From contig DATDFQ010000049.1 of the NCBI GenBank assembly GCA_036522515.1, forward strand, positions 62,001-126,000: a DNA stretch of 64,000 nt, in the 5' to 3' direction. This DNA is from Bacteroidota bacterium (GTDB taxonomy: Bacteria; Bacteroidota; Ignavibacteria; UBA10030; SZUA-254). Positions within the stretch are counted from its first letter, which is position 1. Each line of letters begins with the position of its first letter. The notes below the pieces were generated by a model. The model was given only the letters and a program-made list of their open reading frames with translations. It did not search any database and had not been told where the DNA came from. Both the position numbers and the translations under genes were made by a program. Positions 1 to 64,000 of this stretch are shown one piece after another.

Positions 1-236
1 GAAGGGAAGAGAGGCAGGAAATACCTGTAGTGGCGGAGGCCGAACGGCAGGCGCTGGATGTAAGACGTCCTGATGGGCAACCGCTCGATGGCGGGAGACA
101 CCGTCCCCGGGCGGTGGACGAGAGTGAACAGGGTGGCATCCGGAAAGAGTTCGCAGAGCAACTCGAGCACTTTTTCGCCTCCCCTCATGCCGACAAGCCA
201 ATCGTGCACGAGAGCGACCTTTCGGTTGGATCCCAT
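1..236 (-). CDS. Glycosyltransferase family 4, N-terminal fragment
   Basis: The first 78 codons of a gene that runs off the left edge. Reading from the ATG at 236, the protein begins MGSNRKVALVHDWLVG, followed by MRGGEKVLELL and a TLVHRPG segment. This VALVHDWL...MRGGEKVLE pattern is the N-terminal Rossmann strand and glycine loop of GT-B glycosyltransferases of the RfaB/GT4 type, which build surface polysaccharides. No signal peptide is present, so it should act on the cytoplasmic side of the membrane. A TATATT box ends 7 bases before the ATG and no Shine-Dalgarno sequence lies between them, so the transcript may be leaderless. The acceptor and sugar donor cannot be told because the C-terminal half is missing. 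Confidence 0.8.
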   Translation of the reverse strand, partial: MGSNRKVALVHDWLVGMRGGEKVLELLCELFPDATLFTLVHRPGTVSPAIERLPIRTSYIQRLPFGLRHYRYFLPLFP

Positions 237-243
237 TCCGGAA

Positions 244-249
244 AATATA
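244..249 (-). promoter_or_regulatory. Putative -10 box of the left-edge glycosyltransferase
   Basis: TATATT on the minus strand, 7 bases upstream of the ATG at 236. No good -35 box lies at 16-18 bases, so this is supported mainly by analogy with the other TATATT boxes in the window. Confidence 0.35.
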
Positions 250-282
250 CGAAGATTGTGCGTGAGATGTGATCTCATGCGG

Positions 283-311
283 TTGCATCCCGGGGACGCG
301 CTTCCTATATT
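283..311 (+). promoter_or_regulatory. Promoter of the hydrolase/M28/acyl-CoA synthetase operon
   Basis: TTGCAT (283-288), 17-base spacer, TATATT (306-311). The expected transcript start near 318 leaves about a 50-base leader before the ATG at 371, which is preceded by an AGAGAG Shine-Dalgarno-like stretch. Confidence 0.55.
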
Positions 312-370
312 ATTCAGATTCCTTTGCAGTACGCCGGAAAACGCAAATATTCCCCCTTCCAAAAGAGAGC

Positions 371-1279
371 ATGACCCTGCTCGTGCCCCTCGGGGCAGTC
401 GTCCTTCTTTTCCTCGCGAGCGCCACCGTTCTCCTGCTCATGACCGGTCCGACCCTCCTGCTGAAGCCGCGGCGCCGTTCGGCGGAATTCTATCGTGCTC
501 TCGGGCAACCCACGACACCGGGAGAGGCGCGCCTTGAATATGAAGAGATCGGCGTCGAGGTGGAGACCGGGTTGAAACTCGATTGCTGGCTCATCAAAGC
601 GGATGCCCCGGTCAAGGGCACGGTGCTCTACCTGCATGGTGTATCGGACTGCAAGATCGACGGGCTCCGGCTCGCGAGGCTCCTCCACGACGACCATTTC
701 AACGTGTTTCTCTACGATTCCAGGCGCCATGGAAGGAGCGGCGGAAAATTTTGCACGTACGGGTTTTACGAGAAATTCGACGTCGTCAAGATCATCGATT
801 ACCTGGCGCAGCGGAAGGATGTTGCGGCCGGGAAGATCGCCGCGTTCGGCACGTCGATGGGCGCTGCGGTCGCGATACAGGCGGCGGCGATCGATGTGCG
901 GATCGGCGCGGTGATCGCGGAGAACTCGTTCGCCACGCTCCGCTCGATCTTCGATGACTACCAGAAAAGGATGTTCAAGCTTCCGTTCCACTACCTCCGG
1001 AATCTCGTGATTGTCCGTTCCGAGCGGATCGCGAGGTTCAAGGCAAGCGACGTCTCGCCGCTCGAGGCAGTGCGGAAACTCGAGATACCGATTCTCTTCA
1101 TTTACGGAACGAACGACCACCTCATCGACCATGAGTACTCCGTCATGCTCTATGAGAACACGCGCGGAAAGAAGGATCTCTTCCCGGTCGAGCACGCCTC
1201 GCACAACGACACCTGGAAGGTCGCGGGAAGGTCGTACGAAACCAAGGTTCTCGGATTCCTCGAAAGGAATCTGGCGTGA
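371..1279 (+). CDS. Membrane-anchored alpha/beta hydrolase
   Basis: Serine hydrolase of 302 residues with a single N-terminal hydrophobic segment (LVPLGAVVLLFLASATVLLL), likely an uncleaved anchor. Visible hydrolase features are the oxyanion-hole HG in LYLHGVSD, the DSRRHGRSGG strand, the nucleophile elbow GTSMGAA (Ser about residue 162), the acid in YGTNDHLID and the catalytic His in VEHASHND. This is the BAAT/acyl-CoA-thioesterase-like or FrsA-like lineage, and the substrate is unknown. The ATG at 371 is chosen over an upstream in-frame start at 269 because it follows AGAGAG and directly opens the membrane segment. Its stop overlaps the GTG of the next gene (GTGA), so the two are translationally coupled. 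Confidence 0.8.
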   Translation: MTLLVPLGAVVLLFLASATVLLLMTGPTLLLKPRRRSAEFYRALGQPTTPGEARLEYEEIGVEVETGLKLDCWLIKADAPVKGTVLYLHGVSDCKIDGLRLARLLHDDHFNVFLYDSRRHGRSGGKFCTYGFYEKFDVVKIIDYLAQRKDVAAGKIAAFGTSMGAAVAIQAAAIDVRIGAVIAENSFATLRSIFDDYQKRMFKLPFHYLRNLVIVRSERIARFKASDVSPLEAVRKLEIPILFIYGTNDHLIDHEYSVMLYENTRGKKDLFPVEHASHNDTWKVAGRSYETKVLGFLERNLA

Positions 1280-3537
1280 GGGTTGGAGCGGGGCTCTTGC
1301 TGTTGCTCCTCCTCCAGAACGGGCTCTCCGCGCAGACCGAATTTTCGGAGGAGAATGCCGTCCGGATCCTCAGGCACCTGGTCCTCGACATCGGCCCGAG
1401 ACCGATGGGATCCCCCGCCGAGCGCCGCGCCCTCGAATTCGCGGCTTCGTCGCTCAGGGAATCGGGTTGTGAAATATCCTATGTCATGCCGTTCGACCGC
1501 ACCGGGAGGGTCAACACCTCCAGCGGCATCGCCGTCGGGATCAAGCGCGGAGCCACCGGACGCATGATTCTGATCGGCGGGCATATCGATTCGGCGGGTC
1601 CCGAGATTCCCGGGGCCGACGACGACGGATCGGGGAGCGCAACCGTCCTTGAGCTTGCGCGGTTGTTCGGACACAGGCCCACTCGCTCGACGCTCGTCTT
1701 CTGCTGTTTTGGAGGCGAGGAACAGGGGTTGGAGGGTTCGAAACATTTTGCGGGCACCTTCCCGGAACTCGACAGCATCGACCTCATGCTTCAGGCCGAT
1801 ATGGCAAACGGGCTCGGCACGATCGACCTCGATCCCGATTCGCACACCGCCAGCGCCCCGCCGTGGCTCGTGCGGGCTGCCGTCGAGGAATTCTATTCCC
1901 TGGGCTACGACCATCTCCGCTACCCAACCCATTTCTTCTCGCTCAACTACGCGTTCGGAGCGGGGTCGGGGTCGGATCATGAATCGTTTCTGGAGCGCGG
2001 GATACCGGCGATCGACCTCTCGACCGATGTCGGCAAGCCGATTCACACCCCCCGGGATAATTTCGAGAACCTCGATCCGCGCGGCATGAAGAGAACCGGG
2101 GACCTCTTCGCGAGGCTGATCACCAGGTTTGACGGCGGCATCCCCCGACGTTCGACCGGCAGCTACTGGCTCTACCTCCTGTTCCGGACCCCTCTCTTCG
2201 TGCCCCTCTGGATGCTCCGGGTGTTCGAGGGATGTGCGCTCCTCCTGGCGGCAATCGCGCTCGTCGCCACGCGGCGCAGGCGGGAGGCACCCGATCCGGC
2301 ACAACGTGTCCGATGGACATCGCTGAAAATGTTCCTTGCCGCGCTGATCATCGCTTCCTGCGCCTGGCTCTCGCCTGATGTTCTAGCTCTCTTCCGGGGC
2401 TTCCGTCACCCGTGGCTCACCACGATCCCCCTGTACGAGCTTCTCGCCCTGGTCGCGGCGGCTCTCGGTGCGTGGATCTCGGTCCGGCTCATGCGAACAT
2501 TGAGGCTTCCCCAATGCCCCTATCAGTTCTTCAAGCGCGCTGTGATCGTGCTTGCGATTCTTCTGATACCCCCCTCCCTCTTCGCAGTCAAACTCACGGT
2601 CGAGCCCGCTGCGGCCCTCTTCCTGGTGAGCGCGGCCGCTCTCGTCCGCAACGCGCCGTTGAAGCTCTTCCTGACCGCAATTTCCCCCTGGTGGCTCCTC
2701 CGAGTCCTCTTCTCAGAATGGGACGAGCTTCTCTTCCGGACCGTTGCAGCGGGTCTTCCCGCCGGGCCGGTTGCATGGGCGACCTTCAACGGAGGTCTCA
2801 TTCTATTGCTCAGCGTCCTGATCGTGCCCTTTCTCTTTGCGGCCGCGGCGGTGCTCCGCGACCTCCCGCGCCTCCGGCCGCTCATCACCGCCGCCGGGTC
2901 GCGCGCGATGCTGGCAATGCTTCTCCTTTTTTTTCTGGCCCTCGGGGGATACCTGGCGGCGCAGCCGGTCTTCAACCAGTACTGGTACAGGGACCTTCAC
3001 ATAGACGAGAGATTCGACGGTACAAACCATTCCCGGGAGGTGAAGATCCGGAGTTCGGAGTACCTCGACGGGATCACCTTTACGCACGGCCTCAAGGACA
3101 CAACCACCGGCCCGGGAACCATGGCTGTCCAACTGGGGCCGTCGGCGACGTTCGATACGACATGGCTCTCGGTCGAACGCGAGGAACAACGGCGCCAATC
3201 CGGGGATGCCACCCTCTACGATGTGACGCTGCGGCTGAACTCGAAACTGCGGCCGTTGAGAATCTCGGTATCGTACGAGAGCGGGGGTGCCGGGCTCCGG
3301 GCCTTCGATACCCCTTATCAATTTCATGAGACACGGGGAAGCAGCATGATCGAGTGGTATTCCTTCCCCGATTCCGCGCTCACGATCCCGGTGAAGTTCT
3401 CGACAACCGGCGGCAAGGCCGTCACCGAGCGAATCGAGGTCACGTTCGACCGCCTCGCCGACCCCGTCAGCTGCCGCGGAGAGATGGTCTATGTGATACC
3501 GCGGACCACCTACAGTTCGACCCGGAGGTACGAATGA
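1276..3537 (+). CDS. M28 family zinc aminopeptidase with C-terminal membrane region
   Basis: Protein of 753 residues beginning with a Leu-rich signal peptide ending near LSAQT. The peptidase domain (about residues 20-285) shows the M28 dinuclear zinc ligands in order: His in GGHIDSAG, Asp in PGADDDGSG, the Glu pair in FGGEEQGLEGS, Asp in QADMANG and His in GSDHESF. After it come roughly eight hydrophobic helices (about residues 300-560) and an extracytoplasmic C-terminal domain, the layout of ER-metallopeptidase/Fxna-like M28 proteins. It should trim peptides outside the cytoplasm. The GTG start overlaps the preceding stop, and its own stop overlaps the next ATG, so this is the middle gene of a tight three-gene operon. 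Confidence 0.85.
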   Translation: MRVGAGLLLLLLLQNGLSAQTEFSEENAVRILRHLVLDIGPRPMGSPAERRALEFAASSLRESGCEISYVMPFDRTGRVNTSSGIAVGIKRGATGRMILIGGHIDSAGPEIPGADDDGSGSATVLELARLFGHRPTRSTLVFCCFGGEEQGLEGSKHFAGTFPELDSIDLMLQADMANGLGTIDLDPDSHTASAPPWLVRAAVEEFYSLGYDHLRYPTHFFSLNYAFGAGSGSDHESFLERGIPAIDLSTDVGKPIHTPRDNFENLDPRGMKRTGDLFARLITRFDGGIPRRSTGSYWLYLLFRTPLFVPLWMLRVFEGCALLLAAIALVATRRRREAPDPAQRVRWTSLKMFLAALIIASCAWLSPDVLALFRGFRHPWLTTIPLYELLALVAAALGAWISVRLMRTLRLPQCPYQFFKRAVIVLAILLIPPSLFAVKLTVEPAAALFLVSAAALVRNAPLKLFLTAISPWWLLRVLFSEWDELLFRTVAAGLPAGPVAWATFNGGLILLLSVLIVPFLFAAAAVLRDLPRLRPLITAAGSRAMLAMLLLFFLALGGYLAAQPVFNQYWYRDLHIDERFDGTNHSREVKIRSSEYLDGITFTHGLKDTTTGPGTMAVQLGPSATFDTTWLSVEREEQRRQSGDATLYDVTLRLNSKLRPLRISVSYESGGAGLRAFDTPYQFHETRGSSMIEWYSFPDSALTIPVKFSTTGGKAVTERIEVTFDRLADPVSCRGEMVYVIPRTTYSSTRRYE

Positions 3538-5264
3538 GCCGCGACGATCCCGATTATTCGCCGGAGACCGGGCCTCTCATCCTTCAGGCGCGCTCGCCGC
3601 GCGGGAATCCCGCCGCCGGGCTCGTCCCGTTCGCGAATATCGGGACGCTCCTCCGCACAAGAGCCGGGGAGCACCCCGGCAAGGTCTGGCTCATCCATGA
3701 GCCTGATCAGCCGGATGAAAAGGGCCGGGGGTACACTTACGAAGAGTTCTACGGACTGGCGGCCAGGACGGCGAACTATCTTGCGGGCCTTGGGATCGGC
3801 CGCGGGGACCGGGTTGCAACGATTTCCTACAACCACTTCGATACCGTGGTCCAGTACTTCGCGATATTCCTGATCGGCGCCGTCGCGGTTCCGGTCAACG
3901 TGGGCGAAGACGACAGAAGAATCGGTTACATCCTCCGGGACTCCCGCGCGAAGCTCGCGTTCGTCAGGGACCTGTTCGTGGACCGGGTGAGAAAGATCCC
4001 GGAAGCGGCTGGAATCAGGACGATCGTCAGAGTCTCACCCGGCCCGCAGGGACCCGGCGAGGGGCTTCCCGAGTTTCACAGGGAGATCGCGAAGCAACTC
4101 CCTGAGATCCGCCCGCAGGAAGAGGCCCGCCCGGAGGACGAAGCCCTTCTGGTCTATACCTCCGGGACGACCGGAAACCCGAAGGGGGTTGTCCTCACGC
4201 AGTATAATCTCCTGATCGACGCCCGGGCGATCGCGGAATGGCACGGGATGACCCCCGATCAGCGGATGATGTGCGTCCTTCCCATTCACCACGTCAACGG
4301 TATCGTCGTCACCCTGATGACTCCCCTGTACTACGGCGGGAGCGTTGTGTTAAACCGGAAGTTTCACACGGAGAGTTTCTTCCCGAGGATCGCCGCAGCC
4401 GGGGTGCATGTTGTGAGCGTGGTCCCCACCTTGCTGCAATTCCTCCTCCGCGAAAGCCCCGGCGCCGGCGGGCAGGACCTCTCGCATTTCCGCCACATCA
4501 TTTGCGGCGCGGGGCCGCTTACGGTGGAACTGGCGAAGCGGTTTGAGGATCGTTTCAAGATCCCGGTGATCCACGGGTACGGGCTCTCGGAAACGACCTG
4601 CTACTCCTGCTTCCTTCCGGTCGGGTTGACTCCCGCGGAACACGGCCATTGGATGAACGACTTTGGGTTCCCTTCGATCGGGGTTCCCCTGCCGCCCAAT
4701 GAAATGGCGATCCATGACGGGAACGGAGTGGAACAGCCGGAAGGAACGAGGGGAGAAATCGTCATCAGGGGACACAATGTGATGAAGTGTTACTACGGAA
4801 ACCCGGAGGCGAACGCGTCGTCGTTCGCCCACGGCTGGTTCCGCAGCGGCGACGAGGGATTTTACCGGACCGGCCCGGACGGAAGGATGTTTTTTTTCAT
4901 CACGGGCCGGATAAAGGAGTTGATCATCCGCGGCGGCACGAATATCTCCCCGTTCGAAATCGACGAGGTGCTCATGCAGATGCCGGGTGTGAAGGCGGGT
5001 CTTGCGGTCGGTTTTGAGAACGACTGGTACGGGGAAGAGGTGGGCGCCTACATACAACCCGACGGAGTTACACCGTTGTCGGAGAAGGATGTAATCGACT
5101 ATTGCCGGAGGTTTTTTCCGTTCCAGAAGTGCCCGAAGGTCGTCGTCTTCGGCGACGACATTCCGGTGACCTCAACCGGCAAGTACCAGCGCGGGAAACT
5201 CAGGCCACTCTTCGGGAAGTGGAAGGCGGATCAGTTCAGCGAGAGCAAGCGGGATCGGGAGTAG
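3534..5264 (+). CDS. AMP-forming acyl-CoA synthetase/ligase
   Basis: Class I adenylate-forming enzyme of 576 residues. The P-loop-like A3 motif YTSGTTGNPKG, the A5 motif GYGLSETTC, the A7 motif (WFRSGDEG), the hinge ITGRIKELIIRGG and the C-terminal catalytic-lysine motif STGKYQRGKL are all present. The enzyme activates a carboxylic acid, usually a medium or long fatty acid, with ATP and CoA. It is cytosolic and lacks a signal peptide. The ATG at 3534 overlaps the previous stop as ATGA. An in-frame opening further upstream (from 3354) lies inside the peptidase gene and is not used. The acid specificity cannot be read from sequence alone. Confidence 0.88.
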   Translation: MSRDDPDYSPETGPLILQARSPRGNPAAGLVPFANIGTLLRTRAGEHPGKVWLIHEPDQPDEKGRGYTYEEFYGLAARTANYLAGLGIGRGDRVATISYNHFDTVVQYFAIFLIGAVAVPVNVGEDDRRIGYILRDSRAKLAFVRDLFVDRVRKIPEAAGIRTIVRVSPGPQGPGEGLPEFHREIAKQLPEIRPQEEARPEDEALLVYTSGTTGNPKGVVLTQYNLLIDARAIAEWHGMTPDQRMMCVLPIHHVNGIVVTLMTPLYYGGSVVLNRKFHTESFFPRIAAAGVHVVSVVPTLLQFLLRESPGAGGQDLSHFRHIICGAGPLTVELAKRFEDRFKIPVIHGYGLSETTCYSCFLPVGLTPAEHGHWMNDFGFPSIGVPLPPNEMAIHDGNGVEQPEGTRGEIVIRGHNVMKCYYGNPEANASSFAHGWFRSGDEGFYRTGPDGRMFFFITGRIKELIIRGGTNISPFEIDEVLMQMPGVKAGLAVGFENDWYGEEVGAYIQPDGVTPLSEKDVIDYCRRFFPFQKCPKVVVFGDDIPVTSTGKYQRGKLRPLFGKWKADQFSESKRDRE

Positions 5265-5281
5265 CAGGCTCCTGGCTAGGC

Positions 5282-5359
5282 TGTCATCCTGAGCGTAGCG
5301 AAGGATCTACCCCTGAGTGGGCGGAGATCCTTCGGTCGCTTTGCTCCCTCAGGATGACA
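5282..5359. repeat. MITE-like repeat, family A copy 1
   Basis: A 78-bp element bounded by TGTCATCCTGAG and its complement CTCAGGATGACA, with inner inverted AAGGATC/GATCCTT arms, able to fold as one long hairpin. Related copies lie at 9445-9523 and 32802-32904. It sits between the convergent ends of the acyl-CoA synthetase and the beta-barrel gene. Confidence 0.85.
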
Positions 5360-5364
5360 AACGG

Positions 5365-6129
5365 TTAGAACGCGAACGTCCCGAGAAAGACCCCGGCGTT
5401 GATCATCCATCCCTTGCCGCTGACGTTATCGGGGACTCCGACGAATTCATACCGGTCGTCGATTTTCCAATCGCTCCCGGCCATCCCGAGGTAGCTCACG
5501 CCCGCGCGGAACCCAAGCCAACGCAGCAGCGCGAATTCCACGTTCAAAGAGGGCTCGTAGACAAAGAACGATCCCTCGAGCTTATGCGTGTACTCCTGCG
5601 CCGCAACGCCGGTCCCGAAATCGTTCCAGATGTTGTCCCAGCTCTTGACATCCCCTTGATCCCTGGACATTTTGATTTCGAGGCTCCCCCCGCCGATCAG
5701 CCCTCCGATCGCCACATCGAGCCGGGGGACCACAGGAATGACATACTCGAAGGTGGCGCCGCTGAATCCGGCCGAGAGATCGACATACCTGCGGGTGTTT
5801 CCCTGGACCGAGAGGGAACGCCTGGTCCCGCCCATGTTCATATAACCGATGCGGAGATTCGGAATCACCAGAATATACCCGTATCCGTGCCCGCCGTAGA
5901 GTTCCATCCCCTTCGAATCGAACGGCGCTCCGTTCGCGTTCCCGATGACCTTGTTGAGCGGATCCAGGTCGATGAAGAGGTAGCCCGTCGTGAACCCCAC
6001 TCCGCCGCCGAGTTTTGCGGCTGCGCCGTGGCGCGGGGGAGGGAGCGGTTCCTCGTCATCCTGCTGGGCAACGAGAGTCGACGCGAAGAGTAATAGCATG
6101 AGCGCAAAGGCAGCGGGTTGACGCGACAT
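5365..6129 (-). CDS. Exported outer-membrane-type beta-barrel protein, unknown function
   Basis: Protein of 254 residues with a clear signal peptide (MSRQPAAFALMLLLFASTLVAQ). The mature part is rich in Gly and aromatic residues in alternating amphipathic strands and ends in GTFAF, a terminal Phe as in outer-membrane beta-barrels. Strands such as RWLGFRAGVSYLG and GWMINAGVFLGTF support a barrel. I do not recognise a named family. The start follows a strong AGGAG Shine-Dalgarno sequence. The gene is divergent from the sensor kinase gene, with 192 bases between the starts. Confidence 0.65.
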   Translation of the reverse strand: MSRQPAAFALMLLLFASTLVAQQDDEEPLPPPRHGAAAKLGGGVGFTTGYLFIDLDPLNKVIGNANGAPFDSKGMELYGGHGYGYILVIPNLRIGYMNMGGTRRSLSVQGNTRRYVDLSAGFSGATFEYVIPVVPRLDVAIGGLIGGGSLEIKMSRDQGDVKSWDNIWNDFGTGVAAQEYTHKLEGSFFVYEPSLNVEFALLRWLGFRAGVSYLGMAGSDWKIDDRYEFVGVPDNVSGKGWMINAGVFLGTFAF

Positions 6130-6209
6130 AGTCTTTTCTCCTGCATTGGTTGAAACGGCGACGGAAAAAACTTCACGAATGTAGAGAAATATTCGGAGAG
6201 TTCCAAGAC

Positions 6210-6238
6210 TTGATTGACAGCCGCGTCTTTCCTATGTT
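6210..6238 (+). promoter_or_regulatory. Promoter of the sensor kinase gene
   Basis: TTGATT (6210-6215), 17-base spacer, TATGTT (6233-6238). It also matches the Bacteroidota -7 pattern TAnnTTTG (TATGTTTG, 6233-6240). The predicted leader to the ATG at 6322 is about 77 bases. Confidence 0.5.
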
Positions 6239-6321
6239 TGTGTTGAAAGGAAAGCCGCTTGAGATCAAACGTTCATCTGGCGCAACACAGCGACGCGGTT
6301 CCCCGGTGGTACCGGACCGGG

Positions 6322-9300
6322 ATGAACGCGTTGTTCATTTCGGCTTTTCTTCTGATCTGCGCCCCGCCCGGCCTGCCTGCCCAGTCGGCCGATCTGAAGT
6401 ACGAAGTCTATTCTCTCGAACAGGGGCTCTCGCAGAGTTCGGTCCGCTGCATTTTGCGCGACAACAAGGGGTTCCTCTGGTTTGGAACGGGGGACGGTTT
6501 GAACCGGTTCGACGGATACAACTTTCAGGTATTCCATCACGACCCTCAGGACTCGGGGAGCCTGGGCGACGACAATGTCTGGACGCTGGCGCAGGACCCG
6601 TCGGGAAGGATCTGGATCGGGACCGAACGGGGGCTGAATGCCTATGATCCCGGGACGGACCGGTTCACGCGACCCGAGAACCTCGGGGAATTCCGCCACC
6701 CGTGGATGGGCGGCAGGATCTTGCGGCTGGTCGTGCGCCGCTCCAACCGGCTCTGGGTTGCCGCCTCGAAGGGGACGCTCGTCCTCGACCTGACCGCACG
6801 GCGCATCCAGACAAGCTTCGCGAGCCTCCGCGGCACGTATCCTGTCTATCCCCTCGCCGAACTCTCCGATGAAACCCTCTGGATCTCGAGCTTCGATTCG
6901 ATCTACCGCGCGCCGCGGGGCCGCGACTCGCTCGAGCCCGCACGCCTCCCGTTTCAATCCAACAGCCTCGTCATCTCGGTCAACGAAGACAGGAGCGGGG
7001 TTCTCTGGTTCGGGACCATCGGGGACGGGCTCTTCGAGTTCGATCCCAAAACCGGACATTCGGCCCGCCACCTCTACTACTCCACCCAGCCGAAATTATT
7101 CGACAACCAGGTGCGGGGAGCGATCGAAGATCCCAACGGCAGGCTCTGGGTGGGGACGCGGAATATCGGTCTGACGCTGTTCGACCGCGACAGGCATACG
7201 TTCTCCCGGTTCACTCCGCGGGTGAATGAACAGGCAAACCTGCGCTTTGAGACCATCACCTCGATGTACATGGACCCCTCGGGGGTCTTGTGGGCCGGTT
7301 ACGACGGATCGGGAATCGTCAGGATCAGTACGAAGCCGAAGAAGTTTGAGCACGTCCTCCTCCCCTCCTCGGGCAGCGAGGGGTCCGGCGAGAGTTTCCT
7401 GAAGCCCCTCATGGTCGACCGGAGCGGGGCGATCTGGGCGGGGACGTACGACAAGGGGCTCGTCGTCATGGACCGGGGGTACAAGTTGCTCCGGCGTTAC
7501 CTGCATACGCCCGAAGATCCTTCCGGGATTTCAAGCAACACAATTCTCTCCCTTCTCGAGGACCGCGCCGGAACACTCTTCGTGGGGACGGCCGAAGGGC
7601 TCGACGAGCTGGATCCCGGGAGCGATCGTATTGGGCACCCCGGGCCCGCCGGGTCCGGGAAGAACCGGTTGAATTCGATCATCACCGCCCTCTGCCGGGA
7701 TTCGGGCGGGGCCGTATGGGTCGGAACAGCGTCGGGACTCTTCACGCTCGACCGGTCTGCAGGGACACTGGTCCCCGAAGCCGGTTTTACGGGCGAAATC
7801 AAATGCCTCACGGCTTCTCCGGACGGAACTCTTTGGGTCGGAACCGCCGGCCGGGGATTGGCGCATCTCGACCCGCGACGGCACACGCTCACGGCATACG
7901 TCCACGACCCTTCCGCCGCCAACTCGCTGAGCTACGATATCGTCAAATGTATCACGCCGGGAGAAGACGGCGCTCTCTGGATCGGGACCGAATCCGGTCT
8001 GAACAGGTTCGACCCCCGGACGGGAAACTGGAAGCGATACTATACGAAAGACGGACTGCCGAACGATTTTATTTACGGCATCCTCACCGGCAGGGACGGA
8101 AGGCTCTGGATCAGCACCAACGGCGGTTTGTCGAGGATGGATCCGAAAGAGACCGATCATCCCGGATTCCGCAACTACACCCCGGGCGACGGCCTGCAAT
8201 CGTTCGAGTTCAACACGAATTGCTATTTCAAGACGCCGGACGGCCGCCTCTTCTTCGGCGGAGTGAACGGGTTTAATGTCTTCGATCCCGACTCGGTGCG
8301 CGATAATCCGGTCATCCCCCCTGTGGTCATCACCGGGTTCAAAAAGTTCGACCAGCCGGTCGTGGCCGGCTTCGTCCCGGGCGAGACGCGCGAAGTGACG
8401 CTGGAGTATACCGAGTCGGTCTTCTCCTTCGAATTTGCAGGGCTCGAATTCACCAATCCCGGCGGGAACCGGTATGCTTACGCCATGGAAGGGTTCGACA
8501 GGGAATGGATGCAATCGGGCACCCGGCGCGAGGCCCGTTATACGAACCTCGATCCGGGGACCTATACCTTCAGGGTGAAGGCGTCGAACAACGACGGAGT
8601 TTGGAACGAAGCCGGGACCTCGATGCGGGTCGTCATCCTCCCCCCGTTCTGGCGGCGGGGATGGTTCATCGCCATGAGCGTTGCGCTCGTCGCCGGGGGA
8701 TTCGGCGGCGCCGTCCGCTACGTTTCCGTCCGGAAGCTCAAGACAAAACTTCGTGAGATGGAATACCAGCGGCATCTGGAGGAGGAGCGCGAGCGCATCT
8801 CCCGCGATCTCCACGACAACGTCGGGGCGCAGCTCGTCAGCATCCTCTCGGGCCTCGACCTGGTGAGAAAGTATTCCCACCCCGCGGATGAGCGGACAGA
8901 CCGTTTGCTCACCTCGCTCCATGAGGACGCCCGCTCGAGCATCTCCCAGCTCCGCGAGACGATCTGGGCCTTGAAATCGGGCGGTCTGAATCTGCCGCAA
9001 TTCGCGGAGTTTGTCGAGTCGTACGCGCGGCGCCAGACTGACTTCAGCCATGATCTCGAGTTGACCGTCCGCCTCGCCGACAACTTGCCTTTCGTTCTCA
9101 GTCCGATGCAGGCCTTGAATTGCTTCCGGATCGTCCAGGAGGCGCTGACGAACTGCCTGAAACACGCCGGGGCGACCAGGGTGGATATTTCCATGGTCTC
9201 GCTCACCAACGGGAGGTTCTCCATGACCATCGCCGATAACGGGATAGGAGCGGGAAACGGACAACCGGAACTGTTCTCCGGAAACGGATTGAATAACATG

Positions 9301-9411
9301 AGGCAGCGTGCCGGCGAGCTGGGCGGCACGGCGGACTTTGGGGCGCCTCCGGGGGGCGGATTCGAAGTGCGCGTCAACCTCCCGATCCTGCATCCCGATG
9401 GAACGGCGTAA
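6322..9411 (+). CDS. Two-component sensor histidine kinase with Reg_prop double propeller
   Basis: Protein of 1029 residues. A signal peptide (ending LPAQS) is followed by about thirteen Reg_prop blades carrying the GxLWxGT signature (for example GRIWIGTERGLNAYD), enough for two seven-bladed periplasmic propellers. A Y_Y_Y Ig-like domain (about 700-775) and one membrane helix follow. The cytoplasmic kinase is of the NarX/DesK type: DHp with RDLHDNVGAQ (His about residue 831) and a HATPase_c domain with IADNGIGAG and GNGLNNMRQRAG. The ATG at 6322 is chosen because it opens the signal peptide. An in-frame TTG at 6259 would add a non-hydrophobic leader. It lies upstream of a NarL-type regulator, its likely partner. 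The propellers of this class bind extracellular ligands, often glycans, but the ligand here is unknown. Confidence 0.9.
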   Translation: MNALFISAFLLICAPPGLPAQSADLKYEVYSLEQGLSQSSVRCILRDNKGFLWFGTGDGLNRFDGYNFQVFHHDPQDSGSLGDDNVWTLAQDPSGRIWIGTERGLNAYDPGTDRFTRPENLGEFRHPWMGGRILRLVVRRSNRLWVAASKGTLVLDLTARRIQTSFASLRGTYPVYPLAELSDETLWISSFDSIYRAPRGRDSLEPARLPFQSNSLVISVNEDRSGVLWFGTIGDGLFEFDPKTGHSARHLYYSTQPKLFDNQVRGAIEDPNGRLWVGTRNIGLTLFDRDRHTFSRFTPRVNEQANLRFETITSMYMDPSGVLWAGYDGSGIVRISTKPKKFEHVLLPSSGSEGSGESFLKPLMVDRSGAIWAGTYDKGLVVMDRGYKLLRRYLHTPEDPSGISSNTILSLLEDRAGTLFVGTAEGLDELDPGSDRIGHPGPAGSGKNRLNSIITALCRDSGGAVWVGTASGLFTLDRSAGTLVPEAGFTGEIKCLTASPDGTLWVGTAGRGLAHLDPRRHTLTAYVHDPSAANSLSYDIVKCITPGEDGALWIGTESGLNRFDPRTGNWKRYYTKDGLPNDFIYGILTGRDGRLWISTNGGLSRMDPKETDHPGFRNYTPGDGLQSFEFNTNCYFKTPDGRLFFGGVNGFNVFDPDSVRDNPVIPPVVITGFKKFDQPVVAGFVPGETREVTLEYTESVFSFEFAGLEFTNPGGNRYAYAMEGFDREWMQSGTRREARYTNLDPGTYTFRVKASNNDGVWNEAGTSMRVVILPPFWRRGWFIAMSVALVAGGFGGAVRYVSVRKLKTKLREMEYQRHLEEERERISRDLHDNVGAQLVSILSGLDLVRKYSHPADERTDRLLTSLHEDARSSISQLRETIWALKSGGLNLPQFAEFVESYARRQTDFSHDLELTVRLADNLPFVLSPMQALNCFRIVQEALTNCLKHAGATRVDISMVSLTNGRFSMTIADNGIGAGNGQPELFSGNGLNNMRQRAGELGGTADFGAPPGGGFEVRVNLPILHPDGTA

Positions 9412-9444
9412 CAACCCTCGCAAAAAATATGTTGTGTCTTATTT

Positions 9445-9523
9445 TGTCATCCTGAGCGAAGCGAAGGATCTTGCAGATCGGAAAAACGAGATCCTTCGGT
9501 CGCTACGCTCCCTCAGGATGACA
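9445..9523. repeat. MITE-like repeat, family A copy 2
   Basis: A 79-bp element with TGTCATCCTGAG / CTCAGGATGACA ends and inner AAGGATC/GATCCTT arms. It lies between the kinase gene and the response-regulator gene. Its internal segment CTTGCAGATCGGAAA is shared with copy 3 but not with copy 1. Confidence 0.88.
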
Positions 9524-9552
9524 TGTTCGGTGAAATTGAAACACTACCGGAA

Positions 9553-9572
9553 AATACCTCGTTTGGGGTATT
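9553..9572. promoter_or_regulatory. Putative response-regulator operator upstream of the regulator gene
   Basis: AATACCTCGTTTGGGGTATT, an inverted repeat AATACC-N8-GGTATT. Read as heptamers it is TACCTCG-TT-TGGGGTA, the 7-2-7 arrangement of NarL/NarP sites. The right half-site runs into a TTGAGC -35-like sequence (9571-9576), 31 bases before the ATG at 9607. A matching site lies at 10326-10345. Autoregulation is inferred. Confidence 0.6.
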
Positions 9573-9606
9573 GAGCGGAAAGAGTTTAATTCTGAATCTG
9601 TAGAGC

Positions 9607-10290
9607 ATGGCAATTAGAATCGCCTACATAGAAGACAATTCCTCGCTGCGAAAACGTCTCCAGGAGCAGCTCGCCTTTTTTGAGGATATCGAGCTCGTAG
9701 CCGCATATGCCTCCGGCGCGACCGCGCTCAACGACCTCCCCCGTCTGAAGCCGAGCGAGTTTCCCGAGATTATACTGATGGATATCGGGATGCCGGGCAT
9801 GACAGGGATCGAGGCGACGATCTCCATCAAGGAGCTCTTTCCGGAGATCGAAATCATGATGTATACGGTCTTCGAGGATGCGCCGAAAATATTTCAGGCA
9901 ATCCAGGCGGGGGCCTCGGGGTACCTCCTGAAGGACGATCCGATGGAATCGGTCGTCGAAGCGATCCGGGAATTGAAAAGCGGAGGCGCGCCGATGTCCC
10001 AGACGATTGCGCGGAAGGTTCTGACCTTCTTCCGGCCTCTTTCCCCGCCTTCCGAACGGAAACATGAGAATCCGCCGCCGCTTCGCGAACCGTCGAACAT
10101 GAACCTTTCAGAGCGTGAGCTCGAGCTCCTCGAAGGCCTCGTCCATGGCGAAACGTACGCGACTCTTGCCCGGAAACTTTCGATCAGCCCCCACACCGTG
10201 AAGACCCACATCAAGAATATCTACCGCAAGCTCCACGTCCATTCCCGCGCGCTGGCCGTCCGCGTAGCCCTCGAAAGAGGCCTCGTTTAG
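9607..10290 (+). CDS. NarL/FixJ-family response regulator
   Basis: Protein of 227 residues. The receiver domain (1-120) has the acidic pair in YIEDNS, the phospho-acceptor Asp59 in ILMDIGMPGMTG, the switch Thr in MYTVFED and Lys in YLLKDDP. After a Pro-rich linker (about 137-160) comes a LuxR-type helix-turn-helix, LSERELELLEGL...SPHTVKTHIKNIYRKL. The gene follows the sensor kinase with 195 bases between, occupied by a MITE-like repeat and a palindromic operator, so it has its own promoter. It probably receives phosphate from the upstream kinase and binds the palindromes at 9553 and 10326. No Shine-Dalgarno sequence is evident. Confidence 0.92.
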   Translation: MAIRIAYIEDNSSLRKRLQEQLAFFEDIELVAAYASGATALNDLPRLKPSEFPEIILMDIGMPGMTGIEATISIKELFPEIEIMMYTVFEDAPKIFQAIQAGASGYLLKDDPMESVVEAIRELKSGGAPMSQTIARKVLTFFRPLSPPSERKHENPPPLREPSNMNLSERELELLEGLVHGETYATLARKLSISPHTVKTHIKNIYRKLHVHSRALAVRVALERGLV

Positions 10291-10325
10291 TCGTTTTTCC
10301 TCCTTTTCCCCCTTTCTAACGCCAA

Positions 10326-10345
10326 AATACCTCTAAGGGGGTATT
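10326..10345. promoter_or_regulatory. Putative response-regulator operator upstream of the exported propeller operon
   Basis: AATACCTCTAAGGGGGTATT, an AATACC-N8-GGTATT palindrome; heptamers TACCTCT-AA-GGGGGTA fit the NarL 7-2-7 layout. Together with flanks, AAAATACCTC and GGGGTATTG are shared exactly with the site at 9553-9572, and in both the right arm ends inside the -35 TTG. Confidence 0.62.
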
Positions 10346-10371
10346 GCAACACCCCGGGGCATTCCTATTTT
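10344..10371 (+). promoter_or_regulatory. Promoter of the tandem exported propeller genes
   Basis: TTGCAA (10344-10349), 16-base spacer, TATTTT (10366-10371). The -35 starts inside the right arm of the palindromic operator. The predicted start near 10378 gives a leader of about 40 bases before the ATG at 10419. Confidence 0.5.
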
Positions 10372-10418
10372 TCAGGATGAATGCTTCGGTCACCTTGTCG
10401 AACTATGAGGAATCTATT

Positions 10419-12521
10419 ATGAAAGCTTGGCACCTTCTTCCACTCTTGTTGCTGACACTCGCGGTTACCCCCGCAGAAGCCCAATGGGTGCAAACCTCCG
10501 GCCCCGAGGGGGGCGCCATCTTTGCCATCTTTGCAGACGGCGCAAATCTCTATGCCGGTACTCAGGATGCCGGCGTCTTCCGCTCCACGGACGGGGGCGG
10601 AAGCTGGGAACAGAAAATCTCCGGCATGGGCTATCAGGCGACGACAGTGATCGGCAAGAGCGGACCAAATCTCCTGGCCAGCGGTACCGTTGGACTCTAC
10701 CTTTCCACCGACAACGGCGATTCGTGGACTGCTGCGACAGGATTGCCCGGAGCCAACGGCGTGAGTTGCATGGCGACGATCGGCGCCAACGTATTTGCCG
10801 GGACGATGGGAAAGGGAGTGTTCGCCTCGACAGACAATGGAGCCACCTGGTCCGCCTCAAATTCAGGCCTGCCCGGCGCCGGTGTAAACACCGGAGTCCA
10901 GGGTATTGCCGCAGTCGGCTCAACACTCCTGGCAAGCGCCACCAATAACAGCATTCTGGGGCCGATGTACCGGTCGACAGACATGGGGGCCTCCTGGACG
11001 ATTGCGAATACAGGACTCCCTTCGGAATATAATTTATACAATCTCTATTCCGATGGCACTACCCTCTATGCCGGCGGCACGCATCTGTATAAGTCAACGA
11101 ACGGAGGCGGCAACTGGACAGCGGCGGATAATGGCATCCCCTCGTTCTCCGGAATATCCGGCGTCAGGGTGAGCGGGTTAAACATGTTCGCCTCAGCGGC
11201 CTACTATATGTACCGGAGCACGGATGGGGGCGGGTCGTGGGCGCCTCTCGCCGGAGGGCTTCCGTTCGAGGACGTGGCTTCGGTGGAGATTGCGGGGTCC
11301 GCCATCTATGCCGGGACGATCGCAGACGGGGTGTACAAGTCGACGGATAACGGAACTTCCTGGGTCGCCAGTAATACACGCCTCAAAGCGCGCGACATGA
11401 ACAATTTCCTCTCCGACGCAGCCACGCTCTACGCGAACGGGAACAGCATCTTCAAGACCACGGACGACGGAAGCAGCTGGATTACCGTCCGTGGAAATCT
11501 CAAGGACTCGTCGAGCCAGCCGACGGCCCTCTACGTGAGCGACCCGGTTCTCCTCGAGCGCGATTACCCGGTGGCCGGGCTGGAACGCTCGGGCGATAAT
11601 GGGGCGTCCTGGACCGGGGCGGGGGGCGGACTCTCGTCGTTCAGCACCGTCGGCGCGATTGTTTCAAGCGGAAGCGCTCTCCTGGCGGCGGACGGGAGAG
11701 TCCAGAAGAGCACCGACGGGGGAGCCACGTGGAGCCAGGTGGACACCGCTGTGACCGGGTTCGTGAGTTTCGGAGGTCTGGAAAGAGTCGGCTCCACCGT
11801 CTATGCGTATGGCTTGGGAATCATCAAATCGACGGACGATGGCGCGACGTGGATCAGAGCAGACTCCGGAATAGCGGCGTTCTTCGGGATCGCAGGGTTT
11901 ACATCCGTTGGATCGAACCTGTTCATAGGTGGCGGTTACCCCAACGCCGTGTACAAGTCGACAGACGCCGGAGGACACTGGTCGAAGGTGACGGCCCTTC
12001 CCTCAAGCGGCGCGACTTCCCAGCTGCTCGGTCTGGGGAACAATCTCTTCGCGTGCAGCCCGAATAACGGGATCTTCATCAGCACAAATCTCGGCACCTC
12101 CTGGACCAAGATTTCCACCGGACTTCCCTACTCGAACTATCAATACTCACTCTCCATCCAGAATGGATGGATGTTCGCCGGCACAAGCGGCAACAGCGTC
12201 TGGAAACGACCGCTTTCCGATGTCTCGGGAGTCGAAGAGGTGGCGGGGCTTCTTCCGGCGAATTTCTCGCTCGAGCAGAACTATCCGAACCCGTTCAATC
12301 CTTCGACCAGGTTCAGGTTCCGGTTGGCGGAACCGGGATTCGTGAAGCTCTCGGTCGTTGACGTGCTGGGACGGGAAGTCGCAACGCTGGTGCACGAACA
12401 ACTCCACGCCGGGACCTATCAGGCTGATTGGAACGCGGGCGCCCTTTCCACCGGGGTCTATTATTACCGCCTCGAGCAGGGGCCGTCCAGTGCCGTCAGG
12501 AAAATGCTGCTCACCAAATAA
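10419..12521 (+). CDS. T9SS-exported Asp-box beta-propeller protein (copy 1)
   Basis: Protein of 700 residues. The signal peptide MKAWHLLPLLLLTLAVTPAEAQ is followed by thirteen Asp-box motifs of the S-T-D-x-G-x-S/T-W type (for example STDNGDSW, STDNGATW) about every 40-55 residues, as in BNR/sialidase-like or Ycf48/VPS10-like propellers. The last 85 residues are a T9SS type A sorting domain starting SLEQNYPNPFNPST and ending KMLLTK, so the protein should cross the outer membrane by the type IX system. No sialidase arginine triad or FRIP motif is visible, so enzyme activity is not claimed. GAGGAA precedes the chosen ATG; earlier in-frame starts (10344, 10377) would place residues before the signal peptide. 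It is the first gene of a two-gene operon. Confidence 0.85.
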   Translation: MKAWHLLPLLLLTLAVTPAEAQWVQTSGPEGGAIFAIFADGANLYAGTQDAGVFRSTDGGGSWEQKISGMGYQATTVIGKSGPNLLASGTVGLYLSTDNGDSWTAATGLPGANGVSCMATIGANVFAGTMGKGVFASTDNGATWSASNSGLPGAGVNTGVQGIAAVGSTLLASATNNSILGPMYRSTDMGASWTIANTGLPSEYNLYNLYSDGTTLYAGGTHLYKSTNGGGNWTAADNGIPSFSGISGVRVSGLNMFASAAYYMYRSTDGGGSWAPLAGGLPFEDVASVEIAGSAIYAGTIADGVYKSTDNGTSWVASNTRLKARDMNNFLSDAATLYANGNSIFKTTDDGSSWITVRGNLKDSSSQPTALYVSDPVLLERDYPVAGLERSGDNGASWTGAGGGLSSFSTVGAIVSSGSALLAADGRVQKSTDGGATWSQVDTAVTGFVSFGGLERVGSTVYAYGLGIIKSTDDGATWIRADSGIAAFFGIAGFTSVGSNLFIGGGYPNAVYKSTDAGGHWSKVTALPSSGATSQLLGLGNNLFACSPNNGIFISTNLGTSWTKISTGLPYSNYQYSLSIQNGWMFAGTSGNSVWKRPLSDVSGVEEVAGLLPANFSLEQNYPNPFNPSTRFRFRLAEPGFVKLSVVDVLGREVATLVHEQLHAGTYQADWNAGALSTGVYYYRLEQGPSSAVRKMLLTK

Positions 12522-12545
12522 GTTTCTTCCAAAAGGAGCGATTCC

Positions 12546-14669
12546 ATGAAGCACCTTGTTATGCTGATGTTTATCCTCTGTCTCACCGGACACCTCGCCG
12601 CCCAGTGGACGAAAACGAACGGGCCCGAGGGGGGATCAGTTTCCGTGATCTTTAACGATCCTTCGAGCGGCCGCATCTTCGCCGGGGGAAACGGATTTTA
12701 CCGCTCGGGCGATAACGGCGCTTCGTGGACCGAGTCGTCCGCCGGGATGGACGCCGCAGCGAGCCCGGTCGCCGTCATCCGGTCGGGGTCAAATCTCTTT
12801 GCGGCATCGCTCGACAGGGTCTATCGATCGACCGACAACGGCGACTCCTGGACGGGCGCGACTGTGCCGGCGCAAGTCCTGTCGTTGGGGGTCATCGGGA
12901 ATATCGTCATCGCAGGGACGAATGTCTACGGCATCTACCGTTCCACCGATGACGGCACAAGCTGGACGGCGGCCACCGGCTTTCCACCCTCAAATAATAT
13001 TGTTCTGACAATCGCCACCGTCGGGACGAAGCTTCTTGCCGGCCTCGGGGGCAAAAGGGTGTGGGCATCGAACGACAGCGGCAAGACATGGGCGCAGTTC
13101 GGCACCGGCACCGCGTTCGGCACCGGGCACACCGTAAACAGCCTTGCCGTCCACGGCTCAAAGATCTTTGCGGGTTCATCCGACTCGGCACTCTTCGTCT
13201 CCACGAATGCCGGGTCGACATGGAGTCAGAGTGCGGCAGGAATGAATCCAAGGGCCCAGGTCCCGAGGGTCGCTTCCAATGGAACGGTGCTCTACGCGCA
13301 AGTCCCCGGTGCGTATTCCGGAACCGACACAGGTGTCGTCTACCGGTCGACAAACGACGGAGCGTCGTGGGTTTCGGTCAAATCGGACTTGTACTCGACG
13401 ATCGGGGGCGCGATCGGTTTCGGGACCGGGAAGGTCTTCTATGCGAACGCTGCAGGCATCTATGCGAGCACCAACGATGGAGGCCATTGGTTTCCGTCCA
13501 ATTCGGGCCTGAGGAATGTCAATGCCCTTGCGCTCGCGGCAAGCGGAACGACACTCTTCGCGGGGCATTCGGGAGGTATCGCCAGGACCGACGACGGAGG
13601 TGCGACCTGGACGGTGGCGAACAACGGCGTTCCGGGGAACACGGGCGTCGACGCCATGACGGCGCATGATTCCTATCTCTTTGCCGGCTCAGGTTCAGGG
13701 ATCCTCCGGTCCGGCGATAATGGCGCGAGCTGGGCGCCGATGAACAACGGCCTGAGCGGGTTCTCACTCCTTGTCGGCGCCCTCGCCTCCGGGACGAGTT
13801 CGGTGTATGCCGGCGTCTTCGGAGGAGTCTATGTTTCTTCCGATAACGGCGCTAGCTGGAACGGACCCGGCACGGGCCTCCCGGCCTTCGGAGGAGTGAG
13901 CCCCGTCTATGCCGATGGCACCGATCTCTGGGCCGGAGCCGGAAGCGGGATTTACCATTCCACGGATAACGGAGCGACATGGTCGGACGCAAGCACAGGC
14001 CTGCCTCCGTTCGGCGGAAGCGTCACCGCGGTGACGCGGAGCGGCTCAACATTGTTTGTCGGACTCTTCTCCACCAGCTCGATTTACAAGTCGAGCGATA
14101 ACGGGGCGCATTGGTCGCCCTCGAGTAATGGGGTTCCCGCGGGAAGCTGGTGCGCCGCGCTCCTCTCTGTCGGCCAGTTTGTGTTTGCAGGATTCAATTA
14201 CTCCGGAAACGGGCTGGCCGACGGAGTCTATCGCTCCAGCGACGATGGAGCGAACTGGTCTCCCGTCAGCGACGGGCTCCCCGGTCTCTCAACGGTCAAC
14301 CAGCTTGCGGTGGTCGGAACGGATCTGTACGGGAGCTACCTCGGGGTGTGGAAGAGGCCGCTCTCGCAGATTACGGGAGTGCGAGAGACCGGTGCACCGC
14401 TCCCCGCGAAGTTCGCATTGGAGCAAAACTACCCCAATCCATTCAATCCTTCGACGAACTTCAACTTTCAAATTTCGGAGCCCGGATTTGTGAATCTCAC
14501 GGTGTATGATCTGCTCGGAAGGGAGATTTCGGCGCTCGTGCGTCAACCCCTCCGCCGTGGATCATATTCCGTCACGTGGGACGCAAGCGGCGAGCCAAGC
14601 GGAGTCTACTATTACCGGCTCCAGTCGGGAAACCTGCGGGAAGTCAGGAAAATGATACTCTCGAAATAA
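12546..14669 (+). CDS. T9SS-exported Asp-box beta-propeller protein (copy 2)
   Basis: Tandem paralogue of the preceding gene, 707 residues, 24 bases downstream with a strong AAGGAG Shine-Dalgarno sequence. It has a signal peptide (MKHLVMLMFILCLTGHLAAQ), the same mature N-terminus pattern (QW-K/Q-T-x-GPEGG) and again thirteen Asp boxes (STDNGDSW, SSDNGASW, SSDDGANW among them). It ends in a type A sorting domain with LEQNYPNPFNPST. The shared number of Asp boxes and shared ends point to whole-gene duplication followed by divergence. Expected location is the cell surface or medium. Ligand and activity are unknown. It is likely controlled from the palindrome and promoter upstream of copy 1. Confidence 0.85.
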   Translation: MKHLVMLMFILCLTGHLAAQWTKTNGPEGGSVSVIFNDPSSGRIFAGGNGFYRSGDNGASWTESSAGMDAAASPVAVIRSGSNLFAASLDRVYRSTDNGDSWTGATVPAQVLSLGVIGNIVIAGTNVYGIYRSTDDGTSWTAATGFPPSNNIVLTIATVGTKLLAGLGGKRVWASNDSGKTWAQFGTGTAFGTGHTVNSLAVHGSKIFAGSSDSALFVSTNAGSTWSQSAAGMNPRAQVPRVASNGTVLYAQVPGAYSGTDTGVVYRSTNDGASWVSVKSDLYSTIGGAIGFGTGKVFYANAAGIYASTNDGGHWFPSNSGLRNVNALALAASGTTLFAGHSGGIARTDDGGATWTVANNGVPGNTGVDAMTAHDSYLFAGSGSGILRSGDNGASWAPMNNGLSGFSLLVGALASGTSSVYAGVFGGVYVSSDNGASWNGPGTGLPAFGGVSPVYADGTDLWAGAGSGIYHSTDNGATWSDASTGLPPFGGSVTAVTRSGSTLFVGLFSTSSIYKSSDNGAHWSPSSNGVPAGSWCAALLSVGQFVFAGFNYSGNGLADGVYRSSDDGANWSPVSDGLPGLSTVNQLAVVGTDLYGSYLGVWKRPLSQITGVRETGAPLPAKFALEQNYPNPFNPSTNFNFQISEPGFVNLTVYDLLGREISALVRQPLRRGSYSVTWDASGEPSGVYYYRLQSGNLREVRKMILSK

Positions 14670-14681
14670 GGAGGCGGTCCA

Positions 14682-14703
14682 TCCCGCATGGAGCGCTGCG
14701 GGA
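14682..14703. terminator. Possible terminator hairpin between convergent genes
   Basis: TCCCGCA, an 8-base loop, then TGCGGGA: a perfect 7-bp stem 12 bases after the stop of the second propeller gene and 9 bases before the end of the convergent moeB-like gene. No U-run follows on either strand, so the role is uncertain. Confidence 0.35.
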
Positions 14704-14712
14704 AGGAAGTGG

Positions 14713-15861
14713 TCAGTAGCGGGCCATCGCGGGATCGATGCGCTCCGCCCAGGCGTCGATCCCCCCGGCCAGGTTTTTCACCTTTCGAAATCCGGCGCTC
14801 CGGAGGAATTCAACCGCCTTGCCGCTCCGGCTCCCCATTTTGCAGTAAACCACGATCTCGCGCGCGGAGTCGAGTTCGTGGATCCGCGCGGGCAAGTCAT
14901 TGAGCGGAATCAGCGTGCCTCCCAGATTCGCAATCTCCCGTTCGTGCGGTTCGCGGACGTCGAGAATAAAGAGATCCTCCCTCCGGTCGAGGCGCTCCTT
15001 GAGTTCTTCGGGCGAAATCCGGAACTGATCGCCGGCGCCGCCTTCCTCCGATTCGATGCCGCTCCCGCAGAACTGTTCGTAATCGATCAACTCGTGGATC
15101 GTCGGGTGTTCGCCGCAGACCGGGCATCCCGGATCTTTTTTCACCTTCAGCTCCCTGAAGGTAAGCCCCAGTCCGTCGAAGAGGAGCAATCGTCCGGTCA
15201 GCGGATTCCCCCTGCCGAGAATCAGCTTGATCGCCTCGAGCGCCTGGAGCGATCCGATCACCCCCGGCAACACGCCGAGCACTCCCCCCTCTGCGCAGCT
15301 CGGAACGAGTCCGGGGGGCGGCGGTTCGGGATAGAGACACCGGTAGCAGGGACCGGTCTTCGCATCGAAGACGCTCACCTGACCTTCGAAGCGGAAGATG
15401 CTTCCGTAGACATTCGGCTTTCCCAGGAGGACGCACGCGTCGTTGACCAGGTACCGGGTCGGGAAATTATCAGTCCCGTCGACGATCAGGTCATATTGAC
15501 GCAGGATGTCAAGCGCGTTGTCGGACGCCAGGCGCGCACGGTAGGTCTCGATCCGGAGGTGGGGGTTGAGTCCGGAGAGCCGTTCCTTCGCAGAGTCGAT
15601 TTTCGGGCGGCCGATATCGGCCGTGGAGTGAAGAAGTTGCCGCTGGAGATTGGTCGCATCCACGACGTCGGAGTCGACGATTCCGATCGTCCCGACTCCA
15701 GCCGCGGCGAGATAGAGTCCGAGCGGAGATCCCAGGCCTCCGGCTCCGATCATCAGGACCCTGGCAGCCTTCAGTTTCTTCTGGCCGGCGAGCCCGACTT
15801 CAGGCATGAGCAGGTGCCGGCTGTACCGGAGAATCTCGTCGCGGGAAAGATCGGGCTCCAT
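14713..15861 (-). CDS. moeB: MoeB/ThiF-type adenylyltransferase with C-terminal rhodanese domain
   Basis: Protein of 382 residues of the MoeZ/MOCS3 layout. The E1-like domain (1-250) has the nucleotide loop GAGGLGSPLG, DSDVVDATNLQRQ, the metal-binding Asp in VDGTDNFPTRY and two CxxC pairs (CYRC, CPVC) for zinc. The rhodanese domain (about 285-382) carries the active-site Cys in VVYCKMGSRSGKAV. Such proteins adenylate and then thiolate the C-terminal Gly-Gly of MoaD/ThiS-like carriers for molybdopterin, thiamine or tRNA thiolation. No carrier gene is adjacent, so the pathway is open. The ATG at 15861 overlaps the stop of the upstream HD gene (TAATG). Confidence 0.85.
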   Translation of the reverse strand: MEPDLSRDEILRYSRHLLMPEVGLAGQKKLKAARVLMIGAGGLGSPLGLYLAAAGVGTIGIVDSDVVDATNLQRQLLHSTADIGRPKIDSAKERLSGLNPHLRIETYRARLASDNALDILRQYDLIVDGTDNFPTRYLVNDACVLLGKPNVYGSIFRFEGQVSVFDAKTGPCYRCLYPEPPPPGLVPSCAEGGVLGVLPGVIGSLQALEAIKLILGRGNPLTGRLLLFDGLGLTFRELKVKKDPGCPVCGEHPTIHELIDYEQFCGSGIESEEGGAGDQFRISPEELKERLDRREDLFILDVREPHEREIANLGGTLIPLNDLPARIHELDSAREIVVYCKMGSRSGKAVEFLRSAGFRKVKNLAGGIDAWAERIDPAMARY

Positions 15862-16409
15862 TAAAGCCCCAGATCGCCGGAGATCGACTTCATCGCGTCG
15901 ATCACGAAGCGGATGTGTTCGTCGAGCGGGACCCCGAATTCCTCGCAGCCCTTCGTAATGTCGTCCCTGCTGACGTTGCGTGCGAACCCCTTGTCTTTCA
16001 ATTTCTTTTTCACCGACGAGACTTCCAGGTCGGCGATCTTGTTCGGCCGGATCACCGAGCAGGCCATCACGAATCCGCACAACTCATCGCACGCGAAGAG
16101 GGCTTTTGCCATCCTGCTCTCCCGGGGAACGCCGGTATAGGAGGCATGGCCGAGAATCGCCTGCCGGACGTCCTCCGGATATCCCTTTTCGGCGAGGATC
16201 GCCGACCCTTTCAGGGGATGGTCCGGCGCGTTCGGGTAGAGTTCATAATCGAAATCGTGCAGGAGTCCGGCGATCGCCCATTGCTCCTCGTCTGCATGCT
16301 CTTTTTTCGCGTAGGCGCGCATCGCCGCCTCGACGGCGTACATGTGCTTCAGGAGGGCGTCGCTCTTCGTGTACTCTTTAAGAAGGGCCAATGCATCGGT
16401 GCGGTTCAT
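15861..16409 (-). CDS. HD-domain phosphohydrolase-like protein
   Basis: Protein of 182 residues. The HD signature appears as a His in LLKHMYAVE, then LLHDFDYE (the HD pair), a His in LGHASYTG and the Asp in FACDELCGF, the metal-binding pattern of HDIG-like phosphohydrolases acting on nucleotides. The substrate is unknown. The ATG at 16409 (after GAAGAGA) is preferred to a TTG three codons upstream. It is cotranscribed with the moeB-like gene by a 1-base TAATG overlap. Confidence 0.75.
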   Translation of the reverse strand: MNRTDALALLKEYTKSDALLKHMYAVEAAMRAYAKKEHADEEQWAIAGLLHDFDYELYPNAPDHPLKGSAILAEKGYPEDVRQAILGHASYTGVPRESRMAKALFACDELCGFVMACSVIRPNKIADLEVSSVKKKLKDKGFARNVSRDDITKGCEEFGVPLDEHIRFVIDAMKSISGDLGL

Positions 16410-16481
16410 TCTCTTCAATCGAATGTGGCGGTTGTGGCGATACGCGGAATTGCCGGGGAGCGACGGACATCGCCCGACTAC

Positions 16482-16509
16482 ATAATAGGAAAATACGGGA
16501 AAGATGCAA
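16482..16509 (-). promoter_or_regulatory. Promoter of the HD/moeB operon
   Basis: Minus-strand TTGCAT (16504-16509), 16-base spacer, TATTAT (16482-16487). The predicted leader to the ATG at 16409 is about 65 bases. Confidence 0.45.
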
Positions 16510-16530
16510 AAGCACGGCCCGCGCGGCGTA

Positions 16531-16665
16531 GTGCCGCAGTTTCACCTTCTCTCGTCATCCCGACATGTTTTAGGTCGGGATCTTTATAAAAGAGTTGAAA
16601 GATGCTGACCAGGAGCATGTCAGCATGACGAGTTGGAGAGACGTTCGGCCAAATTGAGACACCAC
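16531..16665 (+). repeat. MITE-like repeat, family B copy 1
   Basis: A 135-bp element nearly identical to the reverse complement of 35646-35780. The core is bounded by CTCGTCATCCCGACATG and CATGTCAGCATGACGAG, which are imperfect inverted repeats of each other, and contains two inner hairpins (CCCGAC/GTCGGG and TGCTGAC/GTCAGCA). A more diverged copy is at 27541-27660. No coding capacity. Confidence 0.88.
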
Positions 16666-16680
16666 TTCCGCCCGAGGGCA

Positions 16681-16709
16681 TTGGACTTTCGGGAGAAACT
16701 TTCTATATT
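16681..16709 (+). promoter_or_regulatory. Promoter of the O-methyltransferase gene
   Basis: TTGGAC (16681-16686), 17-base spacer, TATATT (16704-16709). Only six bases separate the -10 box from the ATG at 16716, so transcription probably begins at or next to the start codon. Confidence 0.6.
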
Positions 16710-16715
16710 TCGGGA

Positions 16716-17342
16716 ATGGATATCGTCAATGCGAACATCGCCGAGTATCTCCTGAACGTCACCCCGGACCGGGATGAAGTCCTCGAAGATATGGAACAGT
16801 ACGCGCTGGCGAGAAAGTTTCCGATCGTGGGACCGCTGGTGGGAAGGCTCCTCTTCATGCTGGCCCAGTCGACGAGGGCGGCGAGGATCCTCGAGCTCGG
16901 CTCCGGATTCGGATATTCGGCGTACTGGTTCGCGAAGGCCCTCCCGGGCGGCGGCCGCGTGATTTGCACCGAGGGGAGCGAAGCGAACGCCGAGCACGCC
17001 AATATCTATTTTCGACGCGGAAAGCTCTCCCGAAAGATCACGTTCCTGGTGGGAGACGCGCTCACGCTCATCGACAAGGTCGAGGGGCAGTTCGATATCA
17101 TCTTCAACGACATCGACAAGCATCAGTATCCCAGGGCGTTCCGGAAAGCCCTCCCCCGCCTCCGGAAAGGGGGACTCCTGATCAGCGACAACGTCCTCTG
17201 GAGCGGGAAGGTCCTCAACCAAAAGCCCGACCGGGATACGGCCGGCATACTCACCTACAACCGGCTGATTTATTCCTCGCGCGACCTGTTTTCGACGATC
17301 ATTCCCCTTCGTGACGGGGTCTCGGTCAGCGTGAAGCGCTAG
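16716..17342 (+). CDS. Class I SAM-dependent O-methyltransferase (Methyltransf_3)
   Basis: Protein of 208 residues of the catechol/caffeoyl-CoA O-methyltransferase type. Visible are the SAM loop ILELGSGFGYSAYWFAKAL, the acidic strand-2 end in VICTEGSEANAEHA, GDALTLID, the metal-binding FNDIDKHQYP and SDNVLWSGKVL. The enzyme methylates a hydroxyl using a divalent metal. It is cytosolic and its acceptor is unknown. It has its own promoter at 16681-16709 and no Shine-Dalgarno sequence, consistent with leaderless expression. The next gene starts 26 bases downstream on the same strand. Confidence 0.88.
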   Translation: MDIVNANIAEYLLNVTPDRDEVLEDMEQYALARKFPIVGPLVGRLLFMLAQSTRAARILELGSGFGYSAYWFAKALPGGGRVICTEGSEANAEHANIYFRRGKLSRKITFLVGDALTLIDKVEGQFDIIFNDIDKHQYPRAFRKALPRLRKGGLLISDNVLWSGKVLNQKPDRDTAGILTYNRLIYSSRDLFSTIIPLRDGVSVSVKR

Positions 17343-17368
17343 GGACCGGGGGGAACCGGGAGCCTGCC

Positions 17369-17614
17369 ATGGCAGTGACCATCCTTGCAGTCGCCTTTCT
17401 TGTGCTCATGACTGCGATCGCGTTTGCGGGATTCAGGATGTTCGGAAGAAGAAGAGCGCCGCAAACGGGCCCCGATATGCAAAAATGTTCTCTCTGCCTC
17501 CGGCCGTTCGAAACACATCTTCTGGTGGAGCGGCAGGTGGGGGATTACAGGCAGCTGCGCTTCTGCCGGGAGTGCATCCTCGGTCTCGCCTCGGACCTCG
17601 GCCTGAAAAACTGA
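17369..17614 (+). CDS. Small membrane protein with CxxC pairs
   Basis: Protein of 81 residues with one N-terminal membrane helix (VTILAVAFLVLMTAIAFAGF), a basic stop-transfer stretch (GRRRAP) and a cytoplasmic tail with two Cys pairs, CSLC and CREC, 35 residues apart, suggesting a zinc ribbon. The ATG follows GGGAG. I do not recognise a family. It probably shares a transcript with the O-methyltransferase. No base-composition oddity is visible. Confidence 0.6.
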   Translation: MAVTILAVAFLVLMTAIAFAGFRMFGRRRAPQTGPDMQKCSLCLRPFETHLLVERQVGDYRQLRFCRECILGLASDLGLKN

Positions 17615-17618
17615 ACGG

Positions 17619-18605
17619 TTACCAGTCTTCCTTTTCGAACCTGATACGGTTCGCATCCGCGATCACTTTGATGTCCTCCATGACTCCGGGACTTCCGCAG
17701 GTGATGATCACGGTCCGTTCCGCGTCCATCCGGTCGAGAACCCGCTCCCGCGCGATGTGTTTCGGCAGGACCGGTCTCACCGTTTTTGCAAGGGCCGCCC
17801 GTGCCGCGGACGGATCCCCGCCGGCGGCAATCGCTTCCTGAAGGTCCTGTTCCTCCTTGAGGGACATCCCGAGGATGCTTCTGAGCACGTTGTTCGCCCG
17901 GCCCTTTCCGAGGGCCGGATCCCCCTCGTCCCGCGGCGCCGGACGGCTTACCGAGGGGAGATAGAGAAAGTCGAATTTCCGCCTCCCTTCGATCGCCAGG
18001 AGCTCTTCGTGATACCCCAGCTCAGCGAACGTCCGGTTCGCATGGATCAGCGTGAACCTCGCGGGGCTCGTTGACCCGTTGCGGGCCTCAAAATCGAGCT
18101 GCTTGATCATCGATGCGAAGGGAGCCAGGCCGGTCCCGGTCCCGACCATCACCACGTTTTGGAAACCCGACGCCCTCTTCTCAAGCGTGAACTCTCCGGT
18201 GATCTTATTCACGTAGGAAAGCTTGTTGTCCACCTCCGGATCGATCTTGAAGAGCGACTCGGAGAGTCTCCCCGGTGTTCCGGTCTCGATCATCTCGAGC
18301 ACCACATAGAACTCGAGATCGCCGCGTTCCAGCGTTTCGAAGGGGGCCGAGGAGATGGAGTAGGAGTGGGTGACGGAACCCCATTTGGGATTTCCCTGAT
18401 CGTCCAGGTCGTAGGCGTACCGGGTCTCTCCGCCGGGCCCGGTGATTTTCTTCGTCAGCCTGCAGTTATCGCGGGAGAGGGCGATGTACTGGCCGGCCTT
18501 GTACTCGGGGAACGCGCTTCCGGGGGCGGGGGCGAGGCGAAAAATCTCGAGGATATCGGAGAGAGCGCGCCGGTGGACGACACGCCCGACTTTACGTTCT
18601 GCCAT
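17619..18605 (-). CDS. Ferredoxin/flavodoxin-NADP reductase-like flavoprotein
   Basis: Protein of 328 residues. The N-terminal FAD barrel includes AGQYIAL and the THSYSISSAP stretch in place of the canonical RxYS flavin motif. The NAD(P) domain has VMVGTGTGLAPFASM and a C-terminal VIITCGSPGVMEDI. The extra loops RLTKKITGPGGETRY and an approximately 40-residue insertion around PSVSRPAPRDEGD to AARAALAKTV are longer than in typical FNRs. It transfers electrons between NAD(P)H and a carrier. It is the last gene of the leftward pterin-type cluster, 34 bases after an SDR gene, so it might supply reductant there; this is inference. Confidence 0.78.
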   Translation of the reverse strand: MAERKVGRVVHRRALSDILEIFRLAPAPGSAFPEYKAGQYIALSRDNCRLTKKITGPGGETRYAYDLDDQGNPKWGSVTHSYSISSAPFETLERGDLEFYVVLEMIETGTPGRLSESLFKIDPEVDNKLSYVNKITGEFTLEKRASGFQNVVMVGTGTGLAPFASMIKQLDFEARNGSTSPARFTLIHANRTFAELGYHEELLAIEGRRKFDFLYLPSVSRPAPRDEGDPALGKGRANNVLRSILGMSLKEEQDLQEAIAAGGDPSAARAALAKTVRPVLPKHIARERVLDRMDAERTVIITCGSPGVMEDIKVIADANRIRFEKEDW

Positions 18606-18639
18606 AGTCTGCCATGAACGACGGTTCGAAGGAGTGGAT

Positions 18640-19359
18640 TCAGTGCTTGGGGTTCGTGGGCCGGATATCCACCTCACTCACCATGACATGCCGCGGCATC
18701 ACAAGGGTCGATGTGACAACCCGCGCGATATCGTCGGCGGTCGGAATCTCCCCGGCGCTCCTCTGACCGGATTGCGAGTCTCCCCCGAATCCCGTCTCGA
18801 CCGAACCCGGACAGAGGGTGATCACGCGGATGTCGTGGGCCCTGACCTCGAGCATGACGCAGCGGGCGAATCCGATGAGCCCCCATTTCGTCGAACAATA
18901 GGCCGCCCCTCCGACGAACGCATTTCTCCCGGCAAGCGAAGAGATGTTGACGATGTCCCCGGAATTCTGATTGACCATGGCCGGCAGGACGGCCTTGGTC
19001 GCGAGGAACACCCCCCGCAGGTTTACGCGCCACATCTTGTCGAACTCCGCCGAGGGGAGATCCGTAACTTTTGCGAACGATCCGACTCCCGCATTATTGA
19101 CGAGGATGTGGACTGTGCCGAACCGCTGGATGGTTTTCGAAACCATCGTATTGACGTCGAATTCCTGCGAGATATCGGTCCGGATTCCGAGCGCCTGCCT
19201 GCCGAGTCCCTCGATCTCCTTCGCGGTCGCGTTCACTTCCCCCAGCGTCCGCGCGGCGACGACGACCCGGGCCCCCTGTTTCGCAAGCGCCAGGGCAATC
19301 GCCTTGCCGATTCCCCTTCCGCCTCCGGTAACGATTGCAACCTTGTCAGTCAGGTCCAT
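18640..19359 (-). CDS. Classical SDR oxidoreductase
   Basis: Protein of 239 residues. The cofactor loop VTGGGRGIGKAI, the NNAG motif (ILVNNAGVG), catalytic Ser in IVNISSLAG and the YxxxK pair AAYCSTKWG are intact, and the C-terminal CPGSVETGF is typical. The ATG at 19359 (MDLTDKVAIVTGG) is preferred over an in-frame GTG six codons upstream. Neither has a strong ribosome-binding site. It reduces a carbonyl with NAD(P)H. Annotation by general similarity would be 3-ketoacyl-ACP-reductase-like, but the position after folE and PTPS genes makes a sepiapterin-reductase-like role worth testing. Confidence 0.82.
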   Translation of the reverse strand: MDLTDKVAIVTGGGRGIGKAIALALAKQGARVVVAARTLGEVNATAKEIEGLGRQALGIRTDISQEFDVNTMVSKTIQRFGTVHILVNNAGVGSFAKVTDLPSAEFDKMWRVNLRGVFLATKAVLPAMVNQNSGDIVNISSLAGRNAFVGGAAYCSTKWGLIGFARCVMLEVRAHDIRVITLCPGSVETGFGGDSQSGQRSAGEIPTADDIARVVTSTLVMPRHVMVSEVDIRPTNPKH

Positions 19360-19392
19360 GGCAGTTGTGCGTTCCACGCGCGCCCGGGGCAG

Positions 19393-20133
19393 TCAATCGA
19401 TGTCGCCCGCAAGCGGACGGATCACCAGTTCATCGACGACGACATCGCCTGGCATGCGGTACACCGACAGGACCGCCTCCCCGACGCTCTTGGCCTTCAT
19501 CATCCGGTGCGAATATTTTTTTCGCATTCCGTTGCTCCACATCTTCGTTTCGGTGGCTCCGGGAAGGACGTTGACCACCTTCACCCGGCGCGGCCGCAAC
19601 TCCTCCCGGAGAACCCGGCCCAGGCCGAGCATCCCCGCTTTTGTCGCGGTGTACGCGGCCGATCCCTCGAACGTCTTGATCGCCGCATTCGAGAGTATGT
19701 TGAAGATCCACCCCTCCCTGCGCCTCGACATCGAGGGCAATACCGCCTTGATGCAGGCGATCTGCCCGCGGAGGTTTGTGGCGATGATCGCGTCGAATTC
19801 CTTCAGAGAGGTGTCGAGGAAGGACTTGAACACCGTGATGCCGGCGCAGACGACGAGCACTTCAATTTCGCCGTGGTCCCGCCGGATCCGGCCCGCGGCC
19901 AGGCGGACCGCGGCGTCCCTGCTGATATCGCAAGGATAGGATTGCGCCCTGCCGCCGGAGTCCGTAATCTCGCGGACCGCCGAACGAAGGTCCCTCTTGT
20001 TTCGCGAAGAGAGGCAGACCACGCATCCGATCGAGGCGAATTGCTTCGCGATTTCCCGCCCGATGCCGCGCGAGGCCCCGGCTATCCAGACGACCGGGCG
20101 ATGAAACACGATTCCCTCGCGCCGCGGCGGCAT
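19393..20133 (-). CDS. Classical SDR oxidoreductase, diverged NNAG motif
   Basis: Protein of 246 residues. The cofactor loop IAGASRGIGREI, the strand LVVCAGIT in place of the usual NNAG, Ser in IFNILSNAA and the YxxxK pair AAYTATKAG are visible. It ends 1 base before the stop of the folE-like gene's end region (starts at 20133, folE ends at 20135), so the two are cotranscribed. With the second SDR it is a candidate for the reductase step after 6-pyruvoyl-tetrahydropterin synthase. Function is inferred from neighbourhood only. Confidence 0.8.
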   Translation of the reverse strand: MPPRREGIVFHRPVVWIAGASRGIGREIAKQFASIGCVVCLSSRNKRDLRSAVREITDSGGRAQSYPCDISRDAAVRLAAGRIRRDHGEIEVLVVCAGITVFKSFLDTSLKEFDAIIATNLRGQIACIKAVLPSMSRRREGWIFNILSNAAIKTFEGSAAYTATKAGMLGLGRVLREELRPRRVKVVNVLPGATETKMWSNGMRKKYSHRMMKAKSVGEAVLSVYRMPGDVVVDELVIRPLAGDID

Positions 20134-20134
20134 C

Positions 20135-20716
20135 TCAGGCGAGTTTAGCCGAAATCAGGTTCAGAAACTCGCTGCGCGTCCGGTTATCCTCCCGGAACGA
20201 GCCGAGCATCGCGCTCGTTGTCGCCGCCGAGTTCTGCTTCTCCACTCCCCGCATGATCATGCAGAGGTGACGGGCCTCGATCACGACTCCGACCCCGGCG
20301 GGCTCAAGGACTTCGAACAGGGTGTCCGCGATCTGCTGCGTGAGCCGCTCCTGCACCTGCAGCCGCCTGCTGAACACCTCGACGATCCTGGGGAGTTTGC
20401 TCAGGCCGAGTATCTTGCCGTTCGGCAGGTACGCGACGTGCACTTTCCCGTAGAAGGGAAGGAGATGATGTTCGCAAAGGCTGAAAAAATCGATGTCCTT
20501 GACGATCACCATCTCGTTGTATTTTTCCGAGAAGATAGCTCCGTTCAGGACGGCCTGGATGTCCTGGCGATAACCGCTGGTCAGAAACTCAAGCTCCTTC
20601 GCAACGCGGCGCGGAGTCCGGAGGAGACCCTCTCGCCCGGGATCTTCACCGATCCGGTTCAGGATCCTGCGAACGGCGTCTTCAACTTCGGTCAGTTGCA
20701 GCAGATCTTCTTCCAT
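20135..20716 (-). CDS. folE: GTP cyclohydrolase I
   Basis: Protein of 193 residues, the normal length. Zinc ligands Cys and His in [22 protein letters not shown] and the later Cys in [14 protein letters not shown], together with the [23 protein letters not shown] core, identify it clearly. It converts GTP to 7,8-dihydroneopterin triphosphate, the precursor of folate, tetrahydrobiopterin and queuosine-type deazapurines. It lies 2 bases downstream of the 6-pyruvoyl-tetrahydropterin synthase gene and upstream of two SDRs, which points to a pterin use besides folate. Confidence 0.95.
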
Positions 20717-20718
20717 TT

Positions 20719-21123
20719 CTAGCCCTTATATTCCGCAAAATTATCGGGAGTTTCATACACCTTGATCGAATACAACGTGCCCGCGGGTATCTTCGGGCGG
20801 AGCACCTTCCAGAACGCGACGGCGATGTTCTCCGCCGTGGGGATAATGCCCTTCAAAAAATCGACGTCGAAGTTCAGGTGGCGGTGGTCGACCTTCGAAA
20901 GGATTTCGGTCTCGATGAGATCCGAGAGCTTTTTCAGGTCCATGATCATCCCGGTGCTCCGCTCGGGTTCTCCGCCGACAGTCACCTCGAGCTCATAATT
21001 ATGCCCGTGCCCGTTCGGGAACGCGCATTTGCCGTAGATCGCGAGGTTTTCCTCGTCGGAAAAATCCGGATTGAATAACCGGTGGGAGGCCGCAAAGTGC
21101 TCGCGTCTCGTCAGATAGACCAT
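20719..21123 (-). CDS. 6-pyruvoyl-tetrahydropterin synthase (QueD/PTPS family)
   Basis: Protein of 134 residues. Zinc His residues lie in HFAASHRL and NGHGHNYEL, the catalytic Cys in YGKCAFPNG, the catalytic His in [11 protein letters not shown], and Glu in [14 protein letters not shown]. The spacing and wording ([12 protein letters not shown]...[20 protein letters not shown]) are closer to animal PTPS than to E. coli QueD, by memory of those sequences. It converts dihydroneopterin triphosphate to 6-pyruvoyl-tetrahydropterin. The ATG at 21123 has a GAAAG at good spacing; 21147 and longer in-frame starts are less likely. Confidence 0.85.
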
Positions 21124-21178
21124 CGCCCGGCTTTCGTGCGCGTCCATTCCTTCAATTCCAGCGTCCGGAGAACCCGCT

Positions 21179-21829
21179 TCATGCCTCCTGCTTTCCCAGA
21201 ATTCCCTTGTAGAGGAGCGCGGCCAGCCCGGCGCCAAGCAGCGGACCGATCCAGTAGACGATATGGTTTTCCCAGTACCCTCCAACGAGCGCGGGCCCGA
21301 AGGTCCTCGCAGGATTCATCGAGGCCCCCGTGAGGGGTCCGCCAGCGAGAATATCAAGGGTGATCGTCAGGCCGATAAAGAGCCCCGCCATCTTCGGGGC
21401 TCGCGCGTCGATCGCGGTGCCATAGATGACGAGCATAAGAAAGAAGGTGAGGATCGTCTCCATGAAGATTCCCGCGCCCACGCCGATATCGGGGGCGAGG
21501 AGCGGAGTTCCAAATTTCGCCAATTCCACACTGGAGGCGGGAAAGATGGCCTTCACGGCGAGAGCGCCGAAGACTCCGCCCGCGAGCTGGCTGATCGCGT
21601 ATAATCCGGCGGTCTTCGAGCTGATTTTTCCCCCCACCCATGCCCCGAACGTCACGGCCGGATTAAAAAATCCCCCCGAGAGATACCCCATCGCCGAGAC
21701 CATGACCGCGATCGTGAGCCCGTGCGCGAGCGCCACGCCGGCCAATCCCGCATTTACGCAAATGGACGATACGCCGATGAAAATCAGCGCAAACGTTCCA
21801 ATGAACTCAGCTGTGAGCTTTTGAGCCAT
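21179..21829 (-). CDS. Aquaporin / MIP-family channel
   Basis: Protein of 216 residues with six hydrophobic helices and the two NPA half-helices: GGFFNPAVTFG (first) and GASMNPARTFGPAL (second, with the selectivity-filter Arg). The residue before the first NPA box is Phe where aquaporins usually have HxNPAVT. The helix-5 region TLDILAGGPLTG and SMNPAR resemble water-channel aquaporins rather than glycerol facilitators, which carry NPARD. It should move water or small neutral solutes through the inner membrane. It lies 55 bases upstream of the PTPS gene and 36 bases downstream of the bcp gene on the same strand. Confidence 0.9.
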   Translation of the reverse strand: MAQKLTAEFIGTFALIFIGVSSICVNAGLAGVALAHGLTIAVMVSAMGYLSGGFFNPAVTFGAWVGGKISSKTAGLYAISQLAGGVFGALAVKAIFPASSVELAKFGTPLLAPDIGVGAGIFMETILTFFLMLVIYGTAIDARAPKMAGLFIGLTITLDILAGGPLTGASMNPARTFGPALVGGYWENHIVYWIGPLLGAGLAALLYKGILGKQEA

Positions 21830-21865
21830 GGTTCCGGTTCCTCCTTATTTTTGATTTCTTCACCG

Positions 21866-22339
21866 TTAATCCGCTGATCGCCGCCCGAGAAGCTCAAGCA
21901 CCTCCTCCGTGTGGCCGTCCACCTTCACATTCTCGAAGACGTGCGAGACCTTCCCCCGCTCGTCGATGATCACCGTCGTCCGCACGATCCCCATATACTT
22001 GCGGCCCATAAACGACTTTTCCTTCCAGACCCCGTACGCCTTCAGCATCTCTTTGCTTTCGTCGCTCAGAAGGGGAAACGTCAACTCGTATTTCTTCGAA
22101 AACTTCCGGTGCGATGCGAGAGAGTCCGCACTCACCCCGAAAATCAAAGCCCCCTTCCTCGTCACCCGGCTGAGGTTTTCCTGAAAGGAGCAAGCTTCCC
22201 TGGTGCATCCGGGGGTGTCGTCCTTCGGGTAAAAATAAAGGACGACCCGCTTGCCCCGGAGGGCCTTCAGTGAAATGGTCTCTCCAAGGCTCGAAGGCAA
22301 TGAGAAATCAGGAGCCTTCTCCCCCACCTTCAGGGACAT
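21866..22339 (-). CDS. bcp: Peroxiredoxin, Bcp/PrxQ type
   Basis: Protein of 157 residues. The peroxidatic and resolving cysteines are in TPGCTREACSF, four residues apart as in atypical two-Cys PrxQ. APDFSLPSSLGE, YPKDDTPGC and a C-terminal TTVIIDERGKVSHVF complete the thioredoxin-like fold. It reduces peroxides using thioredoxin, in the cytosol. A strong Shine-Dalgarno sequence (AAGGAG) precedes the ATG. It is the first gene of the leftward run that continues with aquaporin and the pterin genes. Confidence 0.95.
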   Translation of the reverse strand: MSLKVGEKAPDFSLPSSLGETISLKALRGKRVVLYFYPKDDTPGCTREACSFQENLSRVTRKGALIFGVSADSLASHRKFSKKYELTFPLLSDESKEMLKAYGVWKEKSFMGRKYMGIVRTTVIIDERGKVSHVFENVKVDGHTEEVLELLGRRSAD

Positions 22340-22405
22340 CAGTTACTCCTTGTCTCCATGAATTGACCCATTGGATCTGCTGATTGAGAGGGAATTTGTG
22401 CCGTT

Positions 22406-22440
22406 TGGTGGCGGAGGCGTGATTTGAACTTACGCAATAG
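22406..22440 (-). pseudogene. tRNA 3'-end-like fragment
   Basis: On the minus strand the segment reads a T-loop GTTCAAATC, a 3' T-stem CACGC, an acceptor-like CTCCGCC, a discriminator A and CCA. The 5' T-stem does not pair well, and no GGCGGAG acceptor partner occurs upstream, so this is not a complete tRNA. It may be a decayed tRNA or an old attachment-site remnant. Confidence 0.4.
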
Positions 22441-22516
22441 GGGTCTAAAAGTCAAGGAATGTCCCGGAGGGGAACGTCTCAGTTTCATCCACTTCGGTCA
22501 ACCGGTTCACGTTTTT

Positions 22517-22830
22517 GTAGGGGCGGGGCATGCCCCGCCCGGCATCTCGGGCATCACAATCATTCCGGGCGACGCATGCGTCGCCCCTACGTCAGGCGAC
22601 CTACCATACCGAACAAACGCAGGCTAAAGCCTGCGCCTACCAAGTCCAAGGCATCGGTAGGCGCGGCCTTTAGGCCGCGTTTACATTCCTCCGTCCCGAT
22701 CGACGCAAGCTAAAGCTTGCGGCTACCGATGCCTCTGCCGATACCTTAAATCAACCGCTGCACTCTCCATCTCGGTAGCCGCAGCCTTCAGGCTGCGTCA
22801 AACGGCGCGCAAGCTAAAGCTTGCGGCTAC
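22517..22830. repeat. REP/BIME-like hairpin array
   Basis: Seven palindromes, each with GTAG at the hairpin foot: 22517-22540 (+), 22567-22590 (-), 22619-22640 (-), 22657-22679 (+), 22702-22726 (-), 22775-22797 (+) and 22807-22830 (-). Typical stems are CCGCAGCC TTCA GGCTGCG and GGGCGGGGCATGCCCCGCCC. Orientation alternates in the last five, as in BIMEs. A GTAG foot is the hallmark of REPs processed by RAYT transposases; none is encoded here. Confidence 0.8.
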
Positions 22831-22844
22831 CGATGCCTCGAGGG

Positions 22845-23834
22845 TCAAAAATACAATCCATACCAGATCGTCGAGCGGGAGAATTGGACGGCCGGAAGCG
22901 GAAAATGGATGAAGTTTAAGAGTTCGCCGAGCGACTTCAGGAGGGCCGATTCGCGCGGGATGATTCGCGTCATATCCAGATCGAGCGCCAGAAAGTAAAC
23001 CCGGTACGGGTCGGGCCCGGCCACCTCCCGGGCGCCGTACCCGAGGGCAAGGCAGAGAAACTCAGGCCAGACGCGGCGGACCGGTTCCGGGGCCAGATCG
23101 TGGATCCTGAAGCTCAACCAGAACGTCTGACCTTCATAGTCGTCGATCACAAGATGTTTTTGCCCTTTAAACCCGATTCCCCCCGGATTCCCGAGGAGAT
23201 CGGACGGGTGATAACTGAGCTTCAGGTCGACGGCGCGAAGCGCGGGGAGGTAGTAACGGCCGATCGGCCACGCGGCTCCCGCGACGTCGGAGGCGAAATC
23301 GACCCGGTCGAACCCCCAGGCGGAAAACCCGTCTTCAATCTCCACATAGGTCTGAAAGAGCAGCGCGCCCCCCGATCCGTACCAGAGCGCGGTCTCGTCA
23401 GGGACGTTCGCCCAGCGCACACTGCGGTCGATCAGATACGCAAGAAGAGACGCTCCGTAAAAATGCCCCACCTTGTCGACGCTCAACCCGTAAACAAGAT
23501 CTTCCTGAAAGTGAAACGGGGTCCGGTTGTCCTTCCACCACCCGCTTTGCTGGTAAAGGTGGATGGCCACGATCGAGCCCAGAAGAGTCCCGCCTACGAT
23601 TGCGAGGCGGCCGTGATTAATTCCGGAATCGGGGGAGCTTGCGTGGGGAGATGGGACGAGTGAATCAGCGCGCAGCGGGCTTCCCCCGGCGAGGCCCTCA
23701 TAAAACAATCTGGTATCGAGGCCCTGAACCCGCCGGCCGCTACCGCGAGCCGCCGCACCGGCGGCGGGCAAGAACATCAGAACACCGAGCGCAAGGATCA
23801 CCGGCAGGGACGCAGATATCGGACGCCGCACCAT
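22845..23834 (-). CDS. Exported DUF2279 protein
   Basis: Protein of 329 residues with an N-terminal signal sequence (VILALGVLMFLPAAGAAARG). The DUF2279 hallmark is present: a Trp-rich HFQEDLVYGLSVDKVGHFYGA segment, with the DK-GH pair, followed by ALWYGSGGALLFQTYVEIEDGFS. Function of the family is unknown; it is widespread in Bacteroidota-type genomes and probably associated with the envelope. The stop (TGA) lies just inside the right edge of the REP array. Confidence 0.75.
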   Translation of the reverse strand: MVRRPISASLPVILALGVLMFLPAAGAAARGSGRRVQGLDTRLFYEGLAGGSPLRADSLVPSPHASSPDSGINHGRLAIVGGTLLGSIVAIHLYQQSGWWKDNRTPFHFQEDLVYGLSVDKVGHFYGASLLAYLIDRSVRWANVPDETALWYGSGGALLFQTYVEIEDGFSAWGFDRVDFASDVAGAAWPIGRYYLPALRAVDLKLSYHPSDLLGNPGGIGFKGQKHLVIDDYEGQTFWLSFRIHDLAPEPVRRVWPEFLCLALGYGAREVAGPDPYRVYFLALDLDMTRIIPRESALLKSLGELLNFIHFPLPAVQFSRSTIWYGLYF

Positions 23835-23847
23835 GCGCGTGGCGGCT

Positions 23848-24813
23848 CTACGTACCTTGTTTCCGCGCGTTGATTTTCTTCAGAAAGTAGGCGTGGGTCT
23901 TCGCCAACCCCTCGGCCCTGCTCACCTTCGGCTCCCACCCGAGGAGCGTACGTGCCCTGGAGATGTCGGGCTGCCGGACCTTCGGATCGTCTTCCGGCAA
24001 CGGGTGAAACGCGATGCCTCGCTTCCCGCCGGCCAGGCGCCGAATCTCCTCCGCGAGCTGGAGGACCGTGATTTCTTCGGGATTCCCGATGTTGACGGGT
24101 TCCGTGACATCCGAGATGAGTAAACGGTAGATCCCTTCGATGAGATCGTCCACGTAGCAGACGCTCCGTGTCTGGCTCCCCTCGCCAAATACCGTGATCT
24201 CCTCTCCACGGATCGCCTGGGAGAGGAAGGCGGGGATCGCCCGCCCGTCATCGATGCGCATGCGCGGGCCGTAGGTGTTGAAGATTCGGACGATGCGGGT
24301 ATCGACATTATGGGTGCGGTGGTAAGCCATCGTCATGGCCTCGGCGAACCGTTTTGCTTCGTCATACACTCCGCGCACGCCGATCGGGTTGACATTTCCC
24401 CAGTAGGATTCTTTCTGGGGGTGTTCGAGCGGATCTCCGTACACTTCCGAAGTCGAGGCAAGAAGAATTTTCGCGTTCTTCGCCTTGGCCAGGCCGAGCG
24501 CCTTATGGGTGCCGAGCGACCCCACCTTGAGAGTCTGGATCGGAACCTTCAGATAATCGATGGGGCTTGCCGGTGAGGCGAAGTGGAGAATATTGTGGAC
24601 CGGGCCGTCGATATAGGTAAAATTGGTGACGTCGTGATGAATGAAACGAAAGCGGTCGTTTCCGATTAGATGAGCGATGTTGGACGGGTCGCCCGTAATG
24701 AGGCTGTCGACACAGATGACTTGATGTCCCTCGGACAGGAGCCGGTCGCAGAGGTGCGACCCGAGGAAGCCTGCGCCGCCGGTGACGACCGAGACGACCT
24801 CAGATACCGCCAC
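23848..24813 (-). CDS. UDP-glucuronate decarboxylase (UXS-like SDR)
   Basis: Extended SDR of 321 residues. The cofactor loop [27 protein letters not shown], the [12 protein letters not shown] motif, [14 protein letters not shown], the [10 protein letters not shown] YxxxK pair and [10 protein letters not shown] are the UXS series. It decarboxylates UDP-glucuronate to UDP-xylose or the 4-keto pentose. It lies directly downstream of UDP-glucose dehydrogenase, which makes its substrate. The GTG at 24813 follows GGAAGGGG and overlaps that gene by 14 bases; an in-frame ATG at 24846 is a possible alternative. Confidence 0.87.
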
Positions 24814-26119
24814 GATGAGAGCCCCTTCCGACGCCGAAATAGTCAAAGCCTTTTTCCGCGAGGACTCGCGGATCGTAAATGTTCCTGCCGTCGAAGATCA
24901 CCTGCCCGCGCATGAGCGATTTCATCCGGTCAAAATCGGGCCGGCGAAACTCATTCCATTCGGTGAGGACGAGGAGCGCGTCCGCGCCCCGGAGAGCCGC
25001 GTAGCTGTCCTTGAAATAGCGGGCCGAGCCGCCGAGATGTTTCCGGGCCTCCTCCATGGCGACCGGGTCGTGGACCCGCACCACCGCGCCGCGTTTTCGG
25101 AGTTCTCTGACGATCGTCACGCTCGGCGCCTCCCGCATATCGTCGGTATTCGGCTTGAACGCCAAACCCCAGACCGCCACGATTTTCTTCGAAAGGCGGT
25201 TGTGGAAGTAGCGAAGGATGTTCTGCACAATCCTCATCCGCTGCCGCCGGTTTACCGATTCGACGGCCGCCAGAATCTTGAAATCGTACCGGCAATCCCG
25301 GGCCGTCGTTGCGAGGGCCTTGATATCCTTCGGGAAGCACGACCCCCCGTATCCCGCCCCCGCGAAGAGGAACTGGGCCCCGATCCTCGGATCCGTCCCT
25401 ATTCCCTTTCTGACCATATCCACGTCCGCGCCGAGCAGATCGCACAGATTGGCAATCTCATTGATATAGGAGATCTTGGTCGCCAGGAATGCATTTGCCG
25501 CGTACTTGGTGAGTTCAGAGCTCGCCTCATCCATGACGATCACCGGATTGCCTGTCCGGACGAAGGGTGCGTAAAGCTCCTGCATGAAGGCAATCGCCCG
25601 CGGACTCCTCGACCCGACGACGACGCGATCCGGCTTCATGAAATCGTTCACCGCTGCCCCCTCCTTGAGGAACTCGGGATTGGAGACCACATCGAAATCC
25701 AGATCGGTGATCCCGGAGATGATCGACCGGACCTTTTCCGCGGTCCCGACGGGGACTGTGCTCTTATTGACGATGACTTTGTACCCGTTCAGGTGGGTTC
25801 CGATCTGCTTCGCCGTTTGAAGCACATGTTTCAGATCCGCGGCCCCATCATGATCGGAGGGGGTGGGGAGGGCCAGAAAGATGACTTCGGAATTAGTAAT
25901 GGCCTTCCTGATGTCGGTGGTGAATGAGATTCTCTTCGCATCGAGGTTGTTCTTCAGAAGCGCCTCAATCCCCGGCTCGTAAGTGGGCGAGATCCCCTTC
26001 CTGAGAAGCCTGAGCTTCCGCTCGTCGATGTCGACGCAAATGACCGAATTGCCCGTTTCCGCGAGACAGGTGCCCACCACCAGGCCCACGTACCCTGTTC
26101 CGATAACGCTTATTCGCAT
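24800..26119 (-). CDS. ugd: UDP-glucose 6-dehydrogenase
   Basis: Protein of 439 residues. N-terminal NAD loop [56 protein letters not shown], the catalytic-Cys motif [10 protein letters not shown] and [16 protein letters not shown] are all canonical. It oxidises UDP-glucose twice to UDP-glucuronate, feeding the adjacent UXS-like enzyme. Together they supply UDP-glucuronate and UDP-xylose-type donors for surface polysaccharide. Confidence 0.95.
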
Positions 26120-26230
26120 CTGTTTGCTCCGAGGGGTTGTTCTACACGATGACCGATCTCATCCTCCCGGATTAGTATAGGGATTTTCCGGAAGAAGTTC
26201 AACGGAATCAACGGGTGCACGGTTGCCGGA

Positions 26231-27367
26231 TCAACGGGCGAAAAACGAGCGGACGGACGCGGCAACATGGTCCGCCTGTTCCTGGCTCATCTCCGGATAA
26301 AGCGGAAGAGAGATGCATTCTTCGGCAGAGCGTTCGCTCACGGGAAAGTCGCCTCGCTTGTACCCGAGCGAGCGGCACGCCTCCTGAAAATGGAGAGGGA
26401 TCGGGTAGTGGAGCCCGGTCGCGATCCCCCTGCCGGCAAGGTAGCTCTGCAGCGCGTCGCGCCGCTTCGTACGGACGACGAAGAGGTGATAGACATGCTC
26501 GGCGTTCGGCGGTTCAAACGGCAGAACCAGCTCACCGATGCCCGAAAGCCGGTCTTTATAAAAAGCGGCGAGTTCCCTCCGGCGGAGCGTCCATGCGCCG
26601 AGATGCCGCATCTTGGCGCCGAGCACGGCGCCCTGAATTCCGTCCATCCGGTAGTTGTGGCCGTAGAATTCGTGCTTGTATTTTTCCGACTGCCCGTGAT
26701 CGCGCAGCCGCCTGATTCTGCCCGCAAGCGCATCGTCACTCGTCGTGACCGCCCCGGCCTCGCCGTAGGCCCCCAGATTCTTCCCCGGATAAAAACTAAA
26801 GCAACCCGACGATCCGAAATTGCCCACAACCTTCCCGCCATACCGGGCGAGATGCGCCTGGCAGGCATCCTCTATGACGTCGGACCCTTCCCGCCGTGCG
26901 AGCGTTCCGATGGCATCCATCTCCGCGGGTAACCCGTAGAGATGAACCGGAATGATGGCGCGGACCGTTTTGCTCCTCGGCCGGAGGAGGTACTCCTCGA
27001 GCTTTGCGGGATCGAGCGTGTAGGTAGCGGGATCGATATCGACGAAGACCGGCGTCGCGCCGAGGAGAAGGATTGCCTCCACCGTCGCGATGAAGGTGAA
27101 CGGGGTGGTGACGACTTCATCCCCCCTGCCGGCGCCGCTGGCCCAGAGGGCGAGATGGAGCGCGTCTGTCCCGGAGCCGACCCCGATGCAATGACTGGCG
27201 CCGTGCGCCTCCGCAAATGCCTGCTCAAAGGAAGCCACAGCGCCCCCGAGAATGAACTGGGAGCTGTTGATGACGTCCTGGATGGCGGCATCGATCTCAG
27301 GTTTGAGTGTGAGGTACTGGGCGTGAAGATCTGCGAGGGGAACCTTCAGCGTAGAGCCTGTGAGCAT
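26231..27367 (-). CDS. DegT/DnrJ/EryC1-family sugar aminotransferase
   Basis: PLP-dependent aminotransferase of 378 residues. Features are GVGSGTDALHLAL (phosphate binding), TTPFTFIATVEAI, IPVHLYGLP, EDACQAHLARY and the Schiff-base lysine in FSFYPGKNLGAYGEAGA, with HNYRMDGIQGAVLGAK. It transfers an amino group to a 4- or 3-keto nucleotide sugar. The PGKNLGA motif with Q-A-H-x-A-x-Y resembles 3-keto-sugar enzymes of the FdtB/WbpE type, though the sugar is not certain. The upstream neighbour on the same strand is tRNA-Ser, and the downstream neighbours are ugd and UXS, so nucleotide-sugar work is likely. Confidence 0.88.
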   Translation of the reverse strand: MLTGSTLKVPLADLHAQYLTLKPEIDAAIQDVINSSQFILGGAVASFEQAFAEAHGASHCIGVGSGTDALHLALWASGAGRGDEVVTTPFTFIATVEAILLLGATPVFVDIDPATYTLDPAKLEEYLLRPRSKTVRAIIPVHLYGLPAEMDAIGTLARREGSDVIEDACQAHLARYGGKVVGNFGSSGCFSFYPGKNLGAYGEAGAVTTSDDALAGRIRRLRDHGQSEKYKHEFYGHNYRMDGIQGAVLGAKMRHLGAWTLRRRELAAFYKDRLSGIGELVLPFEPPNAEHVYHLFVVRTKRRDALQSYLAGRGIATGLHYPIPLHFQEACRSLGYKRGDFPVSERSAEECISLPLYPEMSQEQADHVAASVRSFFAR

Positions 27368-27393
27368 TCGACCCGGTCGATAATGACTTTTTG

Positions 27394-27480
27394 CGGAGGG
27401 GGAGAGATTCGAACTCTCGGTAGAGCAAGCCCTACACTGGTTTTCGAGACCAGCCTATTCAACCACTCTAGCACCCCTCC
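27394..27480 (-). tRNA. tRNA-Ser (CGA anticodon)
   Basis: 87 bases on the minus strand. The acceptor stem GGAGGGG pairs with CCCCTCC, with discriminator G. The anticodon arm is CTGGT-CTCGAAA-ACCAG, giving anticodon CGA. A long variable arm and the T arm GAGAG-TTCGAAT-CTCTC complete a class II serine tRNA. The 3' CCA is not encoded. Confidence 0.95.
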
Positions 27481-27540
27481 GGCGGAAAATGTATGGAAAA
27501 AAGCCCTCAAATACAATAGAATTCAGAGGAGGGTAGTGCG

Positions 27541-27660
27541 CGTTTTCATCTTTTGCCGTCATCCCGACATGTTTCAGGTCGGGATCTTTCCAAAAGAGTT
27601 GGAAGATGCTGACCTAAAGCATGTCAGCATGACGAGCTGGGTAGACAGACCGCCAAACTG
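27541..27660 (+). repeat. MITE-like repeat, family B copy 2
   Basis: About 120 bp related to 16531-16665 in the same orientation but with many substitutions (for example CCAAAAGAGTTGG for TATAAAAGAGTTGA). It keeps the CGTCATCCCGACATG / CATGTCAGCATGACGAG ends. It lies between tRNA-Ser and the end of the transglycosylase gene. Confidence 0.82.
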
Positions 27661-27723
27661 ATACGCTACACAATGGGGGGTGAAGCCGGAACGTGGGGGG
27701 AGTGCTTGCCGGAGCGCCGGCGC

Positions 27724-29895
27724 TTACGAATTGATGACGAGTTCCTGGCCGATATGAATCTTCGTCCCGTGAATCTTGTTCCACGCGCGGATCGCTTCGA
27801 TCGAAACTCCGAAGCTCAGGGCGATGGCGTGAAGCGTATCGCCCCGCCGGACGATGTAAGACAATGCTTTCTTGATGCTGCTCGAATCTTTCTGTGCGAT
27901 CGCCTTTGCCGGAGCACGCGCGGTTGTCGCATCGCCGACGGCGATATCCAAACTCTGGCCCTTCATGATGCCGTCCGATGTTAGATTATTCCATTCCTGG
28001 ATGTTCGCAACCGAAACTTCAAACCGGGCCGCTATCTTGTAGAGATTGTCTCCGGTGCGGACGCGGTATTTAATCCAGGAGGTCACGGGTCCCGCAGGCC
28101 GGTCGGACGACTTTGCTGCAACAACCTGAGCCTGATCCGCCGCCGGCTGGCCGCCGAGCGCGCGGTAATTATCCGCCCTGCCCGAGGGTTCCCAGAGGGC
28201 GAGGACGCTGCCGGCCCGGATCGAACTTCCGTACGGGATATCATTCCAGAGCCGCAGGTCGCTCACGCGCACGTCGTACATCTTCGCGATCCCGCCGAGC
28301 GTCTCCCCGTTCTTCACCTGGTAGGAGAGTTTCTCCTTGCCCACGATCGCGGCGGCGTAACGCTTCGTCCGTGATTTTTGCGTCTGCCTTCCGCCCGAGG
28401 TTTCGTCATCCACCGGGTTGGCGGCAAACGACTTCGAGGAGGCGGAGACTGGGATCAACAACGATTTTCCGGCCGGGAGCCGCCGTTTTCCCGTCAGATG
28501 GTTCACCTCGGCGAGCACAGCGGAAGAGACCCCGTATTTTCTCGCGATCGACTGAAGTGTCTGCCCCTTTTTCACGGTGGCGACAAGCCAGTCCTGTTTC
28601 TGGTCGTCCGGCACCTCGGCGTAGTTTTTCGCAAACGTCGAGGAAGCGCCCGCCGGAATCCTCAGCCTGTAACCCTTCGTACCCGGAGGAGTGCACCACT
28701 GCAGCAATTCCGGATTCAGTTCGCGCATCGTCTCGACATCCGTCCCGGCGCATTTCGCGAGCACGGTAAAATCGACGCAGTCGTCGACCGGCACGGTATC
28801 AAAGCTGAGCGGGTCGGAGGGGGTGACATCGAACCCGTAACTTTTCGGATCCATCGCCATGACAGCCGCCGCGATGTACTGCGGCACATAATTCCTTGTT
28901 TCGCGCGGCAAGTGGGGACGCATGCTCCAAAAATCGGCCGACTTGCTCCGCTTAATCGCATGATGGACTCTTCCCGCGCCCGAATTATAGGCCGCAAGGA
29001 CAAGATACCAATCGCCGAATTCCTCGTACAGGTCCTTCAGGTGCCGTGCGGCGGCGTAGGTTTCTTTCTCAAAATCCCTTCGCTCATCGTACCAGAAATT
29101 CCCCGTCAACCCGTAGAGCCTTCCGGTCCCCCGGACAAACTGCCAGAGTCCGACCGCCTTCGCCCACGATCGCGCCATCGGGTTCATCCCGCTCTCGATC
29201 ATCGAGAGGTACATCAGCTCTTCGGGGACACCTTCCTTCCGGAAGGCACGCCGCATGATCGGGCCGTACTTGCCGGAAAGGAACAGCCAATGCTCGAAGT
29301 GGCCCCGACCCCTTCCCTGCAGATATTTGATATTTTGGTCGACGTGCCCGTTGATGACCAGCGGAACCGTCGTTGTCGTGATCACTTGCTTGGGAACATC
29401 CTGGTCGCCTCCCTGATTGGCGTCGTCGAGCGAGTTCAGTTTATTCCTGAGGGCGAAGATTGATGCCTGAGGCCCCAGACTGTCGATTTTTGCTATGTAT
29501 CTCTCATAATCCTCGACAACGCTCCTGCTCAAGTCGTTAAAATCACAGTCGCTCTCAATATTGGGGTAGTACCCCAATTCGTTGAGAATTGCGATGGATA
29601 ATTCAAATTCGGTCGCTGAGCGGGTGGAGTCGGACTGTTGCTCGGCATCGAGCGCCCGCACATAGTGCTGACGCGCCCGTTCAAGCAACTGGGCTGTCAT
29701 TGCGTCATAACTGGAGTCGGAGACGAGAGAATCCGCCATCGTCGGATCGCCCTCGTACAGGAGGTTCGATTCGCCTGAATTTTCCTGAATTGACGCGGAA
29801 ATCACGCTCCCGGAGTCCGAACGGGTCGATTTCTCCGAGGAGCAGCCACCCAGGACAAGGGCCGATACGAGTGCAAAAAGGTAGAACTTATTCAA
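27724..29895 (-). CDS. MltD-like membrane-bound lytic transglycosylase with four LysM domains
   Basis: Lipoprotein of 723 residues with lipobox VLGGC after [13 protein letters not shown]. The SLT domain (about 195-330) shows the catalytic Glu in [14 protein letters not shown], then [15 protein letters not shown] and [14 protein letters not shown]. Four LysM repeats follow (starts [40 protein letters not shown]), binding peptidoglycan. It cleaves glycan strands to anhydro-muropeptides in the periplasm. The start codon is apparently TTG at 29895, because the signal peptide opens exactly there and no ATG or GTG lies in frame upstream within the leader. Confidence 0.9.
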
Positions 29896-29947
29896 TAGAT
29901 CTCTAATCGCTTAAAATTATTGTCGATTTTCCGCCGAATCCTTTGAG

Positions 29948-29976
29948 AATATAGAGAATTGAGGAGCGACTGTCAA
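29948..29976 (-). promoter_or_regulatory. Promoter of the lytic transglycosylase gene
   Basis: Minus-strand TTGACA (29971-29976), 17-base spacer, TATATT (29948-29953): a near-consensus sigma-70 promoter. The predicted leader to the TTG at 29895 is about 45 bases. Confidence 0.65.
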
Positions 29977-30009
29977 GCTATTTTTCCCGTAAGGTGATAT
30001 GAATCATAC

Positions 30010-31569
30010 TTATAGGGGGATATTACCATGCTTCTTTCTCGGATTGCCGTCCACCTTGTTGGCCAGCACCTCGAGGGAATGGGCCAAACGGGGCCTGGTT
30101 TCACTCGGTTCGATGACATCGTCTATGTATCCCCGCGCGGCCGCGATGTAGGGGCTCGCAAACTTTTCCTGATACTCATTCACTTTTTGTTCAAGTGCTT
30201 TAGCCTTGTTTCGCGCCTTTTCTATATCCCGTTTGAAGATGATTTCCACCGCTCCTTTGGAGCCCATTACCGCTATTTCGGCTGAAGGCCATGCGAAATT
30301 GAAGTCGCCCCGGATATGCTTCGAATTCATCACGTCATAGGCGCCTCCGTACGCTTTCCTCGTAATAACGGTGATTTTGGGGACGGTGGCTTCGCAAAAG
30401 GCATAGAGCAGCTTTGCCCCGTGCTTGATGATCCCGCGCCACTCCTGCTCGGTTCCCGGAAGAAAACCAGGGACGTCTTCGAATACGATAAGCGGAATAT
30501 TAAACGCATCACAGAAACGGACAAATCGGGCCCCTTTTAACGACGAGTCGATATCGAGAACGCCTGCAAGAATGGCAGGCTGATTTGCAACGATTCCAAC
30601 GGTCCTTCCCGCCACTCTCCCGAATCCCACCAGCAAATTTCGGGCATAGAGCTCATGGATTTCAAAGAAATCTCCGTTATCCAGGATCCTGGTGAGGACC
30701 TCCTTCATATCGTACGGCTTGCTGGGGTTCGCGGGGACAAGGGAATTCAGGGATGGTTCCCGCCTTTCCGGGTCATCGTCCGACTTGAGGAGCGGCGGGG
30801 GATCCAGGTTGTTCTGGGGGAGAAAGCTCATGAGCCTTCGAACCGACTGCAGGCATTCAACCTCGTTTTCACACGCGAAATGTGCGACGCCCGATTTCGT
30901 CGCGTGCGTGAGAGCTCCTCCGAGATCTTCAAAGGAGACATCCTCGTGCGTCACGGTCTTTACCACGTTCGGCCCCGTCACGAACATATAGCTTGTGTTT
31001 TTGACCATGAAGGTGAAATCGGTGATGGCGGGGGAGTAAACGGCGCCGCCGGCGCACGGGCCGAGTATTGCGGAGATTTGCGGAATGACTCCGGAGGAAA
31101 GCGTGTTCCGGAGGAATATCTCCGCGTACCCTCCGAGACTCACCACTCCCTCCTGGATCCGGGCGCCGCCGGAATCGTTCAACCCTATCACGGGAGCGCC
31201 GACTTTGACCGCCATATCCATGATCTTGCAGACCTTTTCCGCGTGGGCTTCCGAGAGCGAACCTCCGAACACGGTGAAATCCTGACTGAACACGAAAACA
31301 AGTCTTCCGTCGATGCGCCCCGTTCCGGTGACCACGCCGTCTCCGAGATACTTTTGCTTGTCGAGTCCGAAATCGACGCTCCGGTGTTCCACGAGGGCGT
31401 CGATCTCTTCGAAGCTGTTCCGGTCCAGGAGGACTTCGAGGCGTTCCCGGGCGGTGAGCTTCCCTTTCCGGTGCTGCTCCTCGATCCGGGCCTCTCCCCC
31501 CCCGAGCAACGCCCGGGCTTTCAACGCCCGGAGACGGCCGATCTTATCGAGCTCTTTTTGTTTGGCCAT
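30010..31569 (-). CDS. pccB: Acyl-CoA carboxylase carboxyltransferase (propionyl-CoA type)
   Basis: Protein of 519 residues, full length for the PccB/MmdA family. The two crotonase-like halves are present, with [20 protein letters not shown] and [16 protein letters not shown] in the first and [16 protein letters not shown] and [15 protein letters not shown] in the second, ending KKHGNIPL. It transfers carboxyl from biotin to propionyl-CoA, or works in the reverse decarboxylase direction. No biotin carboxylase or biotin-carrier gene is nearby, so the partner subunits must be elsewhere. It lies 60 bases downstream of mnmA. Confidence 0.93.
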
Positions 31570-31629
31570 TGCGAGTCATCCTGGATTGTGGAAAATTCAG
31601 TGGCGGGATGGGATACGGGAGGGGGTTTG

Positions 31630-32742
31630 CTACTCTGCAACGCGATCGATCACTCCTCCGCCGGCCAGCCGGTCGCCCTGGTAGAGCACCACGGACTGCC
31701 CGGGAGTGATTGCGCGCTTCGCCTGATCGAATACGATCCGGAGCTCGCCGTTTCCGTGCCGGTACACTGTGGCCGGCGAGGCGGCGTCTTTGTACCGGAT
31801 GGCTGCTTCGACACGCAGACCGTCTTCGATTCCGGAAATGGAGACCAAATTCAGATTTCGCGCGATGAGGCTGCTCCGGTGCAACTCATTCTCCCCCCCG
31901 ATTTCAATCGTATTCGTGGACGCATCGATACCGGTGACGTAGACCCTCCCGCCGTGCGCGCCGATCCCGCTCCGTTGCCCGATCGTATAATTAACGAACC
32001 CCCCGTGTTCTCCGACTTTCATTCCACCCCTGACAATCGGACCCGGGGAAACGGGGGCGGCGGTGCCGGCGCCTCCCTCCCGGATAAACCGCCGGTAATC
32101 GTTGTCGGGGATGAAACAGATTTCGAAACTCTCCTCCTTGTGGGCGGTCTTCAATCCGAGGCGCGCCGCAATGGCCCGGACTTCCGGTTTGCGGAGTGAC
32201 CCGAGCGGGAAAATGGTCTTGCTCAGGGCCTCCTGACTCAGGCCCCAGAGCGCATACGACTGATCCTTGTTACGGTCGGCTGCCCGCATGATAGAGTACC
32301 GGCCGGTACGCTCATCCCATTCGGTGCGGGCGTAGTGCCCCGTCGCGACGAAGCCGGCGCCGAGAGCGAGCGCCTTGTCCAGGAACATGCCCCACTTGAT
32401 CGCCCGGTTGCAGATCACGCAGGGGTTCGGCGTCCTCCCCCGGCCGTATTCCGAAACAAAGTTGTCGATCACCTCGCGGCGGAACGCTTCCGTGAAGTCG
32501 ACGACATAGTGCGGAATTCCGAGCTTCACCGCGACGATACGGGCGTCGTTGAACGCATCCAGCCCGCAACAGCTCGTTTCGTTCCCGCTGTTTCCGCCGA
32601 CCCTGTCAAAATCATAGGTCTTCATCGTGACGCCGATGACGTCGTAGCCCCGTTCGAGCAGGAGGGCGGCGGCTACGGAGGAGTCGACTCCTCCGCTCAT
32701 GCCGACAACAACGACTGGGCGTTTTGTAGAGTAATTCGTCAT
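31630..32742 (-). CDS. mnmA: tRNA-specific 2-thiouridylase
   Basis: Protein of 370 residues. The PP-loop GMSGGVDSSVAAALL, the first catalytic Cys in TPNPCVICNRAIKW, GHYARTE, the KDQSYALWGL segment and the second Cys in SFEICFIPDNDYR are intact. It thiolates U34 of Lys, Glu and Gln tRNAs using a persulfide donor. The start at 32742 opens the PP-loop domain. A longer in-frame reading to 33141 only translates the upstream repeat. A TTGCGC/TATCTT promoter ends 11 bases before the ATG, and no Shine-Dalgarno sequence is visible. Confidence 0.93.
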   Translation of the reverse strand: MTNYSTKRPVVVVGMSGGVDSSVAAALLLERGYDVIGVTMKTYDFDRVGGNSGNETSCCGLDAFNDARIVAVKLGIPHYVVDFTEAFRREVIDNFVSEYGRGRTPNPCVICNRAIKWGMFLDKALALGAGFVATGHYARTEWDERTGRYSIMRAADRNKDQSYALWGLSQEALSKTIFPLGSLRKPEVRAIAARLGLKTAHKEESFEICFIPDNDYRRFIREGGAGTAAPVSPGPIVRGGMKVGEHGGFVNYTIGQRSGIGAHGGRVYVTGIDASTNTIEIGGENELHRSSLIARNLNLVSISGIEDGLRVEAAIRYKDAASPATVYRHGNGELRIVFDQAKRAITPGQSVVLYQGDRLAGGGVIDRVAE

Positions 32743-32753
32743 GTATGAATTGA

Positions 32754-32782
32754 AAGATACAAAAAACGGGAGGGAGGCGCAA
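32754..32782 (-). promoter_or_regulatory. Promoter of mnmA-pccB
   Basis: Minus-strand TTGCGC (32777-32782), 17-base spacer, TATCTT (32754-32759). Eleven bases separate it from the mnmA ATG, giving a predicted leader of about 0-5 bases. Confidence 0.5.
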
Positions 32783-32801
32783 TTGGGGGCACGTCTTATT
32801 T

Positions 32802-32904
32802 TGTCATCCTGAGCACGTTCGCTTCGCTCAGTGTAAACTCCGCGAAGGATCTTGCAGATCGGAAAGACGAGATCCTTCGGTCGCTTCGCTCCCTCAGGAT
32901 GACA
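32802..32904. repeat. MITE-like repeat, family A copy 3
   Basis: A 103-bp copy with TGTCATCCTGAG / CTCAGGATGACA ends. About 25 extra bases (containing ACGTTCGCTTCGCTCAG) sit in the left arm. The internal CTTGCAGATCGGAAA and the outside flank GTCTTATTT match copy 2 at 9445. Confidence 0.85.
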
Positions 32905-32926
32905 ACCAGGGGAAATTGAGCCTCTG

Positions 32927-34723
32927 TCAGAACACGAGATCAAGCTGAAGTCCGATCCGATCGTCGTGATTGCCCGGCAATTCGTCCGGGCCGGTCCCGA
33001 GCCGGCGAACATCGTCGCGGGTCGTGCGTGAATACTTGGCAGAAATCCCCGACGATCCGGAAAACCCGTACCGGACGAGAATGTACGATCTCTCCCCCCG
33101 GCCCGAGAGGACGGGAAGCGACGCCGCATCCCTGAGATCATCTTCGAATTCGTACAGCCGGGTGTCGTAAGACCCGGTCAGGAAGAAGACGATCCTCATC
33201 CCCGCGGAGAGCCCCGGAAGCGGTGAGCATGAGATCTCTTCATAGAGCATCGTTCCCTGCTCCACGCCCGGAACCGCCCGGCTCCGGAGGTAGACCTTCT
33301 CGAATCTTCCCCGGACCCGGACTTCGGGCGTCAGCCGGAGGTCGAGATGGGTCCGGATACGGTCGATCGCCTGAACAACGGTATTGCTTCTTGAAAGGCC
33401 CCCGGGTGAGAGAGAACGGTCACGTTGGCCGGAGGATTTCCGCTCGAACTGCAGCGACCAATCGAGTCCCTGATGGGGATGGAAGGCCGCCCGGACAAAC
33501 CATTGACGGCCTCCGTCCGCGAAGGGTCCGGAACCGGAACCTTCCGGGAATCTGTACTGATCGAAGTAAGCCGAAAGGACGGTCCCGCGGGAGAGTTTCA
33601 GGCGGAACCCCAGGTAGATACCCTCTTCGTTGAACGTGTCCCCCCGCTCCCCAAAACCGAGCCCGTGCAGGCTCACCATGCGGGCGGGATAGTTGCGGAA
33701 GGATCCGATCAAGTCGACGGTGCGCGACGGTGTGAGCGTTGCGCCCCATATTCCCGCCGGGGCGCCGCCGAGGATCGTCCATTCCCCGAAGAGCAGCCCC
33801 CGCGGCAGATTGAAATGGTAGTCCACGGCTGCCACGGAATACCCTTCGCCGGAGAATTTCCCCTCGCCACTGAGACGAAGCGGCAGGGAAAAACCGGAAC
33901 GGTAGCAGGTGAGACCCGCGCTTCCATGGTTCCCGAAGTCGACGGAACACCGGAGGCCGGTGAGGCGCTCCGTCAACCGGTTCCGCCTTGAATCCTCGGA
34001 AAGAGTTCGAACAATTCCCGAAGCGGAGATCGACGATACGACTCCCGGGCTGTCGACGGAAGCGGCGAGCGACCGCCGTGAAAAAAAGAGGGCGATGGAG
34101 CATGGATCGAACCGGAGGGATGCGGCGGCCCCTCTGAGGAAGGCGTTTTCATCGGATGAACGGTACGGCATGATTCCCCTTCCGCTTCTTCTGACCGCGC
34201 TCACGACGTCGGGGCCTTTGCCGTAGTCGAAGCCCCTCCAGAGTGCGATCCCCTGGCCCGCTTCCACGAAATAATCCCCGACGAGAAGAGTCGCAATCGG
34301 ACCGGCATCCGTGACCATCCCGTATCCGCTCACGAAATCGCCGAGGAGCCGCTCCCCGGCCTTCTTGCTGAGAAGAATCCCGCCGCTGACTCCTCTCTTG
34401 TTGCTGAACTCCGCGCGCTGCAGTGACTCATACTCCGATCCGAGAAACTGCCCATCGCTGAATCCGCGGGACCGTTCAAGCCCGACTCTCACCCGGGAAC
34501 GGATCTTCACGAAATAGTCCCTCTTCCCCGGATTGGGGTCGAACGGGCTGAAGTCGAGAACCGGCGATTCATCCGTCTGCGCGGCCTGCTCCGTTAGCTC
34601 ATCCCTTTCCAATTCATGGAACCGGCTTTCCGCACCTGAATCAGGGAGGGCCTGAGTCCGGAGCGTTCCATTCCCGGCGAGGAGCAGCAACGGGAGGAAG
34701 AGAATCGTTCTGTAACCGGTCAT
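32927..34723 (-). CDS. Putative outer-membrane beta-barrel protein
   Basis: Protein of 598 residues with a signal peptide (ILFLPLLLLAGNGTLRTQA). Most of it is Gly/aromatic-rich amphipathic strands ending in LQLDLVF. A conserved-looking block VEAGQGIALWRGFDYGKGPD near residues 160-180 recalls large barrels that in related genomes are fused to helix-hairpin-helix domains, but no such domain is present here. The ATG overlaps the stop of the PorV-like gene (ATGA), so the two are coupled. A much longer in-frame reading upstream (to 35569) crosses that gene and is not coding. Function unknown. Confidence 0.65.
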   Translation of the reverse strand: MTGYRTILFLPLLLLAGNGTLRTQALPDSGAESRFHELERDELTEQAAQTDESPVLDFSPFDPNPGKRDYFVKIRSRVRVGLERSRGFSDGQFLGSEYESLQRAEFSNKRGVSGGILLSKKAGERLLGDFVSGYGMVTDAGPIATLLVGDYFVEAGQGIALWRGFDYGKGPDVVSAVRRSGRGIMPYRSSDENAFLRGAAASLRFDPCSIALFFSRRSLAASVDSPGVVSSISASGIVRTLSEDSRRNRLTERLTGLRCSVDFGNHGSAGLTCYRSGFSLPLRLSGEGKFSGEGYSVAAVDYHFNLPRGLLFGEWTILGGAPAGIWGATLTPSRTVDLIGSFRNYPARMVSLHGLGFGERGDTFNEEGIYLGFRLKLSRGTVLSAYFDQYRFPEGSGSGPFADGGRQWFVRAAFHPHQGLDWSLQFERKSSGQRDRSLSPGGLSRSNTVVQAIDRIRTHLDLRLTPEVRVRGRFEKVYLRSRAVPGVEQGTMLYEEISCSPLPGLSAGMRIVFFLTGSYDTRLYEFEDDLRDAASLPVLSGRGERSYILVRYGFSGSSGISAKYSRTTRDDVRRLGTGPDELPGNHDDRIGLQLDLVF

Positions 34724-35535
34724 GGCTGTTTCCCCCCTCCCACGGTCAGAGTCACGTCGTGAGTCCAACCAAGTTCCTGATGAACCGTGAGCGCATAGTC
34801 GAGTTGCAGGGGTCCGTATCCGACTCCGAGGCCCCCTGCGAATTCGGAGACGGCGTCCGGTATCCCCATCCGGATCGCAATCGCTCCTGCAATCCTGTAT
34901 TCTAATCCGATCCTGGGGGACGCCTCGTACCCGGACTCCTTCCGGAAATCTGCCGCCAGCAACAACTCCTCCGCCGGGGCGCAGGAGAGCCCGATCGAAT
35001 AGACCTGCGGAAGGGGCTCTCGCGAGACGCCCAGCGTCGCCGCAGTCGCGTTTTTTACCGACAATCCGAATCGCAGCCCGGCGGGCCCCTCGATCAGGGC
35101 CCCGGCATCGACTGCGAGGGCGGCGGCGGAACCGTACCGGGTGATGTTGACCGAATGATAATTCAAGGCGACTCCGAATCCGGCGCGCGGGATCGAAGTT
35201 GCGTACGAGATCGTCCCGCTCACTTCGCGGTAGAGCCGGTACCCGAATGCCCTCGCCGCGATGCCGAAGACCCCGAACGGGGACCGGATCCCGGCGGCGC
35301 ATTCTTTTGTCGAGAGCTCCCGAATTCCGAAGGGCGACGGCGAATAGAAGAACGAAACCTGGTAGCGCTCGAGCAGCGACAGGCCGCCCGGATTGAACGC
35401 GATGGACCAGATGTCTCCCCCCACGGCGGTACAGGCGCCCCCCAGGGCGGCCGCCCTGCTTCCCGCTCCGGTCTGATCGACGCGCGCGAGGCAGGACTGG
35501 ACAAGTGCTAAAATAGAGAGAAGAATGAACCGCAT
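34720..35535 (-). CDS. PorV/PorQ-like UPF0164 outer-membrane protein
   Basis: Protein of 271 residues with a signal peptide. The mature part starts GAGSRAAALGGACTAVGGDIWSIAFNPGGL, the hallmark of the PorV/UPF0164/FadL-like group (positions about 24-54). The rest is regular beta-strands. PorV-like proteins shuttle or anchor T9SS cargo; this one is somewhat shorter than typical PorV, so PorQ or an accessory homologue is equally possible. GGGAGG precedes the ATG. It is coupled to the downstream barrel gene by ATGA. Confidence 0.72.
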   Translation of the reverse strand: MRFILLSILALVQSCLARVDQTGAGSRAAALGGACTAVGGDIWSIAFNPGGLSLLERYQVSFFYSPSPFGIRELSTKECAAGIRSPFGVFGIAARAFGYRLYREVSGTISYATSIPRAGFGVALNYHSVNITRYGSAAALAVDAGALIEGPAGLRFGLSVKNATAATLGVSREPLPQVYSIGLSCAPAEELLLAADFRKESGYEASPRIGLEYRIAGAIAIRMGIPDAVSEFAGGLGVGYGPLQLDYALTVHQELGWTHDVTLTVGGGKQP

Positions 35536-35645
35536 AACGCCTCCCGAATTGGTGGTGAAGAAATTTCAACTGCCGAACTGAACAGACGCAGCCTTCAGGT
35601 CGCAGAACGATCAGGCAACGAAATTGAGCCGGCGTCGCCGATCTG

Positions 35646-35780
35646 GTGGTGTCTCAATTTGGCCGAACATCTCTCCACCTCGTCATGCTGACATGCTCCT
35701 GGTCAGCATCTTTCAACTCTTTTATAAAGATCCCGACCTAAAACATGTCGGGATGACGAGAGAAGGTGAAACCGCGGCAC
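35646..35780 (-). repeat. MITE-like repeat, family B copy 3
   Basis: 135 bp, nearly identical to the reverse complement of 16531-16665, with only a few differences. It abuts the promoter of the DUF4835 gene. A short degenerate REP-like segment (about 35585-35605, CGCAGCCTTCAGGTCGCAG) lies just outside. Confidence 0.88.
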
Positions 35781-35790
35781 TTCCGCCGAT

Positions 35791-35819
35791 TTGAACAAGT
35801 TGAAACTAATGCCTATATT
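35791..35819 (+). promoter_or_regulatory. Promoter of the DUF4835 gene
   Basis: TTGAAC (35791-35796), 17-base spacer, TATATT (35814-35819). Nine bases separate it from the ATG at 35829, leaving a leader of about 0-4 bases. Confidence 0.6.
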
Positions 35820-35828
35820 GAAAGAACG

Positions 35829-36761
35829 ATGGCAACCTCCCGAACGGGTCTCTTCTTCGTTCTACTCTCCCTCCTGTTCAGCGCTCAGAGCCGGCTCGAG
35901 TCGCAGGAGCTCGATTGTGAAATCAAGTACACGAACACCGAGGCGCTCCCCGCGGCCGCCCGGGAAAACCTTTCCGATTTTCTCCCGGAGCTGAACCAGT
36001 ACGTCAACTCCTACCGGTGGACCAAGGAGGATATGGGAAATCTGAAAATCAAGTGCACGATCGAGTTCGCTTTTCAGGGTTCTCCGCGCAGCAACCATTA
36101 TGTCGTCCAGGCATTTATCGGAAGCCAGCGGCCCATCTTCAGGCTCGACCGTAACACGACCGTCGTGCGCATCATCGACGGCAACTGGGAGTTCGACTAT
36201 GTCCGCAACCAGCCGCTGATCCACAATGAGACAAAGTTCGACCCGCTGTTGAGCGTCATCGATTTTTACATGTACATGATCGTCGGGTATGATTTTGAAA
36301 CATACAAGGCGGGAGACGGTTCACCGTATTTCCAGAAGGCGATGGACATCGCGAATATCGCACGTGCGGGGAGGGGCGCGACCGGGTGGGATAACCCGTC
36401 GCCGAACGTCTATTCGCGCGGCGAATTCATAGACGAACTGATGAATGCGAGATTCAGCGATTTTCGGGAGGCGTTCTACCGGTACTACTACAGGGGCCTG
36501 GACTTACTCTCCAAGGACGAGGGGCGGGCGCGCAAGAACATGTTCGCGGCACTTGAAAAAATAGGGAAAGTTCAGCAGAAAATCAATTCGCGCACGCTCA
36601 TCATCAAGGCGTTCTTCGACACGCAGTACGGGGAAATCAAGAACGATTTTCTGAAGGACCCCGACCCGGACATCTACGCGAAGCTGAAACAAATAGATCC
36701 TGCCCACCAAACCGAGTACGATGAAGGAGCGAAGGATCCGCGGCGCGCCGGCGCCCGCTGA
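35829..36761 (+). CDS. Exported DUF4835 protein
   Basis: Protein of 310 residues with a signal peptide (LFFVLLSLLFSAQSRLES). Family features are the early ELDCEIKYTNT, IKCTIEFAFQG, DGNWEFDYVRNQPL, and the central Asp/Tyr-rich LLSVIDFYMYMIVGYDFETY. DUF4835 proteins are envelope proteins of Bacteroidota-type bacteria with no assigned biochemical role. The ATG at 35829 sits just after a promoter, and an in-frame start at 35766 would precede that promoter. Its stop directly abuts the convergent HEAT-cyclophilin gene with no bases between. Confidence 0.8.
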   Translation: MATSRTGLFFVLLSLLFSAQSRLESQELDCEIKYTNTEALPAAARENLSDFLPELNQYVNSYRWTKEDMGNLKIKCTIEFAFQGSPRSNHYVVQAFIGSQRPIFRLDRNTTVVRIIDGNWEFDYVRNQPLIHNETKFDPLLSVIDFYMYMIVGYDFETYKAGDGSPYFQKAMDIANIARAGRGATGWDNPSPNVYSRGEFIDELMNARFSDFREAFYRYYYRGLDLLSKDEGRARKNMFAALEKIGKVQQKINSRTLIIKAFFDTQYGEIKNDFLKDPDPDIYAKLKQIDPAHQTEYDEGAKDPRRAGAR

Positions 36762-38876
36762 TCACTCGCGGACGACAGAGACGTCGATAATATGGTCATC
36801 GACGAGGATCCGGTCGACAACTTCCATCCCTGAGATCACCCTCCCGAACAAGGTGTACCTGCCGTCGAGATGGGGCTGGGGCGATTGAGTAATGAAGAAT
36901 TGCGAACCTTCCGTATCCCTTCCGGCGCTTGCGATGCCGATCGATCCGGTTTCATACGTCAAAGCCGAAAATTCCGACCGGATGGAATATCCCGGTCCGC
37001 CCCAACCGTCACCGCGCGGGTCGCCTCCCTGGATGACGAAATTGGGAACGACACGGTGGAACGTGAGGCCCCGGTAGAAGGCCCGCTTCGAGGCGAGTTT
37101 CAGAAAACTCATCACCGTAAAGGGCGCCGCATCCCTGTACAATGCCAGCGTGATGTCCCCCCTGATCGTCTGAATCCGCACCCGTATGGTCTCGGGCAGC
37201 CCGTAGAGGTAGTCAAAGTCGAAGTCCGTGTAGAGCGGTTCAAGGAACTCCGGGATGTCGCCCGCATATGCTGTTCCCGTGATCGCCTTGAGCGCGGCAG
37301 CGGCGGCGAGCGCGACCGAGCGGTCCGGCCGCGAGAGAAGCCGTTTGAGGGGATCGACCGCCCGCTTGTCGTTGAGCTTGCCGAGTGTGGCGGCGATTTC
37401 CTGCAACGCCTCCACATCGTCCGGCACACGGAGCCTTCCCATCGCGTTGACGAGCGGCTCGACCGAGGAGGACCTCCGGAAAAGCGAGTCTCCCAGAATG
37501 GAGGCAGCCGTGGTGACGACGGCGACATCCCGGGCGGAGAGCGCCGCGACGGCCGCCTCGCATGTCCGCCGGGTCAACTCCGGGTCGCCCGGATTCTTTC
37601 CACCCAGGATCTGATACCCCTCCAGCGCCGAGCGGTAGAGATACGTGTCATCCCCCGCCAGGCGGGGGGAGAGAAGTTTTTCGGCATCGGGCGCCCCTGT
37701 GTTGGCAGCGGCGAGAAGCAGGTCGCCCTCAAGAAGACGCTCCCCCCTCTCCGCCCTGACGATGTCCGGCAACGCGCCGGCTCCCTCCAATTTCGCGAGC
37801 GCAGTCGCCGCAGGCGCCTGGAGTTGCCAGAGATGCCCTCGTCCGTCGTTGACGGCGATTCTCTCCAGAACGGCGAACGCCGCCGCCGACCCGCTCCCCG
37901 AGTCCTTCTGGAGCCCTGTTCCGCCAAAGGCCGAAAGGGCTGTCAGCGCCACATACCTGTTCTCATCGAGGAAGAGGCGCCCGAACGTCCCTATCAGATC
38001 GTCCTTCCCCTTCAGGTTGAATTTGCCGAGCGCGATGAGCGCGTTCACCCTCACATGCCAATCCGGGTCGAACTCGGCGAGCTTCTGCAGGGGCGATAGC
38101 GAGACCTTCTCATCCCTCGCCTTGCCGAGAAGAACCGCGCAGTTCATTCGAACGAGGGGGTCGTTGTTCGTGCGGAGTTTGACGATTTCCTCCAGGTCGG
38201 CCCTGATGCGGGGGTGATCCCCGATCCGCTGGAGCGCATACACTACCTGCCAACGGGCCGAATCGGGGGGAGAAATCATCTTCAGGAGGTACTGAACGGC
38301 CTCATCGTTCGTGATGCCCCTGATCGCAAAGCGCGCGACAGAGCGGACCAGGGCATTTGCATGGACGGGGGGATAGAGAGTGGCAAATCTGCGAACAAGG
38401 TCCGCAAGCGACTCATCCGGTCCGAATTTTCCGATCTCTTCGATAAGCCGGTCCGCGGGACTTGCGCTGTCTCCCGGTGCTGAGTCTATCTTGTCGAGGC
38501 GTGTCCAGATGAGGTCGTGCCCGAGAGTTTGACGGGCGGGCTGGCTCAATTGTCCGGCTGTCTGTCCGATCGCGAACGCCGCCTCGGTCTGTACCGCCCG
38601 GCTCTCGTCGTTCGCGAGGCGGTCGACCAGCAAATGGATGACAGATGTATCCTGGATGCTTCCGAAAGCGTGGACGGCCGCCTTCCGGACAGTCTCGTCC
38701 CGGTCGGATAAGAGATGGATGAGCGTCCCGTCGTGAATCGTCCTTGTGTCCTGCGACCGGAGAATTATTTCGAGTTTTGACCTGCGCTCTTCCGCCGGCT
38801 CCCGTCCGGAAGGTTGCGCCGGAAGCGGGGGGTGCACCAGAATGACGAGGAGAAGGGCGCGAAGAAGCCGGTTCAT
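36762..38876 (-). CDS. Exported HEAT-repeat/cyclophilin fusion
   Basis: Protein of 704 residues. After a signal peptide (LLRALLLVILVHPPLPAQ) there are about 510 residues of HEAT/armadillo-type repeats (for example SDRDETVRKAAVHAFGSI, ESRAVQTEAAFAIGQT). The C-terminal 150 residues are a cyclophilin-type prolyl isomerase: IQTIRGDITLALYRD, FYRGLTFHRVVPNFVIQGGDP, the active-site Arg in FHRV, GSQFFITQSPQPHLDGRYTLFG. It should act in the periplasm as a foldase with a scaffold. It overlaps the tatD stop (ATGA) and ends a six-gene operon. Confidence 0.88.
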   Translation of the reverse strand: MNRLLRALLLVILVHPPLPAQPSGREPAEERRSKLEIILRSQDTRTIHDGTLIHLLSDRDETVRKAAVHAFGSIQDTSVIHLLVDRLANDESRAVQTEAAFAIGQTAGQLSQPARQTLGHDLIWTRLDKIDSAPGDSASPADRLIEEIGKFGPDESLADLVRRFATLYPPVHANALVRSVARFAIRGITNDEAVQYLLKMISPPDSARWQVVYALQRIGDHPRIRADLEEIVKLRTNNDPLVRMNCAVLLGKARDEKVSLSPLQKLAEFDPDWHVRVNALIALGKFNLKGKDDLIGTFGRLFLDENRYVALTALSAFGGTGLQKDSGSGSAAAFAVLERIAVNDGRGHLWQLQAPAATALAKLEGAGALPDIVRAERGERLLEGDLLLAAANTGAPDAEKLLSPRLAGDDTYLYRSALEGYQILGGKNPGDPELTRRTCEAAVAALSARDVAVVTTAASILGDSLFRRSSSVEPLVNAMGRLRVPDDVEALQEIAATLGKLNDKRAVDPLKRLLSRPDRSVALAAAAALKAITGTAYAGDIPEFLEPLYTDFDFDYLYGLPETIRVRIQTIRGDITLALYRDAAPFTVMSFLKLASKRAFYRGLTFHRVVPNFVIQGGDPRGDGWGGPGYSIRSEFSALTYETGSIGIASAGRDTEGSQFFITQSPQPHLDGRYTLFGRVISGMEVVDRILVDDHIIDVSVVRE

Positions 38877-39730
38877 GAGATTCTCCTTTTCGTGTCGGAT
38901 TTGGAACCGATGCCGAACAATTTGCGGGCGCCGGTGCTGGTCACCCGTCCGATCTCTTCGACGGGAAGGGCTTTCAGCTCGGCGATCCGTTGTGCGATGA
39001 TGGGGATGTTCGCCGGCTCGTTTCGCCGGCCCCGCAACGGAACGGGAGACAGGTACGGACTATCGGTCTCCAGGAGGATGTGCTCGAGCGGAATCGTTGC
39101 CGCAACTTCCGCCATGACGTTCGGCTTGTTCTGCCTGGTCCCGAACGTCACGGGGCCCGGTATCGAGATATAGAACCCCCACCCGATGACCCGGCGGGCC
39201 ATCGCCACGTCGCCCGGAAAGCAGTGGAACACCCCTCCCGGGAACCCGCGGTTCCCCCCTGAGCCGGAGAGCCCTCCGTCCGGGGTGAGCGGCTCGCCGA
39301 GTTTCTCCTCGACGATGCTCACGGTGTCCTCTTCCGCCTCGCGGCTGTGAATGACGATCGGGAGATTGCGCCGGCGGGCGATGTCGATCTGAATCCTGAA
39401 GACTTCGCGCTGCCTCTCCCGCGGCGAATAGTCATAATGGTAGTCGAGGCCGATCTCCCCGATCGCGACCACCTTCTCGTGATGGCTCAGCTTCTCGATC
39501 TCCTCGAGGGAGGATGCGTCGGCCCTGCGGGCCTCGTGCGGGTGAAATCCCACGCAGGCATAGACCCCTTCGAACTGTTCCGCGAGCTCGACCGCCTCGC
39601 GGCTGGTCTCGAGATCGGTTCCGGGGTTGACAATCAGCTCCACCCCCGCGACGGAGGCCCGGTCGATGACTTCGCGGAGGTCCCCCTCGTAATCCTTGCT
39701 GAAGAGGTGCGCATGCGAATCGATGAACAT
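38873..39730 (-). CDS. tatD: TatD-family metal-dependent deoxyribonuclease
   Basis: Protein of 285 residues. Metal ligands are DSHAHL, the Glu in AIGEIGLDYHYD, His in IVIHSREAEED, His in GVFHCFPGD and the Asp in LLETDSPYLSPVP. TatD/YcfH proteins are 3'-5' exonucleases on DNA or RNA. It is 15 bases downstream of the WecE-like gene and overlaps the HEAT-cyclophilin gene. No link to either neighbour's job is known. Confidence 0.92.
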   Translation of the reverse strand: MFIDSHAHLFSKDYEGDLREVIDRASVAGVELIVNPGTDLETSREAVELAEQFEGVYACVGFHPHEARRADASSLEEIEKLSHHEKVVAIGEIGLDYHYDYSPRERQREVFRIQIDIARRRNLPIVIHSREAEEDTVSIVEEKLGEPLTPDGGLSGSGGNRGFPGGVFHCFPGDVAMARRVIGWGFYISIPGPVTFGTRQNKPNVMAEVAATIPLEHILLETDSPYLSPVPLRGRRNEPANIPIIAQRIAELKALPVEEIGRVTSTGARKLFGIGSKSDTKRRIS

Positions 39731-39745
39731 GTTTCCCCGGCAGGC

Positions 39746-40906
39746 CTACGTCAGGATCTCTTCGAGCCGCTCCACGACGTAGCCGGCATCCTGATCGGTC
39801 AGCTGCGGGTAAATCGGAAGCCGGAGAAGTGTGGCGTAGATCCTGTCGGTGACGGGGAGCTCGAGCCCTTCCATCCCGAGCGTCGATTTCGCGTAGGGCG
39901 AAGAATGGAGCGGCACATAATGGAACGTCGAGCCGATCCCCGACTCTTTCAATCGCTGCATCACGCGGATCCGCTCGGCCTCGCTCCGGAGGAGGATATA
40001 GAAGATGTGATAATTGGATTCGCAGTAAGGCGGGATCACAGGCAAACGAAGCTTCCCGGCCCCTTCCAACCCCTTCAACCCGCCCATATAATAGTCGTGC
40101 ACTCTCTTTCTCTCCGACTGGATCCGGTCAACGTCTTCCAGCTGGGATTTCAGCACGGCGGCGAGGAGGTCCGAGAGGACATAGCTGCTTCCGTGATCGA
40201 CCCAGGTGTACTTATCCACCTCCCCGCGGAGAAAAAGGGACCGGTTCGTGCCTTTCTCGCGTGTGATCTCCCCCATCCTGGCGAGCGCGTCATCCTGGGT
40301 CACGAAGGCGCCCCCCTCTCCGCTGATGTAGTTCTTGGTGACATGGAAGCTGTATGCACCGGCGTGGCCGATCGTCCCCAGGTATCTCCCCCGGTAACGC
40401 GCATGGACTCCCTGCGCGGCATCCTCGAATACCATGAGGTTGTGAGCCTTTGCAATTTCAAGGATTTCGTCCATCTCGGCCGAAACGCCGGCGTAGTGGA
40501 CCGGGATGATCGCGCGCGTTCTCTTCGTGATCCGGCGTTCGAGATCTCCGGGGTCCAGCGTCAGCGTACGGTCGTTGATTTCGCAGAAGACCGGAAGGCC
40601 GCCGCCGCGGATGATCGCGTTGGCGGTCGAGACGAACGTGAAGCTCGGCGTGATCACTTCGTCCCCCGGTTTCAGGCGGAGAAGGATCATCGCCATTTCG
40701 AGGGCGTGCGTGCCCGAGGTCGTCAGGAGCACGTTCCGTGCGGAGAGGAGAGTCCGGAGCTTCGCTTCGACAACCTTACAGACCGGGCCGTCTCCCCCGG
40801 TTGTCCCCGATTCAAGAACGGACCGTACCTCGTCGAAGAGGCGGCCGTTCAGATAGGGCATGTTGAACGGGATAACGGCCTTGTGGGATTTCCCTTGTGG
40901 TATCAT
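39746..40906 (-). CDS. wecE: WecE-like dTDP-4-amino-4,6-dideoxygalactose transaminase
   Basis: PLP-dependent sugar aminotransferase of 386 residues. From the IPFNMP start through TTSGTHALEMAMILL, PSFTFVSTANAI, IIPVHYAGVSAEMD, EDAAQGVHARYRGR, the lysine in SFHVTKNYISGEGGAF and REKGTNRSLFLRGEVDKYTWVDHGSSY it follows E. coli WecE closely by recollection. It makes dTDP-Fuc4N-type aminosugar precursors. No dTDP-glucose genes are nearby. It overlaps the glycosyltransferase gene by ATGA. Confidence 0.87.
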   Translation of the reverse strand: MIPQGKSHKAVIPFNMPYLNGRLFDEVRSVLESGTTGGDGPVCKVVEAKLRTLLSARNVLLTTSGTHALEMAMILLRLKPGDEVITPSFTFVSTANAIIRGGGLPVFCEINDRTLTLDPGDLERRITKRTRAIIPVHYAGVSAEMDEILEIAKAHNLMVFEDAAQGVHARYRGRYLGTIGHAGAYSFHVTKNYISGEGGAFVTQDDALARMGEITREKGTNRSLFLRGEVDKYTWVDHGSSYVLSDLLAAVLKSQLEDVDRIQSERKRVHDYYMGGLKGLEGAGKLRLPVIPPYCESNYHIFYILLRSEAERIRVMQRLKESGIGSTFHYVPLHSSPYAKSTLGMEGLELPVTDRIYATLLRLPIYPQLTDQDAGYVVERLEEILT

Positions 40907-42099
40907 CCTTGCTCTGATCGTTCTGTTCCCGCCGGCCGGGGTGCCCAGGGTGCCCAGGGTGCGTAGAGCTCTCTCAGGCAGCCGATTGTCTTTGCCATGT
41001 CATGCTTCTGTTCCACCGATTCCCTGGCGGCCCGCCCGTGCCTGCGCCGGAGGCCGGGATCGGATAGATACTGCGTAAGCTTCGCCGCCAGATCCCTGCT
41101 GTCCCCCACCCTGTAGAGGAGCCCCGTCACCCCGTCCTCGATCTGTGCGAGATTCCCGCCGGCCGCCGCGGCGACGATCGGCAATTCCATTCCCATCGCG
41201 TCGAGAACGACGAGCGAGTATAATTCGTCCCGGCTGGGAAACACGAAGACATCCATTGCGCTCAGGTACCCGGTCAGGTCGTTTTGAAATCCCGCGAGTA
41301 TCACCTTCCCGCCCAGGTCGTTGGCGGCGATGAACGACTCGAGTTCGCGAAGATACGCCTCTCCCCGCGCTTCGAAGGGGGGCTCGTCCCTGCCTCTGTC
41401 GCCCTTCCGTGTCGGTTCTCCGACGATGATATAGACGACGCCGGCCCTCAGGCCCGATTCAATGTAGGGAAAACTCTCCGCAAAATCCATGACACCTTTT
41501 CCCGGATCGATCCTGAGCATCGTTCCGACGAGGAGTTCCGACTCTCCCACGCGATGGAACGCCCGAATCTCCGCGCGCCTCTTCCCGTCGCGCCTGTAGC
41601 GTGCAAGCAGCCGGCCATACGGCACGAACCGGACCCGCTCTTGCGGCACGGCGTAGAGCTCCGGCAGCCGTCTGTTGAGATCCTCCGAGGAGGTGACGAT
41701 CGCGTCGACCCTGCTGTAGATCAGACGGTGGAGCGGATCCCGCTTCGGCGGGACGCCCATGTAGATACTGAGAATCAATCGCCGGACGGAATCTCCCATG
41801 AGCGCGAGAGAAGCCGGCCAGACGTCACGGTGGTAATGGACATGCACGACGTCAATCTCCCGCTCGCGGACAAGTTTCCGGAGGGTGCGAATGCTGGCGG
41901 GGCTCACGGGGCGCAAATTCGGCAGGTGGGCGACCTCCAATCCGTGTTCGAGGAGGAATGTTTCGGCCCTCGACCCGGGCTTGCAGATCGCGACCACCCC
42001 GATCCCTGCATTCCGGAGCTCGAGCATCAGCGTGCAGGCGTAGATCTCCAGGCCTCCCCACGCGTCCGAGGTGCAGAGGTGGAGCGAGCGGGGGTTCAT
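40903..42099 (-). CDS. Glycosyltransferase family 4 (GT-B)
   Basis: Protein of 398 residues. N-terminal TSDAWGGLEIYACTLMLEL, the middle VHVHYHRDVWPASL, and the C-terminal donor domain with GTMLRIDPGKGVMDF, FPSRDELYSLVVLDAMGMELPIVA are the usual GT4 pattern, including the E-x7-E motif. It transfers an activated sugar to a glycan or lipid acceptor on the cytoplasmic side. The C-terminus carries an APWAPWAP tract encoded by a 9-bp tandem repeat (GTGCCCAGG, 40939-40961). The start shares a base with the stop of the TonB receptor (TGATG). Confidence 0.85.
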   Translation of the reverse strand: MNPRSLHLCTSDAWGGLEIYACTLMLELRNAGIGVVAICKPGSRAETFLLEHGLEVAHLPNLRPVSPASIRTLRKLVREREIDVVHVHYHRDVWPASLALMGDSVRRLILSIYMGVPPKRDPLHRLIYSRVDAIVTSSEDLNRRLPELYAVPQERVRFVPYGRLLARYRRDGKRRAEIRAFHRVGESELLVGTMLRIDPGKGVMDFAESFPYIESGLRAGVVYIIVGEPTRKGDRGRDEPPFEARGEAYLRELESFIAANDLGGKVILAGFQNDLTGYLSAMDVFVFPSRDELYSLVVLDAMGMELPIVAAAAGGNLAQIEDGVTGLLYRVGDSRDLAAKLTQYLSDPGLRRRHGRAARESVEQKHDMAKTIGCLRELYAPWAPWAPRPAGTERSEQG

Positions 42100-44300
42100 C
42101 AGATCCGGGTCTCGAGCGTGAAGGCGTAGTTGCGCAGGGGCGCCATGTTCCCGATGAGCTCCACGTAGTAGTACTGGAACAGGTTATTGACGTGAAACCC
42201 GGATGTGACGCCGAGGCTCCCCAGCTTCCAGTCGGCGGCGATCCGGACGTCGACGACCGTTATCGGGACCCGTTCCTCCCCCCCGGGAATGATCCCGAGC
42301 GTGACGAAAGCGTCATCGATGCGTTCGCTGTTCGAGATAAACCGCGCATCGACCCCGATCCGGACGGGTGGCAGGTTGAGCAGAGTCGAACAATAGAGGA
42401 GATGCCGCGGGCGGTACTTGAGGATGTCGCCGGTCGTGAGATCCCGCGGGACCATGTAGGTATAACTGATCTGATGTTCAAGGAGCCGGTCTGCTTCGTT
42501 CACGTTGATCGTACATTCCGCCCCGTAGATCAGCGCCCGGGTGATATTTTGAAAGTGGACCACCCCGTCGCTCCCGAACGCCGGCTCGATCAGGTCCCAG
42601 AATTCGTTCCGAAAGAGGGAGATGTCGGCCTGGAGAAAGCCTGTGAAGAGGCGCGAGAGGCCTCCTTCGACCGACCAGCTCCGCTCCGGCATCAGGCCGG
42701 GATTCGGTCGGATCGCCACGCCTCCCGCAGTGGATGTCGTGAACACCTCGGCAACCGTGGGGGCGCGGAATCCCCGTCCTGCCGATATTCTCGCCGAGAA
42801 TGAATCGGAGGGGCTGTAGGAGAGCCCGAATTTGGGGTTGAATTGGCCGACCGATCCGAGACCCGAGATGCGCTGCGCGTCGAACCGGCCGCCGGCTGTC
42901 AGGCGAAGGGCTCCGGAGATTTTGATCTCGTCCTGAACGTAGACCGCCGCGCCGCGCCCGTCGTGCGTTCCGAAGATCGTGTCCGCGTCGACTTCCTGAA
43001 GGCTCCCGGAGAGTCCGGCGATCAGGATCTGGCCGGGCGAAAGCTGGTAATTCGCCTGCACTTCACCCGTCACGACGCCGGAGCGGGAATTGCTTCCGGC
43101 GCTGTCGTACACGCTCGGAATATTGTCGTCCCAGCGCGACTTCAACCAGCTGACCTTCGCGGAATAGAAGAGGCGGTCGGAGACCACCTGCCGGTAGCTG
43201 CCGCTCAAATTCCACCGGACGGAATAGACCGATTCGAGGAGTTCATCGTCCGGGGGTTCGAACGCGTGCCCGAAATCCTTCCAGTAGAGGAAATTTCCGC
43301 GCCTCTGCTCTAAAATACTAAACGAGAGAGAGGCCGACCCGTAGGGGCTGAGCGCATATCCCAGCCGGGCCGAGCCGTTCCATCTTTTCCAGTAATCGTT
43401 CCGGCGGTACCCGTCGTTCAACGTGCGGTCCGCCGCGAGCGCCACGCTCAGATCTCCGATACGGTTCAGGTAGCCGGCGTGGATCCCGCTGAACGAGCGC
43501 GCATCATCGTTCCATCGCCAGGACTGGTAGCCCGGCTGTGAGTAAAGGCCGCCGTAGAATTTCAGACGGGTTTCCGCCTGATCGCCGGGGACCCTCGTGA
43601 TAATATTGATGACTCCCCCCAGAGCGCTCGAACCGTAGAGGGCCGAGGAGGCGCCCTTGACGACCTCGATGCGGTCGATCTGGGATGAAGGAATGCTCTC
43701 CCAGTTGATCTCTCCCGTATCTCCGGTGATGAACGGAAGCCCGTCGATGAGGAGGAGGACCCTCGTACCCACCCCGAAACTATAGCCTGTCGACCCCCGG
43801 ATGTTGACCTGTGTTTGTGTGACGGAAACCCCGGGGACATAGCGGAGTGCATCGTCGACCGTAACCGTATTCCGCGCGTTGAGAAGTTCGCCCCCGATGA
43901 CGCTGACGCTTGCCGGAACCTCCCCGAGCGACTGTTCGCGCCGGCCGGCGGTCACGATGACGGGCGCTGTCTGCACCGGAGAGGGATCGAGCTCGATCAG
44001 GACCACCGAGGTGTCCCCGCTTCCGGAGGCGACGGAAGGAAGACGGTTCGCCCGGTATCCGATCAACGATGTGACGAGGGTCTGCCGGCCGGGAGGTACT
44101 CGCCGGAGGAGAAATTTGCCGTGGGTATCGCTCGAGGTGCCGAGGAGGGTCCCTTCCACCGCGATGGTCGCTCCGGCGAGCGCTTCGCCATTCTCCCGGC
44201 TGACGACTGTTCCGGTGATCGTCGCTCCCCGTTCAATTTGCCCGTGAAGCCCCGAGAGACTGACGAGGAGTAGTATGCCGGCCGGCAGGAGTTTCCTCAT
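42099..44300 (-). CDS. TonB-dependent outer-membrane receptor
   Basis: Protein of 733 residues. Signal peptide (ILLLVSLSGLHGQ), a carboxypeptidase-regulatory-like domain (about 25-110; ITGTVVSRENGEALAGATIAV), a plug (PASVSVIGGELLNARNTVTVDDALRYVPGVSVTQ...NIRGST...LLLIDGLPF...RIEVVKGASSALYGSSALGGVINIIT) and a barrel ending YAFTLETRI. The layout matches vitamin B12/siderophore-type receptors. It imports a scarce nutrient across the outer membrane with TonB energy; the substrate is not readable. It follows a small lipoprotein gene (ATGA overlap) in an operon with sugar genes. Confidence 0.92.
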   Translation of the reverse strand: MRKLLPAGILLLVSLSGLHGQIERGATITGTVVSRENGEALAGATIAVEGTLLGTSSDTHGKFLLRRVPPGRQTLVTSLIGYRANRLPSVASGSGDTSVVLIELDPSPVQTAPVIVTAGRREQSLGEVPASVSVIGGELLNARNTVTVDDALRYVPGVSVTQTQVNIRGSTGYSFGVGTRVLLLIDGLPFITGDTGEINWESIPSSQIDRIEVVKGASSALYGSSALGGVINIITRVPGDQAETRLKFYGGLYSQPGYQSWRWNDDARSFSGIHAGYLNRIGDLSVALAADRTLNDGYRRNDYWKRWNGSARLGYALSPYGSASLSFSILEQRRGNFLYWKDFGHAFEPPDDELLESVYSVRWNLSGSYRQVVSDRLFYSAKVSWLKSRWDDNIPSVYDSAGSNSRSGVVTGEVQANYQLSPGQILIAGLSGSLQEVDADTIFGTHDGRGAAVYVQDEIKISGALRLTAGGRFDAQRISGLGSVGQFNPKFGLSYSPSDSFSARISAGRGFRAPTVAEVFTTSTAGGVAIRPNPGLMPERSWSVEGGLSRLFTGFLQADISLFRNEFWDLIEPAFGSDGVVHFQNITRALIYGAECTINVNEADRLLEHQISYTYMVPRDLTTGDILKYRPRHLLYCSTLLNLPPVRIGVDARFISNSERIDDAFVTLGIIPGGEERVPITVVDVRIAADWKLGSLGVTSGFHVNNLFQYYYVELIGNMAPLRNYAFTLETRI

Positions 44301-44812
44301 CGGCGGGGCGGCGGGGGAGGATGTTGAAAGTCCACATCGATGTCGATTCCGGAAACGATGCTGTCTTCCGGCACGGTGATGGATCCCGGCCCGGAAGTGT
44401 CACCGCCGGTCCGGTAGAGGCCGACGGCCCGCCAGTCCGTGTTGACATTCTGGCCGAACTGTTGCGCCACGGCCGTATAGGCGAACGCACCGGCCGGAAT
44501 CGGAGAGAGGATCAGCGTGTAGGCGATCGAGTCGGCCCCGTAGGGTTGGAGTCTCGGCGTAAATCCGGCTCTCCCCTGCAAAACCTCATCCAGGATGTTT
44601 TGCGATGGGAGGTGCTTGAAGGAGACCACTCTCAGATCGACGATGCTGTCCTGGGGCGGCCAGTTCCTGAAGTGAACGGTCCCCTTGATGCCGTACCTGG
44701 ATGTGGGATGCTGCAGACTCTCGGGAGACAATCCCTGCTCACACGCCGGGGAGAGGAGAAGAACGAAGAAGAATGCGACAAGTATCGATGCGGGAAATCC
44801 TGGCCGGTCCAT
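44297..44812 (-). CDS. Small exported (lipo)protein upstream of the TonB receptor
   Basis: Protein of 171 residues with an N-terminal hydrophobic stretch (SILVAFFFVLLLSPACEQG). SPAC before CEQG is an imperfect lipobox. The mature part includes YGIKGTVHFRNWPPQDSIVDLRVV, resembling a small beta-sandwich, and ends in a Pro/Arg tail (PPPPPRR). No named family is recognised. The start could instead be GTG at 44839, which would be leaderless relative to the promoter at 44845-44873. It opens the six-gene operon and overlaps the TonB receptor ATG. Confidence 0.65.
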   Translation of the reverse strand: MDRPGFPASILVAFFFVLLLSPACEQGLSPESLQHPTSRYGIKGTVHFRNWPPQDSIVDLRVVSFKHLPSQNILDEVLQGRAGFTPRLQPYGADSIAYTLILSPIPAGAFAYTAVAQQFGQNVNTDWRAVGLYRTGGDTSGPGSITVPEDSIVSGIDIDVDFQHPPPPPRR

Positions 44813-44844
44813 CTGCGTGAAGCGGGCATACAAATTCACCGATT

Positions 44845-44873
44845 AAGATAATCAACGAGAGGCCGAAATGCAA
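44845..44873 (-). promoter_or_regulatory. Promoter of the lipoprotein/TonB/glycosyltransferase operon
   Basis: Minus-strand TTGCAT (44868-44873), 17-base spacer, TATCTT (44845-44850). Five bases separate the -10 box from a GTG at 44839, and 32 from the ATG at 44812. Confidence 0.5.
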
Positions 44874-44918
44874 GGAACAACCGGGCTGCGACTGAATTCG
44901 AACGCAGAACTGAAAGCC

Positions 44919-44981
44919 CGCAGCCTAAAGGCTGCGGCTACCAAGCCCGAGGCATCGGTAGCCGCGACCTTCAGGTCGCGG
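44919..44981. repeat. BIME-like pair of REP hairpins
   Basis: A minus-oriented hairpin (44919-44941, CCGCAGCCTAAAGGCTGCGG with GTAG foot) and a plus-oriented hairpin (44958-44981, GTAG foot) face each other. The 16-base spacer CAAGCCCGAGGCATCG is nearly the same as the one between the REPs at 22640 and 22657 (CAAGTCCAAGGCATCG). Confidence 0.82.
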
Positions 44982-45050
44982 GACGTTAAGGAAACGAATC
45001 TCAGCCGGTTCGACCGTCGGGTCCGGGATGCAATTCTACTTCTGAAGTCT

Positions 45051-45056
45051 TATATT
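45051..45056 (+). promoter_or_regulatory. Putative -10 box of the exported SAM-fold gene
   Basis: TATATT, five bases before the ATG at 45062. No good -35 hexamer is visible at 16-18 bases, so support is only from position and similarity to other starts. Confidence 0.35.
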
Positions 45057-45061
45057 CCTCC

Positions 45062-45967
45062 ATGAAGATGACGCACATACTTCGAACGACAATTCTTCTC
45101 CTTTCGCTGTCCCAGCCGGCGTGTCGAACCCCGCGAGGGAATCCACACGGCATTCAGGTGCTCGAGGAATCCGGCGGGAGAAAACTGATGATCGGCGGCC
45201 GGGTCAGGGCGTATGTCGATACGGCGTCGTTGGAATCACGGCTGAGATATGTCTCCGTGATGAATCTTCCGATGAGGTTTTATTCAGCGCCCGGATCTCT
45301 CCTCCTGATCGGCGCGGGAGGCGGCTCGATCGCGAGAAATTACCTGAAGGAGGGCTGGAAGGTGGAGTCGGTTGAACCCGACTCCGCCGTCGCCCGAATC
45401 GCGCGAAGCACGTTCGGGCTCCGGGAGGACGAGGTGAAGATTCGAGTCGGGAGCGCGGGGCAGTTCCTTGCATCCCAGGCAGGCGCGTACGATCTTATCC
45501 TTGAAGATCTTGTCGGTACGCCGGTTCCCGAGGGAGATTTGCTGACGGCCGGCTTTTTCAAGACCGTTCGCACGCACTTGAAAAAAGGAGGAATGTTCGG
45601 AATCGCGCTCGAGTGCGCCGGATGGCGAGATGAGGTTGTCCGGGCCGTCGCTTCGACGCTCGGCGAGGCCTTCCCGAACGTCACCGTCCTTCCGATCGCC
45701 GAACCCCCGAACCGTTTCGGCAGCATCGTGGTGATCGCCTCAGAGAGAGCGCATGATGAACTCGTCAGGGAAGTCGGCCGGAACGAGGGGCTCGACCCGG
45801 AGTGGCGTTTCGGTCCCGGCTACCAGGAGACCCACGCCTGGGACAATCGTTTCGTGATGCAGCCCGATCCCCTGCTGGTCCAGACCGCGGAACAGAACCG
45901 GATCGGAAGAATGTTCGAAACGATCGACGATTCCGCCCGCGCCCAACCCCCGGGGTATCTCCCCTAA
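45062..45967 (+). CDS. Exported protein with spermidine-synthase-like SAM-binding fold
   Basis: Protein of 301 residues. The first 21 residues (THILRTTILLLSLSQPAC) form a signal sequence ending in a Cys, an imperfect lipobox. The body has the Rossmann-methyltransferase core of spermidine-synthase-like proteins: GSLLLIGAGGGSIARNYLKEGW, VESVEPDSAVARIA, YDLILEDLVGTPVPEGDLLT and FKTVRTHLKKGGMFGIAL. SAM-dependent enzymes are normally cytosolic, so an export signal is unusual. Alternatively the segment is an uncleaved inner-membrane anchor. Substrate unknown. It probably starts without a leader. Confidence 0.72.
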   Translation: MKMTHILRTTILLLSLSQPACRTPRGNPHGIQVLEESGGRKLMIGGRVRAYVDTASLESRLRYVSVMNLPMRFYSAPGSLLLIGAGGGSIARNYLKEGWKVESVEPDSAVARIARSTFGLREDEVKIRVGSAGQFLASQAGAYDLILEDLVGTPVPEGDLLTAGFFKTVRTHLKKGGMFGIALECAGWRDEVVRAVASTLGEAFPNVTVLPIAEPPNRFGSIVVIASERAHDELVREVGRNEGLDPEWRFGPGYQETHAWDNRFVMQPDPLLVQTAEQNRIGRMFETIDDSARAQPPGYLP

Positions 45968-45981
45968 AGGCGCCGGGCGCC

Positions 45982-46323
45982 TCACCGCATCGGCTTGATC
46001 TTACCCGTCTCCTCGATCCGGACCGGGTACCCCTCCAGCACCGGAGGGATCTTCTCTTCGAGCTCGCGTGTCTTCCTGACGACCATGACTCCGATACACG
46101 GTTTTCCGTCGTCGAGGGCGCCGACATACACCCCGACTACTCCCGGTAACGCCATCAGCTCCGCGGAATGAGCCTCTTTCACGAGGTTGATATCGCGCCG
46201 GGGAGTCACGCTTCCGGGCCGACCGTCATTGCCGGAGGTCTTGCACCCGGGCGCAAGGTGAAGGATGAATGCGAGTGTGAGGATGGCGCAGAGAACCGTT
46301 GACAGGCGTTCATGATAGTGCAT
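45982..46323 (-). CDS. Small lipoprotein with propeptide-like domain
   Basis: Protein of 113 residues with lipobox LAPGC (signal LSTVLCAILTLAFILHLAPGC). Residues about 45-113 (VKEAHSAELMALPGVVGVYVGALDDGKPC to VRIEETGKIKP) align with the N-terminal domain of the protease lipoprotein encoded upstream: H-S/T-A-x-L-M, G-x-x-x-G, GKI-x-P. It is a stand-alone copy of that domain. A chaperone or inhibitor role for the neighbouring protease is a hypothesis. A strong terminator (46370-46400) separates the two genes. Confidence 0.7.
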   Translation of the reverse strand: MHYHERLSTVLCAILTLAFILHLAPGCKTSGNDGRPGSVTPRRDINLVKEAHSAELMALPGVVGVYVGALDDGKPCIGVMVVRKTRELEEKIPPVLEGYPVRIEETGKIKPMR

Positions 46324-46369
46324 GTTGAAATTCCGTCGAATGGGACGCGACCTTCGGGTTGCGCGGAAT

Positions 46370-46400
46370 AAAAAACCCGTCCCGCGCGAGGCGGGACGGG
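46370..46400 (-). terminator. Intrinsic terminator after the protease gene
   Basis: Perfect 10-bp GC-rich stem CCCGTCCCGC (46376-46385) / GCGGGACGGG (46391-46400) with a 5-base loop. On the minus strand it is followed by TTTTTT. It lies 44 bases past the stop of the protease gene. Confidence 0.88.
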
Positions 46401-46443
46401 CGATTTCAGACCGGCTCCGGCGTGGTAACGGAACCGCTACTTG

Positions 46444-47598
46444 TTACTGCCCCACCATCCCGGCGGTTCCGCCGGCGTTCGAACCGATCCAGCTCAGGAC
46501 ATCGCCGATCGGGTTGGCGATCGCCGTCGTCGAGCTGCCGGCGTAGAGAAGGCCGACCGCTTTCGGATTCGTCGACACGTCCTGGACCATGAGCGAGCCG
46601 GAATCTCCGGAGATCAGGAAACTCTGGCCGCGGTTTTTATTTTTTATGACGATCTGCCCGGTGAACGTCTTCGTGAAAGCCGCTCCGCCCGCGCACTCGT
46701 TATCGTATGCCACACTGATGGTGGCGTTCAGCCCGCTGACGCTGCTCCGGGTCAACCCGCTCGAGCGTCCGCTCTTCTTCACGGCCTGCCCGATGGATGC
46801 GCCGACCGTCGTCGCGGAAATTGTTCCGACTTCCAGGATCGCTCCGTCGGTGCGAACCATTCCCGGGATGACCGCGGCATATCCGACATCGACATTTGCG
46901 CCCGGCAGGCTCCCCGAACCCGAAAGCGTTGCGACATTCTGCGCGTTCGCGGCGTTGCAGGAAATGTCGACCATGCCCGGCTGAATGACCGGGTCTCCTG
47001 CGGTGGCCACCCTGTTGTTGCCGCCGGCGACGATATCGCCCCAGAACACGTGATAGTTACTCAGGACATACTGAGTGGTGCCGACATGGACCAAAGACCC
47101 GAGCGTGCCGCTGCAGCAATATCCGTTCGCGAGGTCATACCTCCATCCGCCGGAGGTGCCCAGTTGCACCGGCGGCGTTTGTTTCACCTGGTGGTCGGCG
47201 ACGCCGGCAAGAGGTCTGATCTTACCGACAACTTCGCTCACCACGGGTACTCCCTCCAGGTTTCGGGGGAGCGCATAGGTTCCGCGGGCATTCTTCGAAT
47301 CGACCGGGTTTTCCAAAAGGACAAGCACTGCGATCCTTCCGTCTTCCGTCAGGCCTGTTGCGGTCCCGATGACATTCTTATCGGCCATCAAGGCCGCCGT
47401 ATGACGGTCCTGAACAAGCATGACAGACTTCACCTGGGGATTTTCCTTGCTCAGGGTTTCGGCAGTCTGTGTGGTGATGGGTCCGCTTGAGCTATCCTGC
47501 TTTTCGGCGCACCCTCCCAGGAACATTGTCCCGAGCAGAGCAAACACGATGAGAAGAACAAACGGAAGCATCGTCGAGCGATGCGAACGAATTGTCAT
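46444..47598 (-). CDS. Lipoprotein with trypsin-like (S1) serine protease domain
   Basis: Protein of 384 residues with lipobox FLGGC. An N-terminal domain (about 50-130) matching the downstream small lipoprotein is followed by a chymotrypsin-fold protease. Candidate triad: His in LSNYHVFWGD, Asp in NVDVGYAAVI, Ser in ISGDSGSLMV (GDSG). CNAANAQNV and NECAGGAAF may form a disulfide. It should act in the periplasm or on the cell surface, resembling bacterial Nal1-like S1 peptidases. A perfect AGGAGG Shine-Dalgarno sequence and a good promoter (47689-47717) drive it. Confidence 0.82.
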   Translation of the reverse strand: MTIRSHRSTMLPFVLLIVFALLGTMFLGGCAEKQDSSSGPITTQTAETLSKENPQVKSVMLVQDRHTAALMADKNVIGTATGLTEDGRIAVLVLLENPVDSKNARGTYALPRNLEGVPVVSEVVGKIRPLAGVADHQVKQTPPVQLGTSGGWRYDLANGYCCSGTLGSLVHVGTTQYVLSNYHVFWGDIVAGGNNRVATAGDPVIQPGMVDISCNAANAQNVATLSGSGSLPGANVDVGYAAVIPGMVRTDGAILEVGTISATTVGASIGQAVKKSGRSSGLTRSSVSGLNATISVAYDNECAGGAAFTKTFTGQIVIKNKNRGQSFLISGDSGSLMVQDVSTNPKAVGLLYAGSSTTAIANPIGDVLSWIGSNAGGTAGMVGQ

Positions 47599-47688
47599 GG
47601 AAACCCTCCTAAGATGAAGTGAGGAGAACGGGTGATTTGATCAGAAATTGTCTTTCGCCGGGAACCAGCCACTGACTAAAGCATTTCA

Positions 47689-47717
47689 ATGGTAAGGAAT
47701 TAAAGCCGGCTTGTCAA
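47689..47717 (-). promoter_or_regulatory. Promoter of the protease lipoprotein gene
   Basis: Minus-strand TTGACA (47712-47717), 17-base spacer, TACCAT (47689-47694). The leader is about 85 bases and ends with AGGAGG. A perfect 9-bp palindrome lies just upstream at 47728-47748. Confidence 0.6.
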
Positions 47718-47727
47718 GGGGCTTGGG

Positions 47728-47748
47728 CCGATTTTCCGCGAAAATCGG
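47728..47748. promoter_or_regulatory. Perfect palindrome upstream of the protease promoter
   Basis: CCGATTTTC-CGC-GAAAATCGG, a 9-bp perfect inverted repeat 10 bases upstream of the -35 box. It could be an operator for the protease gene or the metG terminator stem, although no U-run follows it. Confidence 0.4.
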
Positions 47749-47814
47749 TCAAATTGTGACACAGGACATCCGGGGAGCGACTCCGGGGAGGGAAATCGGG
47801 CAAATCGGGAGGGG

Positions 47815-49902
47815 CTACTTTACCTTGCTTCCCGGATCGATCTCTTTCTCGGGGGTAAGAATGGCAAGCTTTCCGTCGGTGTCCGATGCGGCCAGGAGCA
47901 TTCCCCTCGATTCGACACCCCTGATAGTGGCAGGGGCCAGATTCGCCACCACAACGATGCTTTTCCCTACGAGTTCCTCCGGGGCATAGTGTTCCGCTAT
48001 ACCTGCCACGAGCTGGCGTTCCTCGTCGCCAAGAGAAACGAGAAGCTTCAACAGTTTGTCCGATTTCGGGACCTTCTCCGCCCTGACCACCCTTGCCACG
48101 CGCAGATCAAGTTTCCTGAATGTATCGATGTCGATCTGGGAACCGTGATCCGCCCTGGGGACTGCGCCGGCTCCCGCGGCCGGGAGCTGTCCGATGAACC
48201 GGGCGATGACCTCGTCCTCAATTTTTGAGAAGAGAATTGCCGGCCGGCCGAGCGGATGACCCGCGGGCAGGGAGTTTACCCCCACGTCGTTCCACCCCGC
48301 ACCGGAGGGCGATCCCGGGAGGAGCAGCATGTTCCAGATGCCGGCGGAGGTGAAGGGAAGGACCGGCTCGATGAGAATTGCGATCGACCGGACCGCCTGG
48401 AGGCAGAGGTTGATCGTCAGGGCACAGCGGTCGGGATCTTCCTTGAGCGACTTCCAGGGCTGGAGATCGTTGAAATATTTGTTGCAGAACCGGACGAGAT
48501 TCATCACCGCCAGCGCCCCGTCCTTGAACCGGTACTGTTCAAAGAACGCCCCGCCCGTTTCGGCCGCGGAGCGTATTTCTTTCGCAAGCGTCTCGTCGGT
48601 CGACCCGGGGCCCCTGGTGAACATCCCGGGGTTCCCCGCGGCGGGAACCTTTCCGCCGAAATTTCTGTGGGCGAAGGTGAGCGTCCGGTTGACAAAATTG
48701 CCGAGCGTATCCGCGAGCTCGTTGTTGGTGCGCGCCTGGAAATCCTTCCAGGTGAAATCGGCATCCCGGTACTCGGGAAGGTTCAGGGTCAGGGCGTAGC
48801 GCAGCGTGTCGGGGGGAAAGGCGGCGACAAAGTCGTCGACGTCGATTCCCCAGCCGCGGCTCTTCGAGAACTTCTGGCCCTCAAAATTCAGAAATTCGTT
48901 CGCCGGGACGTTGGCCGGCAGGACGTACTGTTCCCCCCCACGCTCGTTCCGTGCCATCAGCATCGCCGGAAAGACGATGCAGTGGAAGACGACATTATCC
49001 TTTCCGAGGAACGCCACATACTTGGTCCCTGCGTCGAGCCAGTACTGTTTCCAGCGATCCGGCTGCCCGGTCCGTTCCGACCATTCCTTCGTGGAGGAAA
49101 TATATCCGAGCACCGCCTCGAACCAGACGTAGAGAACTTTTTGTTCAAATCCTTTCAGGGGGACGCGCACGCCCCAGCCCAGGTCCCGGGTGACCGCCCT
49201 GTCCTGCAGTCCCTCCCCGAACCAGCCCCGGCAATACTGCAGCACGTTCTCCTTCCAGCCGTCCTCCCTGTCGGCCCGCTCGATGTAGGCTTGGAGTTTC
49301 GCCTGGTACTCGCCGAGGGGAAAATAGAGGTGGGTCGTTTCCCGCAGCGTGGGCGTGCCCCCGGTGATCTTGCTCCTGGGATTCAACAGATCCGCCGGAT
49401 TCAGGTACGTTCCGCAGCGCTCGCACTGGTCGCCGCGCGCCTCGGGGTTCTGGCAGACCGGGCAGGTCCCCTCGACGTACCGGTCGGGCAGAAACATGTT
49501 CGCCTTCTCGTCGAAGAACTGCTTCTCTTTTTTTTCCCTCAGCACTCCGGCGGAATAAATCGCGAGGAAGAATTCCTTCACGGTCTCGTGGTGCAGCGGC
49601 AGCGTGGTCCGCGAATAATTATCGAAGCTCACTCCGAGCCGGGCGAAGGTGGCCTTGTTGAGCTCATGGTAGCGGTCGACGATCGCCTGGGGAGTCGTGT
49701 GCTCCTGCTCCGCGGTGATGGTGATCGGGACCCCGTGCTCGTCGGAGCCGCAGACAAAGGCGACATCGCGCTTCATCGAGCGCTGATACCGGGCGTAGAT
49801 ATCCGCCGGAAGACCCGCCCCGGCCAGATGCCCGAGGTGGAGCTTTCCGTTCGCGTACGGCAGCGCCGCGGTAATGAGTATGCGTTTGAATTTGTCGGCC
49901 AT
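47815..49902 (-). CDS. metG: Methionyl-tRNA synthetase
   Basis: Protein of 695 residues. HIGH motif as HLGH in PYANGKLHLGHLAG, zinc knuckle CPVC...CERC, WFEAVLGYISS, KFSKS in place of KMSKS (GQKFSKSRG), the anticodon-binding helix bundle and a C-terminal EMAP-II-like tRNA-binding domain (from about residue 590: DLRVARVVRAEKVP). It charges initiator and elongator tRNA-Met. The ATG at 49902 (MADKFKRILITAALPYANG) is chosen; a longer in-frame reading to 50040 overlaps holB. Confidence 0.96.
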   Translation of the reverse strand: MADKFKRILITAALPYANGKLHLGHLAGAGLPADIYARYQRSMKRDVAFVCGSDEHGVPITITAEQEHTTPQAIVDRYHELNKATFARLGVSFDNYSRTTLPLHHETVKEFFLAIYSAGVLREKKEKQFFDEKANMFLPDRYVEGTCPVCQNPEARGDQCERCGTYLNPADLLNPRSKITGGTPTLRETTHLYFPLGEYQAKLQAYIERADREDGWKENVLQYCRGWFGEGLQDRAVTRDLGWGVRVPLKGFEQKVLYVWFEAVLGYISSTKEWSERTGQPDRWKQYWLDAGTKYVAFLGKDNVVFHCIVFPAMLMARNERGGEQYVLPANVPANEFLNFEGQKFSKSRGWGIDVDDFVAAFPPDTLRYALTLNLPEYRDADFTWKDFQARTNNELADTLGNFVNRTLTFAHRNFGGKVPAAGNPGMFTRGPGSTDETLAKEIRSAAETGGAFFEQYRFKDGALAVMNLVRFCNKYFNDLQPWKSLKEDPDRCALTINLCLQAVRSIAILIEPVLPFTSAGIWNMLLLPGSPSGAGWNDVGVNSLPAGHPLGRPAILFSKIEDEVIARFIGQLPAAGAGAVPRADHGSQIDIDTFRKLDLRVARVVRAEKVPKSDKLLKLLVSLGDEERQLVAGIAEHYAPEELVGKSIVVVANLAPATIRGVESRGMLLAASDTDGKLAILTPEKEIDPGSKVK

Positions 49903-49909
49903 GGGTCGC

Positions 49910-51079
49910 CTATCCGCTCCGCACTTGTCGCTCCCCGAAGGGGGTGCGGAGCTCCGGAGGTCCGGGGGGAACGATGCTCTCCCGCAGTTCGAGGGCAAGA
50001 TTGAGCAGGACGAGCGGAATATACACATTTTTGCCGACAAGCGAAACCGCCCGATCGACCGCCGCCAGCGCCGATGCGACGTCCATTGCCTTGTAGCGTC
50101 CGACGAATTTCCGGAGCGACTCCCGTTCCTCCGGGGGACCTTCCGGGGCCGATCCTTCCTTCAGGACCATCGCGTCGCGGAGCCAATCCTCGAGGAGGAC
50201 CAGAAACTCCTCCATTTCCTGCTTCTGATACCGGTGGGTGATCCCGTCGATCGACCGGCCGATCTCTTCGCGGGACGGAAGCAACGCGGCGCGCAGGTAG
50301 TCGATAGCCTCCTTCCGCCGTTCGGGGAGGTCCGAATGGATGCGATCCAGCGCCCGGCCGTAGCTCCCGTTCGACAACCGTGCGATCACCAGCGCGTCTT
50401 CGCGCGGGATCCCGGCGCGCCGTTCCAGGGCTTCCGCGATCTGCCCGACCGTCAGCGGCGCAAGCCGGATCTGCTGGCACCGGGAGACGAGCGTCGGGAG
50501 CAGGAGGTCCTGCGCGGATGTCGTGAGCAACAGGACCGTTTCACCGGGAGGCTCTTCCAGCGTTTTCAAAAGGGCGTTGGCGGAGTTTTCGCTCAAGTCC
50601 TCCGCCTCCAGGATGATGAAGACCTTCCGGCCCGGTTCAAAGCCGGCAAGGGAGGCTCCTTTCCGGATTTCGCGCACGCTGTTAATCTTGATCGCGTTCG
50701 ACCTGGGGACGGAGATGGTATGATACGGGTTTTCCGCCTTCAACCGCTGCTGCTCTCGCACCATCCCGATCTCGGCGTCGGATAATTTCGAGAGAGGACC
50801 GTCCCCCTCCTTCTCGTTCCGGCCGGCCGGGAGCGCGAAGACGAGCGCCAGGTTGGGATGCCGGAGCTCCCGGGTCTTCGCGCAGCTCCGGCACTCGCCG
50901 CATGCTTCGTTCCCGCCCCGTTCGCAGAGGAGAGCCCGCGCGAACTCGATCGCCACCGGATCCTGGCCCGCCCCGTCCGGGCCCGAAAAGAGGTAGGCAT
51001 GGGCAACCCGCCCCGAACCGAGCATGCCGGCGAGGATCGTTTTCGCCCGTTCCTGTCCGATGATCGAGTCCCAGCTCAC
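49910..51079 (-). CDS. holB: DNA polymerase III delta-prime subunit
   Basis: Protein of 389 residues. The AAA+ module has GPDGAGQDPVAIEF at the P-loop, with Gln in place of the conserved Lys as expected of non-ATPase delta-prime, a zinc module with Cys in CERGGNEACGECRSCAK, LLKTLEEPPG and the SRC motif in LVSRCQQIRL (arginine finger). It is a stator of the clamp loader. It lies 7 bases upstream of metG. Confidence 0.9.
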   Translation of the reverse strand: MSWDSIIGQERAKTILAGMLGSGRVAHAYLFSGPDGAGQDPVAIEFARALLCERGGNEACGECRSCAKTRELRHPNLALVFALPAGRNEKEGDGPLSKLSDAEIGMVREQQRLKAENPYHTISVPRSNAIKINSVREIRKGASLAGFEPGRKVFIILEAEDLSENSANALLKTLEEPPGETVLLLTTSAQDLLLPTLVSRCQQIRLAPLTVGQIAEALERRAGIPREDALVIARLSNGSYGRALDRIHSDLPERRKEAIDYLRAALLPSREEIGRSIDGITHRYQKQEMEEFLVLLEDWLRDAMVLKEGSAPEGPPEERESLRKFVGRYKAMDVASALAAVDRAVSLVGKNVYIPLVLLNLALELRESIVPPGPPELRTPFGERQVRSG

Positions 51080-51094
51080 CGGAGGCCGTTCGAT

Positions 51095-53209
51095 TTAGAA
51101 GGCATGGCCGATCCCGAAGTGAAAAACGCCGTTCGACAGAGTCTCCGCAAGGAACCGCCGTTTAAAAATCGTCTGACTTCCGGCCTGTTCCTTCGGATCA
51201 TACATCCGCAGGCCGTAGTCGATCCTGAACGGCCCGAAATATGTTTCATACCTGAAACCGATACCCGCCGCGACGGCGACGTCGCGCATCCTGAAATCCG
51301 AGATGTCGCTCCAGAGGTTGCCGACGTCTACAAAGTAAACCCCCCAGATGTTGTCGAGCCGCAGGTAGAGCAGCTTTCCGAATCCCCGGAAATGGTTCAC
51401 CCTCAGTTCGGCGCTCCCCTCGAAGATGAAATTGCCTCCGAACGGAAGAAGCGCCTCGGGCATCGCTCCGAGCTCGCGGGCTCTCCATCCCCTGATGCTC
51501 CCGCTTCCTCCCGCAAAGAATCTCCTGTTCAGCGGGATGCTGACCGGCAGGGAGCGGCTCTCGCCGTATTTATCCTGGTACCCCGTTCTGAGTTTCAGCG
51601 CCAGCACGTTGAAACCCGTGCTCGTAAGGTCCCGGTACCAGCGCCCCAGGAGCGTGGCCTTATAATATTGAGTGAACGGGAGGCCGGAAACGATCCCGGG
51701 GAGAAGCTTGGGAAGAATCCCCGATTCTTCCAGTGTCATGCCGGTGAAAAAACCGGCCGTGGGGGAGAAAATATCGTTGGTTTTATCCCGCTGAAGCGCG
51801 AGGGTGAGGATCGAATTGAATTGCGACTGGTCCGCCTCTCCCAGCGCGGCGATGATCTTCTCCGGCTGAGGGGTCCCGGGCACGATCTCCGGCCTCACAC
51901 GCTCCAGGGTCCATTCGGCCGACCCGTAGGTGTATGTCGCGAATTGTTTCGTCAGGCCGATCTTGTTCTTAAGGATTGAGAGGATATAGAATTTCTGTTT
52001 TTCCGCCGTGAGCGCCATCGTCCAGGAGCCGCTCAGGGTCCGGGTGAACAGATAGGGCTGCAGAATCTGGAACTGGAGCTCCGCGGCGCCGACCATCACC
52101 GTATCCCGGAAATTCCCGCCCGCGAACAGCTGGCTGATCGACTGGGTCCGGACGCGGGATCGGGCCGTGAACATCCGGCCGTCGCCGAGGAAGTTTCGGT
52201 TCGTGAACGCGAGGCCCACACCGAGGTTGAACTCGTTGTTCTCATCGGAGACCAGGATCTCCGGCGAGAGTTCGTTCCGGGACCTGGGGCGCACAAGCAC
52301 CTCCATCGGAATGCGCGAAGAGCCCGCGCTGTCGGAGAGCGGGGCGTGATCGACGCTGGCCGTTTCATACAAACCGAGTCTGTTGAGGTTGCGTTCGCTC
52401 GAAAGCTGCTTCTCCCGGCTGTAGAGGTCTCCCGGTTGAAAATCGAGCTGCCGGAGGGCCAGGTTGTCCGTGAGATCGTCGCGGGGGGGTTCGACCCGGA
52501 CCGTGACCTCCCCGAACGCATACCGCCTCCCGGTCACGAACGTGAACTTGAGCTGAAAATTGCCGGTCGAAAGGACGCGGAAGGCGCCCGAGCTGTCGTA
52601 ATCGAACCTCGCCGCGGGATACCCGTTGTTCGCAAGAATATCCAGCACCCGGCGTATCTCCGCGGAGCCGGTCGCGCGCTCGTAGGGCATTCCTTTCTGG
52701 ATCAGCGGCTCCTTGAAGATCTTCTCCGCGACCTCCGTTGAGACGCCGGAGAGGCCCAGCATCCTGACGCTTTCGACGAGCGAGCGTTTTTTCTCCTCGA
52801 TCGTAAATGTAACATTCATCCGCGCCTCGGCGGAATCGAAGCGGGCCTGGGCGGAGACCGCCGCGTCGTAAAAGCCCTTTCCCAGGTAGAAATCGGCGAT
52901 CCGCGCCTGGTCGGCTTCAAGCCGCTCCGCGTCATAATATTCGGGCTTCGAGCCGAATTTTTCTCCGAGCGTCCGGTAGAGGAATTTCGAGAAACCGCCC
53001 GGCGTCGGCCTGGTCTGGACGAGATCCTTGAAGGTCCCGGCGGGGAAGGTGGCGTTGCCGGTGAAATTGACCTGCCCGATTTCGGCAGCCGGCTGGTCCG
53101 CCGGGGCAAGTTGAGAGAGCGCGCGTGAAGGTAGAAGGGCTACCGCAAGCAGCGCGAAGATCAGGAGAGGGTGTATCCGGTTCTCAGTATCGCAGGTCCG
53201 GATGGTCAG
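51095..53209 (-). CDS. Omp85-family outer-membrane protein (BamA/TamA-like), CTG start
   Basis: Protein of 704 residues when read from CTG at 53209: signal peptide (PLLIFALLAVALLPSRALSQ), three POTRA-like domains (about 45-310; IGQVNFTGNATFPAGTF opens the first) and a 16-stranded-type surface-antigen barrel (GSGSIRGWRARELG is the L6 VRGF/RGW-like motif) ending FHFGIGHAF. TamA-like length and POTRA count. The first in-frame ATG is only at 52819, inside the second POTRA. The frame is open to a stop at 53219-53221 with no ATG, GTG or TTG in the signal region. CTG overlaps the previous stop as CTGA, mimicking the ATGA couplings elsewhere. A frameshift in this copy is the alternative. Confidence 0.75.
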   Translation of the reverse strand: MTIRTCDTENRIHPLLIFALLAVALLPSRALSQLAPADQPAAEIGQVNFTGNATFPAGTFKDLVQTRPTPGGFSKFLYRTLGEKFGSKPEYYDAERLEADQARIADFYLGKGFYDAAVSAQARFDSAEARMNVTFTIEEKKRSLVESVRMLGLSGVSTEVAEKIFKEPLIQKGMPYERATGSAEIRRVLDILANNGYPAARFDYDSSGAFRVLSTGNFQLKFTFVTGRRYAFGEVTVRVEPPRDDLTDNLALRQLDFQPGDLYSREKQLSSERNLNRLGLYETASVDHAPLSDSAGSSRIPMEVLVRPRSRNELSPEILVSDENNEFNLGVGLAFTNRNFLGDGRMFTARSRVRTQSISQLFAGGNFRDTVMVGAAELQFQILQPYLFTRTLSGSWTMALTAEKQKFYILSILKNKIGLTKQFATYTYGSAEWTLERVRPEIVPGTPQPEKIIAALGEADQSQFNSILTLALQRDKTNDIFSPTAGFFTGMTLEESGILPKLLPGIVSGLPFTQYYKATLLGRWYRDLTSTGFNVLALKLRTGYQDKYGESRSLPVSIPLNRRFFAGGSGSIRGWRARELGAMPEALLPFGGNFIFEGSAELRVNHFRGFGKLLYLRLDNIWGVYFVDVGNLWSDISDFRMRDVAVAAGIGFRYETYFGPFRIDYGLRMYDPKEQAGSQTIFKRRFLAETLSNGVFHFGIGHAF

Positions 53210-53430
53210 TATTCGTTTTCATCTTCGAAGAAGAAATCTCCTTCGGTCGGATAATCCGGCCAGATCTCTTCCATGTTTTCGTAGGGCTCATCCGCGTCTT
53301 CCAATTCCTGCAGGTTTTCGATCAGTTCGGAAGGCGCCCCGGTACGCATCGCATAGTCTATGAGCTCTTCCTTTGTGGCGGGCCAGGGAGCTTCATCGAG
53401 ATACGAAGCGAGTTCCATAGTCCAAATCAT
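53206..53430 (-). CDS. DUF2795 protein
   Basis: Acidic protein of 74 residues with the typical MIWTMELASYLDEAPWPATKEELIDYAMRTGAP opening (positions 1-33) and a Glu/Asp-rich end (EGDFFFEDENEY). Family function is unknown; related proteins in FCB bacteria are similarly small. Its TGA shares bases with the presumed CTG start of the Omp85 gene, so the two are coupled. Confidence 0.85.
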   Translation of the reverse strand: MIWTMELASYLDEAPWPATKEELIDYAMRTGAPSELIENLQELEDADEPYENMEEIWPDYPTEGDFFFEDENEY

Positions 53431-53514
53431 CGTGCACTCCTCGATCGTCCGATTGCTTCAATACAACTAACAACAGCCAACGTTCAATGGTTCAATGATT
53501 GTACCGCATGCCGC

Positions 53515-54510
53515 TCAGCGTGCCGCAACACGGGCACGGTAATCGAGGGGATTGACATCATCCAGGAAATAGTCGGCGGGATTCTTGCTCACACCGTTGT
53601 ACCGCACTTCATAGTGGAGGTGGGGACCGCTTACAAGCCCTGTCTTGCCGCTCTTTGCAATCAACTGGCCGCGCACCACGTGCTGACCCGCATGGACAAG
53701 GACTTTGGAAAGATGGGCGTACAATGTCTGGTATCCGTAACCGTGCCGGAGCACGACCGTGATGCCGTACCCTCCGCCGCTCTGTCCGGCCATTTCGACG
53801 ACGCCGTCGCCGGCAGCCACGACCGGAGTGCCGACATCGTTGACGATATCAAGTCCTTCGTGCGTCTTGAATATTCCAAGCACCGGGTGCATCCGCAAAC
53901 CGAATTCCCCCACCGAGTAGAACCCCTCCATCGGTTTCAGCGCGGGGAGCGCGGAGAAGTACCCCTTGTTGTACTCGGATTTCTTTACGATCTGCCGATA
54001 GCTCTGCTCCTGAACTTTGAGCCGGCCTTCAAGTTCCCGGAGCGTCGCGGAAGCGGAACGCATCACGCTTCCCGCATCGCCCGGAGCGGACTCGGGATCG
54101 GCTGCGGCGCCGCCAGTTCCGGCGGTCGCAGCCGCGTCATCGAGCCGGGGGAGGTCCACCAGCAGCCGGAGGCGGTTGCCCTGCTCGTTCAACAGAGCGA
54201 ACGCGCCTTCCAGTTCCTTCAATTTGCCGTTGATTCCGGCCATCCGTTCCTGGAGCGCCTCGTTCTCGCGCTGGAGCCGGGTCGCACGGATATATCCGAG
54301 ACCGAGAGGATCCTCGAACAGATGATTCGCCAGCAGCACGAGGACGAGACAGAGCAACGTGGAAAGCGCCACGGCGGCGGCAAACTTGAGCGGAACGCGC
54401 TTGACGCGGCGAAGGCGGGATCCGTCTTCGAGGCAAAAATATTCCCGCCGGTGCCGTTCTCCCGGACGAATACCGATCGAGATCAGTTTTTTGATGAACC
54501 TCAGTGCCAC
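53515..54510 (-). CDS. M23-family peptidase with coiled coil and membrane anchor
   Basis: Protein of 331 residues. One membrane helix (about 40-60; AAAVALSTLLCLVLVLLANH), a coiled coil (about 75-180), then an M23/LytM domain with HxxxD in FKTHEGLDIVND and HxH in GPHLHYEVRYNG. Metal ligands are intact. It should cut peptide cross-links in the periplasm, or regulate amidases, at cell division or elongation. The start is GTG at 54510. It has its own promoter (54558-54586) with a leader of about 40 bases. Confidence 0.9.
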   Translation of the reverse strand: MALRFIKKLISIGIRPGERHRREYFCLEDGSRLRRVKRVPLKFAAAVALSTLLCLVLVLLANHLFEDPLGLGYIRATRLQRENEALQERMAGINGKLKELEGAFALLNEQGNRLRLLVDLPRLDDAAATAGTGGAAADPESAPGDAGSVMRSASATLRELEGRLKVQEQSYRQIVKKSEYNKGYFSALPALKPMEGFYSVGEFGLRMHPVLGIFKTHEGLDIVNDVGTPVVAAGDGVVEMAGQSGGGYGITVVLRHGYGYQTLYAHLSKVLVHAGQHVVRGQLIAKSGKTGLVSGPHLHYEVRYNGVSKNPADYFLDDVNPLDYRARVAAR

Positions 54511-54557
54511 GTTAGTGCTTAAATTGGAGAAAAGAAGGCGTTTTTTAAGAACTTCCG

Positions 54558-54586
54558 AAAATAAAGAATATTTACCAGTTTGTCAA
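54558..54586 (-). promoter_or_regulatory. Promoter of the M23 peptidase gene
   Basis: Minus-strand TTGACA (54581-54586), 17-base spacer, TATTTT (54558-54563). It lies between hprK and the peptidase gene. Confidence 0.6.
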
Positions 54587-54610
54587 GGGTTATCTTGACG
54601 GCGACCGGGG

Positions 54611-55627
54611 CTATTCGAAGTCGTGTTCGAAGTAATCGATCGCCCGTTCGCCCATATGTTTGGTCTTCTCGGTGATCACCGCCTCCAGCCGCTTCGAGAA
54701 TTCCTTGGCCGCATCGTAGCCGTAATGTTTCAGGAGGTGGTTGAGGGCGATCACTTCGCAGATCACCGTCACGTTCTTGCCGGGGAAAATCGGAAGCTCG
54801 ACCCTCGGCAGCTGCACCTCGAGAATCGCGATTCCCTGGTCGTCGAGCCCGGTCCGCGTGTAATCCTGATCGGGACGCCATTCCATCAATTCGATGACCA
54901 GTTCCACCCGCTTCTGGAACCGGATCGCCCGGATGCCGAACATGCTCCTGACGTCGATAAGGCCGAGGCCCCGGATTTCCATGAAATGCTTGACGAGGTC
55001 GGTTCCCGACCCCATCAGAATCCCCTCCCCCTTCCGGGTGATCATCACGACGTCGTCGGCGACGAGGCGGTGCCCCCGCTCGACGAGGTCGAGGGCGCTT
55101 TCGCTCTTCCCGATCCCGGAGCGGCCGACCAGCAGGACCCCGACCCCGTACACGTCGACGAACGACCCGTGGACCACGGTCTGGGGCGCGAATTGGTCGT
55201 CGAGAAAATCCGAGAGAAAATAGATGAATTTCGTGGTCTCGAACGGAGTCCGGAGGACCGGCACCTTGTGCTTGAGCGCGGCCTTGAGAAGGATGTCGTC
55301 CACCTTGTTGTCGCTCGTGACCACCACGCAGGGGACGTCGAAGCAGAAAATCGTTTCCAGCGCCCGCGCGCGCTGGTCGGGTTCGAGCTTTTCGAGGTAG
55401 CTGACTTCGGTGTTGCCGAACACCTGGACCCGGTCGTAGCGGAACAACTCCACGAACCCCGCGAGCGCCAGGCCGGGGCGGTGCACGTTCTTGTCGGTAA
55501 TCTCCTTGTCGAAGCCCAGGTCGCCCGTCAGGGACGTCAGGCGCAGCCGCTCCTTGTTCGATTCCACGAGGAAACCGATCGTGATGCTGCTCTTTTTCCT
55601 CGTCTCCTTCGCGCTTTCGAGACTCAT
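54611..55627 (-). CDS. hprK: HPr kinase/phosphorylase
   Basis: Protein of 338 residues. Walker A GRSGIGKSESALDL, the catalytic His region HRLVADDVVMI, and the HprK signature EIRGLGLIDVRSMFGIRAI are all present. It phosphorylates a serine of HPr or an HPr-like protein and reverses this with phosphate. No HPr gene is in the window. It overlaps the HPF gene (ATGA), linking carbon or energy signalling to ribosome hibernation. Confidence 0.95.
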   Translation of the reverse strand: MSLESAKETRKKSSITIGFLVESNKERLRLTSLTGDLGFDKEITDKNVHRPGLALAGFVELFRYDRVQVFGNTEVSYLEKLEPDQRARALETIFCFDVPCVVVTSDNKVDDILLKAALKHKVPVLRTPFETTKFIYFLSDFLDDQFAPQTVVHGSFVDVYGVGVLLVGRSGIGKSESALDLVERGHRLVADDVVMITRKGEGILMGSGTDLVKHFMEIRGLGLIDVRSMFGIRAIRFQKRVELVIELMEWRPDQDYTRTGLDDQGIAILEVQLPRVELPIFPGKNVTVICEVIALNHLLKHYGYDAAKEFSKRLEAVITEKTKHMGERAIDYFEHDFE

Positions 55628-55983
55628 TCCTCCTCCCCGTTCACAGGCTGCGTGCTGTCTTCCTTGACGCGGCGGAGCGCCTTTTTATTCTTCATCCGGA
55701 GCTTCATCTTGTACTTCGCAAGCCGCCGCTCGAGCTTGCCCACGGCAAGGTCGATCGATTTGTAGAAATCCTCCGACTTGTCCTTCGCCGTGAGGACGGT
55801 CCCGTCGACATGCAGATTGATCTCCGCGGACTTGACGCTCTTGAGGGTGCGCTCGAAACTGAGGATGACGTCGCTCCGAACGATGCCGTCATAGAACTTA
55901 TCGAGCTTCCGGATCGCGTCGACCGCATGTTTCCTGATCGCCGCGTGGGGCTTGAAACGCCGTGCCGTAAAATGGATTTCCAT
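55624..55983 (-). CDS. hpf: Ribosome hibernation promoting factor, short form
   Basis: Protein of 119 residues, the short HPF/YfiA type. MEIHFTARRFKPHAAIRKHA, the central KSAEINLHVDGTVLTAKDKSEDFYKSIDLA stretch (positions about 52-81) and a basic C-terminal region (RLAKYKMKLRMKNKK) fit. It binds the 30S A and P sites in resting cells. It shares 4 bases with hprK and follows the recombinase gene by 39 bases. Confidence 0.92.
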   Translation of the reverse strand: MEIHFTARRFKPHAAIRKHAVDAIRKLDKFYDGIVRSDVILSFERTLKSVKSAEINLHVDGTVLTAKDKSEDFYKSIDLAVGKLERRLAKYKMKLRMKNKKALRRVKEDSTQPVNGEEE

Positions 55984-56022
55984 GGTGTTGTCCCCCTATG
56001 CATTGAGGTTCGCCGGATCTCA

Positions 56023-56928
56023 TCATGCTTTCGGATGAGCCTGTTTATAAATACGCTTGAGCCGGTCAACTGTTACATGGGTGTACAATTGCGTTGTCGA
56101 AAGACTTTCATGCCCGAGCAGCTCCTTCACGGCCCGGAGATCCGCGCCTCGGTTCACCAGGTGTGTGGCGAACGTATGGCGCAGAATGTGCGGGCTCTTC
56201 TTGGCGATGTCCGAAACGAGCCCGATGTAGCGGTGGACGACCCGGTAGACCCCTCTCGCAGAAATGCGCCGGCCGCGGTCCGAGAGGAAGAGGGCGCCGG
56301 GGTCGCGCCGGGAGCCTTTCGCGCCGGATTCTTCGTCTCTCCGGAGCCGGTAGCTGCGGATCGCCTCTTTCGCTCTTCGTCCGAGCGGTACGATCCGGTG
56401 CTTGCTCCCCTTGCCGAGGACTTTGATGGTCCCGTCGCTCAAATCGAGGCTCGCGGTATCCATCTGCACAAGCTCGTTCACGCGGATTCCCGTCCCGTAC
56501 AAGAGCTCCAGGAGCGCGCGATCGCGGAGGCCGTTGACGGTGGAAGTGTCGGGAAGGGTCATCATCGTTTCCACAGCCGGCTCGTCGAGAAAAAGCGGGA
56601 GGCGCCTCGGCAGGCGGGGGGATGAAACGGCCGCCGCGGGGTTGTTCGCCAGCGCGCCGCGCCGGACCTGCGCGTCGAGAAAAGACCGTACGGATGAGAG
56701 CTTCCGCGCGGCGCTCGTCTTGCTGGCCCCCCGCTCCAGGAGATCTCCGAGGAAAAGCCGGATGGTCAGGCGATCGATCCCGTTCAGGTCGACGGGCGCG
56801 CCCGATCCGTGCCGGAGGAGAAATTCATGAAACTGGGAGAGGTCGTTCCCGTAGGCGGCAATCGTATGAGGCGAGTACCGTTTCACATCCGAACAATGAT
56901 CGAGATATTCGCGGATCGCGCGTTCCAT
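56023..56928 (-). CDS. Tyrosine recombinase XerC/XerD
   Basis: Protein of 301 residues, normal Xer length. N-terminal SAM-like core (SPHTIAAYGNDLSQF) and catalytic residues Arg in GTGIRVNEL, Lys in LGKGSKHRIVPL, His-x-x-Arg in HILRHTFATHL, His in LGHESLS and Tyr in TTQLYTHVT. It resolves chromosome dimers at dif. Genome position by topA, with no phage genes near, argues for the housekeeping Xer, not a phage integrase. XerC versus XerD cannot be settled. Confidence 0.92.
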   Translation of the reverse strand: MERAIREYLDHCSDVKRYSPHTIAAYGNDLSQFHEFLLRHGSGAPVDLNGIDRLTIRLFLGDLLERGASKTSAARKLSSVRSFLDAQVRRGALANNPAAAVSSPRLPRRLPLFLDEPAVETMMTLPDTSTVNGLRDRALLELLYGTGIRVNELVQMDTASLDLSDGTIKVLGKGSKHRIVPLGRRAKEAIRSYRLRRDEESGAKGSRRDPGALFLSDRGRRISARGVYRVVHRYIGLVSDIAKKSPHILRHTFATHLVNRGADLRAVKELLGHESLSTTQLYTHVTVDRLKRIYKQAHPKA

Positions 56929-56937
56929 CGGCCCTCT

Positions 56938-59268
56938 TCAGCCCGCCAGAGCGGCGGCCTCCTCCTCCCTGGCAATCTCCGCCTTGCAGGAGGGACACTT
57001 CAGATACTCGCCCCGTTTCTGCGAGAACTTGAGGACCATGTAGGGAGATCCGCACGTGTCGCACACCCTGTTCAGAGGCTTGTCCCATGACGCAAAATCA
57101 CACTCGGGATAGCGGGAGCAGCCGAAGAACGACCGCTTCCGCTTCGTCTTCCGCTCGATGACATCCCCCACGGTGCACTTCGGACATTTGACGCCGGTGG
57201 AAATCGGCTTGGTGTTCTTGCATTTCGGATAATTGGAGCAGCCGAGGAACGTGCCGAACTTGCTCGACCTGACGAGCAACTCGCCGCCGCACAGCTCGCA
57301 CTTGAGCCCGACGAGGTGCTGGTGTTTTTCCTGGTCCTCGGGCAGCGGCTTGGTGTTCTTGCAGGTGGGATAGCCGCTGCATGCCATGAACTTCCCGTTG
57401 CGGCCCCATTTGATGATCATCGGCTTTCCGCAGAGCTCGCAGGCTTCCTCGGTGACCACCTGCATCGACTTCTTGATCGCGGTGGTTTTCTGGGAGACCC
57501 GCTCCAGGGATTCGCTGAACGGCCCGTAAAAATCATCGAGGACGGTCTTGTAGTCGCTCTTTGCCGACGCGATCGTATCGAGCTCCTCCTCCATCTTCGC
57601 CGTGAACTTTACATTGAAGACCTGCGGAAAGTGGGTGGTGAGAAGCCGGTTGACCTCCATGCCCAGGTCGAGCGCGTAGAGTTTGCGCTCGCGTTGTTCC
57701 ACATAGTTTCTGTTCATGATCGTTCCGACGATCATCGCGTAGGTGCTCGGCCGTCCGATCCCGAGCGCTTCCAGTATTTTCACGAGGCTGCTCTCCGTGT
57801 ACCGGGGAGGGGGCGAGGTTTCGTGCCGGTGCGGGATCAGGTTCCGGAGCTGCGCCGCCTGGCCGGCTGCGAGATCGGGCGGCAGCTTCTCGTCGGCCAC
57901 TTCGGGATCTTCCTCTTCGCGGTCGCCCTCGCGATCGGCCGCGTCCTCGTACACCTGGAGGAATCCTCTGAACGTATAGACGGAAGAAGTCGCCTTGAAC
58001 ACGAAAGGGCCCCCTTCCACGAGCACCGTGGTGGTCTCCATCACGGCCGCCTCCATCTGGCAGGCTACGAACCGGTTCCAGATCAACTCGTAGAGGTTGT
58101 AGAGCTCCTTGTCGAGATACTTCCTGACCGCCTTGGGGGAGTATTTCATCGAGGTCGGGCGGATCGCCTCGTGGGCGTCCTGTGAGGTTTTCTTCTTCTT
58201 ATAGACCTGGGGGGTTTTCGGCACATACTCTTTCCCGTAGTTATTCAGTATGTGCTCCCGGACCGCGGCGACGGCATCATCGCTCAGCCGCGTCGAATCG
58301 GTCCTCATGTAGGTGATCAGGCCGACGGAGCCTTCCGCGCCGAGTTCGATCCCTTCGTAGAGTTTCTGCGCCAGCTTCATGGCGCGGGATGCGGAGAGCC
58401 GGAGCTTCCGCGAGGCCTCCTGCTGGAGCGTACTGGTGATGAACGGCGGCAAGGGATTCCGCCTGGTCTCCCGCTTTTGGACGCTCGAAATGGCGTACGC
58501 GTGCTTCTTGATCTCCTCGATCGTGGCCTGCACTTCGGGCTCGGAACGGATATACGTATGCTTCGCGGCCGTCCCCCGGTGCTGGATGTCGGCGAGATTC
58601 TCCTTCGAAGGAACGAACAGGTCCTTTCCCCCCATCCGGACGAGCTTCGCGAAAAACGGGGCGCCCCCGCGGGACAGGAACTCCCCGATCACCGACCAGT
58701 ATTCCGTCGGACGGAACGACCTGACCTGCTCTTCACGCTCGCAGATCAGCCGGAGCGCAACCGATTGCACCCGCCCCGCGGAGAGTCCGTAAAAAAGGGT
58801 CTTCCAGACAAAGGGGCTGACCTTGTATCCGACGATCCGGTCCATGACGCGGCGCGCCCTCTGGCTGGCAACCAGATGCTCGTCAATCCTTTTGGGTTGC
58901 CGCATCGCCTCGGCGATCCCTTTTTCGGTGATTTCATGGAAGAGCACGCGGAAGATATTGGGATTCTTCGCCGTGACTTCCTCGGCGATATCCGCCGCGA
59001 TCGCTTCTCCCTCCCGGTCGGGATCTGTCGCGATGAACACCGTTCCGGCGCGGGAGGCCGACTCCCGGAGGTCTTCGATGACGCCTTCCTTCCCCGCAAT
59101 CGTCTCAAACGTCGTCGCAAATCCGTCTTCCACATCGACGCCGAGCGTGCTTTTGGGAAGATTCTTGATATGGCCGACGGAGGCCTTTACGACGTACTCC
59201 TTCCCCAGGTATTTGTTGATCGTTTTCGCCTTCGCGGGCGATTCCACAATTATCAGCGACTTATCCAC
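56938..59268 (-). CDS. topA: DNA topoisomerase I
   Basis: Protein of 776 residues. Toprim motif (IIVESPAKAKTI, ATDPDREGEAIA), active-site Tyr in GLITYMRTDSTRLS, RARRVMDRIVGYKVSPFVW, and four C-terminal zinc ribbons starting CELCGKPM, CELCGGEL, CPKCTVGD and CDTCGSPY. It relaxes negative supercoils. It is 9 bases upstream of the xer gene. Nothing unusual. Confidence 0.97.
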   Translation of the reverse strand: MDKSLIIVESPAKAKTINKYLGKEYVVKASVGHIKNLPKSTLGVDVEDGFATTFETIAGKEGVIEDLRESASRAGTVFIATDPDREGEAIAADIAEEVTAKNPNIFRVLFHEITEKGIAEAMRQPKRIDEHLVASQRARRVMDRIVGYKVSPFVWKTLFYGLSAGRVQSVALRLICEREEQVRSFRPTEYWSVIGEFLSRGGAPFFAKLVRMGGKDLFVPSKENLADIQHRGTAAKHTYIRSEPEVQATIEEIKKHAYAISSVQKRETRRNPLPPFITSTLQQEASRKLRLSASRAMKLAQKLYEGIELGAEGSVGLITYMRTDSTRLSDDAVAAVREHILNNYGKEYVPKTPQVYKKKKTSQDAHEAIRPTSMKYSPKAVRKYLDKELYNLYELIWNRFVACQMEAAVMETTTVLVEGGPFVFKATSSVYTFRGFLQVYEDAADREGDREEEDPEVADEKLPPDLAAGQAAQLRNLIPHRHETSPPPRYTESSLVKILEALGIGRPSTYAMIVGTIMNRNYVEQRERKLYALDLGMEVNRLLTTHFPQVFNVKFTAKMEEELDTIASAKSDYKTVLDDFYGPFSESLERVSQKTTAIKKSMQVVTEEACELCGKPMIIKWGRNGKFMACSGYPTCKNTKPLPEDQEKHQHLVGLKCELCGGELLVRSSKFGTFLGCSNYPKCKNTKPISTGVKCPKCTVGDVIERKTKRKRSFFGCSRYPECDFASWDKPLNRVCDTCGSPYMVLKFSQKRGEYLKCPSCKAEIAREEEAAALAG

Positions 59269-59286
59269 CGTTCGTCCCTTCCAGAT

Positions 59287-59712
59287 TCATCTGCTCAACC
59301 TCAGAAGATATGCGTCCTCGAGCCGGCTCATCTCGCGCTTTTCGCGGGCGAGCTTGTCATCATAGTCCAGCAAATGCAACACACCGTGAATCACCAGCCG
59401 GGCCGCTTCGTTCTTCAGGGTCACGCGGTACCGGCGGGCCTGCCTCCGGGCCTGATCGAGATTGACGTACACCTCACCCTCGACGTACTTCCCGGGGCCG
59501 TCCCCCAGGGGGAAGCTGAGAACGTCCGTGGCATGCCGGCGGCGGAGATACGTCGAATTCAACCGGATCATCGAACGGTCGTCTATATAGATAATCCTCA
59601 GTTCCGCCCGTTTCCTCCGTTCACCAGTCAGAACACGCCTCGCGATCCGGATAGTTTCATCCCGCCGCAAGGGCCGCCGCGAGGCGGCATGAAACACGCT
59701 CACGCTGATCAT
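59287..59712 (-). CDS. ybeY: Endoribonuclease YbeY, rRNA maturation
   Basis: Protein of 141 residues. The metal motif reads HGVLHLLDYDDKLAREKREM: two His of the H-x3-H motif are kept, but the third His of the usual HGxxHLxGYDH is Asp. Bacteroidota YbeY often lacks it too (they carry GYKDK), so the protein is probably functional. It trims and checks 16S rRNA. The ATG overlaps the stop of the upstream gene (ATGA). Confidence 0.88.
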   Translation of the reverse strand: MISVSVFHAASRRPLRRDETIRIARRVLTGERRKRAELRIIYIDDRSMIRLNSTYLRRRHATDVLSFPLGDGPGKYVEGEVYVNLDQARRQARRYRVTLKNEAARLVIHGVLHLLDYDDKLAREKREMSRLEDAYLLRLSR

Positions 59713-60173
59713 GAGGGCTTTTTTCGCTTGCGGGCCTTCGGGGCGGGCAGAATTCCCTCGGTCAGCGAGAGAGCGATGCCGGAAAGCATGATTTCGGGGC
59801 CCAGCTGCGTGAAGTCACCGGAGAGGAGTTCCCGGTCCACGTTCGCATAGAGGGAACACCCCCCCTCTTTCTCGACGATCAGGCCGGAGAGCTTTCCCTG
59901 ATACTCCCCGACAAAGGTCACCTCGTTCAGCATCGTGCTCACGACAAACCCGGAGCAAAAATGAAGCTGCAGGTGGGCGCTCGGGGTGTAGACGGAAACC
60001 AAGTTTCCCCGGCGCTTGCCGATCGGAAGGTCCGGGTAGATCTCCACCGCAAGTTTCCGGCCCGTGCCCTTGTTCTCGAGCTCGTACCGGATATTGTTCC
60101 CCTTATGCTTTGCCGGGACCCCGAGCGCACGGCTCAGTTTCTTAAAGTCCTGTACTTTAAATGCGAACGCCAT
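59709..60173 (-). CDS. Conserved-looking protein of unknown function upstream of ybeY
   Basis: Protein of 154 residues, no signal peptide and no membrane segment. It has FKVQDFKKLSRALGV at the N-terminus, an approximately 90-residue beta-rich middle (KLAVEIYPDLPIG, HLQLHFCSGFVVSTML, EVTFVGEYQGKLSG) and a highly basic tail (APKARKRKKPS). I recognise no family. Coupling to ybeY (ATGA overlap) suggests an RNA-related or housekeeping role, but this is only context. Codon use looks like its neighbours. Confidence 0.65.
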   Translation of the reverse strand: MAFAFKVQDFKKLSRALGVPAKHKGNNIRYELENKGTGRKLAVEIYPDLPIGKRRGNLVSVYTPSAHLQLHFCSGFVVSTMLNEVTFVGEYQGKLSGLIVEKEGGCSLYANVDRELLSGDFTQLGPEIMLSGIALSLTEGILPAPKARKRKKPS

Positions 60174-60207
60174 TCCGCTTCCTGATCCTTATCGTCAGCA
60201 TGAGAAT

Positions 60208-60250
60208 AAAAACCCCGACTGTTCACTCGCACAGACGTGCACACTCGGGG
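60208..60250 (-). terminator. Intrinsic terminator after the cold-shock gene
   Basis: On the minus strand, CCCCGA pairs with TCGGGG across an inner GCAC-gtct-GTGC hairpin and is followed by TTTTTATT. It lies about 28 bases past the cold-shock stop and ahead of the next gene on that strand. Confidence 0.7.
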
Positions 60251-60277
60251 ATGCTCCAACCCTCCGTCGTGGTCTTC

Positions 60278-60487
60278 TTATGAGACCACCACGACGTTGT
60301 GGGCCTGCAACCCGTTCTTCCCCTCCTGCACATCGAACTGAACCACCATCCCCTCCTTCAGCGACTTGAACTCATTTTCGGTCTGGATCGAGCTGTAGTG
60401 CACGAAAATATCCCCTCCCCCTTCCTCCGGCACGATGAAGCCATACCCCTTTTTCCCGTCGAACCACTTGACCCTGCCTCTTGTCAT
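60278..60487 (-). CDS. Cold-shock domain protein
   Basis: Protein of 69 residues, one CSD. RNP1 is KGYGFIVPE and RNP2 is DIFVHYSSI, with GRVKWFDGKKGYG at the start. It binds single-stranded RNA and DNA and melts RNA structure. ATG at 60487 follows AGGAGGA. A strong promoter and terminator flank it, so it is monocistronic, with about a 42-base leader. Confidence 0.94.
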   Translation of the reverse strand: MTRGRVKWFDGKKGYGFIVPEEGGGDIFVHYSSIQTENEFKSLKEGMVVQFDVQEGKNGLQAHNVVVVS

Positions 60488-60535
60488 GGACGTGTCCTCC
60501 TCCTGGCCGATGAAAAGCGCGCGTTCGGTTGTGCA

Positions 60536-60565
60536 AATATAATAGAGGGTCGCTATCAATGTCAA
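60536..60565 (-). promoter_or_regulatory. Promoter of the cold-shock gene
   Basis: Minus-strand TTGACA (60560-60565), 18-base spacer, TATATT (60536-60541). It gives the predicted 42-base leader. Confidence 0.65.
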
Positions 60566-60581
60566 GTAGGGGCGGTGACGC

Positions 60582-61478
60582 TCAGAGATCCAGCTCCATT
60601 CCCTCCGCCGCCGCGATGCAGTCGAAGGTGTACTGGCGTTTGCGAATTTCCTTCCTGCACTTCTTGAGGATGTCGTCCACCTTCTCGTCGCCGTGCGCCG
60701 GATCGTGGTGAAAGAGGATCAGCCGCTTCACGTTCCCTTCGGCCGCGACCTTCAGGGTGAACAGATAGTGGGAGTGTCCCCACCCGACGCGATCGACGTA
60801 CTCTTCCGGCGTGTAGGTCGCATCGTGGATCAGGACGTCGGCATCCCGCACAAAATCGAATATTCGCTGGTTCGGATCGCCCGTGGACTTCAAAAAACGG
60901 TCGATAATGACCTTGTCCACGTTGCGGATCGATTGCGCGGCCCGGCGGTCGAACGGCTCGTTGTCGCTGATGTAGACGAGCACCTTCCCTTTCGATGCGA
61001 TCCGGTACCCGATGGCGAAGGTCGGATGGTTGACGAATATCGTCCGGACATGGGCGTCGAAGACGTCGAATTCCTCCTCCACGACTTTCCGGAACTTGAG
61101 CGTCGCCTTCAGTTCGTTCAGCTGAACGGGGAAATAGACCTTGTTCATCTGATCGGAGATCATTTTCTGCAGGGAAACTTTTTCGGTCTCGCCCCCGATG
61201 ATCGTCAGCTCATTCCCCGAGATGAAGGCGGGCTTGAAGAAGGGAAATCCCTGGATATGGTCCCAGTGCATGTGGGAAATCATCAGATAGGCCTTGATCG
61301 ACTCGCCCCTCTCGATGAGCCGCTCCCCGAGGTTCCTGATGCCCGTTCCGGCATCCAGGATAATCAGCTCCTTGTTCGCGAGCCGAACCTCCACGCAGGG
61401 CGTGTTCCCCCCGTACCGCACCGTCTGTTTCCCGGGAGTGGAGATCGAGCCGCGGGTCCCCCAGAAGACAAGCCGCAT
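60582..61478 (-). CDS. MBL-fold metallo-hydrolase
   Basis: Protein of 298 residues. FWGTRGSISTPG at the start, the metal motif SHMHWDHIQGFPFF (HxHxDH), YISDNEPF, ADVLIHDATYTPEEY, GWGHSHY and LFHHDPAHGDEKVD are the set of the cAMP-phosphodiesterase/RNase Z-like MBL group. Substrate is probably a phosphodiester or cyclic nucleotide, unproven. The ATG at 61478 opens the domain; an in-frame ATG at 61526 would overlap the upstream gene. Confidence 0.83.
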   Translation of the reverse strand: MRLVFWGTRGSISTPGKQTVRYGGNTPCVEVRLANKELIILDAGTGIRNLGERLIERGESIKAYLMISHMHWDHIQGFPFFKPAFISGNELTIIGGETEKVSLQKMISDQMNKVYFPVQLNELKATLKFRKVVEEEFDVFDAHVRTIFVNHPTFAIGYRIASKGKVLVYISDNEPFDRRAAQSIRNVDKVIIDRFLKSTGDPNQRIFDFVRDADVLIHDATYTPEEYVDRVGWGHSHYLFTLKVAAEGNVKRLILFHHDPAHGDEKVDDILKKCRKEIRKRQYTFDCIAAAEGMELDL

Positions 61479-61488
61479 CGGGGTGCGG

Positions 61489-62001
61489 TTATGTTGCGTC
61501 CCGGTATGTTTTGACGTAGTCGACATAATGTTGGGCAGACTCTTCGAGCATCAACCGCTCCTCCGGCGACAACTTCCGGACGACCCGGGCGGGAACTCCC
61601 GCAGCCATCACCCCTTCCGGAATGAGCGTGCCGGGGCGGACGACGGAGCCGGCCGCGAGGAGAGTATAGGAATTTATTCGTGCATTATCAAGGACTATGG
61701 CCCCCATTCCGATCAGGCAGAAGTCGCCGACCGTGCACCCGTGGAGAATTGCCCCGTGCCCGACGGTGACATTTTTCCCGACACGGAGGGGAAATTTCGC
61801 ATGCGTCACATGGAGGAGGCAGCCGTCCTGGATATTGGTTCGCTCTCCGATCCGGATCGAGTTGACGTCTCCCCGGATGACGGCGTTGAACCAGACGCTG
61901 GAATCCTGCCCGATCTCCACGTCGCCGATGATCTCGGCGCTTGCGCAGAGGAAGGCGGATTCGTGGATCGCCGGGGCGGTTCCGCGGTAGGGGTGAATCA
62001 T
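61489..62001 (-). CDS. Gamma-class carbonic anhydrase family protein (left-handed beta-helix)
   Basis: Protein of 170 residues with hexapeptide repeats (AEIIGDVEIG, VWFNAVIRGDVNSIRIG, TNIQDGCLLHVTH, VTVGHGAILHGCTVG). The three metal His residues lie in LLHVTH, VGHGAILHGC. CaiE/PaaY-like. It may hydrate CO2 or be a related acyl-transfer fold. ATG at 62001 overlaps the DUF3108 stop (ATGA). Confidence 0.87.
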   Translation of the reverse strand: MIHPYRGTAPAIHESAFLCASAEIIGDVEIGQDSSVWFNAVIRGDVNSIRIGERTNIQDGCLLHVTHAKFPLRVGKNVTVGHGAILHGCTVGDFCLIGMGAIVLDNARINSYTLLAAGSVVRPGTLIPEGVMAAGVPARVVRKLSPEERLMLEESAQHYVDYVKTYRDAT

Positions 62002-62873
62002 TTCTCCGGCCCCCCGGGGGCACGGGGAGGAACCCAGCCGCCGCGCTTCCATTTCATCAGCTCGATGCGGATATTGCCGAGGACCACCTTCATTTTCGCG
62101 ATCACCGGGACCCGCGCCGCGTCGTTCGTGAACCAGCCTTCGAAGCCGCCCGTGAGCCCGATGAGCCCGACAAACCCGGCAGTCCCTTCGAAATGGACGA
62201 GATCGATGGGGTAGTCGACCGCCTCGATCCGCTCCGCGACCCGATCGGAGGAAAACCTGATCGTGGTGGTGCCCTTCTTCTCGCTCACGATCGTCGGGAT
62301 CGTCATTTCGCGGTTCGTCAGCACCTCGGTGCGCGCGAGGAAGAAGAGGGACAGCCCGTCCTGGAAGAGGGTGTCGAGCCGGAGCGTATCGCGCCGGTCG
62401 ATGCGGGAGCTCCCCGCCGTCCCCTCCTCGATCAGGACACGGTGCCTGTCGTACTGGTATGTGTATTCGTCGGTGACATATCTATCGCCATCCTTCTTCT
62501 TGCTGTGGAACCAGGCCGAGTGGATCGGTTCGCCGATGTGATTTTCATACACGGCATGGAGGTTGACGAGAGGGACGCCTTTGTACGAATCGATGTGGGC
62601 GGTCGCTTTGTAATAGGGGTCCTGGCCTCCTGCCTGCCTGTTGACAAGCTTGATCCGGACCTGTCCGATGTCGATCGGGCCGAAGCTGACGTTGTAGGTG
62701 AGTTCCTCCCCGACAAAAAAAACCGAATCATCCGGGGGGAGGGGCTGAGCGGGGAGCTGGAACCCGGGATCGACCGAAGAGGAAGCGCGCGCCCGCGCGG
62801 GGATCGCGACCAGCGCGAGAAGACAGAGAAACGACGCTCCGGACCGCCACCCGGGAGAGTTGCTCAGCAACAA
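61998..62873 (-). CDS. Exported DUF3108 protein
   Basis: Protein of 291 residues with a signal sequence (FLCLLALVAIPARARAS). DUF3108 features: FFVGEELTYNVSFGPIDIGQVRI, YYKATAHIDSYKGVPLVN and VLLEYxY-like strands. Family role is unknown; it is a periplasmic beta-rich protein in FCB bacteria. The start is TTG at 62873, with no ATG in the signal region; this is uncertain. It lies 28 bases downstream of the protease. Confidence 0.78.
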   Translation of the reverse strand: MLLSNSPGWRSGASFLCLLALVAIPARARASSSVDPGFQLPAQPLPPDDSVFFVGEELTYNVSFGPIDIGQVRIKLVNRQAGGQDPYYKATAHIDSYKGVPLVNLHAVYENHIGEPIHSAWFHSKKKDGDRYVTDEYTYQYDRHRVLIEEGTAGSSRIDRRDTLRLDTLFQDGLSLFFLARTEVLTNREMTIPTIVSEKKGTTTIRFSSDRVAERIEAVDYPIDLVHFEGTAGFVGLIGLTGGFEGWFTNDAARVPVIAKMKVVLGNIRIELMKWKRGGWVPPRAPGGPEK

Positions 62874-62901
62874 TCACCCTGATTGCTTGGAAGCCCCGTT
62901 C

Positions 62902-64000
62902 TCAGCGGATTCCTGCAATCTTCTCCGCCTCGGGGAAGAGAGTGATGGCTTTCTGGAACTGAATGTCGTCCTGCTGCTGAAATACTTTCCAGAGGCCTTC
63001 ATTCCCCCAGATTGTCCGGGCAATTTCGCCCTTGATGCGCGCCTTCAGGATCTGCGCGTCTTTCTCCCATTGTGCGGGATCGACGGTGACCCCTTTCTTC
63101 TTCACATCCGCCTCGAACGACGCCATCATCTCGCCGGTCACGTTGAAGTCGCGCACGAATTTCCCGACGTTTTTCTCGTATTCCGAATGAACGTTCTTTC
63201 CGTTTTCGTCCATATACCGGAGAGCGAAGTTCCGGAAGGCCGCCTTGCTCGCGATCTGCGAGAACAACGACGACGCCTTTTCGCCCCGGACAATGTAATC
63301 GGGTGTGATTCCCCCGCCGCCGAACACCGTTCGTCCGCCCGCCGTCTTGAAGACCGTCTTGGTGGAATCCTTTTCTTCCTTGTGTTCGACGTTCTCGCCC
63401 TCGACTTCGGTCTTCTCGTAGGGCGCCTTCCGGTAATCGTCGATGTCGGCGCCGTACGGCCTCTGGATCAATCGTCCCGACGGCGTATAGTAGCGGGCGA
63501 TGGTCAACCGGAACGCGGATTTATCGGGCAGATCGATCTGGCGCTGAACGAGACCCTTTCCGAAGGTCGTCTCCCCGACGATCAACCCCCGGTCCCAATC
63601 CTGGATCGCTCCGGAGACGATCTCGCTCGCCGAAGCCGACCCGTGGTTCACGAGAACGATCAACGAGACGTTCGAGAAACTTCCGCCGGCGCTCGTATAC
63701 TCTTCGTTAAACTCCCCTCTCCGTCCCTTCGTGTAGACAACCTTCTTTCCCTTCGGAAGGAGCTCATCGGAGAGCTTATACGCCTGCTCGAGGTAGCCGC
63801 CGGGATTATTGCGCAAATCGAGGATCAGTCTTTTCATCCCCTGTTTGCGAAGCTTCTGGAGCGCCGTAACGAATTCGTCGTGCGTCGTCGCGGCAAACCG
63901 GTTCACGCTCACATAGCCGATGTCGTCTTTGACCATGAACGAGACGTCCACGCTATAGAGGGGGATCTTATCCCGTGTGATGTCGAAATCGAGAAGATCC
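62902..64000 (-). CDS. C-terminal processing protease (S41), 5' truncated
   Basis: 365 residues of the C-terminal part; the gene continues past the right edge, since the frame is open upstream (LLDFDITRDKIPLYSVDVSF) and a GTG at 63951 is internal. That upstream stretch is the end of a PDZ domain. The S41 core has GYVSVNRFAATTHDEF, LDLRNNPGGYLEQAY, the catalytic Ser in NHGSASASEIVSG and Lys in GETTFGKGLVQ. It degrades or trims C-terminal ends of periplasmic proteins. It ends with an approximately 130-residue C-terminal helical region. Confidence 0.93.
   Translation of the reverse strand, partial: DLLDFDITRDKIPLYSVDVSFMVKDDIGYVSVNRFAATTHDEFVTALQKLRKQGMKRLILDLRNNPGGYLEQAYKLSDELLPKGKKVVYTKGRRGEFNEEYTSAGGSFSNVSLIVLVNHGSASASEIVSGAIQDWDRGLIVGETTFGKGLVQRQIDLPDKSAFRLTIARYYTPSGRLIQRPYGADIDDYRKAPYEKTEVEGENVEHKEEKDSTKTVFKTAGGRTVFGGGGITPDYIVRGEKASSLFSQIASKAAFRNFALRYMDENGKNVHSEYEKNVGKFVRDFNVTGEMMASFEADVKKKGVTVDPAQWEKDAQILKARIKGEIARTIWGNEGLWKVFQQQDDIQFQKAITLFPEAEKIAGIR

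Follow-up and report, generated by a model that had tools for sequence, protein, structure and literature searches.

The window analyzed in this study (the whole stretch of 64,000 nucleotides) contains, side by side on the minus strand, a gene for a NAL1-type serine protease of 384 aa (positions 46444–47598) and a gene for a 113-aa predicted lipoprotein (positions 45982–46323), which is a separately encoded relative of the domain preceding the catalytic part of that protease. Judging from domain architecture and co-occurrence, the small protein is most likely a trans-acting regulator; we give a probability of about 0.45 to the proposal that it acts in trans on the neighboring exported protease, binding it and restraining or regulating its activity.

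The larger protein carries a signal peptide with a lipobox (LGGC) and matches the Pfam family Nal1_C (PF25819; E-value 1.1e-8; 35.1 bits compared to a cut-off of 26.1), as do 42 of its 44 protease homologs. The residues of the predicted catalytic triad, His183 (NYHV), Asp237 (NVDVG) and Ser333 (GDSGS) (columns H155, D209 and S305 in the numbering of the mature protein), are invariant in all 44 homologs and lie in the segment encoding the linker and the trypsin-like domain (46447–47205, minus strand). Upstream of this segment is the attached NAL1_N-type domain (residues 59–131; 47206–47424, minus strand), delimited by alignment, which superposes on NAL1 from residue 91. The nearest solved structure by sequence is rice NAL1 (7y77; E-value 4e-12), followed by glutamyl endopeptidase, streptogrisins and alpha-lytic protease. 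The AlphaFold2 model of the protease (pLDDT 84.8, pTM 0.86) could be superposed on rice NAL1 across both domains (mature residues 25–356 on NAL1 residues 91–446; Z 25.7, 283 residues, rmsd 3.2, 21% identity). On these sequence and model grounds the protein is a NAL1-type serine protease whose H-D-S triad is intact. It has the two-domain architecture of rice NAL1 (PDB 7y77, 8has and 8pmm), but, unlike the rice protein, it is exported as a lipoprotein and a second, separate N-domain is encoded next to its gene.

The small protein possesses a signal peptide and an imperfect lipobox (LAPGC, with the cysteine at position 27) and has no catalytic part. The first-pass annotation, made from the sequence of the window, had proposed that it aligns with the pre-catalytic domain of the protease, and both ORFs were indeed found where it had placed them. 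A two-sequence BLASTP comparison gave 30% identity over 124 residues (E-value 3e-10; signal peptides included). Since this match takes in the leaders, profiles were built for both families. HHalign comparison of 36 stand-alone sequences with 44 protease homologs revealed strong homology (probability 99.2%, E-value 2.5e-19; 31% identity over 78 columns), covering exactly the pre-catalytic domain, without the signal peptide. The four motifs that the annotation had listed as common to both proteins (H-S/T-A-x-L-M, VxGxxxG, LEGxPV and GKIxP) are all situated inside this alignment. By sequence, the two domains are homologous and do not resemble each other by chance.

Neither the small protein of the window nor the 36 stand-alone sequences matched any family in Pfam or NCBIfam searches, and the Pfam NAL1_N family (PF25608) gave no direct match with the 36 stand-alone sequences at E ≤ 1; the same family recognizes only four of the 44 protease homologs, and the protease of the window is not among these. 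The domain was assigned through distant NAL1-like proteases, 13 of 14 of which are matched by NAL1_N: the stand-alone profile matches their N-domain with an E-value of 9.9e-11, and their joint profile in turn matches the part of the NAL1 chain that contains the N-domain. The small lipoprotein is therefore a solitary NAL1_N-type domain (residues 45–112; 45988–46191, minus strand). In its AlphaFold2 model this domain has a predicted alpha-beta-beta-alpha-beta arrangement (pLDDT > 90), and its best PDB match by VIA-align is the N-domain of NAL1 (Z 7.0; 26% identity over 70 residues). The predicted NAL1 N-domain fold is thus supported: the Z value is modest, and the identity and the profile link back it.

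Two other assignments were considered for the small domain. Membership of the MEROPS I9 inhibitors was rejected, since no match with Inhibitor_I9 was obtained for the window protein (E ≤ 10) or for its 36 homologs (E ≤ 1), and the AlphaFold2 model does not contain the first strand of the I9 fold. The top Foldseek match was the pro region of alpha-lytic protease (2pro, 4pro; prob 0.99, E-value 8e-3), which is likewise encoded before a related trypsin-like domain. That pro region, however, is a two-domain, cleaved element encoded in cis, and in VIA-align its similarity to the small domain (Z 6.0, rmsd 5.1, 7% identity) hardly rises over that of unrelated KH-like folds (Z about 5), so that true kinship is not established. 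The same comparison bears on the idea that the stand-alone domain is a folding aid, which helps the catalytic domain to fold outside the cytoplasm. Pro regions of the streptogrisin/alpha-lytic family are folding catalysts, and this family is second only to NAL1 in its similarity to the catalytic domain; the Foldseek match points the same way, and a catalyst could act at less than one molecule per enzyme, in keeping with a terminator upstream of its gene (see below). Apart from the marginal structural match, this explanation has to accommodate the copy of the domain already attached to the protease and the existence of several proteases without a stand-alone protein, and we consider it a serious but less likely alternative to a regulator.

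The first-pass annotation had also suggested that the attached domain is a propeptide. This label is not supported, because the domain is still part of NAL1 in the crystal structures, and the two domains of the window protease fit onto the rice protein as one unit (see above). A propeptide is also ill-suited to proteases that bear the domain at the opposite end: in G700, G661 and G543 (Verrucomicrobiota, the phylum of G103) the protease contains no N-domain and has the domain at its C-terminus instead. Such C-terminally fused NAL1-type proteases are encoded at L146 (1103–2266), L147 (743–1927) and L129 (1495–2514). The fusion to proteases devoid of the N-domain indicates that the domain belongs with the catalytic domain in several arrangements, and a domain that can precede or follow the catalytic part in the same chain, or be supplied in trans, is easier to reconcile with a binding module than with a cleaved N-terminal propeptide. 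Two further variants were observed. In G100, L091 (733–1701) encodes a truncated catalytic domain with GDPGS replacing GDSGS and the domain fused C-terminally, possibly, as far as the sequence goes, a catalytically dead derivative. At L057 (4827–6806) FG-GAP-like repeats extend the protease at its C-terminus, and no stand-alone gene adjoins it.

The distribution of the pair was examined using the protease as the only query, with one genome per species. This analysis identified 29 loci, 28 of them with enough flanking DNA, in MAGs labeled Ignavibacteriales, Chlorobiaceae, KSB1, Calditrichaceae, Zixibacteria, Krumholzibacteria, Chitinivibrionia, Verrucomicrobia, “Deltaproteobacteria” and Methylobacter. 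Mis-binning is possible for some of these MAGs. A stand-alone copy adjoins the protease in 22 of the 28 testable loci, and 21 of these 22 copies are located downstream on the same strand; the remaining one (L051) is divergent, the adjacency having been kept through the inversion. Linkage of the two genes in other genomes, on which the first-pass proposal depended, is therefore the rule, with few exceptions, such as the unlinked copies in G101 and G103.

Similar patterns were observed within single lineages. Among 98 genomes of the order to which the window belongs, 17 contain both genes in adjacent positions, two only the stand-alone gene, two only the protease (G003 and G084, the latter with a downstream copy interrupted near a contig end) and 77 neither, so that 17 of about 19 protease carriers have an adjacent stand-alone gene (Fisher p 6e-15, shared ancestry not corrected for). 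Elsewhere in the phylum, families f15 and f27 contain pairs with very different proteases; in f27 (86 genomes) both genes are present and adjacent in nine cases, the protease occurs by itself in one, the stand-alone gene by itself in none, and neither is found in 76 (Fisher p 2e-11, again with shared ancestry not corrected for). The same stand-alone partner is thus found even with NAL1-type proteases that have diverged strongly. In two genomes (G008 and G013; L032 and L033) two tandem protease copies are followed by a single stand-alone gene.

No stand-alone copy was found near the protease in six of the 28 loci. In G101 and G103 it is present elsewhere in the genome, unlinked to the protease; in G100 the domain is borne by the C-terminus of a separate protein, with no stand-alone gene near the protease; and in G098, G099 and G102 no stand-alone copy was found genome-wide. 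Beyond these six loci, the genomes G104 and G003 likewise yielded a protease and no stand-alone copy; some of the five genomes without a copy are incomplete MAGs. Conversely, G066 and G040 encode stand-alone proteins lacking an export signal (L076, 3219–3602, and L077, 2914–3261), and no Nal1_C protease was detected in either genome; these copies must either function independently or have a partner that was missed. On contig 54 of the genome containing the window (G000; L005, 1498–1899), a predicted lipoprotein encoded beside two RNA-binding-protein-like ORFs, with no protease nearby, contains a third copy of the domain, which is diverged. The existence of unpaired proteases and orphan small proteins indicates that not every species needs the partner.

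In most loci outside Verrucomicrobiota a third, convergent gene, spermidine-synthase-like, lies just downstream of the pair, usually in the form of a fused MFS/spermidine synthase (NF037959); the window contains a short form without the membrane part (45062–45967, plus strand). This gene accompanies the pair in MAGs labeled Ignavibacteria, KSB1, Calditrichota, Fibrobacterota, Zixibacteria and Krumholzibacteria, and it was also seen at L045 and L048, where the small gene is missing, and at L051, where the small gene is inverted. It was not found beside the f27 and Verrucomicrobial pairs, which argues that the protease and the small protein form the core unit.

These observations are relevant to the explanation that the two genes are linked yet functionally independent, as parts of a horizontally moved cluster in which the small lipoprotein has its function elsewhere or serves the protease as a substrate. 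The orphan copies in G040, G066 and on contig 54 of G000 would be expected in such a case, as would the purifying selection acting on the unlinked copies of G101 and G103 (dN/dS 0.10) and the co-travel of the third gene. Against this, the partner is found with protease subtypes that differ greatly from one another and have differing surroundings (f27, f15, f5 and Verrucomicrobiota) and the domain also occurs fused to the C-terminus of proteases, and we regard independence as improbable. An origin of the pair from phages or plasmids was likewise discarded: a plasmid search with the small protein gave no match, and the single phage homolog, a distant NAL1-type protease encoded in the 484-kb record of a large uncultured phage (LR756508.1; L150, 2971–3978), lacks a stand-alone neighbor.

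A tree of 40 stand-alone, 45 attached and three C-terminal domains (72 columns) placed the stand-alone sequences in at most two groups, never among the attached domains. A single stand-alone clade was not rejected (p-AU 0.45; 0.25 with the first tree); the deep forks are uncertain because of the low number of columns. Since the tree parts all stand-alone from all attached domains, a recent local duplication was rejected. By sequence, the stand-alone domain split from the attached one long ago, and the pair is ancient. The stand-alone genes are under purifying selection (dN/dS 0.06–0.39 in close pairs, in a set that leaves out the protease row L133/L134), and their products are at least as conserved as the attached N-domains (mean pairwise identity of 48% and 44%, respectively, in the same 31 genomes). 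On the dN/dS values and the identities, a degenerate pseudogene copy was rejected.

Of the two parts of the protease, it is the attached N-domain whose divergence the small domain follows more closely (Mantel r 0.81, compared to 0.65 for the catalytic domain), although common ancestry and linkage also enter into these coefficients, and leader sequence was included in the N-region compared. Such a difference would be expected if two N-type domains touch each other, as they would were the small protein a structural subunit or substrate adaptor, i.e. an extra N-domain in a NAL1-like oligomer that exerts no inhibition. NAL1 does retain the N-domain in its structures, several PDB entries of which comprise six identical NAL1 chains. 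Such a subunit would fix the geometry of the complex, anchor it to a membrane or present substrates. We give this reading the same probability as a folding aid and consider it less likely than a regulator.

The intergenic region contains an intrinsic terminator (46369–46401, minus strand), which follows the protease gene and precedes the stand-alone gene, as the first-pass annotation had noted. It is composed of a hairpin (46375–46401, minus strand) with an 11-bp stem, GCCCGTCCCGC-ctcgc-GCGGGACGGGT, and a U-tract, TTTTTATT. A terminator-like hairpin is present at the same place in 17 of 33 pairs scanned. The promoter scan of the small gene returned a single sigma-70-like match, which overlaps the start codon and was not accepted as a promoter of its own; the promoter type of the host lies outside that scan. 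With a separate gene behind a terminator, the amount of the small protein could be set independently of that of the protease. This arrangement is not expected if inhibitor and enzyme must match one to one.

According to a simple heuristic, export signals are present in 30 of 37 stand-alone proteins and 43 of 46 proteases. Seven of the 37 stand-alone proteins have no recognizable signal; at L046, L051, L063 and L053 such a protein adjoins an exported protease, and in G023 and G028 the signal is absent from both partners. Both proteins of the window are probably envelope lipoproteins, as predicted from their signals, the lipobox of the small one being imperfect.

Action in trans on the protease is supported by the homology of the two domains, their long separation, the retention of the small gene beside diverse protease subtypes, the lack of catalytic residues, the purifying selection and an export signal that is usually like that of the protease. 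In the regulatory reading, the small protein would dock on the catalytic domain, beside the attached N-domain or replacing it, or alternatively on the attached N-domain itself, and once docked would restrain or switch protease activity at the cell envelope.

For subtilisin-like and some other proteases, regulators that are stand-alone copies of a protease domain are known. Small stand-alone homologs of a protease N-terminal domain include the I9 members Pleurotus proteinase A inhibitor 1, yeast peptidase B inhibitor and Arabidopsis SPI-1. A parallel that extends to the gene arrangement is SUB1-ProM of Plasmodium, the product of a conserved, propeptide-like stand-alone gene adjoining the subtilisin genes at a syntenic locus and a potent inhibitor of SUB1 (PMC6993865). 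It is chiefly because of such propeptide-like inhibitors that a restraining regulator is favored over a folding aid or a subunit. SUB1-ProM and the I9 inhibitors go with proteases of the subtilisin clan and have another domain fold, whereas the window protease is trypsin-like, and an inhibitory role is proposed here by analogy; the analogy is weak, since NAL1 keeps its homologous domain permanently.

No report of a stand-alone regulator for the NAL1 family was found in the open-access literature, which misses most subscription papers. We would also entertain, at somewhat under even odds, the wider proposal that the NAL1-type proteases of bacteria work as two-gene systems, with a separately expressed copy of their N-domain setting their activity. 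If this holds, no earlier trans-acting regulator would be known for the family, and a regulatory function would be implied for the N-domain of plant NAL1 as well. The NAL1 gene shapes leaf width and yield in rice, and the conserved pair, together with its natural fusion, offers a route to the role of the N-domain in a simple bacterial system. The analysis also names a previously unannotated family of small lipoproteins present in many phyla.

Within this family, Cys76 of the window protein (46096–46098), located in the second predicted strand, is kept in nearly all stand-alone sequences of the main group, and its equivalent is absent from the attached N-domains. A conserved lone cysteine in an extracytoplasmic protein could form an intermolecular disulfide. 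The f2 members contain a second cysteine close by (GECxxxPC).
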